A DNA stretch of 64,000 bases from an uncultured Bacteroidota bacterium (lineage in GTDB: Bacteria; Bacteroidota; Bacteroidia; Flavobacteriales; Flavobacteriaceae). The notes beneath the pieces are model-generated. The model searched no databases. It was given only the letters and a program-made list of their open reading frames with translations, and was not told the origin of the DNA. Below, piece by piece: positions 1 to 64,000 of the stretch (its first letter is position 1; each line of letters starts with the position of its first letter). The DNA lies in NCBI GenBank assembly GCA_902608795.1, contig CACLPI010000005.1, positions 1 to 64,000 on the forward strand. Direction: 5' to 3'. The translations under genes and the position numbers were made by a program.

Positions 1-1
1 T

Positions 2-271
2 GATCTTAAAAAGTTAAAATTATTCCTCGCCAAAAATACAAAAAAAATAAGCCCATTAGAGGTTGAAACTGACCATGTAAAGGAATTTGTTTACCATATT
101 TCGAAAGAGGTTAGAGCAAATTCACAATCAAGAATAATTTCCGGGATTAGGAGTTTTTATGATTACTTATTATTTGAAAAATTAATTAAAACTAATCCTC
201 TATCAAATATTGATTCACCTAAATTACAGAGAAAACTTCCAAGTACACTTTCAATTGACGAGATAATCTAA
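2..271 (+). pseudogene. N-terminal part of XerC/D-type tyrosine recombinase (truncated by window edge; frame ends at TAA 269-271)
   Basis: Frame 2 translates to DLKKLKLFLAKNTKKISPLEVETDHVKEFVYHISKEVRANSQSRIISGIRSFYDYLLFEKLIKTNPLSNIDSPKLQRKLPSTLSIDEII*, a typical SAM-like core-binding domain; the catalytic part continues in another frame. Confidence 0.7.
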
Positions 272-816
272 TGATTAAGAATATTGATAAGACGAAAAAA
301 GAATCAGAAAGAAACACAGCGATAATTGAAACTTTATATGGATGTGGATTAAGGGTTAGCGAACTGATAGATTTGAAAATTTCTGACTTATATTTTAGCG
401 AAAATTTCATTAAGGTTACAGGTAAAGGAAATAAGCAAAGGTTGGTACCTGTGAGTGATATTAATAAAAGATGTATTAACGACTATTTATTAAATTCTAG
501 GTCAAAAATAAAAATAGTTGAAAAATACTCTGATATTCTTTTTTTAAATAGAAATGGAAGTAAGTTATCTCGGGCTATGATTTTTACAATTGTTAAAAAT
601 CTTTCAAAAAAATCAGAGATAAAGAAGATTACATCTCCTCACACATTTAGACATTCTTTTGCTACTCATCTTTTAGAGAATGGAGCTGATTTAAAAACCA
701 TACAGCAGTTGCTGGGTCATGAAAGTATAACTACTACAGAAATCTACATGCATTTAGACAATAAAGCTTTGGTTAGTGTAATGAATAAATTTCACCCTAG
801 ATCTGAAAACACTTAG
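271..816 (+). CDS. xerD: Tyrosine recombinase XerD-like catalytic domain (C-terminal part)
   Basis: GLRVSELI ... HTFRHSFATHLLENGADLKTIQQLLGHESITTTEIYMH, i.e. catalytic R / HxxR / H / Y motifs. Confidence 0.85.
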   Translation: MIKNIDKTKKESERNTAIIETLYGCGLRVSELIDLKISDLYFSENFIKVTGKGNKQRLVPVSDINKRCINDYLLNSRSKIKIVEKYSDILFLNRNGSKLSRAMIFTIVKNLSKKSEIKKITSPHTFRHSFATHLLENGADLKTIQQLLGHESITTTEIYMHLDNKALVSVMNKFHPRSENT

Positions 817-850
817 CATCATTCAATAAACTAAGTGACTTGTTTTTATT
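810..850 (+). terminator. Intrinsic terminator after xerD
   Basis: CACTTAG (810-816) / CTAAGTG (831-837) inverted repeat preceded by A-run and followed by a T-rich tract. Confidence 0.5.
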
Positions 851-941
851 TATAAACCGCAATATAATCGCCCCCAATAAAAAAATCCAATTAATGAGTG
901 AATAATTAAGGTTGTTGATATTTCCATAATTTTAAAATTTT

Positions 942-1112
942 ATAAAAAAACCTACAAAAGCTGTTTTATTAAAACTCCAGTTAAACAGGATTAGGGCTAC
1001 AAGACTGATCAAAAATCTGAATAAAAATTTCAGCACGATTTAACAACCTAAACTCACCCTTTATAATTAATTAGCGTTGAGTTTACAAAAAAAACTAATG
1101 TAGGTAGTTTTA
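942..1112 (-). ncRNA. ssrS: Candidate 6S RNA
   Basis: ~170 nt immediately downstream of zapA. Closing stem ACCTACA/TGTAGGT (1099-1105 with 950-956), internal stem AAACTCA/TGAGTTT, terminal-type hairpin CTGTTT/AAACAG, and U-run at the 3' end. The position after zapA matches the 6S location I recall in Bacteroidota. Confidence 0.5.
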
Positions 1113-1130
1113 TAATATTATTTAAAGAAC

Positions 1131-1418
1131 TTATTTTTTATGATCAAGAATATCTATCATCTTAGACAATCTATCTTCTATGTCATTAATAAATGTTTCT
1201 TCATTCAAAGAACTTTGTTTCTTGCTTGAAGCAATCTGAAGAGCACACATCGCTAAAGCATCTTGCTTATCTCTAACAGAATAATTCTGTTCAAACTTTT
1301 TTATCAAACTATTAATTTGATTGGAGGCAAGCCTCAGCCCTTCTTCTTGAGATGGGTCAATAGTTAAAGGATAAATCCTATTAGCAACCGACAACTTAAT
1401 TTTGAGCTTATCACTCAT
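1131..1418 (-). CDS. zapA: Cell division protein ZapA
   Basis: Translation MSDKLKIKLSVANRIYPLTIDPSQEEGLRLASNQIN... matches ZapA family. Confidence 0.85.
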   Translation of the reverse strand: MSDKLKIKLSVANRIYPLTIDPSQEEGLRLASNQINSLIKKFEQNYSVRDKQDALAMCALQIASSKKQSSLNEETFINDIEDRLSKMIDILDHKK

Positions 1419-1421
1419 TTT

Positions 1422-1712
1422 TTAGTCTGATAATTGAGAAATACATATATCTATTTCTTTAATAAGTGAGTCAATCTCACTTCTTGTTTCATTAATATTA
1501 TTTTCATTACCTGACATGGTATTTGCTATTTTTAATGCCTTAAATCTATTATCAAGTAATCTATATTCTGTATTCAATTCATTCTTTTCATTAGTCAAGA
1601 TTTTATTCTTGTCTAGTAAAACTTTTTTTTCATTCTTCAACTTTGAAAGCTCGGCTAAACTAGACTCAACTTTTTTTTCTAAATCAAACAGCAAATCCTG
1701 AATTTTTTTCAC
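1422..1712 (-). CDS. Hypothetical coiled-coil protein upstream of zapA
   Basis: Lys/Glu/Leu-rich coiled coil, 4-nt gap to zapA. Confidence 0.7.
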   Translation of the reverse strand: MKKIQDLLFDLEKKVESSLAELSKLKNEKKVLLDKNKILTNEKNELNTEYRLLDNRFKALKIANTMSGNENNINETRSEIDSLIKEIDICISQLSD

Positions 1713-1803
1713 GTCTTAAATACTATTCTCACAAATTTAACATTCAATTTTAAATTTTCTGAGTTTTTCATTTATTAATTACAATTATATGTTATTTTAG
1801 ATT

Positions 1804-3501
1804 TTGATGAGATATTATTTATTGACAATATTCTTTCTGTTAAATTCAATAATATATTCCCAAAACTCTGGAGACTATCCGCTTGATATACCAATAATTC
1901 TTTCAGGTACTTTTGCTGAGTTGAGGCCAAACCATTTTCATGCAGGAATTGATATAAAAACAAAAGGGTCAGAGGGATTTAGTGTATATTCAATAGGAAA
2001 TGGTTATGTGAGCAGAATCCAGATCACTCATGGTGGTTATGGAAAAGCAGTATATATCAAACATGATAATGGTCAATCATCTGTTTATGCACATCTAAAA
2101 AAGTATTCGCCTAAAATTGAAAAAATTGTAAAAGATATTCAATATTCTAACGAGTCTTACACTTTGAGGTTCTATCCAAAAGAAAATGAAATTAAAATTT
2201 CTGAAAAGGAGTTAATCGGCTACAGCGGTAATACAGGAAGAAGTTATGGTCCACACTTACATTATGAGCTTCGAGATAATAAAGACAGACCGATAAATCC
2301 ATTGGAATATAAAAACTACACTATTTTGGATACAATACCGCCTGTAGTACTTGGTTTACATTACAAAGAAATACCAGAAAATTCAATTAGCGGTTCAAAC
2401 TCAAGCTTTAAAAATCTAAAAATTAGAAAGATTTCTAATAATCTATTTATTTCTGACACCCTTAATACAAGTGGCTTGATAGGATTTGGTGTAAACTCAT
2501 ATGATAGAATGAATAATACGTGGAATAAAATGGGTTTATCTGAAATTAAAGCAAACTTAGATGGTGAAGAAGTTTTTGATATGAATTTGAATTCATTTTC
2601 TTATGATGAATGGAGACATATTAACACGTTTATTGATTATGCTTCATACAAGAATAAAAAAATTAGAATACAGAAACTTTATATTGAAGACTATAATCCT
2701 TTAAATATGTATAATAGATCTCTTGGAAATGGACTTATAAATATATATCATCAGGATAAAGTTTACTTATATGCTATTCGTCTATTTGATTACAATAAAA
2801 ATTACACTGAAATCTTGGTTCCTATACGTTGGAAAGAAAAAACAAATTATAGAACCAATGGGTTAGAATCTGATAATATTTATTCTATCAATAAGGATAG
2901 TGTATACAATTTATTATTTGCTAGTTCATCAATTAAATTAAGTAATAATACTTTCTACACCGATAAAGAAATTGAAATTATTGAAAGAGATAATATTTTA
3001 TCAATCGATGAAGATTCAATACCTGTACTTAAAGAAATAACAATTAAATTTAATACAGACCGTTATAATGATTCGTTAGTAAACAAAACTTATATTGCCA
3101 AGCTTGAGAATGAAGATAAATCATCTTTTGTTTCTAATAAATTAAAAAATGGTAAACTAACAGCTGATATTAAACTTTTGGGTGATTATATGATTAAAGT
3201 TGATTCAATTCCGCCTAGTATAAATTTAATTGATGTGTTAGATGATCAGTGGATTTCAAACAGGGATAAATTGCAAATAATAATAAATGATAAAAGTTCA
3301 GGAATAAGCTCTTACAGAGGTACATTGAATGACAAGTGGATTCTTTTAGAATATAACCCTATAAAAGGAATTTTAACATATGATTTTAATGATAACATTA
3401 ATAATTCTGAAACTAAAAATATATTAAAAGTGAATGTTACAGATAATGTTGGGAATACTAAATATTTAGAAAAAGTTTTTTTTAGAACAGTAAAAAAATG
3501 A
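1804..3501 (+). CDS. M23 family metallopeptidase (start may be ATG at 1807)
   Basis: HFHAGIDIKTKGSEG, GPHLHYELRD LytM/M23 motifs; signal peptide. Confidence 0.9.
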   Translation: MMRYYLLTIFFLLNSIIYSQNSGDYPLDIPIILSGTFAELRPNHFHAGIDIKTKGSEGFSVYSIGNGYVSRIQITHGGYGKAVYIKHDNGQSSVYAHLKKYSPKIEKIVKDIQYSNESYTLRFYPKENEIKISEKELIGYSGNTGRSYGPHLHYELRDNKDRPINPLEYKNYTILDTIPPVVLGLHYKEIPENSISGSNSSFKNLKIRKISNNLFISDTLNTSGLIGFGVNSYDRMNNTWNKMGLSEIKANLDGEEVFDMNLNSFSYDEWRHINTFIDYASYKNKKIRIQKLYIEDYNPLNMYNRSLGNGLINIYHQDKVYLYAIRLFDYNKNYTEILVPIRWKEKTNYRTNGLESDNIYSINKDSVYNLLFASSSIKLSNNTFYTDKEIEIIERDNILSIDEDSIPVLKEITIKFNTDRYNDSLVNKTYIAKLENEDKSSFVSNKLKNGKLTADIKLLGDYMIKVDSIPPSINLIDVLDDQWISNRDKLQIIINDKSSGISSYRGTLNDKWILLEYNPIKGILTYDFNDNINNSETKNILKVNVTDNVGNTKYLEKVFFRTVKK

Positions 3502-5942
3502 AAAATTTTGTACTCATTTTATTTTGTCTTGTGCCCTTTTGTTTTTTTTCACAAGATGCTATTATTACAGGTTTGATATTAGATGAAGAAAATTTTCCAA
3601 TAAAAGATGTTAATATTCAATTTGATAAAAAAGGCTCAATCAGTGATGTTAATGGATATTACAAAATTGAAGTTGAGTCAGGTAAAAATATCAATATTGT
3701 ATTTACTCACATAAATCACAAAAGACTTCAAATTACGGCTAACTTATCTAAAAATGAAATACTTGAATTTAATCCAGTTTTGAGTACCAAGTTTGAACAA
3801 ATCTCAGAAGTTATTTTGAATACAACAAAAAGAGAAGATTTAAAATCTATTCAAAACATATCTCCTGAAAAACTAAGAGATATTAAAGGGGTTCAGCCTG
3901 GAATTGAAAATATTTTAAAAACTCTTCCTGGAGTAAGTATTAATAATGAAATGAGCACACAATACTCTGTTAGAGGCGGAAACTTTGATGAAAATCTTGT
4001 ATATGTAAATGGTATTGAAATTTACAGGCCTTTTTTGATAAGATCTGGTCAACAAGAAGGTCTAAGTTTTGTTAATTCAGAAATGACCGATGATGTAAAA
4101 TTTTCCTCTGGTGGATTTGAAGCGAAATATGGGGATAAGATGTCATCCGTTTTGGATATTAAATATAAATCTCCAGATTCAAATCAGTATAGAATTAATA
4201 CTAGTTTTTTAGGTGGTAGCTTTACTTCTGAAAATGTTTCAAAAGATAAAAATATTTCAAATATACTTGGGGTAAGATATAGAGACAATAGCTTATTAGT
4301 CAATTCAAAAGAAACAAACTCAAAATTTAAGCCTTCATTTTTTGATTTACAAAACCATCTAAGAATGTCGATTAATCCAAGACTTAGTATATCGACTCTA
4401 ACAAATTTCTCATTAAATAGATACAATTTTAAGCCTCTTAATAGACAAACTAATTTTGGAACACTTGATGATCCACTAGCATTAATAATATTTTATGACG
4501 GAGAAGAAAAAGATAGATATGCTACTTTTTTTAACTCAATTTCTGTTGATTATAAACCAAATCAACGTGATACATATATAATAAACTCATCATTTTATAA
4601 CACAACTGAAAAAGAGTATTTTGACATACTCGCACAATACAACCTTGCAGATGTGAATACTAATATTGGCAGTGAGGATCTAGGAGAAGTAGAATTTAGT
4701 CAGGGAGTTGGAAGTCAGCTAAATCATGCTAGAAATGATTTAAATGCTCAAATTTTTAATATTGAGTCTAAACTTAAATTAATAAGAAAGAAAAACGAAT
4801 TCAATTTCTCGTTTAAATTCACAAAAGAAAATATAAGTGATAGAATTGTTGAATGGGAAGTTATTGATTCTGCTGGTTATTTCATTGACCCACCTTTCAT
4901 TACTAATATCTCTGAACAACCTTATGAAGCTAATGAAGGGCCAATAGTACCATTTCAGAATATTCGATCTACAATTGACACTTCAATAGAAAGAATCCAA
5001 TTTTATTCCCAATGGGAAAGTGAAAGCTATATAAATAACAATAAAATTTATTACAACCTGGGTATCAGAGCACACAATTGGTCGTTAAATTCTAGCGAAG
5101 ATTGGTCAAATGATGTTAAGAATAAAATAGTGATAAGCCCAAGATTTCAAATTGGATATGTGCCAAGCTGGAATCCAAAAATGATTTTCAATTTAAAATA
5201 TGGTGTATATCACCAACCTCCATTCTACAAAGAACTGAGAAATTTTTCTGGTGAAATCAACCCCTCATTAAGAGCTCAAAAATCAACACATTATGTGTTA
5301 TCAAACGAATATAAGTTTGATTTATGGAATAGGTCTTTTAGGTTAAACTCAGAACTGTATTATAAGGATTTAGATGATTTAAATACATACACTATAGATA
5401 ATGTAAGAATTAGGTATGTGGCTAATAATAATGCTTTTGGATACGCCTACGGGTTAGATTTAAGGTTAAACGGAGAGTTTGTTAAAGGAACCGAATCATG
5501 GTTTAGTTTTGGATACTTAAAAACTGAAGAAAATATTGATGATAGAGGTTATATATCCAGACCAACTGACCAAAGATTAAAATTTGGAATTTTATTCCAA
5601 GATTATGTTCCTAATATGCCTAATTTAAAGATGTTTATTAATCTGATATACAATACTGGATTACCAGGAGGATCTCCAAGCTATGCTGACCCTTATGAAT
5701 ATCAAAACAGATTGCCAGATTATAAAAGAGCCGATATAGGAATTATGTATTTGATTGAGGATGCTAAAAAACTTTTTAACGTTGAGGAAGTCTCAATTGG
5801 AATGGAGATATTTAATATGTTTAACATACAAAATACAATTACAAATACATGGGTGAGAGATGTTTACTCAAAAAGACAATACAGTATTCCAAACTATCTT
5901 AGCCCAAGAATATTTAATCTTAACATGGATATTAAATTCTAA
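3498..5942 (+). CDS. TonB-dependent receptor with carboxypeptidase-regulatory-like domain
   Basis: N-terminal CarboxypepD_reg-like repeat, plug motif GVQPGIENILKTLPGVSINNEMSTQYSVRGGNFDENLVYVNG, C-terminal beta-barrel; ATGA overlap with M23 gene. Confidence 0.9.
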   Translation: MKNFVLILFCLVPFCFFSQDAIITGLILDEENFPIKDVNIQFDKKGSISDVNGYYKIEVESGKNINIVFTHINHKRLQITANLSKNEILEFNPVLSTKFEQISEVILNTTKREDLKSIQNISPEKLRDIKGVQPGIENILKTLPGVSINNEMSTQYSVRGGNFDENLVYVNGIEIYRPFLIRSGQQEGLSFVNSEMTDDVKFSSGGFEAKYGDKMSSVLDIKYKSPDSNQYRINTSFLGGSFTSENVSKDKNISNILGVRYRDNSLLVNSKETNSKFKPSFFDLQNHLRMSINPRLSISTLTNFSLNRYNFKPLNRQTNFGTLDDPLALIIFYDGEEKDRYATFFNSISVDYKPNQRDTYIINSSFYNTTEKEYFDILAQYNLADVNTNIGSEDLGEVEFSQGVGSQLNHARNDLNAQIFNIESKLKLIRKKNEFNFSFKFTKENISDRIVEWEVIDSAGYFIDPPFITNISEQPYEANEGPIVPFQNIRSTIDTSIERIQFYSQWESESYINNNKIYYNLGIRAHNWSLNSSEDWSNDVKNKIVISPRFQIGYVPSWNPKMIFNLKYGVYHQPPFYKELRNFSGEINPSLRAQKSTHYVLSNEYKFDLWNRSFRLNSELYYKDLDDLNTYTIDNVRIRYVANNNAFGYAYGLDLRLNGEFVKGTESWFSFGYLKTEENIDDRGYISRPTDQRLKFGILFQDYVPNMPNLKMFINLIYNTGLPGGSPSYADPYEYQNRLPDYKRADIGIMYLIEDAKKLFNVEEVSIGMEIFNMFNIQNTITNTWVRDVYSKRQYSIPNYLSPRIFNLNMDIKF

Positions 5943-7084
5943 TTCATCAAATCATTAATTTGATCGATTACAAAGTCAAGCTCATCCTTTGTATTATAAA
6001 TACTAAATGAAAATCTTAGAGATACCTTCTTGTTTTCTTCTTTATTTTGTATTTCTTTAAGAACATGTGAACCTGTGTCGCTCCCACTCTGACAAGCACT
6101 TCCTGTGGAGCAGGCAATTCCTTTCATATCTAATTTAAACATAAACAATCCACCAATCTCACGCTCTATTGGTAATAATATATTAACCAATGTGTAAGTT
6201 GAATTATTCAAATCTTCACATAGACCATTGAATTTAACATTTTTCACCTTCTTTTTTAGTTGTGAAATAAAGTAAGTTTTTAAATCAGTTATATATTCTT
6301 TTTCAGATTTGAGATTTTTAGTTGAAATTTTTAAAGCCTGTGACATCCCAACAATATTATGAACTGACTCAGTTCCTGCTCTGAGCCCCTTTTCCTGCAT
6401 CCCCCCTGTAATATATGATCCAAGGTTTGAATTTTTTCTTACGAATGCAAATCCAACACCCTTGGGGCCATGAAATTTATGAGCACTTGCAACAAAAAAA
6501 TCAACTTTTATATTTTCAAAATCTAAATCATAATGTCCAACAGATTGAACCGTATCACTGTGAAATAAGGAATTATATTTTTGACAAATTTCAGAAACCA
6601 ATTGAATATCAGTGATATTTCCAATTTCATTGTTTATGTGCATTAAGCTTACCAGAGATTTTTCATCAGATCTTTTTAATATTTCTTCTAAATCTTTTAA
6701 ATCAACATGCCCTGATTCTGATACCTTTACATATGAAATGTTAATATTATTTGATCTGATAAGATCATCAATAGTATGAGTTACAGCATGATGTTCAATT
6801 TTTGTTGTAATTACATGAGAAACACCTAGATTGTTTACACAATTTCTGATAATCATATTATCAGCTTCTGTACCGCCAGAAGTAAATATTATTTCAGATG
6901 ATTTTACATTTAAAATATCTGCAATTTCTTTTCTTGATAATTCAATTAAAGATTTAGATGATCTACCACAACTATGTGTAGATGAAGGGTTTCCGTATTC
7001 ATTTTTAATGATAGATGAAATTACGCTAATCACCTCTTTTCTCACCTTTGTAGTAGCGGCATTGTCAAGATAAATTGTAGACAT
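5939..7084 (-). CDS. Cysteine desulfurase (NifS/IscS-like)
   Basis: YLDNAATTKV, TSGGTEADN, SAHKFHGPKGVGF, GSACQSG motifs. Confidence 0.9.
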   Translation of the reverse strand: MSTIYLDNAATTKVRKEVISVISSIIKNEYGNPSSTHSCGRSSKSLIELSRKEIADILNVKSSEIIFTSGGTEADNMIIRNCVNNLGVSHVITTKIEHHAVTHTIDDLIRSNNINISYVKVSESGHVDLKDLEEILKRSDEKSLVSLMHINNEIGNITDIQLVSEICQKYNSLFHSDTVQSVGHYDLDFENIKVDFFVASAHKFHGPKGVGFAFVRKNSNLGSYITGGMQEKGLRAGTESVHNIVGMSQALKISTKNLKSEKEYITDLKTYFISQLKKKVKNVKFNGLCEDLNNSTYTLVNILLPIEREIGGLFMFKLDMKGIACSTGSACQSGSDTGSHVLKEIQNKEENKKVSLRFSFSIYNTKDELDFVIDQINDLMN

Positions 7085-7118
7085 ATCGAATGGTTGGATA
7101 TACTAATTTATTAAATTA

Positions 7119-8342
7119 TTATTCAAAATCTTTAAGAGAGGATATAATTATATCAATACAATTGTTTAGCTGTTCCTCATTAATAATCAAAGGAGGTGCA
7201 AATCTGATTATATTACCATGTGTAGGTTTAGCAAGTAATCCATTTTGAGCCATTTTTAAACATATATTCCAAGCAATATCACTATTCTCTTCATCATTTA
7301 TTATAATAGCATTTAACAATCCTTTTCCTCTAATTTTTTCGACAATTTTGCTTCCTCTAATGTAAGATTGAAGCTTTTCTCTAAAAATAACACCCATTTT
7401 ATCTGCATTTTCAGCTAATTTCTCGTCTTTAATAACGTCCAATGCAGCCATAGCCACTTCACAAGCGACTGGATTACCGCCAAAGGTAGAACCATGTTCA
7501 CCAGGTTTAATTGTAAGCATGACTTCATTAGACGCTAATATTGCAGAAACTGGAAATACACCACCAGACAGAGCCTTTCCTAAAATTAATATGTCAGGCT
7601 TGAATCCGTGATGTTCACAGCAAAGCATTTTCCCTGTTCTGCCAATACCAGTTTGAACTTCATCTGCAATAAATAAAACATTTGATTCTTTACACAAATC
7701 ATATGCTTTCTTTAAATAATCATCGTCAGGAACTACAACGCCAGCTTCTCCTTGAATTGGTTCAACCATAAACGCAACTACATTTTGATCTTTTAAAGAA
7801 TCTTTAAGTGATTCTATATCATTATAAGGAATAATTTCATAACCTGGCATAAACGGACCAAAACCATTAGTGCTACTAGGATCAGTTGAAGAGGATATTG
7901 CCCCTAAGGTTCTACCCCAAAAATTTCCTTCAACAAAAATAATTTTTGCGGAATCATTAGCAACCTTTTTAACTTCATAACCCCATTTTCTTGCTAATTT
8001 AACCGCAGTTTCACCACCCTCTACTCCGGTATTCATTGGCAATACTTTATCATATCCAAAAAATTCAGTAATAAATTTCTCATATTGACCTAAAATATTA
8101 TTATGAAATGCTCTTGATGTTAAGGTTAGTTTATTTGACTGATTAACTAGTGCAGAGATTATCTTAGGATGACAATGTCCTTGATTAACTGCTGAATAGG
8201 CAGATAAAAAATCATAATACTTCTTCCCTTCTACGTCCCATAAAAAAACTCCTTCACCTTTTTCCAAAACAACAGGAAGCGGATGATAATTATGCGCACC
8301 ATACTTATACTCTAGATCAATTATGCTTTTTGAAGTTAACAT
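7119..8342 (-). CDS. rocD: Ornithine--oxo-acid transaminase
   Basis: Class III aminotransferase; [59 protein letters not shown]. Confidence 0.93.
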
Positions 8343-8413
8343 TGTATTAATTTTTTACTAGTTCTATTTTAGTCCAAATTTAATGAATTATATTTAGTGA
8401 TAATTAGTTTAGA

Positions 8414-9817
8414 GTGGGTAGAAATAAAAGAAATATTGTTTTAGAAAATATTGAACTAACTGATGCAGGTTCACTCGGTAAATCTATATCCAAAAAAGAT
8501 GGACAGAAAATAATTTTTACAAAAAATGGTGTACCTGGTGATATCGTTAACATCAGAGTGAGAAAGAAAAGAAAATCGTATTTAGAAGGCGACATCATTA
8601 AATATCATAAATACTCTCCCAAAAGAACAGATCCAAAATGCTCACATTTTGAACTTTGCGGAGGATGCAGTTGGCAAAACATGGATTATGAAGAACAATT
8701 GATATATAAGGACAAAGAAGTAAATGAAAATTTAAGCAGAATCGGTAAAATTGGATCTCACAAAAAACTTCACATAATTAAATCCGATAAAAGGTACTAC
8801 TACAGAAATAAGATGGAATTTTCTTTTAGTAATTCAAGATGGATAACCGAAAAGGAGATAAGAGAAGAAGTTGATATTTTAGATAAAAATGCTCTAGGTT
8901 TTCATAAATCAGGAATGTGGAGCAAGGTTATTGATATTGATAAATGCTATCTTCAAACGAACATTTCAAATAAAATCAGAAACTACACAAAACGAAAAGC
9001 ATTAGAACTTAATTTAGAGTTTTTTGATCTTAAAAATCAAAATGGAGACATAAGAAACTTGATGATCAGAACAACTACCACAAATGAAATAATGGTGTTA
9101 ATTCAATTCTACAAATACTCTAAAAAGGCCGAGAACCTTTTAGAATTAATTAAAAATGAATTTGATGAAATAACTTCGATAATGTATGTTATTAATAGTA
9201 AGCCCAACGACACTATTTATGATCTTGAGATAGTTTGCTTTAGCGGAAAAAATTATATAACAGAAAAAATAAGTGAACTTTTATTTAAAATATCTGCCAA
9301 ATCATTCTTTCAAACAAATCCCTATCAAACCAGCAAACTTTATAATATAGTTAAGAGGTTTGCAAATCTTAAAGGAAATGAGATTGTTTATGATTTATAT
9401 TCTGGAATTGGCGCTATTTCATTATTCCTTTCTAAAGAGGCAAAAAAAATAATTGGCATTGAGACTGTTAGGGATGCTGTTCAAGCTGCAAAATCTAACT
9501 CAAAGTTAAATAATATATCAAATTGTAAATTTATACATGGGGATGTAAAAGATATTATCTCAAAGCCTATTAAAGGAATCAAAAAACCTGATATTATTAT
9601 AGTTGACCCTCCTAGAAATGGATTAGAAAAATCAGTCATAAAATCAATAATAAAGCTTTCACCAGATAAAATCATTTATGTCAGCTGTAATAGCTCAACC
9701 CAGGCAAGAGATATTTATGAACTAAGGGATTTTTATAACTTGAAAATTACACAAGCAATTGACATGTTCCCCCAGACATACCATGTAGAAAATGTTGTAC
9801 TTTTAGAAAAAATATAA
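8414..9817 (+). CDS. rlmD: 23S rRNA (uracil(1939)-C(5))-methyltransferase RlmD
   Basis: TRAM domain, CxxxxxCGGCSWQ cluster, DLYSGIGAISLFL, DPPRNGL, YVSCNSST; GTG start. Confidence 0.92.
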   Translation: MGRNKRNIVLENIELTDAGSLGKSISKKDGQKIIFTKNGVPGDIVNIRVRKKRKSYLEGDIIKYHKYSPKRTDPKCSHFELCGGCSWQNMDYEEQLIYKDKEVNENLSRIGKIGSHKKLHIIKSDKRYYYRNKMEFSFSNSRWITEKEIREEVDILDKNALGFHKSGMWSKVIDIDKCYLQTNISNKIRNYTKRKALELNLEFFDLKNQNGDIRNLMIRTTTTNEIMVLIQFYKYSKKAENLLELIKNEFDEITSIMYVINSKPNDTIYDLEIVCFSGKNYITEKISELLFKISAKSFFQTNPYQTSKLYNIVKRFANLKGNEIVYDLYSGIGAISLFLSKEAKKIIGIETVRDAVQAAKSNSKLNNISNCKFIHGDVKDIISKPIKGIKKPDIIIVDPPRNGLEKSVIKSIIKLSPDKIIYVSCNSSTQARDIYELRDFYNLKITQAIDMFPQTYHVENVVLLEKI

Positions 9818-10339
9818 ATGAATAAATATTTAGTTTTAATTTTAATTATTATCACAATATATAATTGTGAAAGTGATGATATTTGTCCTGAATCAACATT
9901 AACAACTCCCCGGCTTATAGTTACTTTTTATGATGATGAAAATCCGGAAGAAAGAAAAAATATTGAAAGTCTTGGGGTGTATATTGTTAAAAATAATGAA
10001 CTAATGTTGATAAGTGAAATAAATGGCATAAATACTGATTCTATTGCAATCCCACTAAGAGATGATGAATCCGTATCAAATTTTATGTTTTGTAAAGATT
10101 TCTCAGATGATGTAACAGTGATTCCAAGCGGCTTGCCAAATCACGTTTATTTTGACTATGAAATTAATGAAACCTTCATTTCAAGAGCATGTAGTTTTAT
10201 AAATAATTACAATTTATCAATTGCTCTACCCTATGACCCATTTGATACTCCTGGATCCACAAATTGGATTTCTGAGCTCATCATTTTAAATAATTATGTA
10301 ACTAATGAAAATCAATCCCATGTCAAGATTCTTCACTAG
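9818..10339 (+). CDS. Lipoprotein, DUF6452-like
   Basis: Lipobox IYNCESDD; position between rlmD and DUF6048-like gene. Confidence 0.65.
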   Translation: MNKYLVLILIIITIYNCESDDICPESTLTTPRLIVTFYDDENPEERKNIESLGVYIVKNNELMLISEINGINTDSIAIPLRDDESVSNFMFCKDFSDDVTVIPSGLPNHVYFDYEINETFISRACSFINNYNLSIALPYDPFDTPGSTNWISELIILNNYVTNENQSHVKILH

Positions 10340-10991
10340 TATTATTTTAACATTAACATTTAACAGTTTTTTAGCTAACACAAATGATACAATTAAAAAG
10401 TTTGGTATTCGAGCTGGAATTGATGTTCAGAAAATAATTAAATCTGCCTCCGATAATGATTACACTGGATTATCAATAAGTGGCGACATCAGATTAAAGG
10501 AATCACTATATTTTTTTTCTGAATTAGGGAACGAGGAAAAAATAATCAGTAGTTATTATTTAAATTCAACAGTAAAGGGTGGCTACTTAAAATGTGGTGT
10601 TAATTTTAAATTAAATAATGATATTGGAACTCAAAATATTGTTTACTCTGGTTTTAATTTAGGATTTAGTCAATTTGATCAAAGAGTAAATAGCTATACA
10701 ATTTACAATACTAATAGCATCTATTGGGGAGAATCAATCATTACAGAACCTATAAATCTAACCGATTTAAAAGCCTTTTGGCTTGAGCTAGTATTTGGAC
10801 TAAAGACTGAGATATTAAATAATCTTTTTCTTGGTTTTGAATTACAACTTAAGAACATCTTAAAACAAAATAATAAACAAGGTATTACTAATTTGTATAT
10901 CCCTGGATTTAATAGAACATATGACAGTTCTAACCTCGGTGCTGGATTTAGCTACAGCATCTCTTATCTCATTCCTGTAGTAAAAAAATAA
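10305..10991 (+). CDS. Outer-membrane-type protein, DUF6048-like
   Basis: Signal peptide and beta-rich translation; synteny with preceding lipoprotein; start overlaps preceding ORF and may lie downstream. Confidence 0.6.
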   Translation: MKINPMSRFFTSIILTLTFNSFLANTNDTIKKFGIRAGIDVQKIIKSASDNDYTGLSISGDIRLKESLYFFSELGNEEKIISSYYLNSTVKGGYLKCGVNFKLNNDIGTQNIVYSGFNLGFSQFDQRVNSYTIYNTNSIYWGESIITEPINLTDLKAFWLELVFGLKTEILNNLFLGFELQLKNILKQNNKQGITNLYIPGFNRTYDSSNLGAGFSYSISYLIPVVKK

Positions 10992-12170
10992 TCAGTTTTT
11001 ATTTTTTTTTGTTCCAGGGTAAATAGCATAATTTAATAACCTTGATTCAAGATTAGAGTTATACAACTTAATTTTCTTATTAGACCTTAAACCTATTGAT
11101 TTAATAGCTTCTAAATTTGCTGTTATTACCCAAACATCAGAATACAAGTAATTATTCTTTAAAGTATCTCCAATTTTTTTGTACAACACATTAACATCTG
11201 TTGATATCCTCTTGTCATATGGAGGATTAATTAATATATGCAACTTATCTTCATCTGTTTTATTAGAGTTTAAAAAGTCTTTTTTTACAATTTCGATATC
11301 AATGTCTAATTCAGCAACTTCAATATTTTTTTGAGCTTTTTTCACCATTGCATTTGAGATATCAAAACCGTATAATTTATAATCAAAATCAATCTCTTTA
11401 CTTCTTACAGATTCTTCAATTATTTCAAATAATTCATTATCCCAATCTTTCCATTTTTCAAATGCAAATGAAAGCCTATTTAAGTTTGGTGCTATATTTT
11501 TTGCAATCATTGCAGCTTCTATAAGAAAGGTTCCTGTTCCGCACATCGGATCCAACAAGTCAGACTTTTTATCCCATTTTGACATTAGAACTATTCCAGC
11601 TGCAAGAACTTCATTCAACGGGGCAGCGGAATTATATTTTTTATAACCTCTTTTGTGAAGCGATTCACCAGAACTATCCAAGGAAATAGTACAGTTGTTT
11701 CTATTAACATGTATTTCTATCCTAAGTTCAGGATTGAATGAGTTTATGCTAGGTCTTTTCTTAAATTTATCTCTAAACCTATCGACAATCGCATCCTTTG
11801 CTTTTAATGAGGTAAACTTTGAATTATTAAAAACATTTGAGTGAAAAACAACAGAATTTATTAAAAATGAACCGGTTGGATCTATATAATCCTCCCATTT
11901 AAAACTATAAATATTATCATAATATTCATTTATATCTTTAAATCTAAATTCACATACAGGTTTAAGTATTTTTAATGCCGTTCTTAAACTAAGATTAGAT
12001 TTATATAAAAAACCTTTATCACCATAAAAGCTTACATTTCTATTTCCTATAATTATTTTTTGTGCACCTAAAGAAAGTAATTCCTCAGAAAGAATATCTT
12101 CAAAACCATAAAAAGTCTTAGCAATCATTTTAAAATTTTCACTCATATTATTATTTGTTTTTCTGCTCAT
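10992..12170 (-). CDS. THUMP-domain class I SAM-dependent RNA methyltransferase (RlmL-like)
   Basis: LLDPMCGTGTFLIEAAMIAKNIAPN, INPPYDKRI. Confidence 0.88.
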   Translation of the reverse strand: MSRKTNNNMSENFKMIAKTFYGFEDILSEELLSLGAQKIIIGNRNVSFYGDKGFLYKSNLSLRTALKILKPVCEFRFKDINEYYDNIYSFKWEDYIDPTGSFLINSVVFHSNVFNNSKFTSLKAKDAIVDRFRDKFKKRPSINSFNPELRIEIHVNRNNCTISLDSSGESLHKRGYKKYNSAAPLNEVLAAGIVLMSKWDKKSDLLDPMCGTGTFLIEAAMIAKNIAPNLNRLSFAFEKWKDWDNELFEIIEESVRSKEIDFDYKLYGFDISNAMVKKAQKNIEVAELDIDIEIVKKDFLNSNKTDEDKLHILINPPYDKRISTDVNVLYKKIGDTLKNNYLYSDVWVITANLEAIKSIGLRSNKKIKLYNSNLESRLLNYAIYPGTKKNKN

Positions 12171-12819
12171 CCCATAAACTTTTCAATTTAAATAAATCAT
12201 GAGTTTTAGCTGGCTCTATATATTCAATAAGATTATCTCTGATTGATCTTTGTACTATATCCTCTATATAATAATCATCAATATTAGTTTCTGGTAAAAA
12301 CTCACTTTTTAAATTCATATTGAAAAACTTAGCAGTAGTATTATAAAAAAACGCTCTTAACCCATTTCTTAGTTGCTTTACTAAATCATAGGTTGATACC
12401 CCAGTTTGACGATGAATTAATTTTATCAAAATTCTACCTTCAGACTGGGTTAACTTACTTAACTCTGGAGTTAATTCGTCTTCTAAAAATTTTTGAACCA
12501 TTTTTGTATATCTCTTTTTTCCTCTCTTTCTTTTTATAAGATTCAATCTTTCATTAAGACTATTTAACCTATCTGAAGCCATTATGGAATAGGGATATAC
12601 CTTTAAAGTTTTTCTTTTTAGGATTAAATATTTTCTGATTTGATCAGAATTATAAAATGGTCTTTTTGGTAATAATAAAACCTCATTTAACCCTATTGAC
12701 CCTTTAACTATTGTGTCACCTGAAATTCTTATATATTCATAAATTGAATCATTTTCAATCTGTTGAGTGTAGGTATTTACAATTGTAAAAAAGACTAATA
12801 AAAATAGGAATTGTTTCAA
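12151..12819 (-). CDS. DUF4294 domain-containing secreted protein
   Basis: Signal peptide, YSIMASDRLN, LIKLIHRQTGVSTYDLVKQLRNGLRAF. Confidence 0.75.
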   Translation of the reverse strand: MKQFLFLLVFFTIVNTYTQQIENDSIYEYIRISGDTIVKGSIGLNEVLLLPKRPFYNSDQIRKYLILKRKTLKVYPYSIMASDRLNSLNERLNLIKRKRGKKRYTKMVQKFLEDELTPELSKLTQSEGRILIKLIHRQTGVSTYDLVKQLRNGLRAFFYNTTAKFFNMNLKSEFLPETNIDDYYIEDIVQRSIRDNLIEYIEPAKTHDLFKLKSLWDEQKNK

Positions 12820-12915
12820 TTAAAAATAATTATTTAATAATTGATAAAATTATATATAATAAATAAGGAAATCATTATTATTTTTACATATCTAACATTT
12901 AAAAATCAAATCGAA

Positions 12916-14004
12916 ATGAGTAGCAAGAGCATATTAAACAAAAAGTCAATGCAATTTCTTGAAAAATATTTAAATAATGCCTCTCCAACAGGATACGAAT
13001 GGGAAGGTCAGAAAATTTGGATGGACTATTTACAGCCATATGCAGATAAATTTATAACAGACACTTACGGTTCAGCTGTAGCAGTTATAAACCCAGATCA
13101 CGAATATAAAGTTGTTATTGAAGGGCATTCAGATGAAATTTCTTGGTATGTTAATTATATTTCTGATAAAGGTTTAATATCAGTTATAAGAAACGGAGGA
13201 AGCGATCACCAAATTGCGCCAAGCAAAATTGTTAATATACATACTGAAAAAGGAATAGTTAAAGGGGTTTTTGGATGGCCTGCGATACATACCAGATTAG
13301 CCGCAAAAGAAGAACCTCCAAAATTAGATAATATATTTATTGATGTTGGATGCAAAAACAAAAAGGATGTTGAAAAACTCGGTGTTCATGTTGGATGTGT
13401 AATAACTTATCCTGATCCGTTTCATATTCTAAATAAGGATAATTTTGTATGTCGTGCGCTCGATAATAGAATCGGAGGTTTTATGATTGCTGAGGTAGCC
13501 AGACTAGTTAAAGAAAATAAGAAAAAATTACCATTTGGCTTATATGTTACTAACTCTGTCCAGGAGGAAGTTGGTCTTAGAGGAGCTGAGATGATAACAC
13601 AGACTATAAAGCCAAATGTTGCAATTGTTACCGATGTTACTCACGATACTACAACTCCAATGATAAATCAAAAGAAACAAGGTTATTGTGAAATCAACAA
13701 AGGCCCAGTAGTAACATATGCTCCTGCAGTTCAACAAAAACTTAGGGATTTAATAATTAATACTGCAAAAAAGAATAAAATCCCGTTTCAAAGAGCTGCC
13801 TCGAGTCGTTACACAGGTACTGACACTGATGCTTTTGCCTACAGTAACGGTGGAGTTCCATCAGCATTGATATCTCTACCACTTAGATATATGCACACAA
13901 CTGTTGAAATGGTTCATAAAAATGATGTTGAAAATGTAATTAAATTGATTTATAATACAGTGCTTAATATTAAATCTGGAGAAGACTTTAGCTACTTTAA
14001 ATAA
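12916..14004 (+). CDS. M42 family metallopeptidase
   Basis: ASPTGYEWEGQ, VIEGHSDEI, RALDNRIGGFM, VQEEVGLRGAEM, YTGTDTDAF; ATG at 12916 preferred over ORF start 12841. Confidence 0.88.
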   Translation: MSSKSILNKKSMQFLEKYLNNASPTGYEWEGQKIWMDYLQPYADKFITDTYGSAVAVINPDHEYKVVIEGHSDEISWYVNYISDKGLISVIRNGGSDHQIAPSKIVNIHTEKGIVKGVFGWPAIHTRLAAKEEPPKLDNIFIDVGCKNKKDVEKLGVHVGCVITYPDPFHILNKDNFVCRALDNRIGGFMIAEVARLVKENKKKLPFGLYVTNSVQEEVGLRGAEMITQTIKPNVAIVTDVTHDTTTPMINQKKQGYCEINKGPVVTYAPAVQQKLRDLIINTAKKNKIPFQRAASSRYTGTDTDAFAYSNGGVPSALISLPLRYMHTTVEMVHKNDVENVIKLIYNTVLNIKSGEDFSYFK

Positions 14005-14020
14005 ATATTTAGATTTAATA

Positions 14021-14581
14021 ATGAGGGAGGAATTCCTAGAAATATATTCATCTAACGGAAAAAAAACTGGTAAAAAAGCAACTAAGTCACATATTCATAA
14101 AAAAGGCTTATTTCATGCAACAGTTCATGTATGGATATTCAGTGAAAAGGGAAATGTGCTAATTCAGAAAAGGTCAACCAAAAAGAAATTAAACCCCGGT
14201 GTTTGGGATGTTTCGGTTGCAGGACATATTGAATATAAAGAAGATATTAAAGCTGCCGCTATTAGAGAAACATTTGAAGAAATAGGCATATGTATCAAAG
14301 AAAAGGATTTATTAAAACTCGGTATTTATACAAGTGAAAGCTATCATAGTAAGATAATTGACAGAGAGTTTCACCATACATATATTCTAAAAATTGATCA
14401 AGTTAAAATTAATCTAAACCATAAAAATGATGAAGTTGATGATTTAAAGTTTATTTCGTTAGAGGAAATGGATTTAATATTGAACCAAAATAATAGTGGT
14501 ATTTTCATAGGAAAAAACAAGAATTACTACAAAGATGTTTTTGAAGCAATTTTAAAAATAACTACAGAGAATTGTCAATAA
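14021..14581 (+). CDS. NUDIX hydrolase (IPP isomerase-like)
   Basis: NUDIX box region GHIEYKEDIKAAAIRETFEEIGI. Confidence 0.88.
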   Translation: MREEFLEIYSSNGKKTGKKATKSHIHKKGLFHATVHVWIFSEKGNVLIQKRSTKKKLNPGVWDVSVAGHIEYKEDIKAAAIRETFEEIGICIKEKDLLKLGIYTSESYHSKIIDREFHHTYILKIDQVKINLNHKNDEVDDLKFISLEEMDLILNQNNSGIFIGKNKNYYKDVFEAILKITTENCQ

Positions 14582-16463
14582 TCTCCTTGACAACATCCGG
14601 ATTTAACAGGGTGCTAATATCTCCTAGGTTATTAAATTCCTTTGAAGCAATCTTTCTCAGAATCCTTCTCATTATTTTTCCAGATCTAGTTTTCGGAAGT
14701 CCATTGGTAATTTGAATCTTATCTAATTTAGCAATAGGACCAATTTTTTTAGAAATTAACATATTAATTTCTTTTTTAATCGAGTCTAAGTTTTCATATT
14801 CTTGTTTTAAAGTAATATAACCATATAAAGCATTTCCTTTAATTTCGTGCGGAAAACCTACAATTGCAGACTCTGCAACTAATTCGTGTTCATTAATCGC
14901 ATCTTCTATTGGCGCAGTACCAAGATTATGACCTGAAACAATGATAACATCATCAACTCTTCCAGTTATTCTGAAATTACCGTCCTCATCCATAAATGCC
15001 CCATCTCCTGTAAAATATTTATTTTCAAAAGCAGAAAAATAAGTGTTTATATATCTGTTATGATCTCCCCATATTGTTCTTGCTATAGATGGCCATGGAT
15101 ATTGAATACATAGTTTACCCACAATGTTAAATTCATTCAATTCTTTACCATTTTCATCCAATAATATTGGTTGAATTCCAATAAATGGTTTTGTCGCAAA
15201 AGTTGGCTTATCTGGTAAAACTTTTGGAATTGACGATATCAAAATACCACCTGTTTCAGTTTGCCACCATGTATCTACAATGGGGCAATTATTCCTTCCA
15301 ACATATTTATTATACCATTGCCAAGCCTCTTCATTTATAGGCTCACCAACTGTCCCAAGAACCTTCAATGATGAAAGATCACAGTTTTTAAGAAAACTAC
15401 TACCTTGTTTTGCTAAAGCTCTAATAGCAGTTGGAGCTGTATAAAATTGATTTACTCCAAATTTTTCAACTATTTGCCAAAACCTACTGTAATCAGGAAA
15501 ACTAGGAATACCTTCAAACATAATTGTTGTTGCTGCGTTTGATAATGGACCATACAATATATAACTATGACCAGTAATCCATCCTATGTCTGCAGTGCAC
15601 CAATAAATATCTCCATCATCATATTGAAAAACATTTTTAAATGTATACGATGTGTATACCATGTAGCCACCACATGTGTGAACCATCCCTTTTGGTTTTC
15701 CTGTAGAACCTGATGTGTATAAAATAAATAATGGGTCTTCTGCGTCCATGATTTCAGCTTTACAGAAATTATCAACATCAATAATCAAATCATCTAATAA
15801 AAAATCTCTTTTACTGTTGATATTAATAGATTCATTAGTCCTTTTTATGAGTAAAACTTTTTGATCAGATTTACACATTTCTAATGCGGCATCTACAATT
15901 TTTTTAAGATTTAAAATTTTTTCGCCTCTAAATGAACCATCTGAAGTTATAATTATACTGCTTTTACAATCATCTATCCTTGTGGCTAAGGCATTAGATG
16001 AAAAACCAGCAAAAACAACTGAATGAATTGCACCAATTCTAGCACAAGCAAGAACAGAAAATGCCAATTCAGGAATCATTGGCAAATAAATACAAACCCT
16101 ATCCCCTTTTTTAACACCCATTGACTTCAGAACATTAGCCATTTTACAAACCTCTGTTAATAATTCTGAATAAGAATATGATTTATATTCCTCATAAGGG
16201 TTATTTGGCTCAAAAATTATTGCCGTTTTATCAGGTTGCTTTTTTACATGTCTATCCAGGCAATTAATTGTAATATTTAATTTAGCATCTTTAAACCATG
16301 AAACTCTAGCTTTTCTAAAATCCCAATCTAAAACTTTTGACCATTTTGTTTCCCATAAAAAATTATTCGAAGCTAGTTCAGACCAAAAAACCTCTGGTTC
16401 ATTAAAAGACTCTTTATATAATTGAGAATATTTCTCTGGGCTATCTATGTTATATCTATTCAT
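14562..16463 (-). CDS. acs: Acetyl-CoA synthetase
   Basis: YTSGSTGKPKGMVHTCGGYMVY, DTWWQTETGG, TGRVDDVIIVSGHNLGTAPIEDAI, KTRSGKIMRRILRKIA. Confidence 0.93.
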   Translation of the reverse strand: MNRYNIDSPEKYSQLYKESFNEPEVFWSELASNNFLWETKWSKVLDWDFRKARVSWFKDAKLNITINCLDRHVKKQPDKTAIIFEPNNPYEEYKSYSYSELLTEVCKMANVLKSMGVKKGDRVCIYLPMIPELAFSVLACARIGAIHSVVFAGFSSNALATRIDDCKSSIIITSDGSFRGEKILNLKKIVDAALEMCKSDQKVLLIKRTNESININSKRDFLLDDLIIDVDNFCKAEIMDAEDPLFILYTSGSTGKPKGMVHTCGGYMVYTSYTFKNVFQYDDGDIYWCTADIGWITGHSYILYGPLSNAATTIMFEGIPSFPDYSRFWQIVEKFGVNQFYTAPTAIRALAKQGSSFLKNCDLSSLKVLGTVGEPINEEAWQWYNKYVGRNNCPIVDTWWQTETGGILISSIPKVLPDKPTFATKPFIGIQPILLDENGKELNEFNIVGKLCIQYPWPSIARTIWGDHNRYINTYFSAFENKYFTGDGAFMDEDGNFRITGRVDDVIIVSGHNLGTAPIEDAINEHELVAESAIVGFPHEIKGNALYGYITLKQEYENLDSIKKEINMLISKKIGPIAKLDKIQITNGLPKTRSGKIMRRILRKIASKEFNNLGDISTLLNPDVVKEIIDNSL

Positions 16464-18129
16464 ATTCAGGGATTCTTATGTTATCTACAATATCTTTTAT
16501 TTTTTTTGGGGTTGGTGAAGTAAACTTCATCACAGCAAAAGAAACTATAAAATTCAATATCATGGCAACACTACCGAATCCCTCAGGTGAAATTCCAAAC
16601 CAATAATCTTCATACGAACCGCCTCCAAAGAAGTCAAATTTAAACTTTAGCATGTAATACAGCATCAACCCTATTCCTGCAAGCATTCCGCAAATTGCTC
16701 CCTCCTTATTCATTTTTTTATAAAAAATTCCCATTACAATAGCAGGAAAAAAAGATGCAGCAGCTAAACCAAAAGCCAAAGCAACAACAGCAGCAACAAA
16801 ACCAGGTGGGTTAATTCCAAAGTATCCTGCTATACAAACTGCAAAAAAAGCAGAAATTCTTGCAGCTACCAATTCACCTTTTTCACTTATTTCTGGATAA
16901 TATACTCTTTTAATTAGATCATGAGAAACAGATGCAGAGATAACAAGTAGAAGACCAGCAGCAGTAGACAAAGCGGCAGCTAATCCACCAGCAGCAACAA
17001 GGGCAACAACCCAGTTGGGTAAATTAGCTATTTCTGGATTGGCCAAAACCATGATATCTCTGTCAACATATAATTCATTTGAATCATCATTAGTGTAATC
17101 AATCATACCATCATTATCTAAATCATCAAATTTTATTAATCCTGTATTTTCCCATTTTTTAAACCATTGAGGTATGTCTGAATAAGATTTGGTTGAAATG
17201 GTTTCAAGTAAATTAGTTCTTGCAAAAGCAGCTACTGCTGGAGCTGTAGTATATAGTATTGCTATCAATAGCAATGCTATACCCGCAGATTTCCTAGCAT
17301 CTGCAACTTTTTTTACGGTGAAAAACCTTACAATAACATGTGGTAAACCAGCTGTACCAACCATTAAAGCTAATGTGATTGCAAAAATATCTATCAAAGG
17401 TTTTGTATTGTCAGTATATTCGTTAAAACCCAATTCAACATTTAGATTATCCAGTTTATCAAGAAGATAAGTTGATGATCCATCTGACATTTCACTTCCA
17501 AAACCAAGTTGAGGTATTGGATTACCTGTCATTTGTATAGAAATAAAAATTGCTGGTACCATAAAAGCAAATATCAAAACACAATACTGAGCAACCTGAG
17601 TATATGTTATTCCTTTCATCCCTCCTAGAACAGCATAAAAAAGAACGATTAACATGCCAATAATTACACCTGTATTTATGTCGACCTCTAAAAATCTTGA
17701 AAAAACAATTCCAACTCCCCTCATCTGACCAGCCACATAAGTAAATGAAACTAATAAAGCACAGAATACAGCAACTAACCGGGCATTATTTGAATAGTAC
17801 CTATCGCCTATAAATTCTGGTACTGTAAATTTTCCAAACTTTCTTAAATATGGAGCCAACAATAAAGCTAAAAGTACATACCCTCCTGTCCAACCCATCA
17901 GATAAACAGCACCGTCATAGCCAGCAAAGGAAATAATACCAGCCATTGAAATAAATGAAGCAGCACTCATCCAATCAGCAGCAGTAGCCATACCATTTGC
18001 CCAAGCACCTACTCCACCTCCAGCAACATAGAACTCCTTAGTTGATTTAACTCTTGACCAAATTGCGATGGCGATATAAATCGAAAAAGTAATCCCTACC
18101 AAGATATATGTCCACGATTGAATACTCAT
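16456..18129 (-). CDS. Sodium:solute symporter (large subunit, acetate/short-chain acid type)
   Basis: SSS family: VAGGGVGAWANGMATAADWMSAASFISMAG, VPEFIGDRYYS; adjacent DUF4212 small subunit and acs. Confidence 0.88.
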   Translation of the reverse strand: MSIQSWTYILVGITFSIYIAIAIWSRVKSTKEFYVAGGGVGAWANGMATAADWMSAASFISMAGIISFAGYDGAVYLMGWTGGYVLLALLLAPYLRKFGKFTVPEFIGDRYYSNNARLVAVFCALLVSFTYVAGQMRGVGIVFSRFLEVDINTGVIIGMLIVLFYAVLGGMKGITYTQVAQYCVLIFAFMVPAIFISIQMTGNPIPQLGFGSEMSDGSSTYLLDKLDNLNVELGFNEYTDNTKPLIDIFAITLALMVGTAGLPHVIVRFFTVKKVADARKSAGIALLLIAILYTTAPAVAAFARTNLLETISTKSYSDIPQWFKKWENTGLIKFDDLDNDGMIDYTNDDSNELYVDRDIMVLANPEIANLPNWVVALVAAGGLAAALSTAAGLLLVISASVSHDLIKRVYYPEISEKGELVAARISAFFAVCIAGYFGINPPGFVAAVVALAFGLAAASFFPAIVMGIFYKKMNKEGAICGMLAGIGLMLYYMLKFKFDFFGGGSYEDYWFGISPEGFGSVAMILNFIVSFAVMKFTSPTPKKIKDIVDNIRIPEYE

Positions 18130-18132
18130 TTT

Positions 18133-18390
18133 TTATTTTTTAAATCCAAATTTCTTATCAAGATTATTCATTAATCTAACATATGTAAAAATCAAAATAA
18201 CAAAAACATATATAGACCCTTGCTGAGCAAACCAAAATCCTAATTTAAAACCGGCAATCGAAAACTGATTTAAAAAATCTTTTAAAATAATACCAAATAA
18301 AAATGAAAACGTAAACCAAATTGAAAGGAGAATTGAGACATATGTGATATTTGTTCTCCAATAATTATTATATCTATCTTTTGATTTCAT
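18133..18390 (-). CDS. DUF4212 domain-containing protein (symporter small subunit)
   Basis: Small two-TM protein NYWRTNITYVSILLSIWFTFSFLFGIILKDFLNQ. Confidence 0.85.
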   Translation of the reverse strand: MKSKDRYNNYWRTNITYVSILLSIWFTFSFLFGIILKDFLNQFSIAGFKLGFWFAQQGSIYVFVILIFTYVRLMNNLDKKFGFKK

Positions 18391-19732
18391 ATTTTTTTAA
18401 TTCATTTAAAACTTTAGGTGCCAAAATCAATGTTGCAATCATTGTTGGGATAGCCATTAATGCAAAAAATGTATCAATTAAATTAATCATCATTGATAAC
18501 GACGTAGTAGCTCCAAGCATTATACTTATAATATAAATGTAGTTATATTTTTTTTTGTTATTATCTCCAGCAATAAAAGAAAGACATTTAGTTCCATAAT
18601 AAGAATAAGAAAATAGAGAAGAAATACTAAACACAAAAACACAAGCAAGTAAAATGTAATTTCCGATAACAGAAAAAGATGATTCAAAAGCTGCAGCTGT
18701 TAATGACACTCCATCAGCCTGTGTTTTCCAAGCTCCCGTTACAAGAATAGCTAATGCTGTCATAGTACAAACCATCAGTGTGTCAATAAATGGACCTAAC
18801 ATAGCAACAAAGCCTTCTTTGACAGGGTTGTTTGTTTTTGCAGCGCCATGTGCCATAGGAGCCATTCCTATACCAGCTTCGTTTGAAAAGGCTCCTCTTC
18901 TTATTCCAAGTATTATCAAAGCACCTAAAACACCACCTAGAGCTGAATTTCCTGAGAAATAATCTGCATTAAATGCATCGTAAAAAATTAAATATAAATA
19001 TTTGGGTACATTATTGTAATTAACTATTAGAATAATAAGGATTGATACTATATAAATGCCTACCATAAAGGGGACTAGTCTAGCAGATACACGACTAATT
19101 CTTTTTAAACCTCCTAGTATAACAATTGATGTTAAGATTATTAATATTAAGCCAATTATTGCATTTGAAAATAGACTTACTTCAAAACCATTTGGCTTCA
19201 AAATAATATCATTTATTGCCTGAGTTAGCTGATTAACATTAAAAACTGGTAATGCTCCAACCATTCCACAAAAACTAAAAAACATTGCCATAGGAAACCA
19301 TTTTTTTCCTAACCCGTTTACTATGAAGTACATTGGACCACCCTGTTTTTTTCCTGCAGAATCAACTCCTCGATACATCACAGCTAATGCAGATGTGAAA
19401 AATTTTGTTGACATTCCAATAATTCCACTCACCCACATCCAAAATATTGCACCAGGTCCACCAATTGAAATTGCTACTGCAACACCAGCAATATTACCCA
19501 TTCCAACAGTTGCTGAAAGTGCAGTTGTCAGAGCTTGAAAGTGACTAATCTCACCGTCAGATTTTTGATCATTAAACTTGCCTCTAACAATATCAATTGC
19601 ATGAAAAAAGTATTTAAAAGGAAGTAATCTGGAAACAAATAAAAGATACAACCCCCCTCCAATTAAAATAAAAAGAAGTGGATAACCCCAAACAAAAGAA
19701 GATATTTCTGAAATAATTTTATCAAACTCCAA
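18374..19732 (-). CDS. Sodium:alanine symporter family protein (AgcS)
   Basis: [49 protein letters not shown]. Confidence 0.92.
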
Positions 19733-20684
19733 AATATTCTTTTAAGTAGTTTTCAGTGTTTTTAAACACTCTGTTTTTGATATCATTTAAATCAGATTTG
19801 ACAAATTTTTCAGATGTTATATTTTCATATAACTCAATATATCTTTCAGAAACTGATTTTACATATTCGTCTGACATATTAGGGACCTTTTGGCCTTCAA
19901 GACCCTGAAAATTATTAGAAATCAACCATTGTCTTACAAATTCTTTAGATAATTGTTTTTGTGGTTCATTTTTCATTTGTCTTTCAGAGTAGCCGTCAGA
20001 GTAAAAGTATCTTGATGAATCTGGAGTATGTATTTCATCAATTAGTACAATATTTCCGTCTTTAGTCCTTCCAAATTCATATTTAGTATCAACCAAAATT
20101 AGACCTCTTTCATTTGCTAATTCCGACCCTTTTTTAAATAGTGATCTTGTATATTTTTCTAGAATTTCATAATCGTCTAAACTAACAATGCCTCTTCTGA
20201 TTATATGCTCTTTACTAATATCTTCATCATGCTTACCAAACTCAGCTTTAGTTGCAGGAGTAATTACAGGCTCTGGAAATTTATCATTTTCTTTCATTCC
20301 GTCTGGCATTTTAACCCCAGAAAGAGTCCTTTCACCTTTTTTATATTGTCTGGCGGCATGGCCTGACAAATAACCTCTAATTACCATCTCAACTTTAAAG
20401 GGATCACATAAATGACCTACTGAGACATTTGGGTCAGGACTATTAATCAACCAATTAGGAACTAATTCTCTGGTTTCATTCATCATTTTAAAAGCAATTT
20501 GATTTAGGATTTGCCCCTTGAATGGTATGCCTCTTGGCATAACTACGTCAAATGCAGAAATTCTGTCTGAAGCAACCATAACAACAATATTGTTTTTTAG
20601 GTAGTAAACATCTCTTACTTTACCCTTGTAAGCTTTCTCTTGAAATGTAAAATTAAAGTCCGAGCTGTTTAATGTTTTTGACAT
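19722..20684 (-). CDS. purC: Phosphoribosylaminoimidazolesuccinocarboxamide synthase
   Basis: [48 protein letters not shown]. Confidence 0.95.
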
Positions 20685-20686
20685 TT

Positions 20687-21637
20687 TTAGCTATTATTTT
20701 CAATATTTTTATATGCATCAACTATTTTCTTTACCAGCTTATTTCTTATAACGTCGGATTGATCCAAATGAACAATACCAACTCCTGGAGTATTTTTCAA
20801 AATTAAAATAGCTTCTTTAATTCCAGAAATTGTGTTTCTTGGTAAATCGACTTGACCAGGATCTCCAGTGATAATAAATTTAGCATTCTTACCCATTCTT
20901 GTTAAAAACATTTTCATTTGTGAATGTGTAGTATTTTGCCCCTCATCAAGTATAACAAATGCATTATCAAGTGTTCTGCCTCGCATAAAGGCTAAAGGGG
21001 CTATCTGTATGACTTCATCCTCCATATATTTCTTTAGTTTTTCAGATGGAATCATATCTTTTAAAGAATCATATAAAGGCTGCATGTATGGATCTAGTTT
21101 TTCTTTGAGATCGCCGGGAAGAAAACCTAAATTTTCCCCAGCTTCTATCGCAGGTCTTGTCAATATTATTCTTTTGACATTTTTATTTTTCAAAGCTCTA
21201 ACTGCTAATGCTATTCCTGTATATGTTTTTCCTGTACCTGCGGGGCCTATAGCAAAAACCATATCATTGTTAGCTATACTATCAATTATTTTTCTTTGAT
21301 TTAAGGTTCTTGCCTTAATAATTCTCCCACTTACACCATGTAAAATTGGTTTATGACTTTCGGCAGATGTTTCTAATTCAGTATCTGATTTAGTTATAAG
21401 AGTTTCAATTTCATTATCTGAAATAATATTATATTTTAAAAAATAATTGATGATTTTATTGATTCTAATTTCTAATTCAGACAGATCTTCAGATTTACCA
21501 TATGCCTTAATTTGACTTCCCCTAGCAACAATCTTTAAATTTGGGAAATTGCTTTTTAAAACCTTTATATTTTTATTCTGTGGTCCAAAAAAATCTTTTG
21601 GGTCAATACTTTCAATTTTTATTACTTTCTCTTCCAA
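20687..21637 (-). CDS. PhoH family protein
   Basis: [51 protein letters not shown]. Confidence 0.93.
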
Positions 21638-21735
21638 ATTGTTAAATGTTATTAATCAGAATATATTTTACTAGATTACTTAATCTAAAATACGTAATTT
21701 CATAACCACTTACATTATTAAATATTAACAATTTA

Positions 21736-22566
21736 ATGTCTATTATTACTCTAATTACTGATTTCGGAAACAAAGATCATTTTGTTGCAAAAATCAAAGG
21801 GAATATTTACAGTAATTATAATGAGGCCAAGATTGTTGATGTTTCTAATAATGTGTCTCCATTTAACATTATGGAAGCTGCATATATACTAGAAAATTCA
21901 TACAAAAGCTTTCCAGAAAAAACTGTACATATTATTGATGTTGATTCTGAAAAGACTGTAGAAAAAAAACATATTATAGTTTATTTAGATAATCATTTTT
22001 TTATTTCTGCTGATAACGGCATTTTGAGCATTTTATCTCAAAATATTAATCCTGAAAAAATATATGAAATCAATATTAATGAAGAATTAAATCAAATAGA
22101 TTCAACCACACAAATATTTTCAAAGGTAGCATGTCATTTGGCCAAAGGGGGTAAACCAGAACTTGTTGGAAAAGAAATAAATAAAATTAAATCTGTAAAA
22201 AACCTGAACCCTTTTATTAATGATGACCTAAATCAAATTGTTTCAAGTGTAATTTATATTGATAATTTTGGAAATGTTGTAACAAATCTCAAAAAAGATA
22301 TATTTGAAAAAATTCAGAAAGGAAGATCTTTTGAGATTTCAGTTAGAAATTACAAGTTTAAGAATATATACAATAAGTATAGTGACATAGTAAACTTTGA
22401 AAAAGCAATTAACGATAGAAATGATGAAGGAAAAGGATTAGTTGTATTTAACTCAAGTGAGCTACTACAAATATCAATATATAGAAGCAATCCCTCGAAT
22501 GTTGGCACGGCATCATCATTAATGGGGTTAAAAATATATGACTCTGTAACTATTTCATTTAATTGA
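21736..22566 (+). CDS. SAM hydroxide adenosyltransferase (DUF62 family)
   Basis: ITLITDFGNKDHFVAKIKGNI, N-terminal DUF62 motif. Confidence 0.85.
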   Translation: MSIITLITDFGNKDHFVAKIKGNIYSNYNEAKIVDVSNNVSPFNIMEAAYILENSYKSFPEKTVHIIDVDSEKTVEKKHIIVYLDNHFFISADNGILSILSQNINPEKIYEININEELNQIDSTTQIFSKVACHLAKGGKPELVGKEINKIKSVKNLNPFINDDLNQIVSSVIYIDNFGNVVTNLKKDIFEKIQKGRSFEISVRNYKFKNIYNKYSDIVNFEKAINDRNDEGKGLVVFNSSELLQISIYRSNPSNVGTASSLMGLKIYDSVTISFN

Positions 22567-22643
22567 GTCATTTATGTTAATAAGTTTATTTAAGAATAAC
22601 TTATCAATATGATATATTTGTTAATAATTTTTAATTATAACCT

Positions 22644-23759
22644 ATGAAATTCATTGTTTCAAGTAACACACTTTTAAAGAAACTTCAAATCCTTGGAAGT
22701 GTAATAAATACCTCTAATACTATTCCAGTATTAGACCATTTTTTATTTGATTTAGATGGTTCTAAATTAAAAATAACTTCTAGTGATCTTGAAACTACGA
22801 TGATTTCATCTATTGAAGTAGATAGCTCAAGCAAAGGTTCTGTGGCAATTCCCTCAAAACTCCTGATTGATACATTAAAAACATTTCCGGAACAACCACT
22901 CACATTTACAATAGATGATAATAATACTATTGAAATAAGTTCAAATCATGGTAAGTATGCCCTGGCATATACTGAAGCTGAACAATTTCCAAAAACTATT
23001 ATACTGGATAATCCATCAAGCACCAAGATTTCAAGTATGGTTTTAGCAAAGGCTATTAATTCAACAATATTTGCTTCAGGAAATGATGATTTGAGACCTG
23101 TGATGAGTGGTGTTTTTTTTCAGTTAAGCTCTGATAATTTAACTTTTGTTGCAACTGATGCCCACAAGTTAGTTAAATACAAGAGAAGTGATTTAAAGGC
23201 AACTACTCTAGCTGAATTCATCATGCCAAAAAAACCTCTAAATATTTTAAAAAATATTATAGACTCCAATCAGGAAGTGACAATTCAATATAACAATTCA
23301 AATGCTAAATTTGAGATGGATGACCTGTCCGTAATATGTAGATTAATAGATGGACAATACCCCAACTATGAAGCAGTTATTCCAACAGAAAATCCAAATG
23401 TTTTAACAATTGATAGATCACTGTTGCTTAGTTCACTTAAAAGGGTATCAATTTTTTCAAATAAAACAACTCATCAAGTGAGACTCAAAATTGCAGGGGC
23501 CGAATTAAATATTTCAGCGGAAGATGTTGATTTTAGCAATAAAGCTGAAGAAAGATTGACCTGCGATTACAAAGGTGAAGATATTGAAATCGGTTTTAAC
23601 TCAAGATTCCTAATTGAAATGACTAATAATTTAGGTTGTAAGGAGGTCAAATTGGAAATGAGTCTTCCAAACAGGGCGGGAATACTTAAACCTATGGATG
23701 GGTATTTAGACGATGAAGAACTTATAATGCTAGTGATGCCTGTTATGCTTAATAACTAG
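22644..23759 (+). CDS. dnaN: DNA polymerase III subunit beta
   Basis: Sliding clamp translation; PVLDHFLFDLDG, FVATDAHKLVKY, C-terminal MLVMPVML. Confidence 0.95.
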   Translation: MKFIVSSNTLLKKLQILGSVINTSNTIPVLDHFLFDLDGSKLKITSSDLETTMISSIEVDSSSKGSVAIPSKLLIDTLKTFPEQPLTFTIDDNNTIEISSNHGKYALAYTEAEQFPKTIILDNPSSTKISSMVLAKAINSTIFASGNDDLRPVMSGVFFQLSSDNLTFVATDAHKLVKYKRSDLKATTLAEFIMPKKPLNILKNIIDSNQEVTIQYNNSNAKFEMDDLSVICRLIDGQYPNYEAVIPTENPNVLTIDRSLLLSSLKRVSIFSNKTTHQVRLKIAGAELNISAEDVDFSNKAEERLTCDYKGEDIEIGFNSRFLIEMTNNLGCKEVKLEMSLPNRAGILKPMDGYLDDEELIMLVMPVMLNN

Positions 23760-23760
23760 A

Positions 23761-24435
23761 CTATTTTTTAAAAACAACTAGTTTAGCTTTATATCCAGTT
23801 GAAATCAACCATTTTTTATTTGAAAGCTGTTTTCCAAATTCATCAATAACAATTAATTGAGCTGTATTAGGACTCGACTCACCTTCGTTTAGGGCTATAA
23901 AATCAATATTATTGTATCCATCATCAAGATCTACATCCACCACATAAAAAACAGCTGATAACGAAATATTTGGATGTATAACAGCTCCGTTTATCATAAG
24001 CCGAATTCTGTCTCCATCAACATATTCATGATCCCTACATTTAATAATTATGTAATCAGAATTAGTTTCTAAATCACCTAAATAAAAATCTTTTCTAAAC
24101 TTTGATTGATTTACAGCACCCTCATTAAATTTTTGACGAATTTTCCATGATGGCGTAACTAAATCAGTTTTATTTGTGATATCAATTTCTTTTTTACTGG
24201 AAATAATGTCAAAATCTAAATTATATTCAAAAAAACTTATTTGATCTTTGTTAGTAAGACCCGTTGGCTGAATTCTATTTAGCTTAAAACTCTCTTTATT
24301 TATATTGTTTGTATCTAAAGATTTTATTTTCAAAGACTTAATTGCAGTTTCTTGTGCTAAAGAATTTACAAATAGAAAAATAAATAGAAAGGTTAATTTG
24401 TAATGCTGCATTATCATTAAAATAATCTGTAACAA
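23761..24435 (-). CDS. Hypothetical secreted protein
   Basis: Signal peptide (true start probably MQHYKLTFLFIFLF); no family recognised. Confidence 0.6.
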   Translation of the reverse strand: MLQIILMIMQHYKLTFLFIFLFVNSLAQETAIKSLKIKSLDTNNINKESFKLNRIQPTGLTNKDQISFFEYNLDFDIISSKKEIDITNKTDLVTPSWKIRQKFNEGAVNQSKFRKDFYLGDLETNSDYIIIKCRDHEYVDGDRIRLMINGAVIHPNISLSAVFYVVDVDLDDGYNNIDFIALNEGESSPNTAQLIVIDEFGKQLSNKKWLISTGYKAKLVVFKK

Positions 24436-24518
24436 AGATATTTAAAATGATTATCAGATTTTAAAATATTAAACTTATCTTAACACTTACCTTGTTAGAA
24501 ACAAACTAAATATTCTCA

Positions 24519-25325
24519 TTGGAAACATTTGAATTCTTAGGATTTTTTGGTGCTTTTATGGTTGGTCTTATTCTAGGACTGATAGGAAGTGGTGGATCTA
24601 TCCTTTCTGTACCCATTCTTGTTTACTTATTTGGAATTAATCCAGTCACTGCAACTGCATATTCTTTATTTATTGTTGGTACAACCTCACTAATTGGTTC
24701 AATCAAAAATTTGAGAGATAAGCTAATAAATTACTCATCAACTTTACTTTTCTCATTTTCAGCAGTAATCACTGTTTATTTAACCAGAAAATATTTGATT
24801 CATTTAATTCCTGAAACAATAATAAATTCAGGATCAATATTCCTAAGTAAAGATCAATTAATCATGCTGTTATTTTCTCTATTGATGCTTCTTGCGGGTT
24901 TCTTTATGATTAAAAGAACCCCAAAAACAATTGTAGGACTTAAACAAACAAAGACAATAGCTCCAAATAAATTATTAATATTTACCGAAGGATCACTTAT
25001 AGGTTTTTTAACTGGGTTAATTGGAGCTGGAGGTGGATTTATAATTATTCCCATACTTGTAATTCTCTCTGATCTTAGAATGAAAGTAGCAATAGCAACA
25101 TCTTTAGCTATTATTTCATTAAAATCTCTTATTGGGTTTTTAGGAGATGTTCAAAATCTTGAAATTGACTGGGTTTTTTTACTCACATTTACACTAATTT
25201 CTGTAATCGGCATTTTTATTGGGCAATTATTTTCTCAAAAAGTCGAGGAAAATAAGTTAAAAATGGTTTTTGGTTTATTTGTGATATTAATTGGGTTGAT
25301 TATTCTAGTAATCGAGTTTATCTAG
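24519..25325 (+). CDS. Sulfite exporter TauE/SafE family protein
   Basis: GLIGSGGSILSVPILVYLFGINPVTATAYSL repeat architecture; TTG start. Confidence 0.85.
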   Translation: METFEFLGFFGAFMVGLILGLIGSGGSILSVPILVYLFGINPVTATAYSLFIVGTTSLIGSIKNLRDKLINYSSTLLFSFSAVITVYLTRKYLIHLIPETIINSGSIFLSKDQLIMLLFSLLMLLAGFFMIKRTPKTIVGLKQTKTIAPNKLLIFTEGSLIGFLTGLIGAGGGFIIIPILVILSDLRMKVAIATSLAIISLKSLIGFLGDVQNLEIDWVFLLTFTLISVIGIFIGQLFSQKVEENKLKMVFGLFVILIGLIILVIEFI

Positions 25326-25446
25326 GATTTTTTCTAAAGTAAAACCCTAGAGGAAGAATTAAAAAAAGGGCATAAATTTTAAATAATAGACCTATTAAAG
25401 GGATAATTATCATTAAAAAAATCCAAAAAGTTTTATTCTTTAACAA
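25318..25446 (-). CDS. Small hydrophobic membrane protein (42 aa), not in supplied ORF track
   Basis: TTG-start ORF MLKNKTFWIFLMIIIPLIGLLFKIYALFLILPLGFYFRKNPR*, fills the gap between RidA-like gene and the convergent TauE gene. Confidence 0.45.
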   Translation of the reverse strand: MLKNKTFWIFLMIIIPLIGLLFKIYALFLILPLGFYFRKNPR

Positions 25447-25449
25447 AGC

Positions 25450-25950
25450 TTAATCTCTTTTTATTGCCATACATTCAATTTCAAGCTTAGCACCTAGGGC
25501 TAGACCGCTGCCCGCAAAAGCACTCCTGGCTGGAAGTTTATCAGGGTTAAAGAATTTTTTATACTCTTGACTCATCAGAGGCCAATCTTTTATATCAGAA
25601 AGCATACAAGTGCATTTAAATATATCGTCCATTGAACCACCTATCTTTTCCAGCTTCTTTTTAATATTAGTGAGCGTTTGACGAGTTTCTTGTACAATAC
25701 CTCCAGTTATTAGAGAGCCATCAGGTAATGTACCTATTTCGCCTGATAAATATATTATACCATTAACTATTGTAGCTTCAGAAAATGGGTACTCCTTATC
25801 AATATTGTCTTGAGAATTAATAAATTCAATTATTGATTGATTTCTAATCGAATTACTTTTAATCTCTTTATTTCCAACCTTTAAGGAAGAACAAGAACTA
25901 ATTAAGAAAATAAAAAGAATAATTAGACACTTAACCTTCATGTTTTTCAA
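25450..25950 (-). CDS. RidA family protein with lipoprotein signal
   Basis: LFIFLISSCSS lipobox; RidA-like core AFAGSGLALGAKLEIECMAI. Confidence 0.8.
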   Translation of the reverse strand: MKNMKVKCLIILFIFLISSCSSLKVGNKEIKSNSIRNQSIIEFINSQDNIDKEYPFSEATIVNGIIYLSGEIGTLPDGSLITGGIVQETRQTLTNIKKKLEKIGGSMDDIFKCTCMLSDIKDWPLMSQEYKKFFNPDKLPARSAFAGSGLALGAKLEIECMAIKRD

Positions 25951-26488
25951 ATTTAGAGTTATTGAAAATCAGGAATGCAAAAATTAGCATTCCAATTAGT
26001 GATAGTATAGAATTTATAATACCACTATTGGTTAAAAATATATAATCTGAAACTATATCAAATAAAATTATTGCTATAAAAACCCCTTTTCTTTGCTCAA
26101 AGAAAAGAGCTGAAACTCTTTTATAAGAAGTTGCTAACGCAAACCAAACAGGGGGAATAAAGCAAATAATAAATATAATTATCCAACCATAAGTAAAGGA
26201 TTGCATAAAATCATTTAAATAAAATTCTGGATTCTCTGAAATCTTCTGAGCCAATTCATCACCAAAAGATTGTATCTCCATCTGATTCTCAATTGATTGA
26301 TCAGAAATATCAAAATTTCCTAATGACATAAAATAAGTTGTCCATTTAGCTATTATCGCTACTAGAAATGGAAACATTAAAAGAAAAACAAATAAAATTC
26401 TTAATAAAAAGGTAGTTCCACTAATTGTTCCAGAAAAGGAAAAGAATTTTTTCATGTTGATTATTTTAATGGAATTAAAATTAACCAA
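25931..26488 (-). CDS. DUF805-like membrane protein
   Basis: Multiple TM segments; FSFSGTISGTTFLLRIL...; start likely internal Met. Confidence 0.6.
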   Translation of the reverse strand: MVNFNSIKIINMKKFFSFSGTISGTTFLLRILFVFLLMFPFLVAIIAKWTTYFMSLGNFDISDQSIENQMEIQSFGDELAQKISENPEFYLNDFMQSFTYGWIIIFIICFIPPVWFALATSYKRVSALFFEQRKGVFIAIILFDIVSDYIFLTNSGIINSILSLIGMLIFAFLIFNNSKFEKHEG

Positions 26489-27335
26489 AAATTTTAAAAA
26501 AAAGCCTGGGAGTGTTTTTTATGTATTTTTTATAGGATTCTAAATGACCCCACTTTTTTTGGCCATTTTTTTCTAATATATTTATACCACTTACATATAC
26601 AAGAAGCCAATATGTAAAAATTGGTGAAATAAGAGTTATTAACTCTAATCCATCTAGATTAGAAAATGACATTATAGAAATTCCAAGCCACAAAGTAATT
26701 TCTCCAACATAATTTGGATGTCTTGATTTTGACCAAAGCCCAGTTGAAATAAACTTACCTTCATTTGTTAGAATAGATCTAAACTTTGTTTTTTGGTGAT
26801 CTGCAACAATTTCTATAATGAGACCTATAATAAAAAGGGAAAGGCCAAAGTAAAATAAAAGACCCATTTCAATAACCGAATTAGATGAAATAGCAGTTAA
26901 TCCACAAAGTGAACATATCGTTACCCACATACCAGAAGTAGTCCATGTCAACAACCATCTGGACCAAGATTTTTTAAATTCTCTAAATCTCTTGTCTTCA
27001 CCTGCTTTTTTAATCCTAAGAAATAAAAAACTACCTAATCTTGTAGCCCATATTATTATAGATGCTGAAATAATAATTTCACCAAAAATTGAGTCAAAAC
27101 TTTTACTTTTTGAATATAAAACATAGCAAATCACAGAAATGTACGTTAAGCTTCCTGTTAAATCAAAGAATTTTTCGGTTTTATAAATATTAGCTGGAAT
27201 AAAAGAAATCCAATGGATAATAAAGATCAATATGATCGCATTAATTACAATTGGATTATCTATGATAAAACCCAAACCTAAACATATTGAAATTATAATC
27301 GAAATAAATAATAAATTTTTAAAGTGCATCTTCAT
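26481..27335 (-). CDS. DUF1295 / steroid 5-alpha-reductase-like membrane protein
   Basis: FISTGLWSKSRHPNYVGEITLWLGI. Confidence 0.88.
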   Translation of the reverse strand: MKMHFKNLLFISIIISICLGLGFIIDNPIVINAIILIFIIHWISFIPANIYKTEKFFDLTGSLTYISVICYVLYSKSKSFDSIFGEIIISASIIIWATRLGSFLFLRIKKAGEDKRFREFKKSWSRWLLTWTTSGMWVTICSLCGLTAISSNSVIEMGLLFYFGLSLFIIGLIIEIVADHQKTKFRSILTNEGKFISTGLWSKSRHPNYVGEITLWLGISIMSFSNLDGLELITLISPIFTYWLLVYVSGINILEKNGQKKWGHLESYKKYIKNTPRLFFKIFG

Positions 27336-27589
27336 TTGATTAAAGCATAAATTATAAATAAAAATAAATATACTACTAAATATAGCCTGTATTGGTTTCT
27401 TGCTCTAATATAATCATGATTTGTAGGAAAAATATTGAATAATAAACCTTTTAATTCTTTTATAAAAAATGGCTTAATATTGATTTTCCAATCATCTGTT
27501 TGATATACTATTTTTCTAAATTTACTTCTAAAAAAAGTACTTGGTATACCCCAAGCTACTAATAAAACAAATACATATTTTGATATCAT
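27332..27589 (-). CDS. Hypothetical protein
   Basis: ATGA overlap with downstream DUF1295 gene; C-terminal TM segment. Confidence 0.6.
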   Translation of the reverse strand: MISKYVFVLLVAWGIPSTFFRSKFRKIVYQTDDWKINIKPFFIKELKGLLFNIFPTNHDYIRARNQYRLYLVVYLFLFIIYALIK

Positions 27590-27702
27590 TTTTCTTGTGT
27601 GTAAGATTTAAAAAATAATAATGTTATAAAGGCTAGTATTAAAGTTCTCATCTGGCATATTTTATGCTATTAACAAATTTTATTCCATTAATATAAATAA
27701 TC

Positions 27703-28605
27703 ATGCTTAAAATAGCCCATCATGCTCTTTATAATCATCCTTTAAAACAAAATCATAGATTTCCAATGATTAAGTATGAGCTAATCCCGGAACAGCTAAT
27801 TATGGAAAATACTTGTGTTGAAAATAATTTTTTCAAACCTGGTAATTTAAAAGATAGTATAATACTTCTCACTCATGAAAGATATTATTATGAGAAATTA
27901 AAAAATCAACAACTTGACAAGAAAGAAATCAGAGCAATCGGGTTTCCGATGTCAAAACAATTAATAGAAAGAGAAAAAATGATTGTACAAGGTACTTTAG
28001 AGTGTTCCCTTAATTCTCTAAAATACGGAATATCTATGAATATTGCAGGGGGAACACATCACGCCTTTACAAATCGTGCTGAAGCTTTTTGTATCCTAAA
28101 TGATCAGGCAATTGCTGCAAATTTTTTAATTAATCATAATTATTGCGATAAAATATTAATATTAGATTTAGATGTACATCAAGGTAATGGTACAGCTGAA
28201 ATATTCAGAGGAAATAAAAATGTATTTACAGTTTCATTTCATGGGGAAAAAAACTATCCTTTCAGAAAAGAAAAAAGTGATTATGATTATGGTTTTAATG
28301 ACAGAACATTAGATAAAGAATATTTAAATAAAATTAAATATGAAATACCAAGATTGGTAGAAAATTTTGAGCCAGACTTCATTTTTTATTTGTCCGGTGT
28401 GGATATTATTGAAAATGATAAGCTTGGAAGACTTTCAGTGTCAATTAATGGATGTAAAGAAAGAGATAAGTTTATATTTGATTATTGCAAAGCTAATTCA
28501 ATTCCAATACAAGTAAGTATGGGAGGTGGATATTCTCCAATTTTAAAAGACATAATAGAAGCCCATGCAAATACCTTTAGGTTAGCACAAGAAATTTACT
28601 TTTGA
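27703..28605 (+). CDS. Histone deacetylase family protein
   Basis: GGTHHAF, ILDLDVHQGNGTAEIF, SMGGGYS. Confidence 0.92.
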   Translation: MLKIAHHALYNHPLKQNHRFPMIKYELIPEQLIMENTCVENNFFKPGNLKDSIILLTHERYYYEKLKNQQLDKKEIRAIGFPMSKQLIEREKMIVQGTLECSLNSLKYGISMNIAGGTHHAFTNRAEAFCILNDQAIAANFLINHNYCDKILILDLDVHQGNGTAEIFRGNKNVFTVSFHGEKNYPFRKEKSDYDYGFNDRTLDKEYLNKIKYEIPRLVENFEPDFIFYLSGVDIIENDKLGRLSVSINGCKERDKFIFDYCKANSIPIQVSMGGGYSPILKDIIEAHANTFRLAQEIYF

Positions 28606-28625
28606 TTATCAACAACTTACTTGCC
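28602..28625 (+). repeat. 24-bp direct repeat, left copy (candidate att site)
   Basis: TTGATTATCAACAACTTACTTGCC, identical to 29723-29746. Confidence 0.9.
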
Positions 28626-28751
28626 GATGTGATAAGTCACCTCTTCCCTTCCCTTTCTGTTAAATCTATAATTTGTTAAAAGTGCTCACTTTTTGTTCAC
28701 TTCTAAAAACGTGGTAAACTGTGGTAAAACTGTTAGTATTAATTATTTTCT

Positions 28752-29672
28752 TCATTTATAAAGCTTAAAATCAACCTTATATTTATAGAAATCAATATTT
28801 GTTGTTACAGAAAGTGCTCTTTTTATTTTAAGGTCATCGTCAAAGCCAATTATAACCCCTTTTACATTTTGATTATATTCCGCCAAATCTTCTTTAACAA
28901 AACCCATATATCTTTGGATTTGACCAACAACGTTATCGCTGACTCTTCCCTTTTTTAGCTCGACTACTAAAAATGTTTTTTTGTCTTTACTTAAAGCTAA
29001 AATATCTATTGGACCTGTATCAGATGGAAATTGTTGACCCACTAATTCTCCATCTAACTCATATATGTTATAATCTTTTCCCAAAGAAGTGTTTTCCCAA
29101 TTTTTTACCAGAAAATCTTCAAGATGTCTTTCTAAAGCAAATTCAGAAGCGTTTTCAATTGTAGAATCATTTAAAGTGATAATTGATGATTTATTACCAC
29201 TTATTAAAATTTTTAGCTCCTCTTCGTATTTCGTCAAATCACAGGTTGTTAGTATCGAACCACTCGAATTACTTAAAGCTTCTGACATATCACTTCTTCT
29301 TATTGGAGTTTTATGCCATTTGACCCTCCTCCTGTGTGGTAGTATTTCACCCTCTGAATAAAAATAATTTGATTCAATATCGCCAACTAAATATTCACCT
29401 TTTCCATCAGGACAAAGAACCATATCCCCTTTCTTTAAATCTTGACATACTGTCCAAATAGAACCACAAGCTAATCCAGCTGCCACTTTGGACTTATCTG
29501 GCCTGTTTTGGAGAAAAATTGGACGATATCTCTCTTTAAAAGACTTAACATCATCAGATAAATGCATTGATAAGTCTTCATTAATGCCAAAGTCTACACC
29601 GATGAAATTGCCATTTAAACATTCATCTAAATATTTACTTTTAGCACCAGGCATAATTCTATTATACTTCAT
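28752..29672 (-). CDS. PD-(D/E)XK nuclease, endonuclease NucS/DUF91-like, with N-terminal PUA/EVE-like domain
   Basis: C-terminal GPIDILALSKDKKTFLVVELKKGRVSDNVVGQIQRYMGFV (D...ExK...QxxRY); N-terminal GSIWTVCQDLKKGDMVLCPDGKGEYLVGDIESNYFY...LPHRRRVKW. Confidence 0.8.
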   Translation of the reverse strand: MKYNRIMPGAKSKYLDECLNGNFIGVDFGINEDLSMHLSDDVKSFKERYRPIFLQNRPDKSKVAAGLACGSIWTVCQDLKKGDMVLCPDGKGEYLVGDIESNYFYSEGEILPHRRRVKWHKTPIRRSDMSEALSNSSGSILTTCDLTKYEEELKILISGNKSSIITLNDSTIENASEFALERHLEDFLVKNWENTSLGKDYNIYELDGELVGQQFPSDTGPIDILALSKDKKTFLVVELKKGRVSDNVVGQIQRYMGFVKEDLAEYNQNVKGVIIGFDDDLKIKRALSVTTNIDFYKYKVDFKLYK

Positions 29673-29722
29673 ACCTACAATTTACAATAATTAATTTTTT
29701 TTCATTATATTTACATAACCTA

Positions 29723-29746
29723 TTGATTATCAACAACTTACTTGCC
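29723..29746 (+). repeat. 24-bp direct repeat, right copy, overlapping mnmE stop
   Basis: TTGATTATCAACAACTTACTTGCC; mnmE C-terminal Gly-Lys-stop lies in it. Confidence 0.9.
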
Positions 29747-31123
29747 AATACAGAATTTAGAAAATATATTTCCAAGGACTTCGTCATTAGAGATTTCACC
29801 TGTTAATTCACCTAAAAAATAAATTGCCTGTTTTATGTCTATTGCCAATAAATCTGATGATATGTTTTTAGAAATTGAGATTTTTACTTTATGAATTTCT
29901 TCATGGGTCTTATTTAATAAATCATAATGTCTTGAATTTGTTATAGTCGAATTATCAATTTGGCTTTTTAAATTATTTATATAAATGCTTATTTCATTTG
30001 TTAAAGATTCAATATTTTGCTTGTTTTTTGCACTGATTTTGACGGGATTAAATTTATCTAAATCAGAAACAGATATATTGGACTTAACGTCATTTTTATT
30101 AAGAATTGTAATAAGTTTAGTATTTGAGAATTTATCTTCAATTTTATTAAGATAATTAACATAATAATTTATCTTGTTTTCATCTATAACTGAATAATCA
30201 ATCATAAAAACTATTACTTCGGATTCAGCCATTTTTTTAAATGTTCTCTCAATACCAATACTTTCTATTTCATCATCTGTTGATCTAATACCGGCTGTAT
30301 CAATAAACCTACAGTTAACACCATTTATAATGATTTGATCTTCAATAGTATCCCTGGTTGTACCAGCAATTGAGCTAACTATTGCACGATCTTCATTTAG
30401 TAATGCATTTAAAAGAGTTGATTTTCCAGTATTTGGCTCTCCTACAATAGCTATTGGAATTCCATTTTTAATAACATTTCCAGTTTTAAAAGAATCTATC
30501 AATTTCTTTAAACTTGAACTTATTTCATCTAATAGTTTATTTAATTCTTTCATATTTGCAAACTCTACATCTTCTTGAGAAAAATCAAGTTCTAGTTCAA
30601 TTAAGGAGGCAAAGTTTACTAACTGAGTTCTTAAGTCATTAATATCATTTTTAAAGCCACCTCTCATCTGATTCATAGCTAACTTATGAGAAGCTTCAGA
30701 GTTACTCGAAATTAAATCTGCCACCGACTCAGCTTGACTTAAATCCATTTTTCCGTTTAAGAAAGAGCGCATAGTAAACTCCCCTGGATTTGCCACTCTA
30801 CAGTCAAACTTTAACAAGAGTTGAATTATTGATTCCTGAATAAAAATGCTTCCATGACATGAAATCTCAACTAAATCTTCGCCAGTATATGATTTTGGAT
30901 TTCTAAAGACAGTAACTAAAACCTTGTCAATTGTCCTTTTGTTGTCCATTATATAACCCAACTGAACCTTATTTTCTTCAAGGTCAGCAAGTTTAATTTT
31001 TTCAATACCATCAAATATATTATCAACAATAGAAATACTCTCAGGACCTGAAATTCTAATAATAGAAATTGCTCCAATACCTGGTGGTGATGCTAATGCC
31101 AATATGTTATCATTCTTTACCAA
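29738..31123 (-). CDS. mnmE: tRNA uridine-5-carboxymethylaminomethyl(34) synthesis GTPase MnmE
   Basis: GEPNTGKSTLLNALL, AGTTRDTIED, DTAGIR, C-terminal FCIGK. Confidence 0.96.
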   Translation of the reverse strand: MVKNDNILALASPPGIGAISIIRISGPESISIVDNIFDGIEKIKLADLEENKVQLGYIMDNKRTIDKVLVTVFRNPKSYTGEDLVEISCHGSIFIQESIIQLLLKFDCRVANPGEFTMRSFLNGKMDLSQAESVADLISSNSEASHKLAMNQMRGGFKNDINDLRTQLVNFASLIELELDFSQEDVEFANMKELNKLLDEISSSLKKLIDSFKTGNVIKNGIPIAIVGEPNTGKSTLLNALLNEDRAIVSSIAGTTRDTIEDQIIINGVNCRFIDTAGIRSTDDEIESIGIERTFKKMAESEVIVFMIDYSVIDENKINYYVNYLNKIEDKFSNTKLITILNKNDVKSNISVSDLDKFNPVKISAKNKQNIESLTNEISIYINNLKSQIDNSTITNSRHYDLLNKTHEEIHKVKISISKNISSDLLAIDIKQAIYFLGELTGEISNDEVLGNIFSKFCIGK

Positions 31124-31749
31124 CTTGATTTTGATTTTATGTAAAAATATACAATGGGAATAAATAATATGAATACCGTGAATAAATTGGTAATAACCAC
31201 CAATGGTGCTATTAAAATTGTACTAAAGAATCCAGCTATGGCTCCACCCAGATGAGCTTCATGACCGATATTATCATTTAACTTTTTCATAGAGTAAATA
31301 GAATAAAACAAATAACCTAAACCGAAAAGGTAACCAGGCATAGGTATTATGAAAAAGAATAATGTCATGTCAGGATTTAGAAGAATGGCTGAATAAACTA
31401 TACCCATAACTGCTCCACTGGCACCAACTGCGCTGTAATTTAACTTGTTTATATTAAACCTGTATGTGAGCCAATTACCAAATATTAAACTAATTATATA
31501 AATAATCAAAAAATTTATCTCGCCAATTCTAAAAATAACTGCATCAGTGAAGAAGAAAAGAGTAAACATATTGACAAATAAATGAGTAGAATCAACATGT
31601 AAAAAACCAGATGAAACATACCTTATTTTTTCACCTCTTTTAATTTCATGTGGACTAAATTTATATTTATTGAAAAAAGCACGATTTGAAAAGCCTTTGT
31701 ATGAAAGATATATGTTTAAACCTATTATTAAAATTATTACAGAGTTCAC
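31117..31749 (-). CDS. Rhomboid family intramembrane serine protease
   Basis: GASGAVMG catalytic Ser, GHEAHLGGAIAG catalytic His. Confidence 0.9.
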   Translation of the reverse strand: MNSVIILIIGLNIYLSYKGFSNRAFFNKYKFSPHEIKRGEKIRYVSSGFLHVDSTHLFVNMFTLFFFTDAVIFRIGEINFLIIYIISLIFGNWLTYRFNINKLNYSAVGASGAVMGIVYSAILLNPDMTLFFFIIPMPGYLFGLGYLFYSIYSMKKLNDNIGHEAHLGGAIAGFFSTILIAPLVVITNLFTVFILFIPIVYFYIKSKSSW

Positions 31750-31804
31750 AGAAAATTATATAAATGATGTCAAATATAATATATATTTGCCTGAAAGGAT
31801 TTAA

Positions 31805-32686
31805 ATGAATTTAATCGTATACATTATAGCATACCCTTTTATATGGCTTATTTCAAGATTAAATTTTTCTACAATTTATTTGATTTCGGATTTTCTTTAT
31901 TATTTGCTTTATTATGTTTTTTCATATAGAAAAAGTGTTGTACGAGAAAACTTAAAATTGGCTTTTCCGAAAATGCCAGAAAAAGAAAGGCTTGAGATAG
32001 AAAAAAATAATTTTAGAAATCTTACTGATATATTCTTGGAAACATTTAAATCAATAAATATCAAAGAGGAAGAATTAAAAAAGAGATTCACTTTTAAAAA
32101 CCCTGAGCTTCTCGAAAAACTTTATTACAATAATCAAAATGTAATAGTTATGTGTAGCCACTATTGTAGTTGGGAATGGGTGTTTGTTGTGAAAAGAATA
32201 ACTAAGTTTAAAATTAATGCTATTTACAAAGAGTTGTCAAATAAATATTTTGATAATTGGACAAAAAAAAGAAGAAGTCAATATGGAGCAAATATGATAA
32301 AAACAAAAGATACATTTAGAGAAATTAGCAAACTTTCTAAATTAAATGAGTTAAACTTTTATGGATTTGCGTCTGATCAATCTCCAAGAAAGAGTAAAGC
32401 TCTATATTGGGGTAACTTTTTAAATAATTATGTGCCAATTCATACTGGCGCAGAAATTATCGCAAAAAAATACAACATGGCTACTGTTTTTATGGATGTA
32501 CAAAAAATTAAAAGAGGATACTATGAAGCCTCATTTTCTTTGATTTCTGAGTATCCTAATAATTATAAAAACTTTGAACTAACAGAAAAATATATCAAAA
32601 TAGTAGAAGATCAAATCCGAAATAAACCGGAATACTACACTTGGACTCACAAAAGATTTAAACACAGGAAAAGCCCACCTAACTAA
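31805..32686 (+). CDS. Lysophospholipid / lipid A acyltransferase (LpxL/HtrB family)
   Basis: CSHYCSWEW (HxxxxW/E), DQSPRKSKALYWGNFLNNYVPIHTGAE. Confidence 0.88.
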   Translation: MNLIVYIIAYPFIWLISRLNFSTIYLISDFLYYLLYYVFSYRKSVVRENLKLAFPKMPEKERLEIEKNNFRNLTDIFLETFKSINIKEEELKKRFTFKNPELLEKLYYNNQNVIVMCSHYCSWEWVFVVKRITKFKINAIYKELSNKYFDNWTKKRRSQYGANMIKTKDTFREISKLSKLNELNFYGFASDQSPRKSKALYWGNFLNNYVPIHTGAEIIAKKYNMATVFMDVQKIKRGYYEASFSLISEYPNNYKNFELTEKYIKIVEDQIRNKPEYYTWTHKRFKHRKSPPN

Positions 32687-34076
32687 GCTTATTTATTTCA
32701 TTTATGAACTTTGATGCTAATTCTTCAGCCTTATTTTGAGATTTAGCCTCAGAATAAACCCTTATAATTGGCTCAGTATTACTTTTTCTAAGCTGAACCC
32801 ATGAATCTTTAAAATCAATTTTTAATCCGTCCTGGGTGTTTATTTTTTCTTTTATATACTTTCTTTTTAAATTTTCGAATATCAAATCAATATCTAAGCT
32901 TTTGTTTAATTTTACCTTCTGTTTGGACATAAAATAATTGGGATAGCTACTTCTTAATTGAGAACAGGATATTTTAAGCTTTGACAGATATGTTAGAAAT
33001 AAAGCAATTCCTACTAATGCATCACGACCATAATGAAGTTCTGGCAATATAATACCTCCATTCCCCTCACCTCCAATAACTGCATTTTTTTCTTTCATCA
33101 TTTGAACAACATTTACTTCACCAACAGCACTAAAAAAGTGTTCACATTCATTTAGCTCAGTAATATCTTTAAGGGCTCTTGACGAACTTAGATTACTTAC
33201 AGTATTCCCTGGATTATTTTTTAGGAAATAATCTGCACATGCAACTAATGTGTATTCTTCTCCAAATACTTCTCCATTTTCAGAAACTAATGCTAATCTA
33301 TCTACATCCGGATCAACAACAATTCCTAAATCAGCTTTTACTTTTATTACTAATTCTGATAAGTCCTTTAGATTTTCTTTTAGTGGTTCTGGATTATGAG
33401 GAAACTCACCATTAGGATTACAATATAATTCAATAATGTTAACGCCAAGTTTTTTTAATAAGTTAGGGACTGCTATTCCACCTGTTGAATTAACCGCGTC
33501 AACAACAACGGTAAAATTCCTACTTTTAACCAATTCGACATCAACACTCGAGAGATTAGTTATCATGTCAGTATGAATATCGATGTACATATTGTTAAAC
33601 TCAACACGGCCAATGTCATGATTAATGTCAATAGTAGGATTTGAATTAGCTATCTCCAATAGCTTCTCGCCGTCCTTAGCATTAATAAATTCACCTTTAT
33701 TGTTTAACAACTTTAGTGCATTCCAGTTTTTTGGGTTATGACTGGCCGTAATAATAATTCCAGCGTCTGCATTTTCTAATGGAACAGCAATTTCTACTGT
33801 TGGAGTTGTTGATAAACCTAAACAAACTACATTCAAGCCCATTTTTGTAAGGGTATCAAGAACTAAATCCTCAACCATTTTACCAGAGATTCTAGCATCT
33901 CTACCAACAACAATTTTATTATTAATAATTCTATTTTCAGATTGCAGCCACAAAACAAATGATTTAGTGTAAAGAACAATATCTTCTTTGGTTAAGTCCT
34001 CACCTTTTCTGTTCCCAATGGTTCCTCTTATTCCTGAAATAGATTTTATAAGTGGCATTATAATTGTTTTTTGCAA
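32679..34076 (-). CDS. glmM: Phosphoglucosamine mutase
   Basis: SGIRGTIG, IITASHNPKNWNALK, VDPDVDRLALV, GEGNGGIILP; start likely internal Met (MPLIKSISGIRG). Confidence 0.85.
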   Translation of the reverse strand: MQKTIIMPLIKSISGIRGTIGNRKGEDLTKEDIVLYTKSFVLWLQSENRIINNKIVVGRDARISGKMVEDLVLDTLTKMGLNVVCLGLSTTPTVEIAVPLENADAGIIITASHNPKNWNALKLLNNKGEFINAKDGEKLLEIANSNPTIDINHDIGRVEFNNMYIDIHTDMITNLSSVDVELVKSRNFTVVVDAVNSTGGIAVPNLLKKLGVNIIELYCNPNGEFPHNPEPLKENLKDLSELVIKVKADLGIVVDPDVDRLALVSENGEVFGEEYTLVACADYFLKNNPGNTVSNLSSSRALKDITELNECEHFFSAVGEVNVVQMMKEKNAVIGGEGNGGIILPELHYGRDALVGIALFLTYLSKLKISCSQLRSSYPNYFMSKQKVKLNKSLDIDLIFENLKRKYIKEKINTQDGLKIDFKDSWVQLRKSNTEPIIRVYSEAKSQNKAEELASKFINEINKLS

Positions 34077-34138
34077 ATATACTTTTAATTATACGAGAGT
34101 AAAAAATTGAATTTGTAAATTCGATCAAAATATCAACA

Positions 34139-35809
34139 TTGAACTATTTATTCAAATACTGTTTCCTATTTATATTCATTTTTTCTTGTAATAAACCTAA
34201 TGAAGGTCTTCTGACCAAAAATGCAATGGTGGTTTCTGCAAGGGAGGAAGCTAGTAGAATTGGAGTGGAAATTCTTAAAAAGGGTGGCAATGCTTTTGAT
34301 GCTATGATGGCAACTGAATTAGCTCTGGCTGTTTCATACCCATCAGCTGGAAATATAGGCGGTGGTGGTTTCATGGTTTATAGAAAAGATAATGGTAAAA
34401 CTGGAGTATTAGATTACAGGGAAAGAGCACCAATTAATTCTAGTAGAGACATGTACTTAGATCAAAATAGCAATATAATTGAAGGATTAAGTGTGATTGG
34501 AGGACTTTCAATTGGGGTGCCAGGAACAATTGCTGGTATTTTTGAAGCTCACGAAAAATTTGGTTCGCTCAGCATTGAAGAGATAATCTCTCCCGTTATA
34601 GATTTAGCAAAAAACGGAGTAATTGTTACAGAAAATCAACTTAATAGAATCAATGAAAATCGAAAATATTTTAGGTTTATAAACAAATCACAAATATTAT
34701 TTGATAATGATTTTAAAATCAATGATACAATTAAAAATCTAAAACTCGCTGCAACTCTTGAAAAGATAATGATTAACGGAAAAGATGAATTTTATAAAGG
34801 TGAAACAGCGAAAAAATTAGTAAAATTCATAACCGAAAATGGAGGAATAATTACAATGGAAGATCTTAAGGTTTATGAAGCTGTTTGGAGAGATCCTATT
34901 GTTTTTAACTATGATGATTTGAAAATCATATCTATGTCTCCTCCCTCAAGCGGTGGAATTTGTATTAATCAAATCTTGAAAATGATTGAACCTTTTAATT
35001 TAAAATCTTACGGACACAATTCAACTAATTATATTAAGTTATTAGTTGAAGCCGAAAAAAGATCTTTCGCTGATAGAAGTCATTTTTTAGGTGATCCAGA
35101 CTTCATTTCAATTCCAACTGAAAGGCTTACCAGTATGGATTATTTAAATAATCGTATGAAAGATTTTTCCTTCGAAAAACCAACCGATTCTAATGATATT
35201 GGTTATGGAAATATTGATATATATGAAAGTAATGAGACTACACATTATTCAATTGTAGATCAGTTTGGAAATGCTATTGCAGTAACTACAACATTGAATG
35301 GAACATTTGGTTCAAAATTATTTTCAAATGAGTTAGGTTTCTTTTTAAACAATGAAATGGATGATTTTTCAAGCAAACCTGGTTATCCCAATATGTATGG
35401 TTTAATCGGCGGGGAGGCTAATAAAATTGAACCAAAGAAAAGAATGTTAAGCTCAATGACCCCCACCATTGTTGAAAAAGAAGGTGATTTATATATGACA
35501 TTAGGAACACCTGGTGGATCAACAATCATTACTTCAGTTGTACAAACAATTTTAAATGTTCATGAATTTGAAATGACAATGAACGAAGCTGTAAATTCAC
35601 CCAGATTTCATCATCAATGGAAGCCTGACTCAATAAGGATTGAAATAGACTACTTTGATAAAAAAGTGAAAAAACAACTAATTAATTCAGGTTATAAGTT
35701 AAATGATAAGGGCACTATTGGACGAGTTGATGGAATTTTAGTAAGAGAAGATAAAATATTAGAAGGAGGTGCCGATAAAAGAGGAGATGACACTGCAATA
35801 GGATTTTAG
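34139..35809 (+). CDS. ggt: Gamma-glutamyltransferase (lipoprotein)
   Basis: LLTKNAMVVSAREEASRIGVEILKKGGNAFDA, ETTHYSIVDQFGNAIAVTTTLN; lipobox FIFSCNK; TTG start. Confidence 0.92.
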   Translation: MNYLFKYCFLFIFIFSCNKPNEGLLTKNAMVVSAREEASRIGVEILKKGGNAFDAMMATELALAVSYPSAGNIGGGGFMVYRKDNGKTGVLDYRERAPINSSRDMYLDQNSNIIEGLSVIGGLSIGVPGTIAGIFEAHEKFGSLSIEEIISPVIDLAKNGVIVTENQLNRINENRKYFRFINKSQILFDNDFKINDTIKNLKLAATLEKIMINGKDEFYKGETAKKLVKFITENGGIITMEDLKVYEAVWRDPIVFNYDDLKIISMSPPSSGGICINQILKMIEPFNLKSYGHNSTNYIKLLVEAEKRSFADRSHFLGDPDFISIPTERLTSMDYLNNRMKDFSFEKPTDSNDIGYGNIDIYESNETTHYSIVDQFGNAIAVTTTLNGTFGSKLFSNELGFFLNNEMDDFSSKPGYPNMYGLIGGEANKIEPKKRMLSSMTPTIVEKEGDLYMTLGTPGGSTIITSVVQTILNVHEFEMTMNEAVNSPRFHHQWKPDSIRIEIDYFDKKVKKQLINSGYKLNDKGTIGRVDGILVREDKILEGGADKRGDDTAIGF

Positions 35810-35815
35810 GTCATT

Positions 35816-38641
35816 ATGAGCAATGTAAATGATATATTAATTTTTGGCGCTAAGTCAAATAACTTAAAAAATTTAGATCTTTCTATTCCGAGAGATAAAC
35901 TTGTTGTTATAACAGGTCTTTCAGGTAGCGGAAAATCATCATTAGCATTTGATACCATATATGCAGAGGGTCAAAGGAGGTATGTCGAAACCTTTTCCGC
36001 ATACGCTAGACAATTTTTATCCAAACTAGAAAGGCCAGATGTTGATAAAATTGAAGGCTTATCACCTGTTATATCAATTGAACAGAAAACTGTAAATAAA
36101 TCTCCCCGCTCAACTGTAGGCACAACGACTGAAATATATGATTTTTTGAGACTGCTTTATTCTCGCTGTTCTGAAGCATATAGTTATGTTACAAATAAAA
36201 AAATGGTAAGCTACACTTCAGAACAAACTTTAGAACTAATTGAATCTATATACATAGATAAAAAAATTATACTATTGTCCCCTGTAGTTAAGTCAAGAAA
36301 AGGTAATTATCAGGAACTATTTCAGCAGACTATTAAAAAGGGATTTACTCAATGCCGAATTGACGGTAAGATTGGGGATATTTCAAATAGCACAAGTCTT
36401 GATAGATACAAGAATCATGATATTGAAATAGTGATTGATAAACTTTTCCTTGAAAAAAATAAATTTTCTAAAAAAAGACTTAGAGAAAGTATTGAGACTT
36501 GTTTTTTTCACGGAAACAAATCAATACTCATTATTGATAATGAAACCAATGATGCAAGATACTTTAGTTTAAATTTAATGTGTGAAGATTCGGGTATTTC
36601 ATATCAGATTCCAGACCCAAACAACTTTTCTTTTAATTCACCTAGAGGTGCTTGTGAAAAATGCAAAGGATTAGGGGTAATCAAAGAAATTGACTTACAA
36701 AAAATTATTCCAGATGATAAAATTTCGATTAATGATGGTGGTATTGATTTGATTAAATCAAAAAAATCATGGATATATAAGCAAATTGAACTTATTTCAA
36801 AAAAGTATAAATTCTCATTAGATGATCCGATCAAAAAAATCCCAAAAAAGGGAATGAATGCTATTTTATATGGTTCAAAGGACGAAATTGTTGTTGAAAA
36901 TAAATCAATAGGAGTTAATATTGATTATTTGATATCATTTGAAGGTATTTGCAACTTTATAGTTGAACAATACCAAAATAATGACTCTATAAGATTAAAA
37001 AGATGGGCAAATAAATATTTTAAGGAAATTGTTTGTGATAGTTGTGAGGGTTCCAGACTAAAAAAAGAGGCATTATATTTTAAAATTGACGATAAAAATA
37101 TCAATGAAATTGTAAACCTAGAAATTAAAGATTTAGGAATTTGGTTTAAAAATCTTCCTTCAAAGCTAAATGACAAACAAAAAATTATTTCAGAGGAAAT
37201 TATAAAAGAAATTTCTGAGAGGATAAAGTTTCTTAATGATGTTGGTCTAGGTTACTTAACACTTAACAGGTCTTCTAAATCTCTCTCTGGTGGAGAGAGT
37301 CAAAGAATAAGATTAGCATCTCAAATAGGCTCTCAATTAACTGGGGTATTATATATATTAGATGAACCTAGTATTGGCCTACATCAAAGCGATAATCAAA
37401 AACTTATCAACTCTCTATTAAATCTTCGTGATATCGGAAATTCAATTATAGTTGTAGAACATGATAGAGATATGATACTAAATTCAGATCACATAATAGA
37501 TATTGGACCTTTTGCGGGGAAATATGGTGGTGAAATAATTTTTTCAGGAAACAAGCGGGATTTACTTAAATGTGATTCTTTAACCGCACAATATATTAAC
37601 AATAAAAGAAAAATATCTGTTCCCGAAAGTCCTAGACCTGGAAATGGTAAGTATGTTGAATTAAAAGGCTGTAGTGGCAATAATTTAAAAAATATTGACC
37701 TAAAAATCCCATTAAATACATTAACACTGGTTACTGGCGTTTCCGGAAGTGGAAAATCTACATTAATTAATGAGACTTTATATCCGATTATTCACAATAA
37801 GATTTACAATGCTGAGAAAAATACACATGTATACAAACAGATTAAGGGCTTGGAAGAAATTGATAAAATCGTTAATATAAATCAATCCCCAATTGGGAGA
37901 ACTCCAAGAAGTAATCCAGCTACATACTGTGGTGTATTTAATGAGATCCGAAATATCTACTCTAAGCTAAGCGAATCAATTATAAGAGGTTATAAACCAG
38001 GTAGATTTAGCTTTAATGTTCCTGGTGGAAGATGTGAGGAATGCAAAGGCGCCGGATTGAAACAAATTGAAATGAATTTTTTGCCAGATGTGTATGTTGA
38101 ATGTGAAACATGCATGGGAAAGAGATTTAATAGAGAAACATTAGAAATTAAATACAAGGGCAAGTCAATTAATGATGTGCTTAATATGAGTATTAATGAT
38201 GCAACAAGTTTTTTTGAACATATTCCAAAAATTTACAGGAAACTTAAAACTATCAGAGATGTTGGATTAGGTTATTTAACATTAGGTCAGCAAAGCACTA
38301 CCCTTTCTGGAGGTGAGGCTCAAAGAATAAAATTAGCCACTGAATTAAGTAAACGTGATACAGGAAATACCTTATATGTTCTAGATGAACCAACTACTGG
38401 ATTACACTTTGAAGATATAAGAGTTTTATTGGAAGTTATCGAATCACTTATAAACAAAGGAAATTCAGTAATAATAATTGAACATAATATGGATGTCATA
38501 AAAAAAGCTGATTATATAGTTGATTTAGGTCCTGAGGGTGGTAAAAATGGTGGAGAAATGATTTTTCAAGGATTTATAGATCAATTTTTAGATTGTAAAT
38601 CCAGCGTAACGGCTGATTTTCTTAAAAAAGAATTAACTTAG
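35816..38641 (+). CDS. uvrA: Excinuclease ABC subunit UvrA
   Basis: Two ABC ATPase cores, zinc-finger modules CEKCKGLG and CEECKGAG...CETCMGKRF. Confidence 0.97.
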   Translation: MSNVNDILIFGAKSNNLKNLDLSIPRDKLVVITGLSGSGKSSLAFDTIYAEGQRRYVETFSAYARQFLSKLERPDVDKIEGLSPVISIEQKTVNKSPRSTVGTTTEIYDFLRLLYSRCSEAYSYVTNKKMVSYTSEQTLELIESIYIDKKIILLSPVVKSRKGNYQELFQQTIKKGFTQCRIDGKIGDISNSTSLDRYKNHDIEIVIDKLFLEKNKFSKKRLRESIETCFFHGNKSILIIDNETNDARYFSLNLMCEDSGISYQIPDPNNFSFNSPRGACEKCKGLGVIKEIDLQKIIPDDKISINDGGIDLIKSKKSWIYKQIELISKKYKFSLDDPIKKIPKKGMNAILYGSKDEIVVENKSIGVNIDYLISFEGICNFIVEQYQNNDSIRLKRWANKYFKEIVCDSCEGSRLKKEALYFKIDDKNINEIVNLEIKDLGIWFKNLPSKLNDKQKIISEEIIKEISERIKFLNDVGLGYLTLNRSSKSLSGGESQRIRLASQIGSQLTGVLYILDEPSIGLHQSDNQKLINSLLNLRDIGNSIIVVEHDRDMILNSDHIIDIGPFAGKYGGEIIFSGNKRDLLKCDSLTAQYINNKRKISVPESPRPGNGKYVELKGCSGNNLKNIDLKIPLNTLTLVTGVSGSGKSTLINETLYPIIHNKIYNAEKNTHVYKQIKGLEEIDKIVNINQSPIGRTPRSNPATYCGVFNEIRNIYSKLSESIIRGYKPGRFSFNVPGGRCEECKGAGLKQIEMNFLPDVYVECETCMGKRFNRETLEIKYKGKSINDVLNMSINDATSFFEHIPKIYRKLKTIRDVGLGYLTLGQQSTTLSGGEAQRIKLATELSKRDTGNTLYVLDEPTTGLHFEDIRVLLEVIESLINKGNSVIIIEHNMDVIKKADYIVDLGPEGGKNGGEMIFQGFIDQFLDCKSSVTADFLKKELT

Positions 38642-38650
38642 TTAATATTA

Positions 38651-39337
38651 ATGAAGGAAAGAAGAAATAAAAAATGGAATGAAACTAAAACTAATGACTC
38701 ATGGTCAATTTTTAAAATCATGGGTGAATTTGTTGAAGGATATGAAAAGTTAAGTGCCATAGGTCCATGCATTTCAATTTTTGGATCCGCAAGAACTAAA
38801 CCAGAACATAAATATTACAAATTAGCCGAAGATATTTCTGAAGCTATTGTTGAAAGGGGTTATGGTGTTATCACAGGTGGTGGACCTGGAATTATGGAAG
38901 CTGCCAATAAAGGTGCAAATCGTGTAAAGGGCAAGTCAGTTGGGTTATGTATCAACTTACCTTTTGAGGACACCAATAACAAATATATTGATAAGGATAA
39001 GCAATTGAATTTTGATTATTTCTTTGTCAGAAAAGTAATGTTTGTTAAATATGCTCAAGGTTTTATTGTGATGCCTGGAGGTTTTGGAACTCTTGATGAG
39101 CTATTTGAAGCAATCACCTTAATTCAAACTTATAAAGCTGAGAAATTTCCAATAATATTAGTAGGTTCAGAATTTTGGAATGGTATGAATGATTGGATTA
39201 CAAAAACTCTACTTACAAATAACAAAAATATAAGTGAATCAGATTTAGATTTGTTCCATACAGTTGACACAAAAGAGGAAGTAATTGAAATCCTTGAGGA
39301 ATTCCATAAAAATTATGTTTTTACCCCGAATTTTTAA
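38651..39337 (+). CDS. LOG family / TIGR00730 Rossmann-fold protein
   Basis: FGSARTKPEHKYY, TGGGPGIMEAANKGA, MPGGFGTLDELFEAI. Confidence 0.93.
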   Translation: MKERRNKKWNETKTNDSWSIFKIMGEFVEGYEKLSAIGPCISIFGSARTKPEHKYYKLAEDISEAIVERGYGVITGGGPGIMEAANKGANRVKGKSVGLCINLPFEDTNNKYIDKDKQLNFDYFFVRKVMFVKYAQGFIVMPGGFGTLDELFEAITLIQTYKAEKFPIILVGSEFWNGMNDWITKTLLTNNKNISESDLDLFHTVDTKEEVIEILEEFHKNYVFTPNF

Positions 39338-39356
39338 TTTTCAGGTTGAAAATTAA
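39334..39356 (+). terminator. 10-bp perfect hairpin starting on the LOG gene stop codon
   Basis: TTAATTTTCA-GGT-TGAAAATTAA. Confidence 0.45.
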
Positions 39357-39383
39357 CAATTATACTTAAATAGCAAAAGAAAA

Positions 39384-39414
39384 TTGCATATGCATTGATG
39401 ATTAAGTAAATTTG
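39384..39414 (+). promoter_or_regulatory. Bacteroidota-type promoter for the E1 gene
   Basis: TTG (39384-39386) - N20 - TAAATTTG (39407-39414), matching the -33 TTG / -7 TAnnTTTG consensus. Confidence 0.5.
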
Positions 39415-39436
39415 CGTTCTGCTATTTTATCGCTCA

Positions 39437-41833
39437 ATGCAATCTAAAAAGAAAAAAAAACCAATCTCATTTGACCAATTTAAAGAGGAAATTCTTGAAG
39501 ATTACAGGGTTGCATTCACCAGCAGAGAATGCAGTATAATTGGAAGAAAAGAAGTTCTCACCGGAAAAGCAAGTTTTGGAATTTTTGGTGACGGAAAAGA
39601 GCTCCCTCAAATTGCAATGGCAAAGTTTTTTAAAAAAGGAGATTTTCGTTCTGGATATTACAGAGATCAGACTTTTATGCTGTCCCTATATGAAGTTACC
39701 CCAAAGCAATTTTTTGCAGGGCTATATGCTCATACCAACATTAATTATGACCCCATGAGTGCAGGCAGGCAAATGGGTAGCTCGTTTTCAACTCACAGTC
39801 TCGATAAAGATTATAATTGGGTTAATCTCAATAATCAATACAACTCAAGCGCAGACTTATCCCCGACTGGGAGTCAAATGCCAAGATTGCTTGGGTTAGC
39901 CCAAGCTTCAAAAATTTATAAAGAAATTGAAATTTCTAACTCCAGTAAGTTTACAAAAAATGGAAATGAAATTGCGTGGGGAACTATTGGTGATGCAGCC
40001 ACAAGTGAAGGTCATTTCTTCGAGAGCATAAATGCTGCTGGAGTAATGCAAATTCCGATGATTATAAGCATTTGGGATGACAACTACGGGATTTCTGTTC
40101 CAGCAAAATATCAAACAACAAAAGGGGATATTTCAGAAGTTTTAAAAGGTTTTAAAAGAGATGAAAATTCAAATGGATTTGAAATATTTAAAGTTAAAGG
40201 ATGGGACTATGTTGAACTTATGAAAACATATGAAAAAGCAGAAGAAATTTGTAGAAATAAACATATTCCTGTGATAATCCATGTAAATGAACTTACACAA
40301 CCACTTGGACATTCAACATCAGGTTCTCATGAAAGATATAAATCACAAAAAAGATTAGAATGGGAAAGTGATTACGATTGCATAAAAAAAATGAGAGAAT
40401 GGATATTGGAAAACAAAATTGTCAAGTCTGAAGATTTAGATAAAATCGAAAGTGATAGTAAGAAGAGTGTTAGTGAATCCAAAATTGAAGCTAAAGGAGA
40501 TTCATTAAATGAAACAATTAATAATATAAATGAACTAAACACTATTATAAAAGAAAATATCAACACAAGCAATCCAGATATACATAATATCGTAGATAAA
40601 TTAAATAAAATTAAAGAGCCTTACAAAAGGGATTTGTTTACCTCTGCAAATAAAATTATAAGACTATTAATGCTAGAAAAAAACCCCGATAGTAATTTGT
40701 TAAAAAATTGGTTAGGTAAACTTCATGTGAAGACACAATATGATTACAGCTCTCATTTATATAGTGAATCAAAATATAATCCATCAAATATTTCTATTGT
40801 TAATCCTATTCACGAAGAAAATTCAGAAATGGTAGATGGTAGAATTATTTTGAGAGAAAATTTTAGAAAAATTTTAGAAAATTACGATAACGTTATAATA
40901 TTCGGCCAAGACACTGGAAAGATTGGTGGAGTAAATCAAGGGCTTGAAGGACTACAAAATTTATTTGGAGAAACTAGGGTGTTCGATACAGGAATTCGTG
41001 AAGCAACAATAATAGGTCAAGGCATCGGATTAGCACTGCGGGGGCTGAGACCAATTGCAGAAATCCAATACTTAGATTACCTACTCTATTCAATTCAAAT
41101 TTTAAGTGATGACTTAGCTACACTTCATTACAGAACAAGGGGTAAGCAAAAAGCTCCTCTGATTGTAAGAACCAGGGGGCACAGACTTGAAGGAATGTGG
41201 CATTCAGGCTCACCAATGGGTGGTATGTTAAACCTTTTACGTGGAATATTTTTGTTGGTCCCTAGAAATATGACAATTGCTGCAGGATTTTACAATGCTT
41301 TACTTAAGGGTGATCAACCTGCGATTGTTATTGAATGCTTAAACGGCTACAGATCAAAAGAGAAAATGCCAAATAATATTGGGGAATTTACCGTTCAAAT
41401 TGGTAAAGTTGAAAAAATAAAAACAGGTAGTGATATTACAGTAGTTTCGTATGGTTCAACTTTAAAAATAATTGAAAAAGCTGCTACAGAATTAGAAAAA
41501 TTCAATATTAGTTGTGAAATAATTGATTGTCAGTCATTAATTCCATTTGATTTAGATAATAATATATGTAAAAGCATAAAAAAGACAAATAGAGTCATAA
41601 TTATTGACGAAGATTTTTCTGGTGGAGCTAGTGCCTATATATTAGACAATCTAATAAATAAACAAAATATATACGATTATTTGGACAGCAAACCTCACAC
41701 TTTATCTGCTCAGGATCACAGACCAGCATATGGAACAGACGGAGACTATTTTTCCAAACCATCAGTCGATGAAATTTTTAATAAAATTTATTCAATTATG
41801 AATGAAATAAACCCTGAAGAATACCCTATTTAA
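39437..41833 (+). CDS. 2-oxoacid (branched-chain type) dehydrogenase E1, fused alpha/beta
   Basis: N-terminal TPP-binding alpha part (GDAATSEGHFFE) and C-terminal beta transketolase part (GIREATIIGQGIGLALRGLRPIAEIQYLDYL). Confidence 0.92.
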   Translation: MQSKKKKKPISFDQFKEEILEDYRVAFTSRECSIIGRKEVLTGKASFGIFGDGKELPQIAMAKFFKKGDFRSGYYRDQTFMLSLYEVTPKQFFAGLYAHTNINYDPMSAGRQMGSSFSTHSLDKDYNWVNLNNQYNSSADLSPTGSQMPRLLGLAQASKIYKEIEISNSSKFTKNGNEIAWGTIGDAATSEGHFFESINAAGVMQIPMIISIWDDNYGISVPAKYQTTKGDISEVLKGFKRDENSNGFEIFKVKGWDYVELMKTYEKAEEICRNKHIPVIIHVNELTQPLGHSTSGSHERYKSQKRLEWESDYDCIKKMREWILENKIVKSEDLDKIESDSKKSVSESKIEAKGDSLNETINNINELNTIIKENINTSNPDIHNIVDKLNKIKEPYKRDLFTSANKIIRLLMLEKNPDSNLLKNWLGKLHVKTQYDYSSHLYSESKYNPSNISIVNPIHEENSEMVDGRIILRENFRKILENYDNVIIFGQDTGKIGGVNQGLEGLQNLFGETRVFDTGIREATIIGQGIGLALRGLRPIAEIQYLDYLLYSIQILSDDLATLHYRTRGKQKAPLIVRTRGHRLEGMWHSGSPMGGMLNLLRGIFLLVPRNMTIAAGFYNALLKGDQPAIVIECLNGYRSKEKMPNNIGEFTVQIGKVEKIKTGSDITVVSYGSTLKIIEKAATELEKFNISCEIIDCQSLIPFDLDNNICKSIKKTNRVIIIDEDFSGGASAYILDNLINKQNIYDYLDSKPHTLSAQDHRPAYGTDGDYFSKPSVDEIFNKIYSIMNEINPEEYPI

Positions 41834-42837
41834 CTTATATTAATAATTTTTACTACCAGCTCTTTCAAAAGAGATGGATCTGCTTTTTTAACACCTACAC
41901 CCTTAGAAAACATATCATAATCTCTTAAAATCGAAATAATACTCACAACCTGTTTCAAATTATAGTTTATTGACGCGGTTTTAAATTCTTTTATAAAAAA
42001 TGGATTGACTCCCAAAAGAGAGGCGATTTTAGAATCATTTAGTGAATTATTGGAATGAAAAAGAAGCAGTTTATTAAAAAAATCAAAAATTATAGATATA
42101 GTTACAACAATGGGGTTAGAATTTGGGTTTTCAGAAAAATACTGAGCTATCTGAAATGCTTTATTATAATTTTTTTCACCTAATGCTTTTCTTAGTTCAA
42201 AATTGTTAAACTCTTTTGAAATTCCTACATATTTCTCAATATCATCAGATTCAATTACTTTTTCTTTTTTCTTTATATCAAGCAATTTATTAATTTCATT
42301 CGAAATCGTACTCAGGCTGTTTCCTAAATGTTCATTTATTAGACTAACTGATTTTCTGTCAATGGAAAAACCTGCTGAATTGATAGTGTCAGATATCCAA
42401 TTTTGAACCTGATTATCATATAACTTCTTTGATTCAAAAACTTTACCATTTTTTTTTAGCTCTTTAAATGATGTTTTTCTTTTATCAATCGACTTGTGTT
42501 TGTAATTAATGATTAAGATTGTGGATTTAAGGGGGTTTTTGAAATAATCAACTAGACCGTCAAAGGTCCTGGATAAATCTTGAGCTTCTTTTATCAAAAC
42601 AATTTGATATTTTGACATCAATGGATATTTTTTACAAATAGAAATTATTTGATCTACAGACGTTTCCTTCCCATACAAAATATTTAGGTTGAATTGTTTC
42701 TCTTCCTCAGTTAGTACATCTTCAATAAATAAATTAGTTATATTGTCTATGTAAAACTCCTCTTCACCCATCAAAAGGTAAATAGGAGCAAATTTTTTAT
42801 TTATTATATCATTTTTTATTTCAGAAATAGTATTCAA
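41830..42837 (-). CDS. holA: DNA polymerase III subunit delta
   Basis: APIYLLMGEEEFYIDNI, HolA architecture. Confidence 0.88.
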   Translation of the reverse strand: MNTISEIKNDIINKKFAPIYLLMGEEEFYIDNITNLFIEDVLTEEEKQFNLNILYGKETSVDQIISICKKYPLMSKYQIVLIKEAQDLSRTFDGLVDYFKNPLKSTILIINYKHKSIDKRKTSFKELKKNGKVFESKKLYDNQVQNWISDTINSAGFSIDRKSVSLINEHLGNSLSTISNEINKLLDIKKKEKVIESDDIEKYVGISKEFNNFELRKALGEKNYNKAFQIAQYFSENPNSNPIVVTISIIFDFFNKLLLFHSNNSLNDSKIASLLGVNPFFIKEFKTASINYNLKQVVSIISILRDYDMFSKGVGVKKADPSLLKELVVKIINIS

Positions 42838-42850
42838 TAATCAAAAATTT

Positions 42851-43294
42851 ATGTTAAAATTATCATTCCCAAATTATGAATTTAGATTAAAAAAATTTAA
42901 TCAAAAGAGTTTTATTTTTGATGATGTCAGAAAAAAATTTGTTGGATTGACTGCAGAAGAATGGGTAAGACAAAATTGTATTAGATTCCTTGTAAAAGAA
43001 AAAAAAATTCATAAAAGTTTAATTTCCGTAGAAAAAAAGATTAATCTAAATAATACCACTAAAAGGGTTGATATTTTAGTTTATGATAATGATGGATCAT
43101 GCAGACTACTTGTTGAATGTAAAGCGCCAAATATAAAAATTGAACAAAATAGTTTTGATCAAATTATTAGATATAATCAGGTTTTAAATGCAAAATTTTT
43201 AATGGTTACAAATGGAATAATTCACTATTATTGTAAAATCAATAATATTAAAAATAAAATTGAATTCCTAAAAGAAATCCCATCTAATAAATGA
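42851..43294 (+). CDS. HsdR N-terminal-domain (PD-(D/E)XK-like) protein
   Basis: RVDILVYDNDGSCRLLVECKAPNIKI...FDQIIRYNQ. Confidence 0.8.
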   Translation: MLKLSFPNYEFRLKKFNQKSFIFDDVRKKFVGLTAEEWVRQNCIRFLVKEKKIHKSLISVEKKINLNNTTKRVDILVYDNDGSCRLLVECKAPNIKIEQNSFDQIIRYNQVLNAKFLMVTNGIIHYYCKINNIKNKIEFLKEIPSNK

Positions 43295-44265
43295 ATCTTG
43301 GAATTGTTATATTAAGTTGGAATGGTAAAAATTTGATTAAAAAGTTTTTACCCTCTGTTATAAAACACACACCTATTATTCATAATATTTATTTAATTGA
43401 TAATGGCTCCAATGATGGTTCAGTTGAATTCGTAAAATCTAATTTCAATAGAGTAAAAATTATAAAGTTGGATAAAAATCATGGGTTTGCAACTGGCTAT
43501 AATATTGGACTAAAAAATATTGAGGACGATATTCTATGTCTTTTGAATAATGATATTGAAGTTACTGAAAATTGGACTGAAGAAATCTTACATCAATTTT
43601 CAGCTGAACCTGATACTGCAGTGATTCAACCTAAACTAAGGGATTATTATAATAATTCAAATTTTGACTATGCTGGCGCGGCTGGTGGATTTTTGGATAA
43701 ATATGGATACCCATACTGTAATGGAAGGATTTACAATAAAGTTGAAATAGATAACAACCAATATGATGATAAAGTGGAAATATTCTGGGCATGTGGAGCC
43801 TGTTTTTTTATACGAAATGATATTTTTAAAAAATTTGGCGGTTTTGATGATTTATACTGGGCTCATTTTGAAGAAATTGACCTTTGCTGGAGATTACAAA
43901 ACCATGGATTTAAAATAAGATTAAATTCTAAATCTATTGTTTACCATGCTAATGGAGGTACATTGGGTCATAATAATCCAAATAAAACATATTTAAACTT
44001 TAGAAATATGTTATTTACAATTACAAAAAATTCAAAAAATAATTTATTCTTTCTACTTTTTAATAAACTTTTTATTGATATGATGACTGCCTTTTACATT
44101 CTATTTGATAAGGGCATAATGCATTTTATAGCAATAATTAAAGCATATCTATCGTTTTATAAACATATTAACCTGTTAATTAAATTTAGGAAAAACAACA
44201 AAAGGAAAATAAAACATTATAAAATAAGATCGATAACTTGTGAATATCTATTTTACAAAAGGTAA
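43291..44265 (+). CDS. Glycosyltransferase family 2 protein
   Basis: VILSWNGKNLIKKFLPSV, LIDNGSNDGSVEFV, LLNNDIEVTENW. Confidence 0.92.
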   Translation: MNLGIVILSWNGKNLIKKFLPSVIKHTPIIHNIYLIDNGSNDGSVEFVKSNFNRVKIIKLDKNHGFATGYNIGLKNIEDDILCLLNNDIEVTENWTEEILHQFSAEPDTAVIQPKLRDYYNNSNFDYAGAAGGFLDKYGYPYCNGRIYNKVEIDNNQYDDKVEIFWACGACFFIRNDIFKKFGGFDDLYWAHFEEIDLCWRLQNHGFKIRLNSKSIVYHANGGTLGHNNPNKTYLNFRNMLFTITKNSKNNLFFLLFNKLFIDMMTAFYILFDKGIMHFIAIIKAYLSFYKHINLLIKFRKNNKRKIKHYKIRSITCEYLFYKR

Positions 44266-44334
44266 AAATTTGACTTAAATAAGTTTTCTTTTTTGCTAAT
44301 TTTACTAAATAAAACTAACATTAAATATTATAAA

Positions 44335-45186
44335 ATGAAAAAAACATTTTTTTTAAGCTTAATTACATTATTTGTTTTGTCTTCATGTGTGAGTAAAAAA
44401 GAATATACATCTCTTGAGTATAGACACAAGAAAACACAAGATCTTCTAAATACTGCTACTATTAAATTAAACGCTTGTTTAGAAGAAAAAACTACTTCTG
44501 AAACCCTAGCAGAAGCCTACAAAGAACAAATTACTGATTTAAAAAGAAGAAATGATCAATTATTCATACAAAGTCAGGATTATCTAGAGTTAACTGCAAA
44601 AGGGGCTGAGAATTTAGAAAAAACACTTGAAAGCATAAAAGAAAAAGATTTAAAAATCACCAGAATTCAAGATGCACTAAATAGAAAAGATAGTGTAACA
44701 TTTGCTCTTGTAACTAGCCTTAAAAAGGAAATTGGAATTAACGATCCTGATATAGAAGTCAATGTTGACAAAGCTGTTGTTTTCATTTCATTATCTGATA
44801 AGTTACTCTTCAAAACAGGAAGCTATGAGGTTTCCGACAGAGCTAAGGAAATTTTAGGAAAGGTAGCAACAGTTGTTAACGGTAAACCTGATTTTGAGTG
44901 CATGGTTGAAGGTCATACTGATAGCAGATCGTATGAAAGAGGCGTACTTATTGATAATTGGGACTTAAGTGTTAAAAGAGCAACTTCGATTGTACGAGTT
45001 CTTGAAGATCTTAACGTAAATCCAGGAAAATTAATTGCAGCTGGAAGAAGTTTCTATGACCCTCTAGTAGACAATGACACTGCTGAGAACAGAGCAACAA
45101 ATAGAAGAACAAGAATTATTATTATGCCAAAAATTGATCAGTTTTATGATATGATTGAAAAAGAAATGCAAAATCTGTCAAACTAG
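44335..45186 (+). CDS. OmpA family protein (lipoprotein)
   Basis: LFVLSSCVS lipobox, coiled coil, OmpA C-terminus VEGHTDSRSYERG...NWDLSVKRATSIVRVL; ATG at 44335 preferred. Confidence 0.9.
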   Translation: MKKTFFLSLITLFVLSSCVSKKEYTSLEYRHKKTQDLLNTATIKLNACLEEKTTSETLAEAYKEQITDLKRRNDQLFIQSQDYLELTAKGAENLEKTLESIKEKDLKITRIQDALNRKDSVTFALVTSLKKEIGINDPDIEVNVDKAVVFISLSDKLLFKTGSYEVSDRAKEILGKVATVVNGKPDFECMVEGHTDSRSYERGVLIDNWDLSVKRATSIVRVLEDLNVNPGKLIAAGRSFYDPLVDNDTAENRATNRRTRIIIMPKIDQFYDMIEKEMQNLSN

Positions 45187-45205
45187 ATTTTTTTTAAACC
45201 TTTTT

Positions 45206-45233
45206 AAAAAACCCACTTTCCGTGGGTTTTTTA
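45206..45233. terminator. Bidirectional intrinsic terminator between ompA-like and uvrD/pcrA-like genes
   Basis: AAAAAACCCACTTTCCGTGGGTTTTTT; T-tract overlaps helicase stop codon at 45231-45233. Confidence 0.9.
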
Positions 45234-47486
45234 TGAAATAATTTCAAGCTTAGAAAACCTAAGTAGCAGTTTTTTTAGTCCGCTTTTTTCAAATTTGATT
45301 TCAGCCTTTTTGTCTCCACCATTTCCCTCAATTGAAATTACTCTACCTTTGCCAAATCTTTCATGCATTACAATATTCCCCACAACCAATTTAGAATCAA
45401 AAAGATTAGATTTAACTGAGGGTGATTTAATTTTGACAAAATTTAATGGAGGTCTTTTTTCCGGTTTTTTATATCTAATACCAATCTTATTATATTGATC
45501 ATCATTTGAAAAATTCCTGGTGATTGAATTTTGAATTACATTGTTTTCTAAAAACTCTTCATTTATTTCATCAATAAATCTGCTTTTTTCTGAATCTACA
45601 GGCTTTCCCCATCGATACCTTGATAATACATATGAAAGATATATCTTTTTCTCGGCTCTGGTTAATGCTACGTAAAATAACCTTCTCTCCTCTTCTAACT
45701 CAGTTCTTGAATTCAGATTCATAGCACTTGGAAATAAGTTTTCTTCAAGACCAACAATATAAACAAAGGGAAATTCAAGACCCTTTGCAAGATGAATTGT
45801 CATTAAAGAAACTTTATTATTATCATTACTTTCATTGTCCTGATCTGTTGCTAATGCCACATCTTGTAAAAAATTTGATACTGAATTTTTGTGATCATTA
45901 TTATTTTCTACAAAGTCTTTAATTCCGTTAAGAAGCTCCTCAATATTTTGAATTCTATTAACCCCCTCCATGGATTCATCGTTTTTATAAAGATTATATA
46001 GTCCTGATTGTTTTAACACTTCCTTGCTTATTTCAAATACATCTAAAGATTCTAATTTACCCTTTATCGACTCAATCATAACAACAAAGTCTAATAACTT
46101 ATTTTTTGTAGAGTTATTTAATATAGTGGATGATTTTGAGTAATCTTTCAAATATGTATAATCAGAAACGGAATTCTTTTTTGCTTCTATAGAAATCTTA
46201 TTTAAGGTGGTTAGACCTATTCCTCTAGCTGGAAAGTTTATTATCCTTTTTAAAGCTTGTTCATCGTCATTATTAATTAATAATCTTAAATATGCCAGAA
46301 CATCCTTTATTTCTTTTCTCTGGTAAAAAGAGAGACCTCCATAAACCCTGTAACGAATATTTTTCTTTCTCAAGGCATCTTCAAATGAACGTGATTGTGC
46401 ATTTGTTCTGTATAGAATAGCAAAATCAGAATTTTGCATCTGAAATTGCATTTTATTTTCAAAAATAGAACTTGCGACAAACCTTCCCTCCTCACCATCA
46501 GTTAATAATTTATTAACGCTAATTTTTTCTCCTGACTCATTATTAGTCCATACATTTTTCTTTAACCTTTTTTGATTATATTCAATTATACTGTTTGCGG
46601 CATTTACTATATTTTTTGTTGATCTATAATTTTGTTCTAATCTAAAAAGTTTTGAATCAGGAAAATCTTTTTGAAAATTTAATATATTATTTATGTTTGC
46701 TCCTCTGAAACTATATATACTCTGTGCATCATCTCCAACAACACATATGTTTTGAAACTTATCTGAAAGCGATCTAATAATTAAGTATTGGGAGTGATTT
46801 GTGTCTTGGTACTCATCGACCAGTATATATCTAAAAATATTTTGATATTTTGATAGAGTATCGGGATAACTGTTTAGAAGTTCGTTAGTTTTTAAAAGAA
46901 GATCGTCAAAATCCATAGCACCAGCTTTAAAACATCTTTCTACATATTGTTTATAAATCTCATGAAATTTTGGTCTGTTTGAAATTTTATCAGACAATAA
47001 CATATCGTCATCGTTAATGTACTGATCTGCAGAAATAAAATTATTTTTCATAGATGAAATCCTTGAAAAAATAATTTTATACTTATACTGTTCTTTATCT
47101 AAGTTCAGTTCTTTGATTATTCTGGCCACTAGTTTTTGAGAATCATCAGAGTCATAAATAGTAAAATTTGAGGTGTAACCAATCTTGTGTGCTTCAATTC
47201 TCAATATCCTTGCAAAAACAGAATGAAAAGTACCCATCCAAAGATTTTTTGCCTCATTCCCTACTATACGTGTAATTCTTTCTTTCATTTCCTTAGCAGC
47301 TTTATTTGTAAAGGTTAATGCAAGAATGTTGAAAGGATCTACGCCTTGTGTCATTAAATAAGCAATTTTATATGTTAAAACTCTAGTTTTACCAGATCCC
47401 GCTCCTGCTATAACAATCATAGGTCCATTCATTTGAAGGGTAGACTCTAGTTGCGAAGTGTTCAGATTATTTAAAAAATCGTTCAA
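45231..47486 (-). CDS. UvrD/PcrA-type ATP-dependent DNA helicase
   Basis: IAGAGSGKTRVLTYKIAYL, VDEYQDTNHSQY, GDDAQSIYSFRGAN, LMTIHLAKGLEFPFVYIVG. Confidence 0.95.
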   Translation of the reverse strand: MNDFLNNLNTSQLESTLQMNGPMIVIAGAGSGKTRVLTYKIAYLMTQGVDPFNILALTFTNKAAKEMKERITRIVGNEAKNLWMGTFHSVFARILRIEAHKIGYTSNFTIYDSDDSQKLVARIIKELNLDKEQYKYKIIFSRISSMKNNFISADQYINDDDMLLSDKISNRPKFHEIYKQYVERCFKAGAMDFDDLLLKTNELLNSYPDTLSKYQNIFRYILVDEYQDTNHSQYLIIRSLSDKFQNICVVGDDAQSIYSFRGANINNILNFQKDFPDSKLFRLEQNYRSTKNIVNAANSIIEYNQKRLKKNVWTNNESGEKISVNKLLTDGEEGRFVASSIFENKMQFQMQNSDFAILYRTNAQSRSFEDALRKKNIRYRVYGGLSFYQRKEIKDVLAYLRLLINNDDEQALKRIINFPARGIGLTTLNKISIEAKKNSVSDYTYLKDYSKSSTILNNSTKNKLLDFVVMIESIKGKLESLDVFEISKEVLKQSGLYNLYKNDESMEGVNRIQNIEELLNGIKDFVENNNDHKNSVSNFLQDVALATDQDNESNDNNKVSLMTIHLAKGLEFPFVYIVGLEENLFPSAMNLNSRTELEEERRLFYVALTRAEKKIYLSYVLSRYRWGKPVDSEKSRFIDEINEEFLENNVIQNSITRNFSNDDQYNKIGIRYKKPEKRPPLNFVKIKSPSVKSNLFDSKLVVGNIVMHERFGKGRVISIEGNGGDKKAEIKFEKSGLKKLLLRFSKLEIIS

Positions 47487-47591
47487 AGGAAAATTTTAAA
47501 GTTAAATTAAATATAGTTTGAAAGAAAAACCGTTATAAATTTAGTTAGTTATAAACAAAATCAATAAGCAAAAAATCTTAAATTTAAGATA

Positions 47592-49697
47592 ATGAACAAT
47601 GATGTCTTAAATACTTCGATTGAGTTTTTAAAAGGAGTTGGACCTAACAGAGCTAAACTTATTAAAGATGAACTTAAAATATCAAAGTTTAAAGATTTAT
47701 TGTTTCAATTTCCGTACAGATATATAGATAAAACTAAATACCACAAGATTTCAGATATTCATTCATACAATTCTGAAATACAACTAATCGGCACCATAAA
47801 GGAACTAAAAGAAGTTGGAATAGGTTCAAGAAAAAGACTAATAGCTAATTTTTATGATAAGACTGGGCGAATACAATTAGTATGGTTCAAAACCAACAAA
47901 TGGCTGGTAGATTCTATTAAATTAAATATAAAATATATACTTTTTGGGAAAATTAATGAATTCAAAGGTATTAAATCTATACCTCATCCTGAGCTTGAGA
48001 TTTATAGTGAGAATAACCTAAAAAAAAGAACAAATTTATTTGGAGTATATCATTCAACTGAGAATTTGAACAAAAAAGGTGTAACTAATAAGGTGTTTTC
48101 AAAATTAATCGAAGAGCTACTTATAAGTATAAATAAAGATATTGGAGAAAATCTACCTGAGTATATTCTAAAAAAGTATAAACTAATGGGGCGACGCCAA
48201 GCCGTTATATGTATTCATAAGCCAAGAACATTGTCTGAATTAAAAAAAGCGGTTAATAGATTAAAGTTTGAAGAAATTTTTTATCTACAAACAAGACTAA
48301 TCAAGAAAAATATTCTAAGGAAACAAAAGATTAGAGGTTATCGTTTTGAAAAAATTGGAGATAACTTTGATGATTTTTATAAAAATCATTTAAAGTTTAA
48401 ACTTACCAATGCTCAAAAAAGAGTAATTAAGGAAATTAGAAATGACATAGGTAGCGGTGCACAAATGAATAGACTACTTCAAGGTGACGTTGGTTCAGGT
48501 AAAACAATTGTTGCTTTTATGTCTGCATTAATAGCTATTGGAAACGGATTTCAAGCATGTATGATGACTCCTACTGAAATTTTGTCATATCAACATTATA
48601 ATAAATTTAAAGATATATGTAAAGTGTTGAATATCAATATAAAAGTATTGACTGGATCAAGTAAAAGTTTATACAAAAAACAATTAAAGGAAAGCCTAAG
48701 AAAAGGTGAAATTGACTTACTTATTGGAACCCATGCACTAATTTATGATAGTGTTGAGTTTGAAAATTTAGGTTTAGCAATAATTGATGAACAGCACAAG
48801 TTTGGGGTTGCCCAAAGAAGCAAACTATGGCACAAAAATAAATTTCCACCTCATGTGTTAATTATGACTGCAACCCCAATTCCAAGAACACTAGCCATGT
48901 CCGTTTATGGGGACCTTGACATGTCTATTATTGATGAACTACCACCCGGAAGAAAATACATTAAAACCTTTCATCAAACACAAAGAGATAAACTTAAATT
49001 ACTTGATTTTTTAAAAAAAGAAATCAATAAAGGCAGGCAGATATATGTAGTATATCCTCTAATCAAAGAGAGTGAAAAATTTGATTTTAAAGATCTTTTA
49101 GACGGTTATGAAGCATTTTCTCGTGATTTTCCAATGCCAAAGTATCAAATCTCAATTGTTCATGGCAAAATGAATAATGAAGATAAGGAATATGAAATGC
49201 AAAGATTCATCGAAAATAAAACTCAAATATTAGTCTCTACAACTGTTATCGAAGTTGGAGTTGATATTCCAAACGCAACTGTCATGATTATTGAAAGTGC
49301 TGAAAGATTTGGATTATCTCAGCTTCATCAACTTAGAGGAAGGGTTGGAAGAGGAAAACACGAAAGTTATTGTTTTTTAATAACTGGGCATAAGAAAACA
49401 AAGGAAAGTAAAATAAGAATGGAAACTATGGAAAAAACTAATGATGGTTTTATAATTGCCGAAAAGGACTTGGAATTAAGAGGTCCTGGTAATATTATGG
49501 GCACCCAACAAAGTGGTGAGATGCCACTAAAAATTACCAATCTAGTTTCAGATAGCAAGCTTATTTTAAAAATTAGGAAATTAGTTGAGAAAATCATGTC
49601 CAAGGATCCAAGACTTGAAAATGAAAACAACCTGCTTATTCTTAAAAACTTAAAAATGATAATCGAAAAAAAAGATATCTGGGAGTATATAAGTTAA
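47592..49697 (+). CDS. recG: ATP-dependent DNA helicase RecG
   Basis: RLLQGDVGSGKTIVAFMSALIA, DEQHKFGVAQR, TATPIPRTLAMSVYGDLDMSIIDELPPGR, QLRGRVGRG. Confidence 0.96.
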   Translation: MNNDVLNTSIEFLKGVGPNRAKLIKDELKISKFKDLLFQFPYRYIDKTKYHKISDIHSYNSEIQLIGTIKELKEVGIGSRKRLIANFYDKTGRIQLVWFKTNKWLVDSIKLNIKYILFGKINEFKGIKSIPHPELEIYSENNLKKRTNLFGVYHSTENLNKKGVTNKVFSKLIEELLISINKDIGENLPEYILKKYKLMGRRQAVICIHKPRTLSELKKAVNRLKFEEIFYLQTRLIKKNILRKQKIRGYRFEKIGDNFDDFYKNHLKFKLTNAQKRVIKEIRNDIGSGAQMNRLLQGDVGSGKTIVAFMSALIAIGNGFQACMMTPTEILSYQHYNKFKDICKVLNINIKVLTGSSKSLYKKQLKESLRKGEIDLLIGTHALIYDSVEFENLGLAIIDEQHKFGVAQRSKLWHKNKFPPHVLIMTATPIPRTLAMSVYGDLDMSIIDELPPGRKYIKTFHQTQRDKLKLLDFLKKEINKGRQIYVVYPLIKESEKFDFKDLLDGYEAFSRDFPMPKYQISIVHGKMNNEDKEYEMQRFIENKTQILVSTTVIEVGVDIPNATVMIIESAERFGLSQLHQLRGRVGRGKHESYCFLITGHKKTKESKIRMETMEKTNDGFIIAEKDLELRGPGNIMGTQQSGEMPLKITNLVSDSKLILKIRKLVEKIMSKDPRLENENNLLILKNLKMIIEKKDIWEYIS

Positions 49698-49699
49698 AA

Positions 49700-50884
49700 T
49701 TATTCAGAAATAAGTTTTTCTAAAAACAGTTCAAATTCATTTTTAAAATTTTCATACTTTTGACCAGTTGCTGGACCATTGAAGCCTGTATGGATTCTTC
49801 TAACCTTTTGAAATTTATCAACTATAATAAGGGTTGGATATGAAATTAAAGTATCTAATGAGGGTAGTTTTTTTATGGCATCATCTTTATTACTCGAACC
49901 GTACTGTGCTAATAAAATATCGTGACTTAAATCAAGGTTTTTTTTAAGTTTTTTAATATTATTAATTGCTTTTAGCTTAGAATTGGCAAATTCAAAAGCA
50001 ATTGAGGTAATCATGATTTCATCATATTTTTTACTTAATTCTGAAAGATACTTTGACTCGTCAAGACAATTAGGACACCAGGAGCCCATGATTTGTATTA
50101 GATTAACCTTGCCATTAAATTTTTCATCTGAATTACTTATTAGTTCTCCATCAGAACTTTTAAAGCTGAAAATAAAATTATCGTATCCTTTTTTGATCTT
50201 GGTCAAACCGTAGGGGTCAGATAATTTAAAATCAATATCCTTATAAGCAATAAACTTTTTAACATCATAATTACCACGATATAAATTCCCTCTTATTGTT
50301 TCATTATCAAGATCACCATTAATCATATAAGCCCTGTATCCATTAAAATTTGAAATATTGATTTTTTTACCATTAACCACCCCTTCCATAAAACCATAAT
50401 CACCTGTCTCGGTTCTAACCGTTCCACTGATTTGATTTTTATGTTGTATAGCCATCAATTCAGCACTAAAGGCTTCATCATCATAATTAAAAACCATCTT
50501 CCATTTTCCATCAAAGTTTTTATAATCATTATTATTAAAATTGAATCTATGTGTACCCGGTTTAGCAAAAAATGGGATTTTTCTTTTCAAGCTTTCATTA
50601 TAATAAAATCCGCTGAATGAGTCCTTAAATTCAACAAACATCAAAAAATCTTCAAAAAAAGGTGAATTAACTTTTATCGAATCATTTGAATTTGAGATTG
50701 GCAAATAAATATTTTCTCTTGAATTCCTAATAATCATCAATGAATCATTTAAATTGAAATTAAATGGAATATCAATAGAATCATTTGCTATCAAAAAACC
50801 TAAATAATTATTCGGTGGATTATCATTTTGATTAAAACATGAAAAAAAAAGCACTAAAAACAGCAAATTTATAAACCTGTTCAT
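49700..50884 (-). CDS. TlpA-type thioredoxin-fold lipoprotein
   Basis: IQIMGSWCPNCLDESKYLSEL; lipobox LFFSCFN. Confidence 0.88.
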   Translation of the reverse strand: MNRFINLLFLVLFFSCFNQNDNPPNNYLGFLIANDSIDIPFNFNLNDSLMIIRNSRENIYLPISNSNDSIKVNSPFFEDFLMFVEFKDSFSGFYYNESLKRKIPFFAKPGTHRFNFNNNDYKNFDGKWKMVFNYDDEAFSAELMAIQHKNQISGTVRTETGDYGFMEGVVNGKKINISNFNGYRAYMINGDLDNETIRGNLYRGNYDVKKFIAYKDIDFKLSDPYGLTKIKKGYDNFIFSFKSSDGELISNSDEKFNGKVNLIQIMGSWCPNCLDESKYLSELSKKYDEIMITSIAFEFANSKLKAINNIKKLKKNLDLSHDILLAQYGSSNKDDAIKKLPSLDTLISYPTLIIVDKFQKVRRIHTGFNGPATGQKYENFKNEFELFLEKLISE

Positions 50885-50981
50885 ATATTAAATATAAATT
50901 AAAAATATTATTATAATAAAAGTTTTGATTTTATTAGATTGTCAGTATTATTATATTTGCTATTAATTGATTTTATCTTAG

Positions 50982-53411
50982 ATGAAAATTTCCTACAATT
51001 GGCTCAAAGAATATTTAGATTTTAAAGAAGATCACGAATCAATTGGTGAAAAATTAACTTCTCTAGGCCTTGAGGTTGAGGGTATAACAAAGTTTCAGTC
51101 TATTCCTGGTGGACTTGAAGGAGTTGTGATAGGAAAAACAAAATCCATCAAAAAACACCCTAATGCTGACAGATTAAAAATAACCACAGTAGATATTGGT
51201 CAAAATGAATTACTTCAGATTATTTGTGGTGCACCTAACGTTGATAAAAACCAAACAGTAGCTGTTGCTACCGCAGGAACAACACTATATCCTAATAACG
51301 AAAAGCTGAAAATTAAAAAAAGTAAGATTAGAGGAGAAATAAGCAATGGGATGATTTGCGGTCAGGACGAACTAAATCTAGGAGAATTTGATCAAGGTAT
51401 AATGATTTTTGATGACAAATATAAAGCTGGTATACCACTGGCTGAAATTTACAATATTGAGAGTGATTGGATTTATGATATTGGATTAACCCCTAATCGA
51501 GCTGATGCAATGAGTCATTACGGAACCGCGAGAGATTTAAGAGCTAAGTTTTCACATGAAGGAAAAAAAACTGAGCTTAAAACATCTTCTGTTAGTAATT
51601 TCATAGTTGACAATAGAACAAAAAATATAAAAATCAATATTGATGACGATGGCTCTGCACCTAGGTATTGTGGAATTGTTATGGACAATATTAAGGTTCA
51701 AGAATCCCCAAAATGGCTTCAAAATAAAATCATTTCAATAGGTCTTACTCCAATAAATAATATAGTTGATATTACTAACTATATCCTACATGATATAGGA
51801 CAACCACTCCACGCCTTTGACTATGATAAAATTGAAGATCAAACAATCAACGTAAAAAAATATAAAAAAGAAATAAAATTTAAGACTTTAGATGAGGTTG
51901 AAAGAACTCTAAGCTCAAATGATTTAACCATTTCTGACTCAAAAAAACCATTATGCTTAGCTGGTATTTTTGGTGGTATTGATTCTGGAATTACTAAAAA
52001 AACTACTTCAATATTTTTAGAGAGCGCCTACTTTGATCCAATTACAGTTAGAAAAAGTGCAAAATATCATAATTTAAGTACAGATTCATCTTATAGATTT
52101 GAAAGAGGTGTTGATCCAAATATTTCTAAATATGCACTAAAAAGAGCTGTTTTAATGATTAAAGAGATATGTAAAGATTCGGTTATTTCAAGTGATTTAG
52201 TTGATTTATACCCAAAACCTATCAATGATATTCAGATTGTTTTAGGTTTTGATAAAATCGAAAAAATTGTCGGTCAAAATATTGATAAAGAAATCATCAA
52301 AAATATTATCAGTTCATTAGATATTAAAATCAATAGCATAACTGAGTCTAATCTTGGCATATCAATACCTAGTTATAGAAATGATGTGACAAGGGAGGCT
52401 GATGTAATCGAAGAAATATTAAGAATATATGGATACAACAATATAGAATCCTCAAAAAAAATTAATCAATCTATAAAGCTCGAGGAGACGAGCTACAAAA
52501 ACAAAATTATTGATTCAGCCTCAAATCATTTAGTTTCAATAGGTTTTCATGAGATTATCACCAACTCGTTAATTTCAGCTAAAGATAACTCTCTTAATAA
52601 TGATACAGAAAATCATTTAGATGTTGACATACTCAATTTTTCAAGTGAAGATCAAGCACAGTTAAGGAATTCAATGATTTTTTCAGGGTTAAATGTTATT
52701 AAATACAATATAAATAGGAAAAGAAGCAATCTAAAGTTATTTGAAGTAGGAAAAGAGTATCATAAAAAAGATGATAAAAAATATTTGGAGTCAGAAAAAC
52801 TTGCAATATTCATTTGTGGAAATAGAAACAATATAAACTGGAATAGTAACGAAAAAAAATCTGATTATTTCTACTTAAAAGGAGTGGTTATGTCATTAAT
52901 TCAAAAAATTGGTTTTAAAAACGTAAAATCAAAACCAATAAATAAAAATAATATTCGTGAAGGGGAAACAATTTCCTTCAACAAGTCTGAAATCGCAAGT
53001 TTTGGCTTAATAGAAAAGAATCTGTGTCAAAATTTCGATATAGAAATTGATATTTTATATGCTGAATTTGATCTAAAAACAATTTTAAATAAATATTCAA
53101 ACAAGCCAGTTCAATTTAAAAGTATTTCAAAATTCCCAGAAGTTACTAGAGATTTATCAATTTTAATTGATGATGAATTAAAGTTCGAAAAAATTCACAA
53201 GGCTATAAAGCAAATAAATCAAAAGCTTATCAAAGAAATCACTCTTTTTGATGTTTATGACGGTGAAAACTTACCTAAAAACAAAAAAAGCTATGGTATT
53301 TCTTTTAAGATTCAAGATGATGAAAAAACTCTCTCGGACAACGAGATTGAGGAAATCATGAATAAAGTTATTGACAAACTAAAAAAAGAATTTAGTGTCG
53401 AATTAAGATAA
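50982..53411 (+). CDS. pheT: Phenylalanine--tRNA ligase subunit beta
   Basis: MKISYNWLKEYLDF, tRNA-binding domain, RFERGVDPN, C-terminal anticodon-binding domain. Confidence 0.96.
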   Translation: MKISYNWLKEYLDFKEDHESIGEKLTSLGLEVEGITKFQSIPGGLEGVVIGKTKSIKKHPNADRLKITTVDIGQNELLQIICGAPNVDKNQTVAVATAGTTLYPNNEKLKIKKSKIRGEISNGMICGQDELNLGEFDQGIMIFDDKYKAGIPLAEIYNIESDWIYDIGLTPNRADAMSHYGTARDLRAKFSHEGKKTELKTSSVSNFIVDNRTKNIKINIDDDGSAPRYCGIVMDNIKVQESPKWLQNKIISIGLTPINNIVDITNYILHDIGQPLHAFDYDKIEDQTINVKKYKKEIKFKTLDEVERTLSSNDLTISDSKKPLCLAGIFGGIDSGITKKTTSIFLESAYFDPITVRKSAKYHNLSTDSSYRFERGVDPNISKYALKRAVLMIKEICKDSVISSDLVDLYPKPINDIQIVLGFDKIEKIVGQNIDKEIIKNIISSLDIKINSITESNLGISIPSYRNDVTREADVIEEILRIYGYNNIESSKKINQSIKLEETSYKNKIIDSASNHLVSIGFHEIITNSLISAKDNSLNNDTENHLDVDILNFSSEDQAQLRNSMIFSGLNVIKYNINRKRSNLKLFEVGKEYHKKDDKKYLESEKLAIFICGNRNNINWNSNEKKSDYFYLKGVVMSLIQKIGFKNVKSKPINKNNIREGETISFNKSEIASFGLIEKNLCQNFDIEIDILYAEFDLKTILNKYSNKPVQFKSISKFPEVTRDLSILIDDELKFEKIHKAIKQINQKLIKEITLFDVYDGENLPKNKKSYGISFKIQDDEKTLSDNEIEEIMNKVIDKLKKEFSVELR

Positions 53412-55025
53412 TTCGTACATTTCAGTTCTTAATTGCTTGATTTTATCATCATTCATATACTCGTCAAATTTCATATACCTATCGATAACACCTTTTGGAG
53501 TTATTTCTATTATTCTATTTGCGATAGTTTGAGCAAATTGATGATCGTGTGTTGAGAGCAGAATCGTTCCCTTAAACTTATTTAAAGAGTTGTTAAATGA
53601 GGTTATACTTTCTAAATCCAAATGATTTGTAGGCTCGTCTAATATTAAAACGTTTCCTTTTTTCATCATCATTTTAGAAAGCATACATCTAACCTTCTCA
53701 CCACCAGAAAGAACAGTACACTTTTTTAAAGCCTCCTCACCTGAAAAAATCATTTTACCTAAAAATCCTCTAAGATATACCTCTTCACGCTCCTCTTCAG
53801 TATTTGCCCAATTTCTTAGCCAGTCAACTAATGATATATTCTTACTAAAAAACTCACTATTATCCAAAGGTAAGTATGAATGGTTGGTAGTTATACCCCA
53901 CTTATAATCCCCAGAGTCAGCGCTGAAATTATCATTTATTATTTGATAAAAGCTTGTCGTAGCTCTTGAATCCTTAGAGTAAAGCAAAACTTTATCTCCC
54001 TTTACTAAATTCAAATCAATTTGACTAAATAAAAGTTCACCATCTATGGATTTAGAAAGATTTTCAACATTCAATATCTGATCTCCTGCTTCTCTTTCCC
54101 TTTCAAAAATTATTGCCGGATACCTTCTGCTGGAAGGTTTAATATCATGAATATTTAATTTTTCAATCATTTTTTTTCTACTTGTTGCTTGCTTACTCTT
54201 TGCAACATTTGCACTAAAACGCGCAATAAACTCTTCTAATTCCTTCTTCTTTTCTTCTGCTTTTTTGTTTTGTTGGGCTCTTTGCCTCGCAGCTAGCTGG
54301 GATGATTCATACCAAAAAGTGTAATTACCAGAATAGTGATTTATTTTACCAAAATCTATATCAGAAATGTGTGTGCAAACTGAATCAAGAAAATGCCTGT
54401 CATGAGAAACAACAATTATACAGTTATCAAAATTTGCCAGGTAGTCTTCTAACCACGTAATTGTTTCATAATCTAAATCATTTGTTGGCTCATCCATTAC
54501 CAATACGTCAGGATTCCCAAATAAAGATTTTGCTAATAAAACACGTACTTTTAGCTTTGGATCAATGTCACTCATTTTTGTCTGATGCAATGATTCTTTA
54601 ATTCCTAAATTTGATAATAACGAAGCTGCATTACTTTCGGCATTCCAACCATCCATTTCTTCAAATTTTACCTGAAGTGAACCAATTTTTTCGGCATTTT
54701 CATCTGAATAATTTTCGTATAAAGAATCAATTTCTTTTTTAATTTTATATAAAGAAATATCACCCATAATAACTGTTTCTAACACTGAGTTAGAATCAAA
54801 TAAGCTATGATCTTGTTCTAAGACAGACATTCTTTTGCCAGGCTCAAGATGAACATTTCCAGAAGTTGGATCAATTTTACCGCTTAATATCTTTAAAAAT
54901 GTTGATTTACCAGCACCATTAGCTCCAATGATACCATAACAGTTACCATTATTAAATGAGGTATTTACATTGTCAAATAAGACTCTTTTACCGAATTGAA
55001 TAGATAAATTGGAAACTGAAAGCAT
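53403..55025 (-). CDS. ABC-F family ATP-binding protein
   Basis: Two ABC domains with Walker A GANGAGKST and LSGGEKVRCMLSKMMM, no TM domain. Confidence 0.92.
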   Translation of the reverse strand: MLSVSNLSIQFGKRVLFDNVNTSFNNGNCYGIIGANGAGKSTFLKILSGKIDPTSGNVHLEPGKRMSVLEQDHSLFDSNSVLETVIMGDISLYKIKKEIDSLYENYSDENAEKIGSLQVKFEEMDGWNAESNAASLLSNLGIKESLHQTKMSDIDPKLKVRVLLAKSLFGNPDVLVMDEPTNDLDYETITWLEDYLANFDNCIIVVSHDRHFLDSVCTHISDIDFGKINHYSGNYTFWYESSQLAARQRAQQNKKAEEKKKELEEFIARFSANVAKSKQATSRKKMIEKLNIHDIKPSSRRYPAIIFEREREAGDQILNVENLSKSIDGELLFSQIDLNLVKGDKVLLYSKDSRATTSFYQIINDNFSADSGDYKWGITTNHSYLPLDNSEFFSKNISLVDWLRNWANTEEEREEVYLRGFLGKMIFSGEEALKKCTVLSGGEKVRCMLSKMMMKKGNVLILDEPTNHLDLESITSFNNSLNKFKGTILLSTHDHQFAQTIANRIIEITPKGVIDRYMKFDEYMNDDKIKQLRTEMYELS

Positions 55026-55056
55026 TACAAATATTTATTTGCCGCAAAAATAGAAA

Positions 55057-55710
55057 TTAATTCCCTTTTTTATGATCTTTTAAAAATTTATCTAATCCAA
55101 TATCAGTTAGTGGATGCTTTAATAATCCTGTTATGGATGAAAGTGGAGATGTGATTACATCAGCACCAATTTTTGCACAATCAATTATATGCATAGTATG
55201 TCTAATTGAAGCCGCTAGAATCTCAGTTTCAAAACTATAATTATCATAAATATCCCTTATTTCAGAAATTAAATTTAATCCATCAGTAGAAATATCATCT
55301 AACCTTCCAAGAAAAGGAGATACGTATGTAGCGCCAGCCTTAGCAGCTAACAAGGCCTGTCCTGCTGAAAAAACTAAGGTTACGTTTGTTTTAACTCCTT
55401 TATTTGAAAAATATTTAGCTGCTTTTACCCCGTCTTTAATCATGGGTAGTTTTACAACTATTTGCCCGTCAAGCGAAGCTAACTCTTCACCCTCTTTTAC
55501 CATATTTTCAAAATCAGTTGCAATTACTTCAGCGGACACATCACCATCAACAATTTCACATATATTTTTATAGTGTTTAAGAATGTTGCTTTTGCCGGTA
55601 ATACCTTCTTTAGCCATCAATGATGGATTGGTGGTAACTCCGTCTAGAATCCCTAAATCTTGTGCTTCTTTTATTTGGTTAAGATTAGCTGTGTCGATAA
55701 AAAACTTCAT
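55057..55710 (-). CDS. fsa: Fructose-6-phosphate aldolase / transaldolase
   Basis: [36 protein letters not shown]. Confidence 0.93.
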
Positions 55711-55765
55711 AATATCAATTTGAAATAAATTTACGATAAATAAAAAGGTATTTACTAGTAAAAAA

Positions 55766-56566
55766 TTAAAAAAGTTTTAACACTAGGTATTCGAAAAACC
55801 TTTGAGGTAAAATAAACTTTAGTATTATTCCAAATCTTTCTAGAAATGAACCAGAAATATATTTTTTTCTAGGGTTTTTAAGATGAATAATTTTATTAAC
55901 CAATTTTGCGACCTTGATAGGATTTGCTCCTTTGGTTATGTTTTCATTCATTTTCCTTAAAGATGATTCATATTTGTACTGGTAAGTGGAACCTTCTATA
56001 ACCGGTGAATGAAACCTACCTTGAGAAATATTGGTCAAATAATCTCCAGGTGCTACACAAACAACCTTAACATTAAAGTCTTTTATTTCCATATTCAAGG
56101 TTTCTGAAATTATATCAAGGGAGGATTTTCCAGCGCTATAAATTGATCTGTATGGAGTACCAATATGTGCAGCAATTGATGTAATATTAATAATTAATCC
56201 ACTATTATTTTTTCTCATATATGGCAATACCTTTTTAATAAGATTTATGGGGCCATACAGGTTTGTTCTAAAATGTTTTTCTATTTCGGGATTAGGTATC
56301 TCCTCTAACGGACCAGTTATACCAACACCAGCATTATTGATTAAAACATCGATTTTCCCATGCGTGCTAATAATTTTTTCTACACAATCATTTATTGATT
56401 TTTCAGATGTTACATCCAATTCCGTAGGAAAAAAAGATACATCATCAAGTTTTTTTATATTTCTACTAGAACCATATACAACATAATTGTTTTTTTCATC
56501 AACATATGATGCTATTGCTCTTCCAATTCCGGATGATCCACCGGTCACAAGTATTACTTTTGACAT
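55766..56566 (-). CDS. SDR family oxidoreductase
   Basis: [26 protein letters not shown]. Confidence 0.92.
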
Positions 56567-56580
56567 AATGATACAAAAAT

Positions 56581-56674
56581 GGCAAGCTATCTACATCACA
56601 CTGCTACAACCGAATACCTTTGCTGTGTTCCCACCCTGGAGGATTAATCAGGAGCTAGTTGTGTAGGACTTGCC
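56581..56674 (-). ncRNA. ffs: Signal recognition particle RNA, small bacterial type
   Basis: Minus strand GGCAAGTCCTACACAACTAGCTCCTGATTAATCCTCCAGGGTGGGAACACAGCAAAGGTATTCGGTTGTAGCAGTGTGATGTAGATAGCTTGCC; self-pairing GGCAAG/CTTGCC ends and SRP apical-type loop (GGGAACACAGCAAAGGUA). Confidence 0.85.
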
Positions 56675-56716
56675 ACTATAAATATACAATTAATTAGAAT
56701 TAGAGAATAATAATTT

Positions 56717-56748
56717 TTGACTATGTTGAAAAATATAGCTTAAATTTG
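56717..56748 (+). promoter_or_regulatory. Bacteroidota-type promoter, near-leaderless
   Basis: TTG (56717-56719) - N21 - TAAATTTG (56741-56748), ATG at 56757. Confidence 0.55.
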
Positions 56749-56756
56749 GAAAAGCT

Positions 56757-57812
56757 ATGAAAAACTCAAATAAGTCCTTAATTTTTCTTTTTCTTCTAAA
56801 TATATTATTGTTAGAATCTTGTGGCGGGAACTCTCAATTGGATAGCATTTTTATTTCGAGTAATCTTACAGATAAAAAAATAAAAATAGATGATACTCTG
56901 AAGATTAAATTGAGTAAAAGCTCAAAAAATTTGGTATTTGAAATAAAATCAAATAACCAAATTCAGAAAATTACCCCTATAGATTCAAATATTGAAAATA
57001 ACAATCAATATAATTTTCTGCTTAATAATCTGACACTTGGAAAAAAAGAACTCATTATTAGATTAGGTAATGATGAGAAGAAAGTAAACTTTACATTACT
57101 AAACAATCAAGCACCAAAAATATATAACTACGAAATAATAAATGAGTTTAGTAGATCTAACAATTCGTATACACAGGGGCTTGAATTTTACAATGACACC
57201 CTTTATGAGAGCTTGGGAAGATACGGTCAATCAAAACTTGTTAAAGTTGAATTTAATAGTGGAAAGAAACTAAAAGAAATAAATCTTCCTTCAGAATATT
57301 TTGCTGAAGGAATTACCATATTAAATGATAAAATTTTTCAATTAACATGGAAAGAAAAGGTTGGTTTTGTTTATGATATAGATAATTTTAATAAAATTAA
57401 TTCGTTCGAATACAGAAATAGCTTAGAGGGTTGGGGGATTTGTAATGACGGGGTAAAATTATACAAAAGTGACGGAACAGAAAAAATATGGACACTAAAC
57501 TCAGAAAATCAAATAGAAGAGGGTTATATAGAAATTTATACAAATAAAAATAAAGTTGTGGGGTTAAATGAACTTGAGTGGGTTGATGGGAAAATTTATG
57601 CAAATAGATATTTATTTGATGGTATTGCTATTATTAACCCAGAAAATGGTGCAATTGATGGAGTAATTAACTTATCCACCCTTAAAAGCAAAGTAACTCA
57701 ACATGAAAAACTTGATGTTATAAACGGTATTGCCTTTAATAAAAAAAGAAACTCAATATTCGTTACAGGAAAAATGTGGGATAAGCTATTTGAAATAAGA
57801 ATAAAAGATTAG
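56757..57812 (+). CDS. Glutaminyl-peptide cyclotransferase (lipoprotein)
   Basis: YTQGLEFYNDTLYESLGRYGQSKL, ELEWVDGKIYANRYLFDGIAIINPENG, NGIAFN; lipobox LLLESCGG. Confidence 0.88.
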   Translation: MKNSNKSLIFLFLLNILLLESCGGNSQLDSIFISSNLTDKKIKIDDTLKIKLSKSSKNLVFEIKSNNQIQKITPIDSNIENNNQYNFLLNNLTLGKKELIIRLGNDEKKVNFTLLNNQAPKIYNYEIINEFSRSNNSYTQGLEFYNDTLYESLGRYGQSKLVKVEFNSGKKLKEINLPSEYFAEGITILNDKIFQLTWKEKVGFVYDIDNFNKINSFEYRNSLEGWGICNDGVKLYKSDGTEKIWTLNSENQIEEGYIEIYTNKNKVVGLNELEWVDGKIYANRYLFDGIAIINPENGAIDGVINLSTLKSKVTQHEKLDVINGIAFNKKRNSIFVTGKMWDKLFEIRIKD

Positions 57813-57814
57813 TT

Positions 57815-59398
57815 ATGAATAATCTCATTAAGTTATTGTTAGCTGTTACTGTTTTGTTTTTCTGGAATTCATGTAATGATGATATTGAATTCGAAATTAA
57901 TGATACTCCCCTATTATTTTCAAAGGACACAGTATATTTAGACACTGTTTTTACCAATATAGGTTCCAGCACTTATAACCTTAAAGTATATAATAATTCA
58001 AATAAAAATATATTAATTCCTGAGATTAAACTATCAAACGGAAATAATTCCTTTTTTAGACTAAATGTTGATGGTATTTATAACCAAAACGATGATAACG
58101 GAAAAAGATTTGAAAACATTGAACTTTTGGCTAATGATAGCCTTTATATATTTATAGAAACAACAATTGACATCAATGAAATTAATACTGATCAAAATTC
58201 CTTCTTATATGAAGATAAAATTGAATTCTTAAACTTAAATAGCTCGCAAGAGGTAAATCTTATTTCTTTGGTTAAAGATGCAATATTTATATACCCGGAT
58301 AGATATGAAAATGAACAACAGTATATTTATGAAACCCTTGAAATTGATTTTGACGGAGATGGAATAAACGAGCAAACCGAAATTAGAGGTAGATATTTGG
58401 ATGAAAACGAGCTGATATTCACGAATGAAAAACCTTATGTTATATACGGTTATGCTGCAGTAGATAGCGGAAACGAATTAATAATCGAAAAAGGATCAAG
58501 AATCCATTTTCATGAAAATTCAGGATTAATTATCACTAATGGTGGTAGTATTAAAGCAAACGGTGAATTTAGTCAAAATCAAGGCTTAGAAAATGAAATT
58601 ATTTTTGAAGGTGACAGACTTGAGCCTTTTTTTGAAAATATCCCAGGACAATGGGGGACAATTTGGTTATTAGATGGCAGTATTGATAATGAATTTAGTT
58701 TTTGCACAATTAAAAATGCATCAGTTGGGATTTATACTACCGGGGGAGCAAACTACGATGACTTCAAGCTTGATTTACTTAATGTTCAAATTTACAATAG
58801 TAGTAATTTTGGAATCCTTTCTATATCGTCATCCATAGATGCAGAGAACTTGGTAATCAATAAATCTGGACAATCTTCATTTGCAGGTACCTATGGAGGA
58901 AAATATAAATTAAATCATTGTACCATAACAAATTTTTGGAATTCTGGCATAAGACAATTTCCTTCTGTTCTATTTAATGATTTTTTTATTGATTCTGATA
59001 ACAATGAATATGTTAATGAATTATTTGATGTAGATATTTCAAATTCAATAATCTATGGAAATCAGAACATTGAATTTCTAGTTGAAAATTTAAGTGACAC
59101 ATACCTTGATTTCAAGCTTATTAACACCCTTGTGAAGTTCGAAGATGTCAATAATTATTTTGAGAATGATTCCAGATATGATTTTTCAAATGATCTGTAT
59201 TATGAAAATCTGTTTGACAACTTACCTCCTGGATTTATTAATCCTATTCAAAACGATTTAAGAATAAATCAAGATTCACAGGCAATAGGACTTGGTTCAT
59301 TAGAATATGCAATTCAAACACCTTATGACATATTGAACATTGATAGAACTTCGAATAGTGATTTAGGTGCTTATCAACACGTTATTATCGAAGACTAG
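57815..59398 (+). CDS. Lipoprotein, right-handed parallel beta-helix-like
   Basis: Lipobox FWNSCND; repetitive beta-helix-type segments; SNSDLGAYQ terminus. Confidence 0.65.
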
Positions 59399-60669
59399 TT
59401 TAGAAACAGAGGTCTGTGATTCATAAAATCTTTAACATCAGCGGCAATTTGATGTAAAGATTGTTCATGTTCATTATTGGTTATAGCTTTATCAATAAAA
59501 TCAACGACTTTAATCATATCATCTTCTTTCAAGCCTCTTGTGGTAATAGCTGCTGTTCCAATTCTAATTCCTGAAGTAACAAAAGGAGACTTATCATCAA
59601 ATGGGACCATATTTTTATTAACTGTTATCTCAGCTTTACCCAATACGGACTCAGCATCTTTACCAGTGATATTTTTATTTCTTAAATCAATAAGCATCAT
59701 ATGATTATCTGTTCCACCTGAAATAATTTTGTAATCTCTTTTTACAAACTCATCTGCCATAACCTGAGCATTTTTCTTTACTTGAAGAATATAAAAAAGA
59801 AAATCTTCTGAAAGTGCTTCACTAAAAGCTACAGCTTTTGCAGCAATAACATGCTCAAGCGGACCACCCTGGTTTCCAGGAAAAATTGCGGAATCTAATA
59901 GCGAGGACATTTTTTTTAGTGAACCATTTTTGAGTCTAATATTAAAAGGATTATCAAAATCTTCTCCCATTAAAATCAACCCCCCTCTTGGTCCTCTAAG
60001 AGTCTTATGTGTTGTTGTGGTTACAATATGACAATGAGGAATTGGATCATTTAAAATTCCTTTGGCGATTAGTCCAGATGGGTGGGAAATATCAGCGAGT
60101 AAAAAAGCATTAACAGAATCTGCAATCTCTCTGAATCTTTTAAAATCAATATCTCTAGAGTAAGCAGAGGCACCAGCAATAATCATTTTAGGTTGTTCTT
60201 TTTTTGCTATTCTCTCGATTTCATCATAATCAAGCATTCCTGTTAATTTATCTACTCCATAAAAAACCGGATTATACAATTTGCCTGAAAAATTTACACT
60301 TGACCCATGTGTCAAGTGACCTCCATGTGCTAGATCAAAACCTAGAATAGTATCACCTGGGGTTAGACACGCAAAAAATACTGCAGAATTAGCTTGGCTA
60401 CCAGAATGAGGCTGAACATTTGCCCAACAAGCGCCAAATAATTCTTTGGCCCTTTCAATAGCCAGGGTTTCTATTTCGTCAACAATTTGACAGCCTCCAT
60501 AATATCTTTTACCAGGATATCCCTCAGCATATTTATTTGTAAGGATCGATCCAGTTGCAGACATCACCTGATCACTTGTGAAATTTTCAGACGCAATAAG
60601 CTCTATACCATCAATTTGACGATTCATTTCAGCATCAATTAAATTAAATATCTCCTTATCTTTTTGCAT
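59395..60669 (-). CDS. glyA: Serine hydroxymethyltransferase
   Basis: [52 protein letters not shown]. Confidence 0.97.
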
Positions 60670-60772
60670 ATTTGTATTATGTTTAATGAATTACAAAATT
60701 AATCAATTGACAAAATAAAATATCAGATTTATTTGTATTAAATTATTATTTATTAATATTTAATTAACAGTT

Positions 60773-61231
60773 ATGAAAAGTGTAGTTAAAATAGTTAATA
60801 AGAAAGCTAAATTTGAATTTATTTTACATGATTCATTTGTTGCTGGTATTGTATTAAGTGGGTCAGAAATAAAATCAATTAGAGATAGCAAGGCTTCAAT
60901 AAGAGAAAGTTTTTGCAAATTCACAAATAAAGAACTTTTTATTATAAACATGAACATTGAAAAATACGATTTTTCAAATGATGATGATAATTATAATCCT
61001 AAAAGAGCACGCAAACTACTCCTAAACAAAATTGAGTTAAATAAACTTAAAAAATCTGTTGAACAAAAAGGGTCATCAATTATTCCTTATAAGTTATTTA
61101 TTAGTGAAAAAGGTTTCGCAAAACTGGAAATTTTTACGGCTACGGGTAAAAAATTGTACGATAAACGAAGTGCATTGAAAGACAAAGATAATAAGAGAAA
61201 CCTCAACAGAATAAACAAAAATAAAGTCTAG
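60773..61231 (+). CDS. smpB: SsrA-binding protein SmpB
   Basis: NKKAKFEFILHDSFVAGIVLSGSEIKSIRDSKASIRESF. Confidence 0.95.
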   Translation: MKSVVKIVNKKAKFEFILHDSFVAGIVLSGSEIKSIRDSKASIRESFCKFTNKELFIINMNIEKYDFSNDDDNYNPKRARKLLLNKIELNKLKKSVEQKGSSIIPYKLFISEKGFAKLEIFTATGKKLYDKRSALKDKDNKRNLNRINKNKV

Positions 61232-61866
61232 ATCTTGTCTTTTAGCATAGGTACAAATTGGAAATCTCCAAAATCTTTGACATCATAATCCTCATCTGAT
61301 ATTTTTGTATAAAGCAACATTTTTTGAATATCATCACCTATAGGTATTACCATTTTTCCGTTTAGCTTTAATTGTGAGAGTAAATTTTTGGGTACCTCAG
61401 CAGCACCTGCAGTCACAATTATACCATCATATGGAGATTCGTCTAAGTAGCCCTGATATCCATCGCCATAAATCATTTTCTTTGGATAATAGTTGATAGA
61501 AGGTAAAAATATAGATGTTTTTCTGAAAAGTTCCTTAATTCTTTCAATAGTATATAACTTCACTCCCATTTCACATAAAACAGCAGATTGGTATCCGCTT
61601 CCTGTTCCTATTTCAAGAATTTTGTCACCTTTTTCTATTTGTAATAATTGACTTTGGAAGGCTACTGTATAAGGTTGCGATATGGTTTGACCGGATGAAA
61701 TTGGGAAAGCCTTGTCTTGGTATGCGTGATCAATAAAGCCTGAGTCCATAAACATGTGCCTTGGTACTTTAGAAATAGCATCTAAAACTAAAGAATCTTT
61801 GATTCCTTTCTTAATTAATTCAGCAACAAGCTTATTCCTTAATCCTTTATGTTTAAATGAATCAAT
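61228..61866 (-). CDS. pcm: Protein-L-isoaspartate O-methyltransferase (extended upstream of ORF-track start 61755)
   Basis: ISSGQTISQPYTVAFQSQLL, ILEIGTGSGYQSAVL; upstream in-frame IDSFKHKGLRNKLVAELIKKGIKDSLVLDAISKVPRH looks like the missing Pcm N-terminus but has no ATG/GTG/TTG. Confidence 0.75.
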   Translation of the reverse strand: MDSFKHKGLRNKLVAELIKKGIKDSLVLDAISKVPRHMFMDSGFIDHAYQDKAFPISSGQTISQPYTVAFQSQLLQIEKGDKILEIGTGSGYQSAVLCEMGVKLYTIERIKELFRKTSIFLPSINYYPKKMIYGDGYQGYLDESPYDGIIVTAGAAEVPKNLLSQLKLNGKMVIPIGDDIQKMLLYTKISDEDYDVKDFGDFQFVPMLKDKI

Positions 61867-61934
61867 AACAAAAATTATTTAGATTTAAATTTAAAACATA
61901 TTGGTATCAAAATATTAAATTTGTAAAAAAAAAT

Positions 61935-62891
61935 ATGTTAAAAGCAGGTGTGGTAGGATGTGGTCATCTAGGTAAAATTCATATTAAACTATTGAATCAA
62001 TCAGAAAGTTTTGATTTATTAGGAATTTATGATAATGATATTAGCATCTCTAAAAAAACTGCTAGTGAGTTTGGATGTAAATCTTATGCAAGTTTTGAAG
62101 AAATGATAGAAGAGATTGATGTCCTTGACATTGTCACACCTACCCCCTCCCACTATAGCTATGCGTTGAAAGCCATAGAAAAAGGAGTTCATGTTTTTGT
62201 CGAAAAGCCTGTTTGCTCTAATACTGAAGAATCTTTCAATTTAATCGAAAAATCAAAATTAAACAATGTGAAAATTCAGGTAGGTCATGTAGAAAGATTT
62301 AACCCTGCATTTACAGCCGTTGAAAATAACATCAGTCAACCCATGTTCATTGAATCTCATAGATTAGCTCAGTTCAATCCAAGAGGAACTGATGTTTCTG
62401 TAGTTCTTGATCTCATGATTCATGATATCGATATTATTTTAAAATCGGTTGATTCAACAATAAAACATATTTCATCTAGTGGAGTTTCGGTTATTAGTGA
62501 TGCACCTGATATTGCTAATGCAAGAATAGAGTTTAAAAATGGGTGCGTCGCCAACCTTACCGCTAGTAGAGTTTCTTTAAAGAATATGAGAAAAACAAGG
62601 TTTTTTCAATCTGGTAAATACATTTCTATTGATTTTTTAAATCGTGAGTCAGAAATATTAGAAATAGACGAAAAAAATTCTGAAACACCAATTATGACTT
62701 TAAAAACCTCAAAAGGAAATAAAAAGAAAGTTTATTTTAGTAAACCCAATATTTCTGAAAATAATGCCATACTTGACGAATTGAATAGCTTTGCATTTTC
62801 TATAACAAATGACAAAAGACCTAAGGTAGATATCTATGATGGTCACAATGCTTTGGATGTTGCTATTAGAATAATTAAAAACTTTAAATAA
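61935..62891 (+). CDS. Gfo/Idh/MocA family oxidoreductase
   Basis: AGVVGCGHLGKIHIKLL, VEKPVCSN. Confidence 0.92.
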   Translation: MLKAGVVGCGHLGKIHIKLLNQSESFDLLGIYDNDISISKKTASEFGCKSYASFEEMIEEIDVLDIVTPTPSHYSYALKAIEKGVHVFVEKPVCSNTEESFNLIEKSKLNNVKIQVGHVERFNPAFTAVENNISQPMFIESHRLAQFNPRGTDVSVVLDLMIHDIDIILKSVDSTIKHISSSGVSVISDAPDIANARIEFKNGCVANLTASRVSLKNMRKTRFFQSGKYISIDFLNRESEILEIDEKNSETPIMTLKTSKGNKKKVYFSKPNISENNAILDELNSFAFSITNDKRPKVDIYDGHNALDVAIRIIKNFK

Positions 62892-62892
62892 A

Positions 62893-63780
62893 ATGAAACA
62901 CATTTCTGTAATTGGTTGTGGAACAATGGGTAATGGTATTGCTCAAACATTTGCATTATTTGATTTGAATGTTAAATTGTATGATATAAGCTTAAATAAT
63001 TTAGATAATGCCAAAAAAACTATCCTAAAGAACTTAGAGAGAATGGTAAATAAAGAAGTTATCAACCGTTCTGATTTGCAAAAAACATCGAATAACATCA
63101 CATACACAAATGATATTAATTCAGTTTTTAATTCTGACTTAGTTATTGAAGCTGTTACTGAAAATCTTGAAATTAAAGAATCTATTTTCAAAGAATTGGA
63201 TGCTAAATGTCCTGAAAAAACAATAATAGCATCAAATACATCTTCAATATCTATTTCAAAACTAGCAAATGCAACCATGAGAAAAGACAAGGTAATTGGT
63301 ATGCATTTTATGAATCCTGTTCCAATCATGAAGTTAGTTGAGGTTATAAACTCAAGGCACACAAGTAAAGAAACGACCAGCACGATTTTAAACCTGTCAA
63401 AAAAGCTTAATAAAATACCGTTAAGTGTAAATGACTATCCCGGCTTCATTTCAAACAGAATACTAATGCCTATGATTAACGAGGCTATTGAAGCATTAGA
63501 TCAAGGAGTGGCTAGCGTTAAAAATATTGACGGAATAATGAAATTAGGGATGGGACATCCAATGGGCCCACTACAACTTGCCGATCTGATAGGTTTAGAT
63601 GTATGTAAATCAATTTTAGAAGTTATGCTAAATGGACTAAAAAATAAAAAGTATACACCAAATAAATTACTCGTTGATCTTGTAAGTGAAGGAAAACTAG
63701 GAGTCAAGTCAGGTGAAGGGTTTTATGATTATACAAACTCAAAAAAAGCTGAATTTGTTTCAAAAAGATTTTGCCAATGA
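62893..63780 (+). CDS. 3-hydroxybutyryl-CoA dehydrogenase family
   Basis: VIGCGTMGNGIAQTFA, SNTSSISI, GMHFMNPVPIMKLVEVI. Confidence 0.93.
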   Translation: MKHISVIGCGTMGNGIAQTFALFDLNVKLYDISLNNLDNAKKTILKNLERMVNKEVINRSDLQKTSNNITYTNDINSVFNSDLVIEAVTENLEIKESIFKELDAKCPEKTIIASNTSSISISKLANATMRKDKVIGMHFMNPVPIMKLVEVINSRHTSKETTSTILNLSKKLNKIPLSVNDYPGFISNRILMPMINEAIEALDQGVASVKNIDGIMKLGMGHPMGPLQLADLIGLDVCKSILEVMLNGLKNKKYTPNKLLVDLVSEGKLGVKSGEGFYDYTNSKKAEFVSKRFCQ

Positions 63781-64000
63781 TTGATAAAAATATCAATAAA
63801 ATTCAATCGGATATTCCTGACTATGTTGAGCTAATTGCAATCTCAAAAACAAAACCAAACGAAGATATAATTAAGGCTTATGAAAATGGGCATAGATCAT
63901 TTGGTGAAAACAAGATTCAAGAAATGACCAGAAAATTCGAAGAATTACCTAAGGATATTTTTTGGCACATGGTTGGACATGTGCAGAGCAATAAAATAAA
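63777..64000 (+). CDS. YggS/PLPBP family pyridoxal-phosphate protein (truncated by window end)
   Basis: MIDKNINKIQSDIPDYVELIAISKTKPNEDIIKAYENGHRSFGENKIQEMTRKFEELPKDIFWHMVGHVQSNKIK; ATGA overlap with previous gene. Confidence 0.88.
   Translation, partial: MIDKNINKIQSDIPDYVELIAISKTKPNEDIIKAYENGHRSFGENKIQEMTRKFEELPKDIFWHMVGHVQSNKI

What the first reader, a model, noticed from the sequence alone, without database searches (positions are those of the whole stretch)
28602..29746. Single-gene nuclease cassette inserted at the 3' end of mnmE, bracketed by a 24-bp perfect direct repeat
Seen directly: TTGATTATCAACAACTTACTTGCC occurs at 28602-28625 and 29723-29746. The right copy encodes the last Gly-Lys-stop of mnmE (minus strand) plus its downstream flank. 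The left copy overlaps the stop codon of the convergent histone-deacetylase gene. Deleting one repeat unit plus the interior restores a convergent pair with an 11-bp gap, the spacing style seen elsewhere in this compact window. Established: the 3' end of mnmE (trmE/thdF) is the attachment site of SGI1-type integrative elements, and duplication of a gene's 3' end is the hallmark of tyrosine-recombinase integration. Inference: the interior has one nuclease gene and no integrase, so this may be a minimal cassette mobilised in trans or the deleted remnant of a larger island.
Basis: partly seen in the sequence, partly recalled or inferred. Interest (0 to 1): 0.87.

Follow-up and report, generated by a model that had tools for sequence, protein, structure and literature searches.

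The report
Tiny hitchhiking defence-gene cassettes at mnmE
A single predicted DNA-cutting defence gene sits between two copies of the end of the housekeeping gene mnmE, and comparison with about thirty relatives suggests it is one of a family of very small mobile gene cassettes that insert at this spot, carry their own promoter, encode no integrase, and move between species.

Summary
The repeat is real: 24 bp, perfect, and the only exact direct repeat of 18 bp or more within 5 kb in the window. The 1,121-bp unit holds one gene, a 306-aa two-domain nuclease (PADLOC PDC-S02, E = 1e-146). It occurs in 1 of 21 genomes of the genus.

The mnmE 3' flanks of 31 species in two genera show a hotspot. 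Eight carry a displaced second copy of the mnmE 3' end, bracketing 0.8-4.2 kb inserts with unrelated cargo; no integrase is evident among their ORFs. About 18 share a ~35-65 bp non-coding left end with promoter-like sequence. Five in the second genus share a ~90-bp right end (85-99% identical; mnmE DNA 67-76% in most pairs). One cassette is 99.5% identical over 1,274 bp between genomes whose mnmE DNA is 72% identical, and the identity begins at the att core.

Best reading: non-autonomous, CIME-like integrative cassettes using the SGI1-type mnmE core, moved by a tyrosine recombinase supplied in trans. That recombinase was not found. The window's own right end fits the core imperfectly (CACATCGG against TGTATTGG). 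The cargo is predicted to be a modification-dependent restriction enzyme. A second hotspot carries similar cassettes.

The parts
29738..31123 (-). mnmE (trmE/thdF), the target gene; its 3' end is the att site
   Evidence: Pfam TrmE_N, MMR_HSR1, MnmE_helical
29738..29755 (-). attL core at the mnmE 3' end, TTCTGTATTGGCAAGTAA (SGI1-type 18-bp core)
   Evidence: sequence; same core displaced downstream in relatives
29723..29746 (-). mnmE-proximal copy of the 24-bp direct repeat
29673..29737 (-). conserved left end: TTGATAATCA motif, TTATGTAAATATAAT motif and promoter-like AATTATTGTAAATTGTAGGT directly before the nuclease ATG
   Evidence: shared with relatives that carry different cargo
28752..29672 (-). 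cargo: 306-aa nuclease, YTH/EVE-like N-terminal domain and NucS-like PD-(D/E)XK C-terminal domain (PADLOC PDC-S02)
28626..28751 (-). right end of the cassette; contains AGTGAACA/AGTGAGCA repeats (about 28681-28703) and is partly similar to the right end of the G017 cassette
   Evidence: role as recombinase arm sites is inferred
28602..28625 (-). distal copy of the 24-bp direct repeat (attR side), overlapping the HDAC stop codon
27703..28605 (+). histone-deacetylase-like gene, the convergent neighbour on the far side of the insert
   Evidence: Pfam Hist_deacetyl; abuts mnmE directly in G020

Best explanation
28602-29746 is a non-autonomous integrative gene cassette. Its parts, in mnmE orientation, are: attL (mnmE 3' core), a conserved left end carrying a promoter, one nuclease ORF, a right end with short repeats, and attR (a second copy of the mnmE 3' end). 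It was probably inserted as a circle by site-specific recombination between an attP on the cassette and the 3' end of mnmE. In related cassettes the exchange maps inside TGTATYGG, and insertion rebuilds the mnmE 3' end from the cassette. The recombinase, probably a tyrosine integrase with SGI1-like target choice, is not encoded by the cassette and must act in trans. Cassettes can stack at the site, as in G693. The cargo is probably a stand-alone, modification-dependent restriction enzyme. Shown: the att duplication, shared ends with different cargo, and horizontal movement bounded by the att core. Inferred: circular intermediate, tyrosine recombinase, trans action, antiviral role. For the window's own cassette, membership rests on the left end, the 24-bp repeat and partial right-end similarity to G017.
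For: Displaced mnmE 3' ends in direct orientation in 7 relatives within 1 mismatch, none in reverse orientation; with the window, eight bracketed inserts of 0.8-4.2 kb. Left end: G000 against G689 of another genus, 94% over 34 nt and 89% over 65 nt while mnmE DNA is 62%; flanks without it average 50%. Right ends in five species 85-99% identical with unrelated cargo. G693 and G700 share 1,274 bp at 99.5%, starting at the core, with mnmE DNA at 71.8%. Tandem insertion with duplicated core and left end in G693. OtsA-GH15 89.6% identical between the mnmE flanks of G011 and G017, mnmE DNA 67.3%. Nuclease 79% identical to that of G696 while MnmE is 51%, and found in only 1 of 21 genomes of the genus.
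Against: No recombinase was found at the site or in the viral contigs, and genomes are incomplete (55-87%). The window's right end reads CACATCGG where the core should read TGTATYGG, and it resembles the G017 right end only partly (68%) and those of the second genus not at all. G007 lacks the left end and its displaced copy has one mismatch. Many flanks with the left end have no detectable right end (for example G010, G011, G018). No reads, excised circles or same-species empty site could be examined.
Confidence: 0.75

Rival explanations
1. Deletion remnant: a larger island or prophage with its own integrase once occupied mnmE, and internal deletion left only the ends and one gene.
For: SGI1-type islands with integrases use this site in other bacteria. 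The genome is only 65% complete, and some flanks with the left end are 10 kb long without a right end (G011, G018).
Against: Eight inserts with different cargo are all 0.8-4.2 kb with no evident integrase. Five keep ~90-bp right ends with unrelated genes immediately inside. A small unit of about 1.3 kb was itself transferred recently. Independent deletions would not stop so regularly.
Confidence: 0.12
2. Xer-mediated integration: the housekeeping XerC/XerD recombinases act on a dif/cer-like site in the left end (ATAA, 8-bp spacer, TTATGTAAATA), as in IMEX and pdif modules.
For: Xer-like recombinases are nearly the only tyrosine recombinases in most of these genomes. The left end resembles one arm of the genus dif, GTCTTATAATTTATATTATGTAAAAT; an 8-bp spacer occurs in cer (own knowledge).
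Against: Host-cassette switches and the start of the 99.5% identity lie in TGTATYGG, about 20 bp away from the putative spacer. The distal copies lack the XerD-like arm. The motif varies at TTATG (TTACG, TTGTG, TTAGA) and the spacer is 8 bp, not 6 as in dif.
Confidence: 0.1
3. Ordinary gene turnover at a permissive intergenic site: homologous or illegitimate recombination swaps genes between mnmE and its neighbours, with no site-specific element.
For: Several flanks differ without any bracketing repeat (G002, G014, G010, G006). Promoter-like stretches of the left end recur elsewhere in these genomes.
Against: Seven displaced mnmE ends in direct orientation and none reversed. Both ends are conserved beyond mnmE itself. 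In the 99.5% transfer, identity starts at the core and mnmE DNA upstream is 72% identical.
Confidence: 0.05

Closest known systems
Cis-mobilizable elements (CIMEs); module-less ssrA genomic islands of Dehalococcoides (PMC3146451)
   Same: Bounded by attL/attR copies of a target gene's 3' end, conserved sequence beside the repeats, tandem stacking, no integration genes, cargo varies by strain.
   Different: At ssrA, 16 islands do carry an integration module (serine recombinase) and 15 do not; here no integrase is evident in any insert at the site, units are 0.8-4.2 kb, the left end carries a promoter-like sequence, and the target is mnmE.
SGI1-family integrative mobilizable elements at trmE/mnmE
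   Same: Same target, the last 18 bp of mnmE (core TTCTGTATYGGYAAGTAA).
   Different: SGI1 is a 42-kb island with its own integrase, mobilised by IncA/C plasmids; none of that is present here and no sequence relation beyond the core was tested.
Integron gene cassettes and integrase-less arrays (CALIN)
   Same: Small promoter-driven or single-gene units, stacking at one site, moved by a recombinase in trans, defence genes among the cargo.
   Different: No attC-like folded site was recognised; the recombination site is a linear copy of a host gene end, and these cassettes carry promoter-like sequence at the left end, unlike most integron cassettes.
PADLOC PDC-S02 nucleases; NucS/EndoMS; modification-dependent restriction enzymes such as MspJI
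   Same: Full-length PDC-S02 match; NucS-type PD-(D/E)XK domain; YTH/EVE-like N-terminal fold.
   Different: Not orthologous to NucS; activity and substrate of this family were not tested here.

Membership tests
CIME (cis-mobilizable element) | Flanked by attL and attR copies of the integration site | tested here: met
   24-bp repeat in the window; displaced mnmE ends in 7 relatives
CIME (cis-mobilizable element) | No integrase and no transfer genes inside | tested here: met
   Single ORF in the window insert; no evident integrase among ORFs of the other inserts, though not every ORF was scanned
CIME (cis-mobilizable element) | Mobilised by recombination enzymes of a related element | not testable with these tools
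   No helper found in viral contigs; no reads available
SGI1 family | Integration in the last 18 bp of trmE/mnmE | tested here: met
   Core at 29738-29755 and its displaced copies in relatives; the window's distal copy matches only its 3' part
SGI1 family | Encodes SGI1 integrase and conserved backbone | tested here: not met
   Insert has one gene, a nuclease
Integron cassette / CALIN | attC site (folded, with GTTRRRY core) after the ORF and an IntI integrase in the cell | tested here: inconclusive
   Ends are a linear mnmE 3' copy plus conserved flanks, which is not attC-like by inspection; no IntI-specific search was made, only PF00589
Xer-exploiting elements (IMEX, pdif modules) | dif-like 28-bp site at both ends with 6-8 bp spacer | tested here: not met
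   Only the left end is dif-like, with an 8-bp spacer; distal copies lack the XerD-like arm; exchange maps elsewhere
PDC-S02 candidate defence nuclease | Full-length match to the PADLOC model | tested here: met
   E = 1e-146, residues 2-305 of 306
Type IV (modification-dependent) restriction enzyme | PD-(D/E)XK nuclease domain with conserved active site | tested here: met
   D223, E238, K240 invariant in 42 homologues; NucS match
Type IV (modification-dependent) restriction enzyme | Modified-base reader domain fused to the nuclease | tested here: inconclusive
   Foldseek matches to YTH domains 7yz8 (7e-4) and 9h35 (0.02) in the top list; model pTM 0.51
Type IV (modification-dependent) restriction enzyme | Cuts modified but not unmodified DNA | not testable with these tools
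   needs biochemistry or phage plating

The most novel reading that the evidence does not exclude
Two related genera of small-genome Flavobacteriaceae run a cassette system unlike integrons: promoter-carrying, integrase-less units of about 1-4 kb with conserved ends and exchangeable cargo (often nucleases or restriction genes) that insert at the mnmE 3' end and at the 3' end of a dedicated tyrosine-recombinase gene, stack in arrays, and are moved in trans.
Probability: 0.4. Interest if true: 0.88.

Novelty: new variant of a known kind. Interest (0 to 1): 0.75.

Why it matters
How bacteria with very small genomes keep exchanging defence and surface genes is unclear, and much of their variable DNA carries no recognisable mobility gene. 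Here a mobile unit little longer than its one gene can be delimited almost base by base: att core, conserved left end, ORF, right end, att core. It can be recognised without an integrase, so similar 'orphan' single-gene insertions at gene 3' ends elsewhere become searchable. The recurrent nuclease and restriction cargo suggests that defence genes can spread as minimal hitchhiking cassettes.

Tried and rejected
Helper element: six scans of IMG/VR contigs, five with the 24-bp core, the left end, the right end, the core plus left end, or the iteron pair (0 hits) and one with the nuclease protein (one hit, L109: a 58% homologue next to a large restriction gene). Phage records: no nuclease match. 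Plasmids: full-length relatives of at most 55% identity.

Left end as a native mnmE feature: rejected, because it is absent from about 13 of 31 flanks including the empty-like ones, is more conserved than mnmE across genera, and was duplicated with the insertion in G693. Core plus left end across the order: only the window among 398 evenly drawn genomes.

Promoter half of the left end as a cassette marker: rejected, since it recurs before unrelated genes. L192 (nuclease about 1 kb on the 5' side of mnmE in an alphaproteobacterium) was judged coincidence. The core in the wider family: of the matches outside the genus whose loci were checked, only G172 lay at mnmE.

The right end of the second genus is open in the mnmE frame (..NSQSKANKYTFCIGK*), which could mean an att site inside the 3' end of another gene; the peptide was too short for the search for related loci, so this stays open. 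Iterons near the second hotspot: not enriched, so nothing ties its integrase to mnmE cassettes.

Full report
What is there. The 24-bp repeat is exact at the stated places and unique in the window and in the rest of the assembly. It is the only exact direct repeat of 18 bp or more within 5 kb (expected about 5e-5 for 24 bp). It brackets one gene, 28752-29672 (minus), between mnmE and a histone-deacetylase-like gene. The nuclease matches PADLOC PDC-S02 over its full length.

Relatives, same genus. mnmE is assembled in 14 of 21 genomes. The nuclease is found only in the window's genome. Downstream of mnmE the content differs from species to species. In G020 HDAC abuts mnmE. G017 carries a trehalose-phosphate-synthase-like gene and a GH15 gene bracketed by a 34-bp repeat (ATTCTGTATCGGTAAGTAAGTTATTGATAATCAA). 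G010 has a MORN/protease-like gene, G011 a HAD-like gene then the same OtsA-GH15 pair, and G007 a PDC-S18 nuclease. In G000, G010, G004, G011, G018 and, more weakly, G013 the first ~65 nt after mnmE are alike although what follows is not. For G018 and G000 the left end is 94% identical over 34 nt while mnmE DNA is 69%.

Relatives, second genus. The most informative nuclease homologue was in single-cell genome AG-900-K16 (L180). There a 57%-identical nuclease follows mnmE by 51 nt behind the same kind of left end, and is followed by a type IIG restriction-modification gene. Its genus (23 genomes, 17 with full-length mnmE) shows the same hotspot. A search for displaced copies of the mnmE 3' end (TTYTGTATYGGNAARTRR) over 31 flanks gave seven within one mismatch in direct orientation and none reversed: G017, G693, G704, G684, G690, G692, G007. 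With the window this makes eight, spaced 822 to 4235 bp. In five of them the ~90 bp before the displaced copy are nearly the same (85-99%) although cargo is unrelated, and mnmE DNA is 67-76% in all pairs but one (G684-G690, 92%). Four of these five right ends contain AGTGTACKA once or twice; the motif is rare elsewhere in the collected loci. That these are recombinase arm sites is an inference. The right ends of G000 and G017 resemble each other in part (68% over 72 nt) but not those of the second genus.

Where strands exchange. In G684 and G704 the polymorphisms switch between host and cassette within TGTATYGG of the core (by inspection). In the window the same bases differ between the two ends (TGTATTGG, CACATCGG), so this copy's right end has changed or exchange was a few bases further on. 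This is the weakest point of assigning the window's own cassette.

Movement. G700 and G693 share 1,274 bp at 99.5% beginning at the core and ending after one 384-aa gene, while their mnmE DNA is 71.8% identical. In G700 this unit follows mnmE directly; in G693 a 4.2-kb nuclease-plus-RM cassette lies between mnmE and it, with core and left end duplicated. The same gene is in the mnmE flank of G698, inverted, at 98-99%. OtsA-GH15 is 89.6% identical in the mnmE flanks of G017 and G011, where mnmE DNA is 67.3%. The nuclease of the window is 79% identical to that of G696 (= AG-904-E23), where MnmE is 51%.

Who moves them. No integrase is evident among the ORFs of the inserts, though not every ORF was scanned against Pfam. 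Most genomes of both genera have only one or two ~300-aa Xer-like recombinases; a ~346-aa integrase occurs in a few. The genus dif (GTCTTATAATTTATATTATGTAAAAT, found by pattern) resembles the left end in one arm but not in spacing. No helper was found in viral contigs. Trans action by an unseen tyrosine recombinase is therefore inferred.

Second hotspot. In G014, G012, G008 (integrase decayed), G696 and G698 the 3' end of the ~346-aa integrase gene (CATAGGCATATCTTCTTCTTTTAA) is repeated nearby, bracketing small units: a 217-bp unit with one ~54-aa ORF in G014, the PDC-S02 nuclease in a 983-bp unit in G696, and a protease-like gene in a 2,113-bp unit in G698. The last is 64% identical over 210 aa to the mnmE cargo of G010. 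Two hotspots thus share kinds of cargo and design, but no sequence was found that ties one recombinase to both.

Cargo function. An AlphaFold model from 42 homologues (pLDDT 85.6, pTM 0.51) matches NucS/EndoMS (7e-8), YTH domains (7e-4) and MspJI (1e-3). The alignment keeps D223, E238 and K240. A reader domain for modified bases joined to a PD-(D/E)XK nuclease predicts modification-dependent restriction; this is a prediction from folds. Homologues are scattered over many phyla, as expected for mobile defence genes.

Comparison with what is known. Units with att ends but no integrase are known as CIMEs; Dehalococcoides has 15 such islands at ssrA beside 16 that carry an integration module (PMC3146451). 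The mnmE 3' end is the SGI1 target. What differs here is the size, the number of cases without an integrase at the site, the promoter-like left end, and the cross-genus sharing. I file it as a new variant of a known kind.

Noticed in passing
L101 6730-13361, L102 8468-10866, L103 10512-17242, L318 6533-9677, L319 7364-9381: A second hotspot: the 3' end of a ~346-aa tyrosine-recombinase gene (protein ending ..LKEEDMPM) is repeated downstream, bracketing single-gene units of 0.2-2.1 kb, one of them holding a 79%-identical PDC-S02 nuclease (L319/L152).
   Followed up: partly
L168, L200, L159, L187: In other phyla (Patescibacteria, Anaerolineae, Bacteroidaceae, FCB group) homologues of the nuclease are also bracketed by direct repeats of 19-82 bp within 1-2 kb.
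   Followed up: no
L180 12083-12169 and the other second-genus right ends (L284, L279, L283, L277): The conserved right end is open in the mnmE reading frame and would encode ..NFKNPLKSKTKDINSQSKANKYTFCIGK*, as if the att site lay in the 3' end of another gene.
   Followed up: partly
L285 (G696) first ~160 bp after mnmE: Four AGTGTACKA repeats lie directly behind mnmE in a genome without the usual left end; possibly a scar of an earlier cassette.
   Followed up: no
genus dif, for example G013:C12:4598-4623: A dif-like sequence GTCTTATAATTTATATTATGTAAAAT recurs nearly unchanged in at least six genomes of the window's genus.
   Followed up: no
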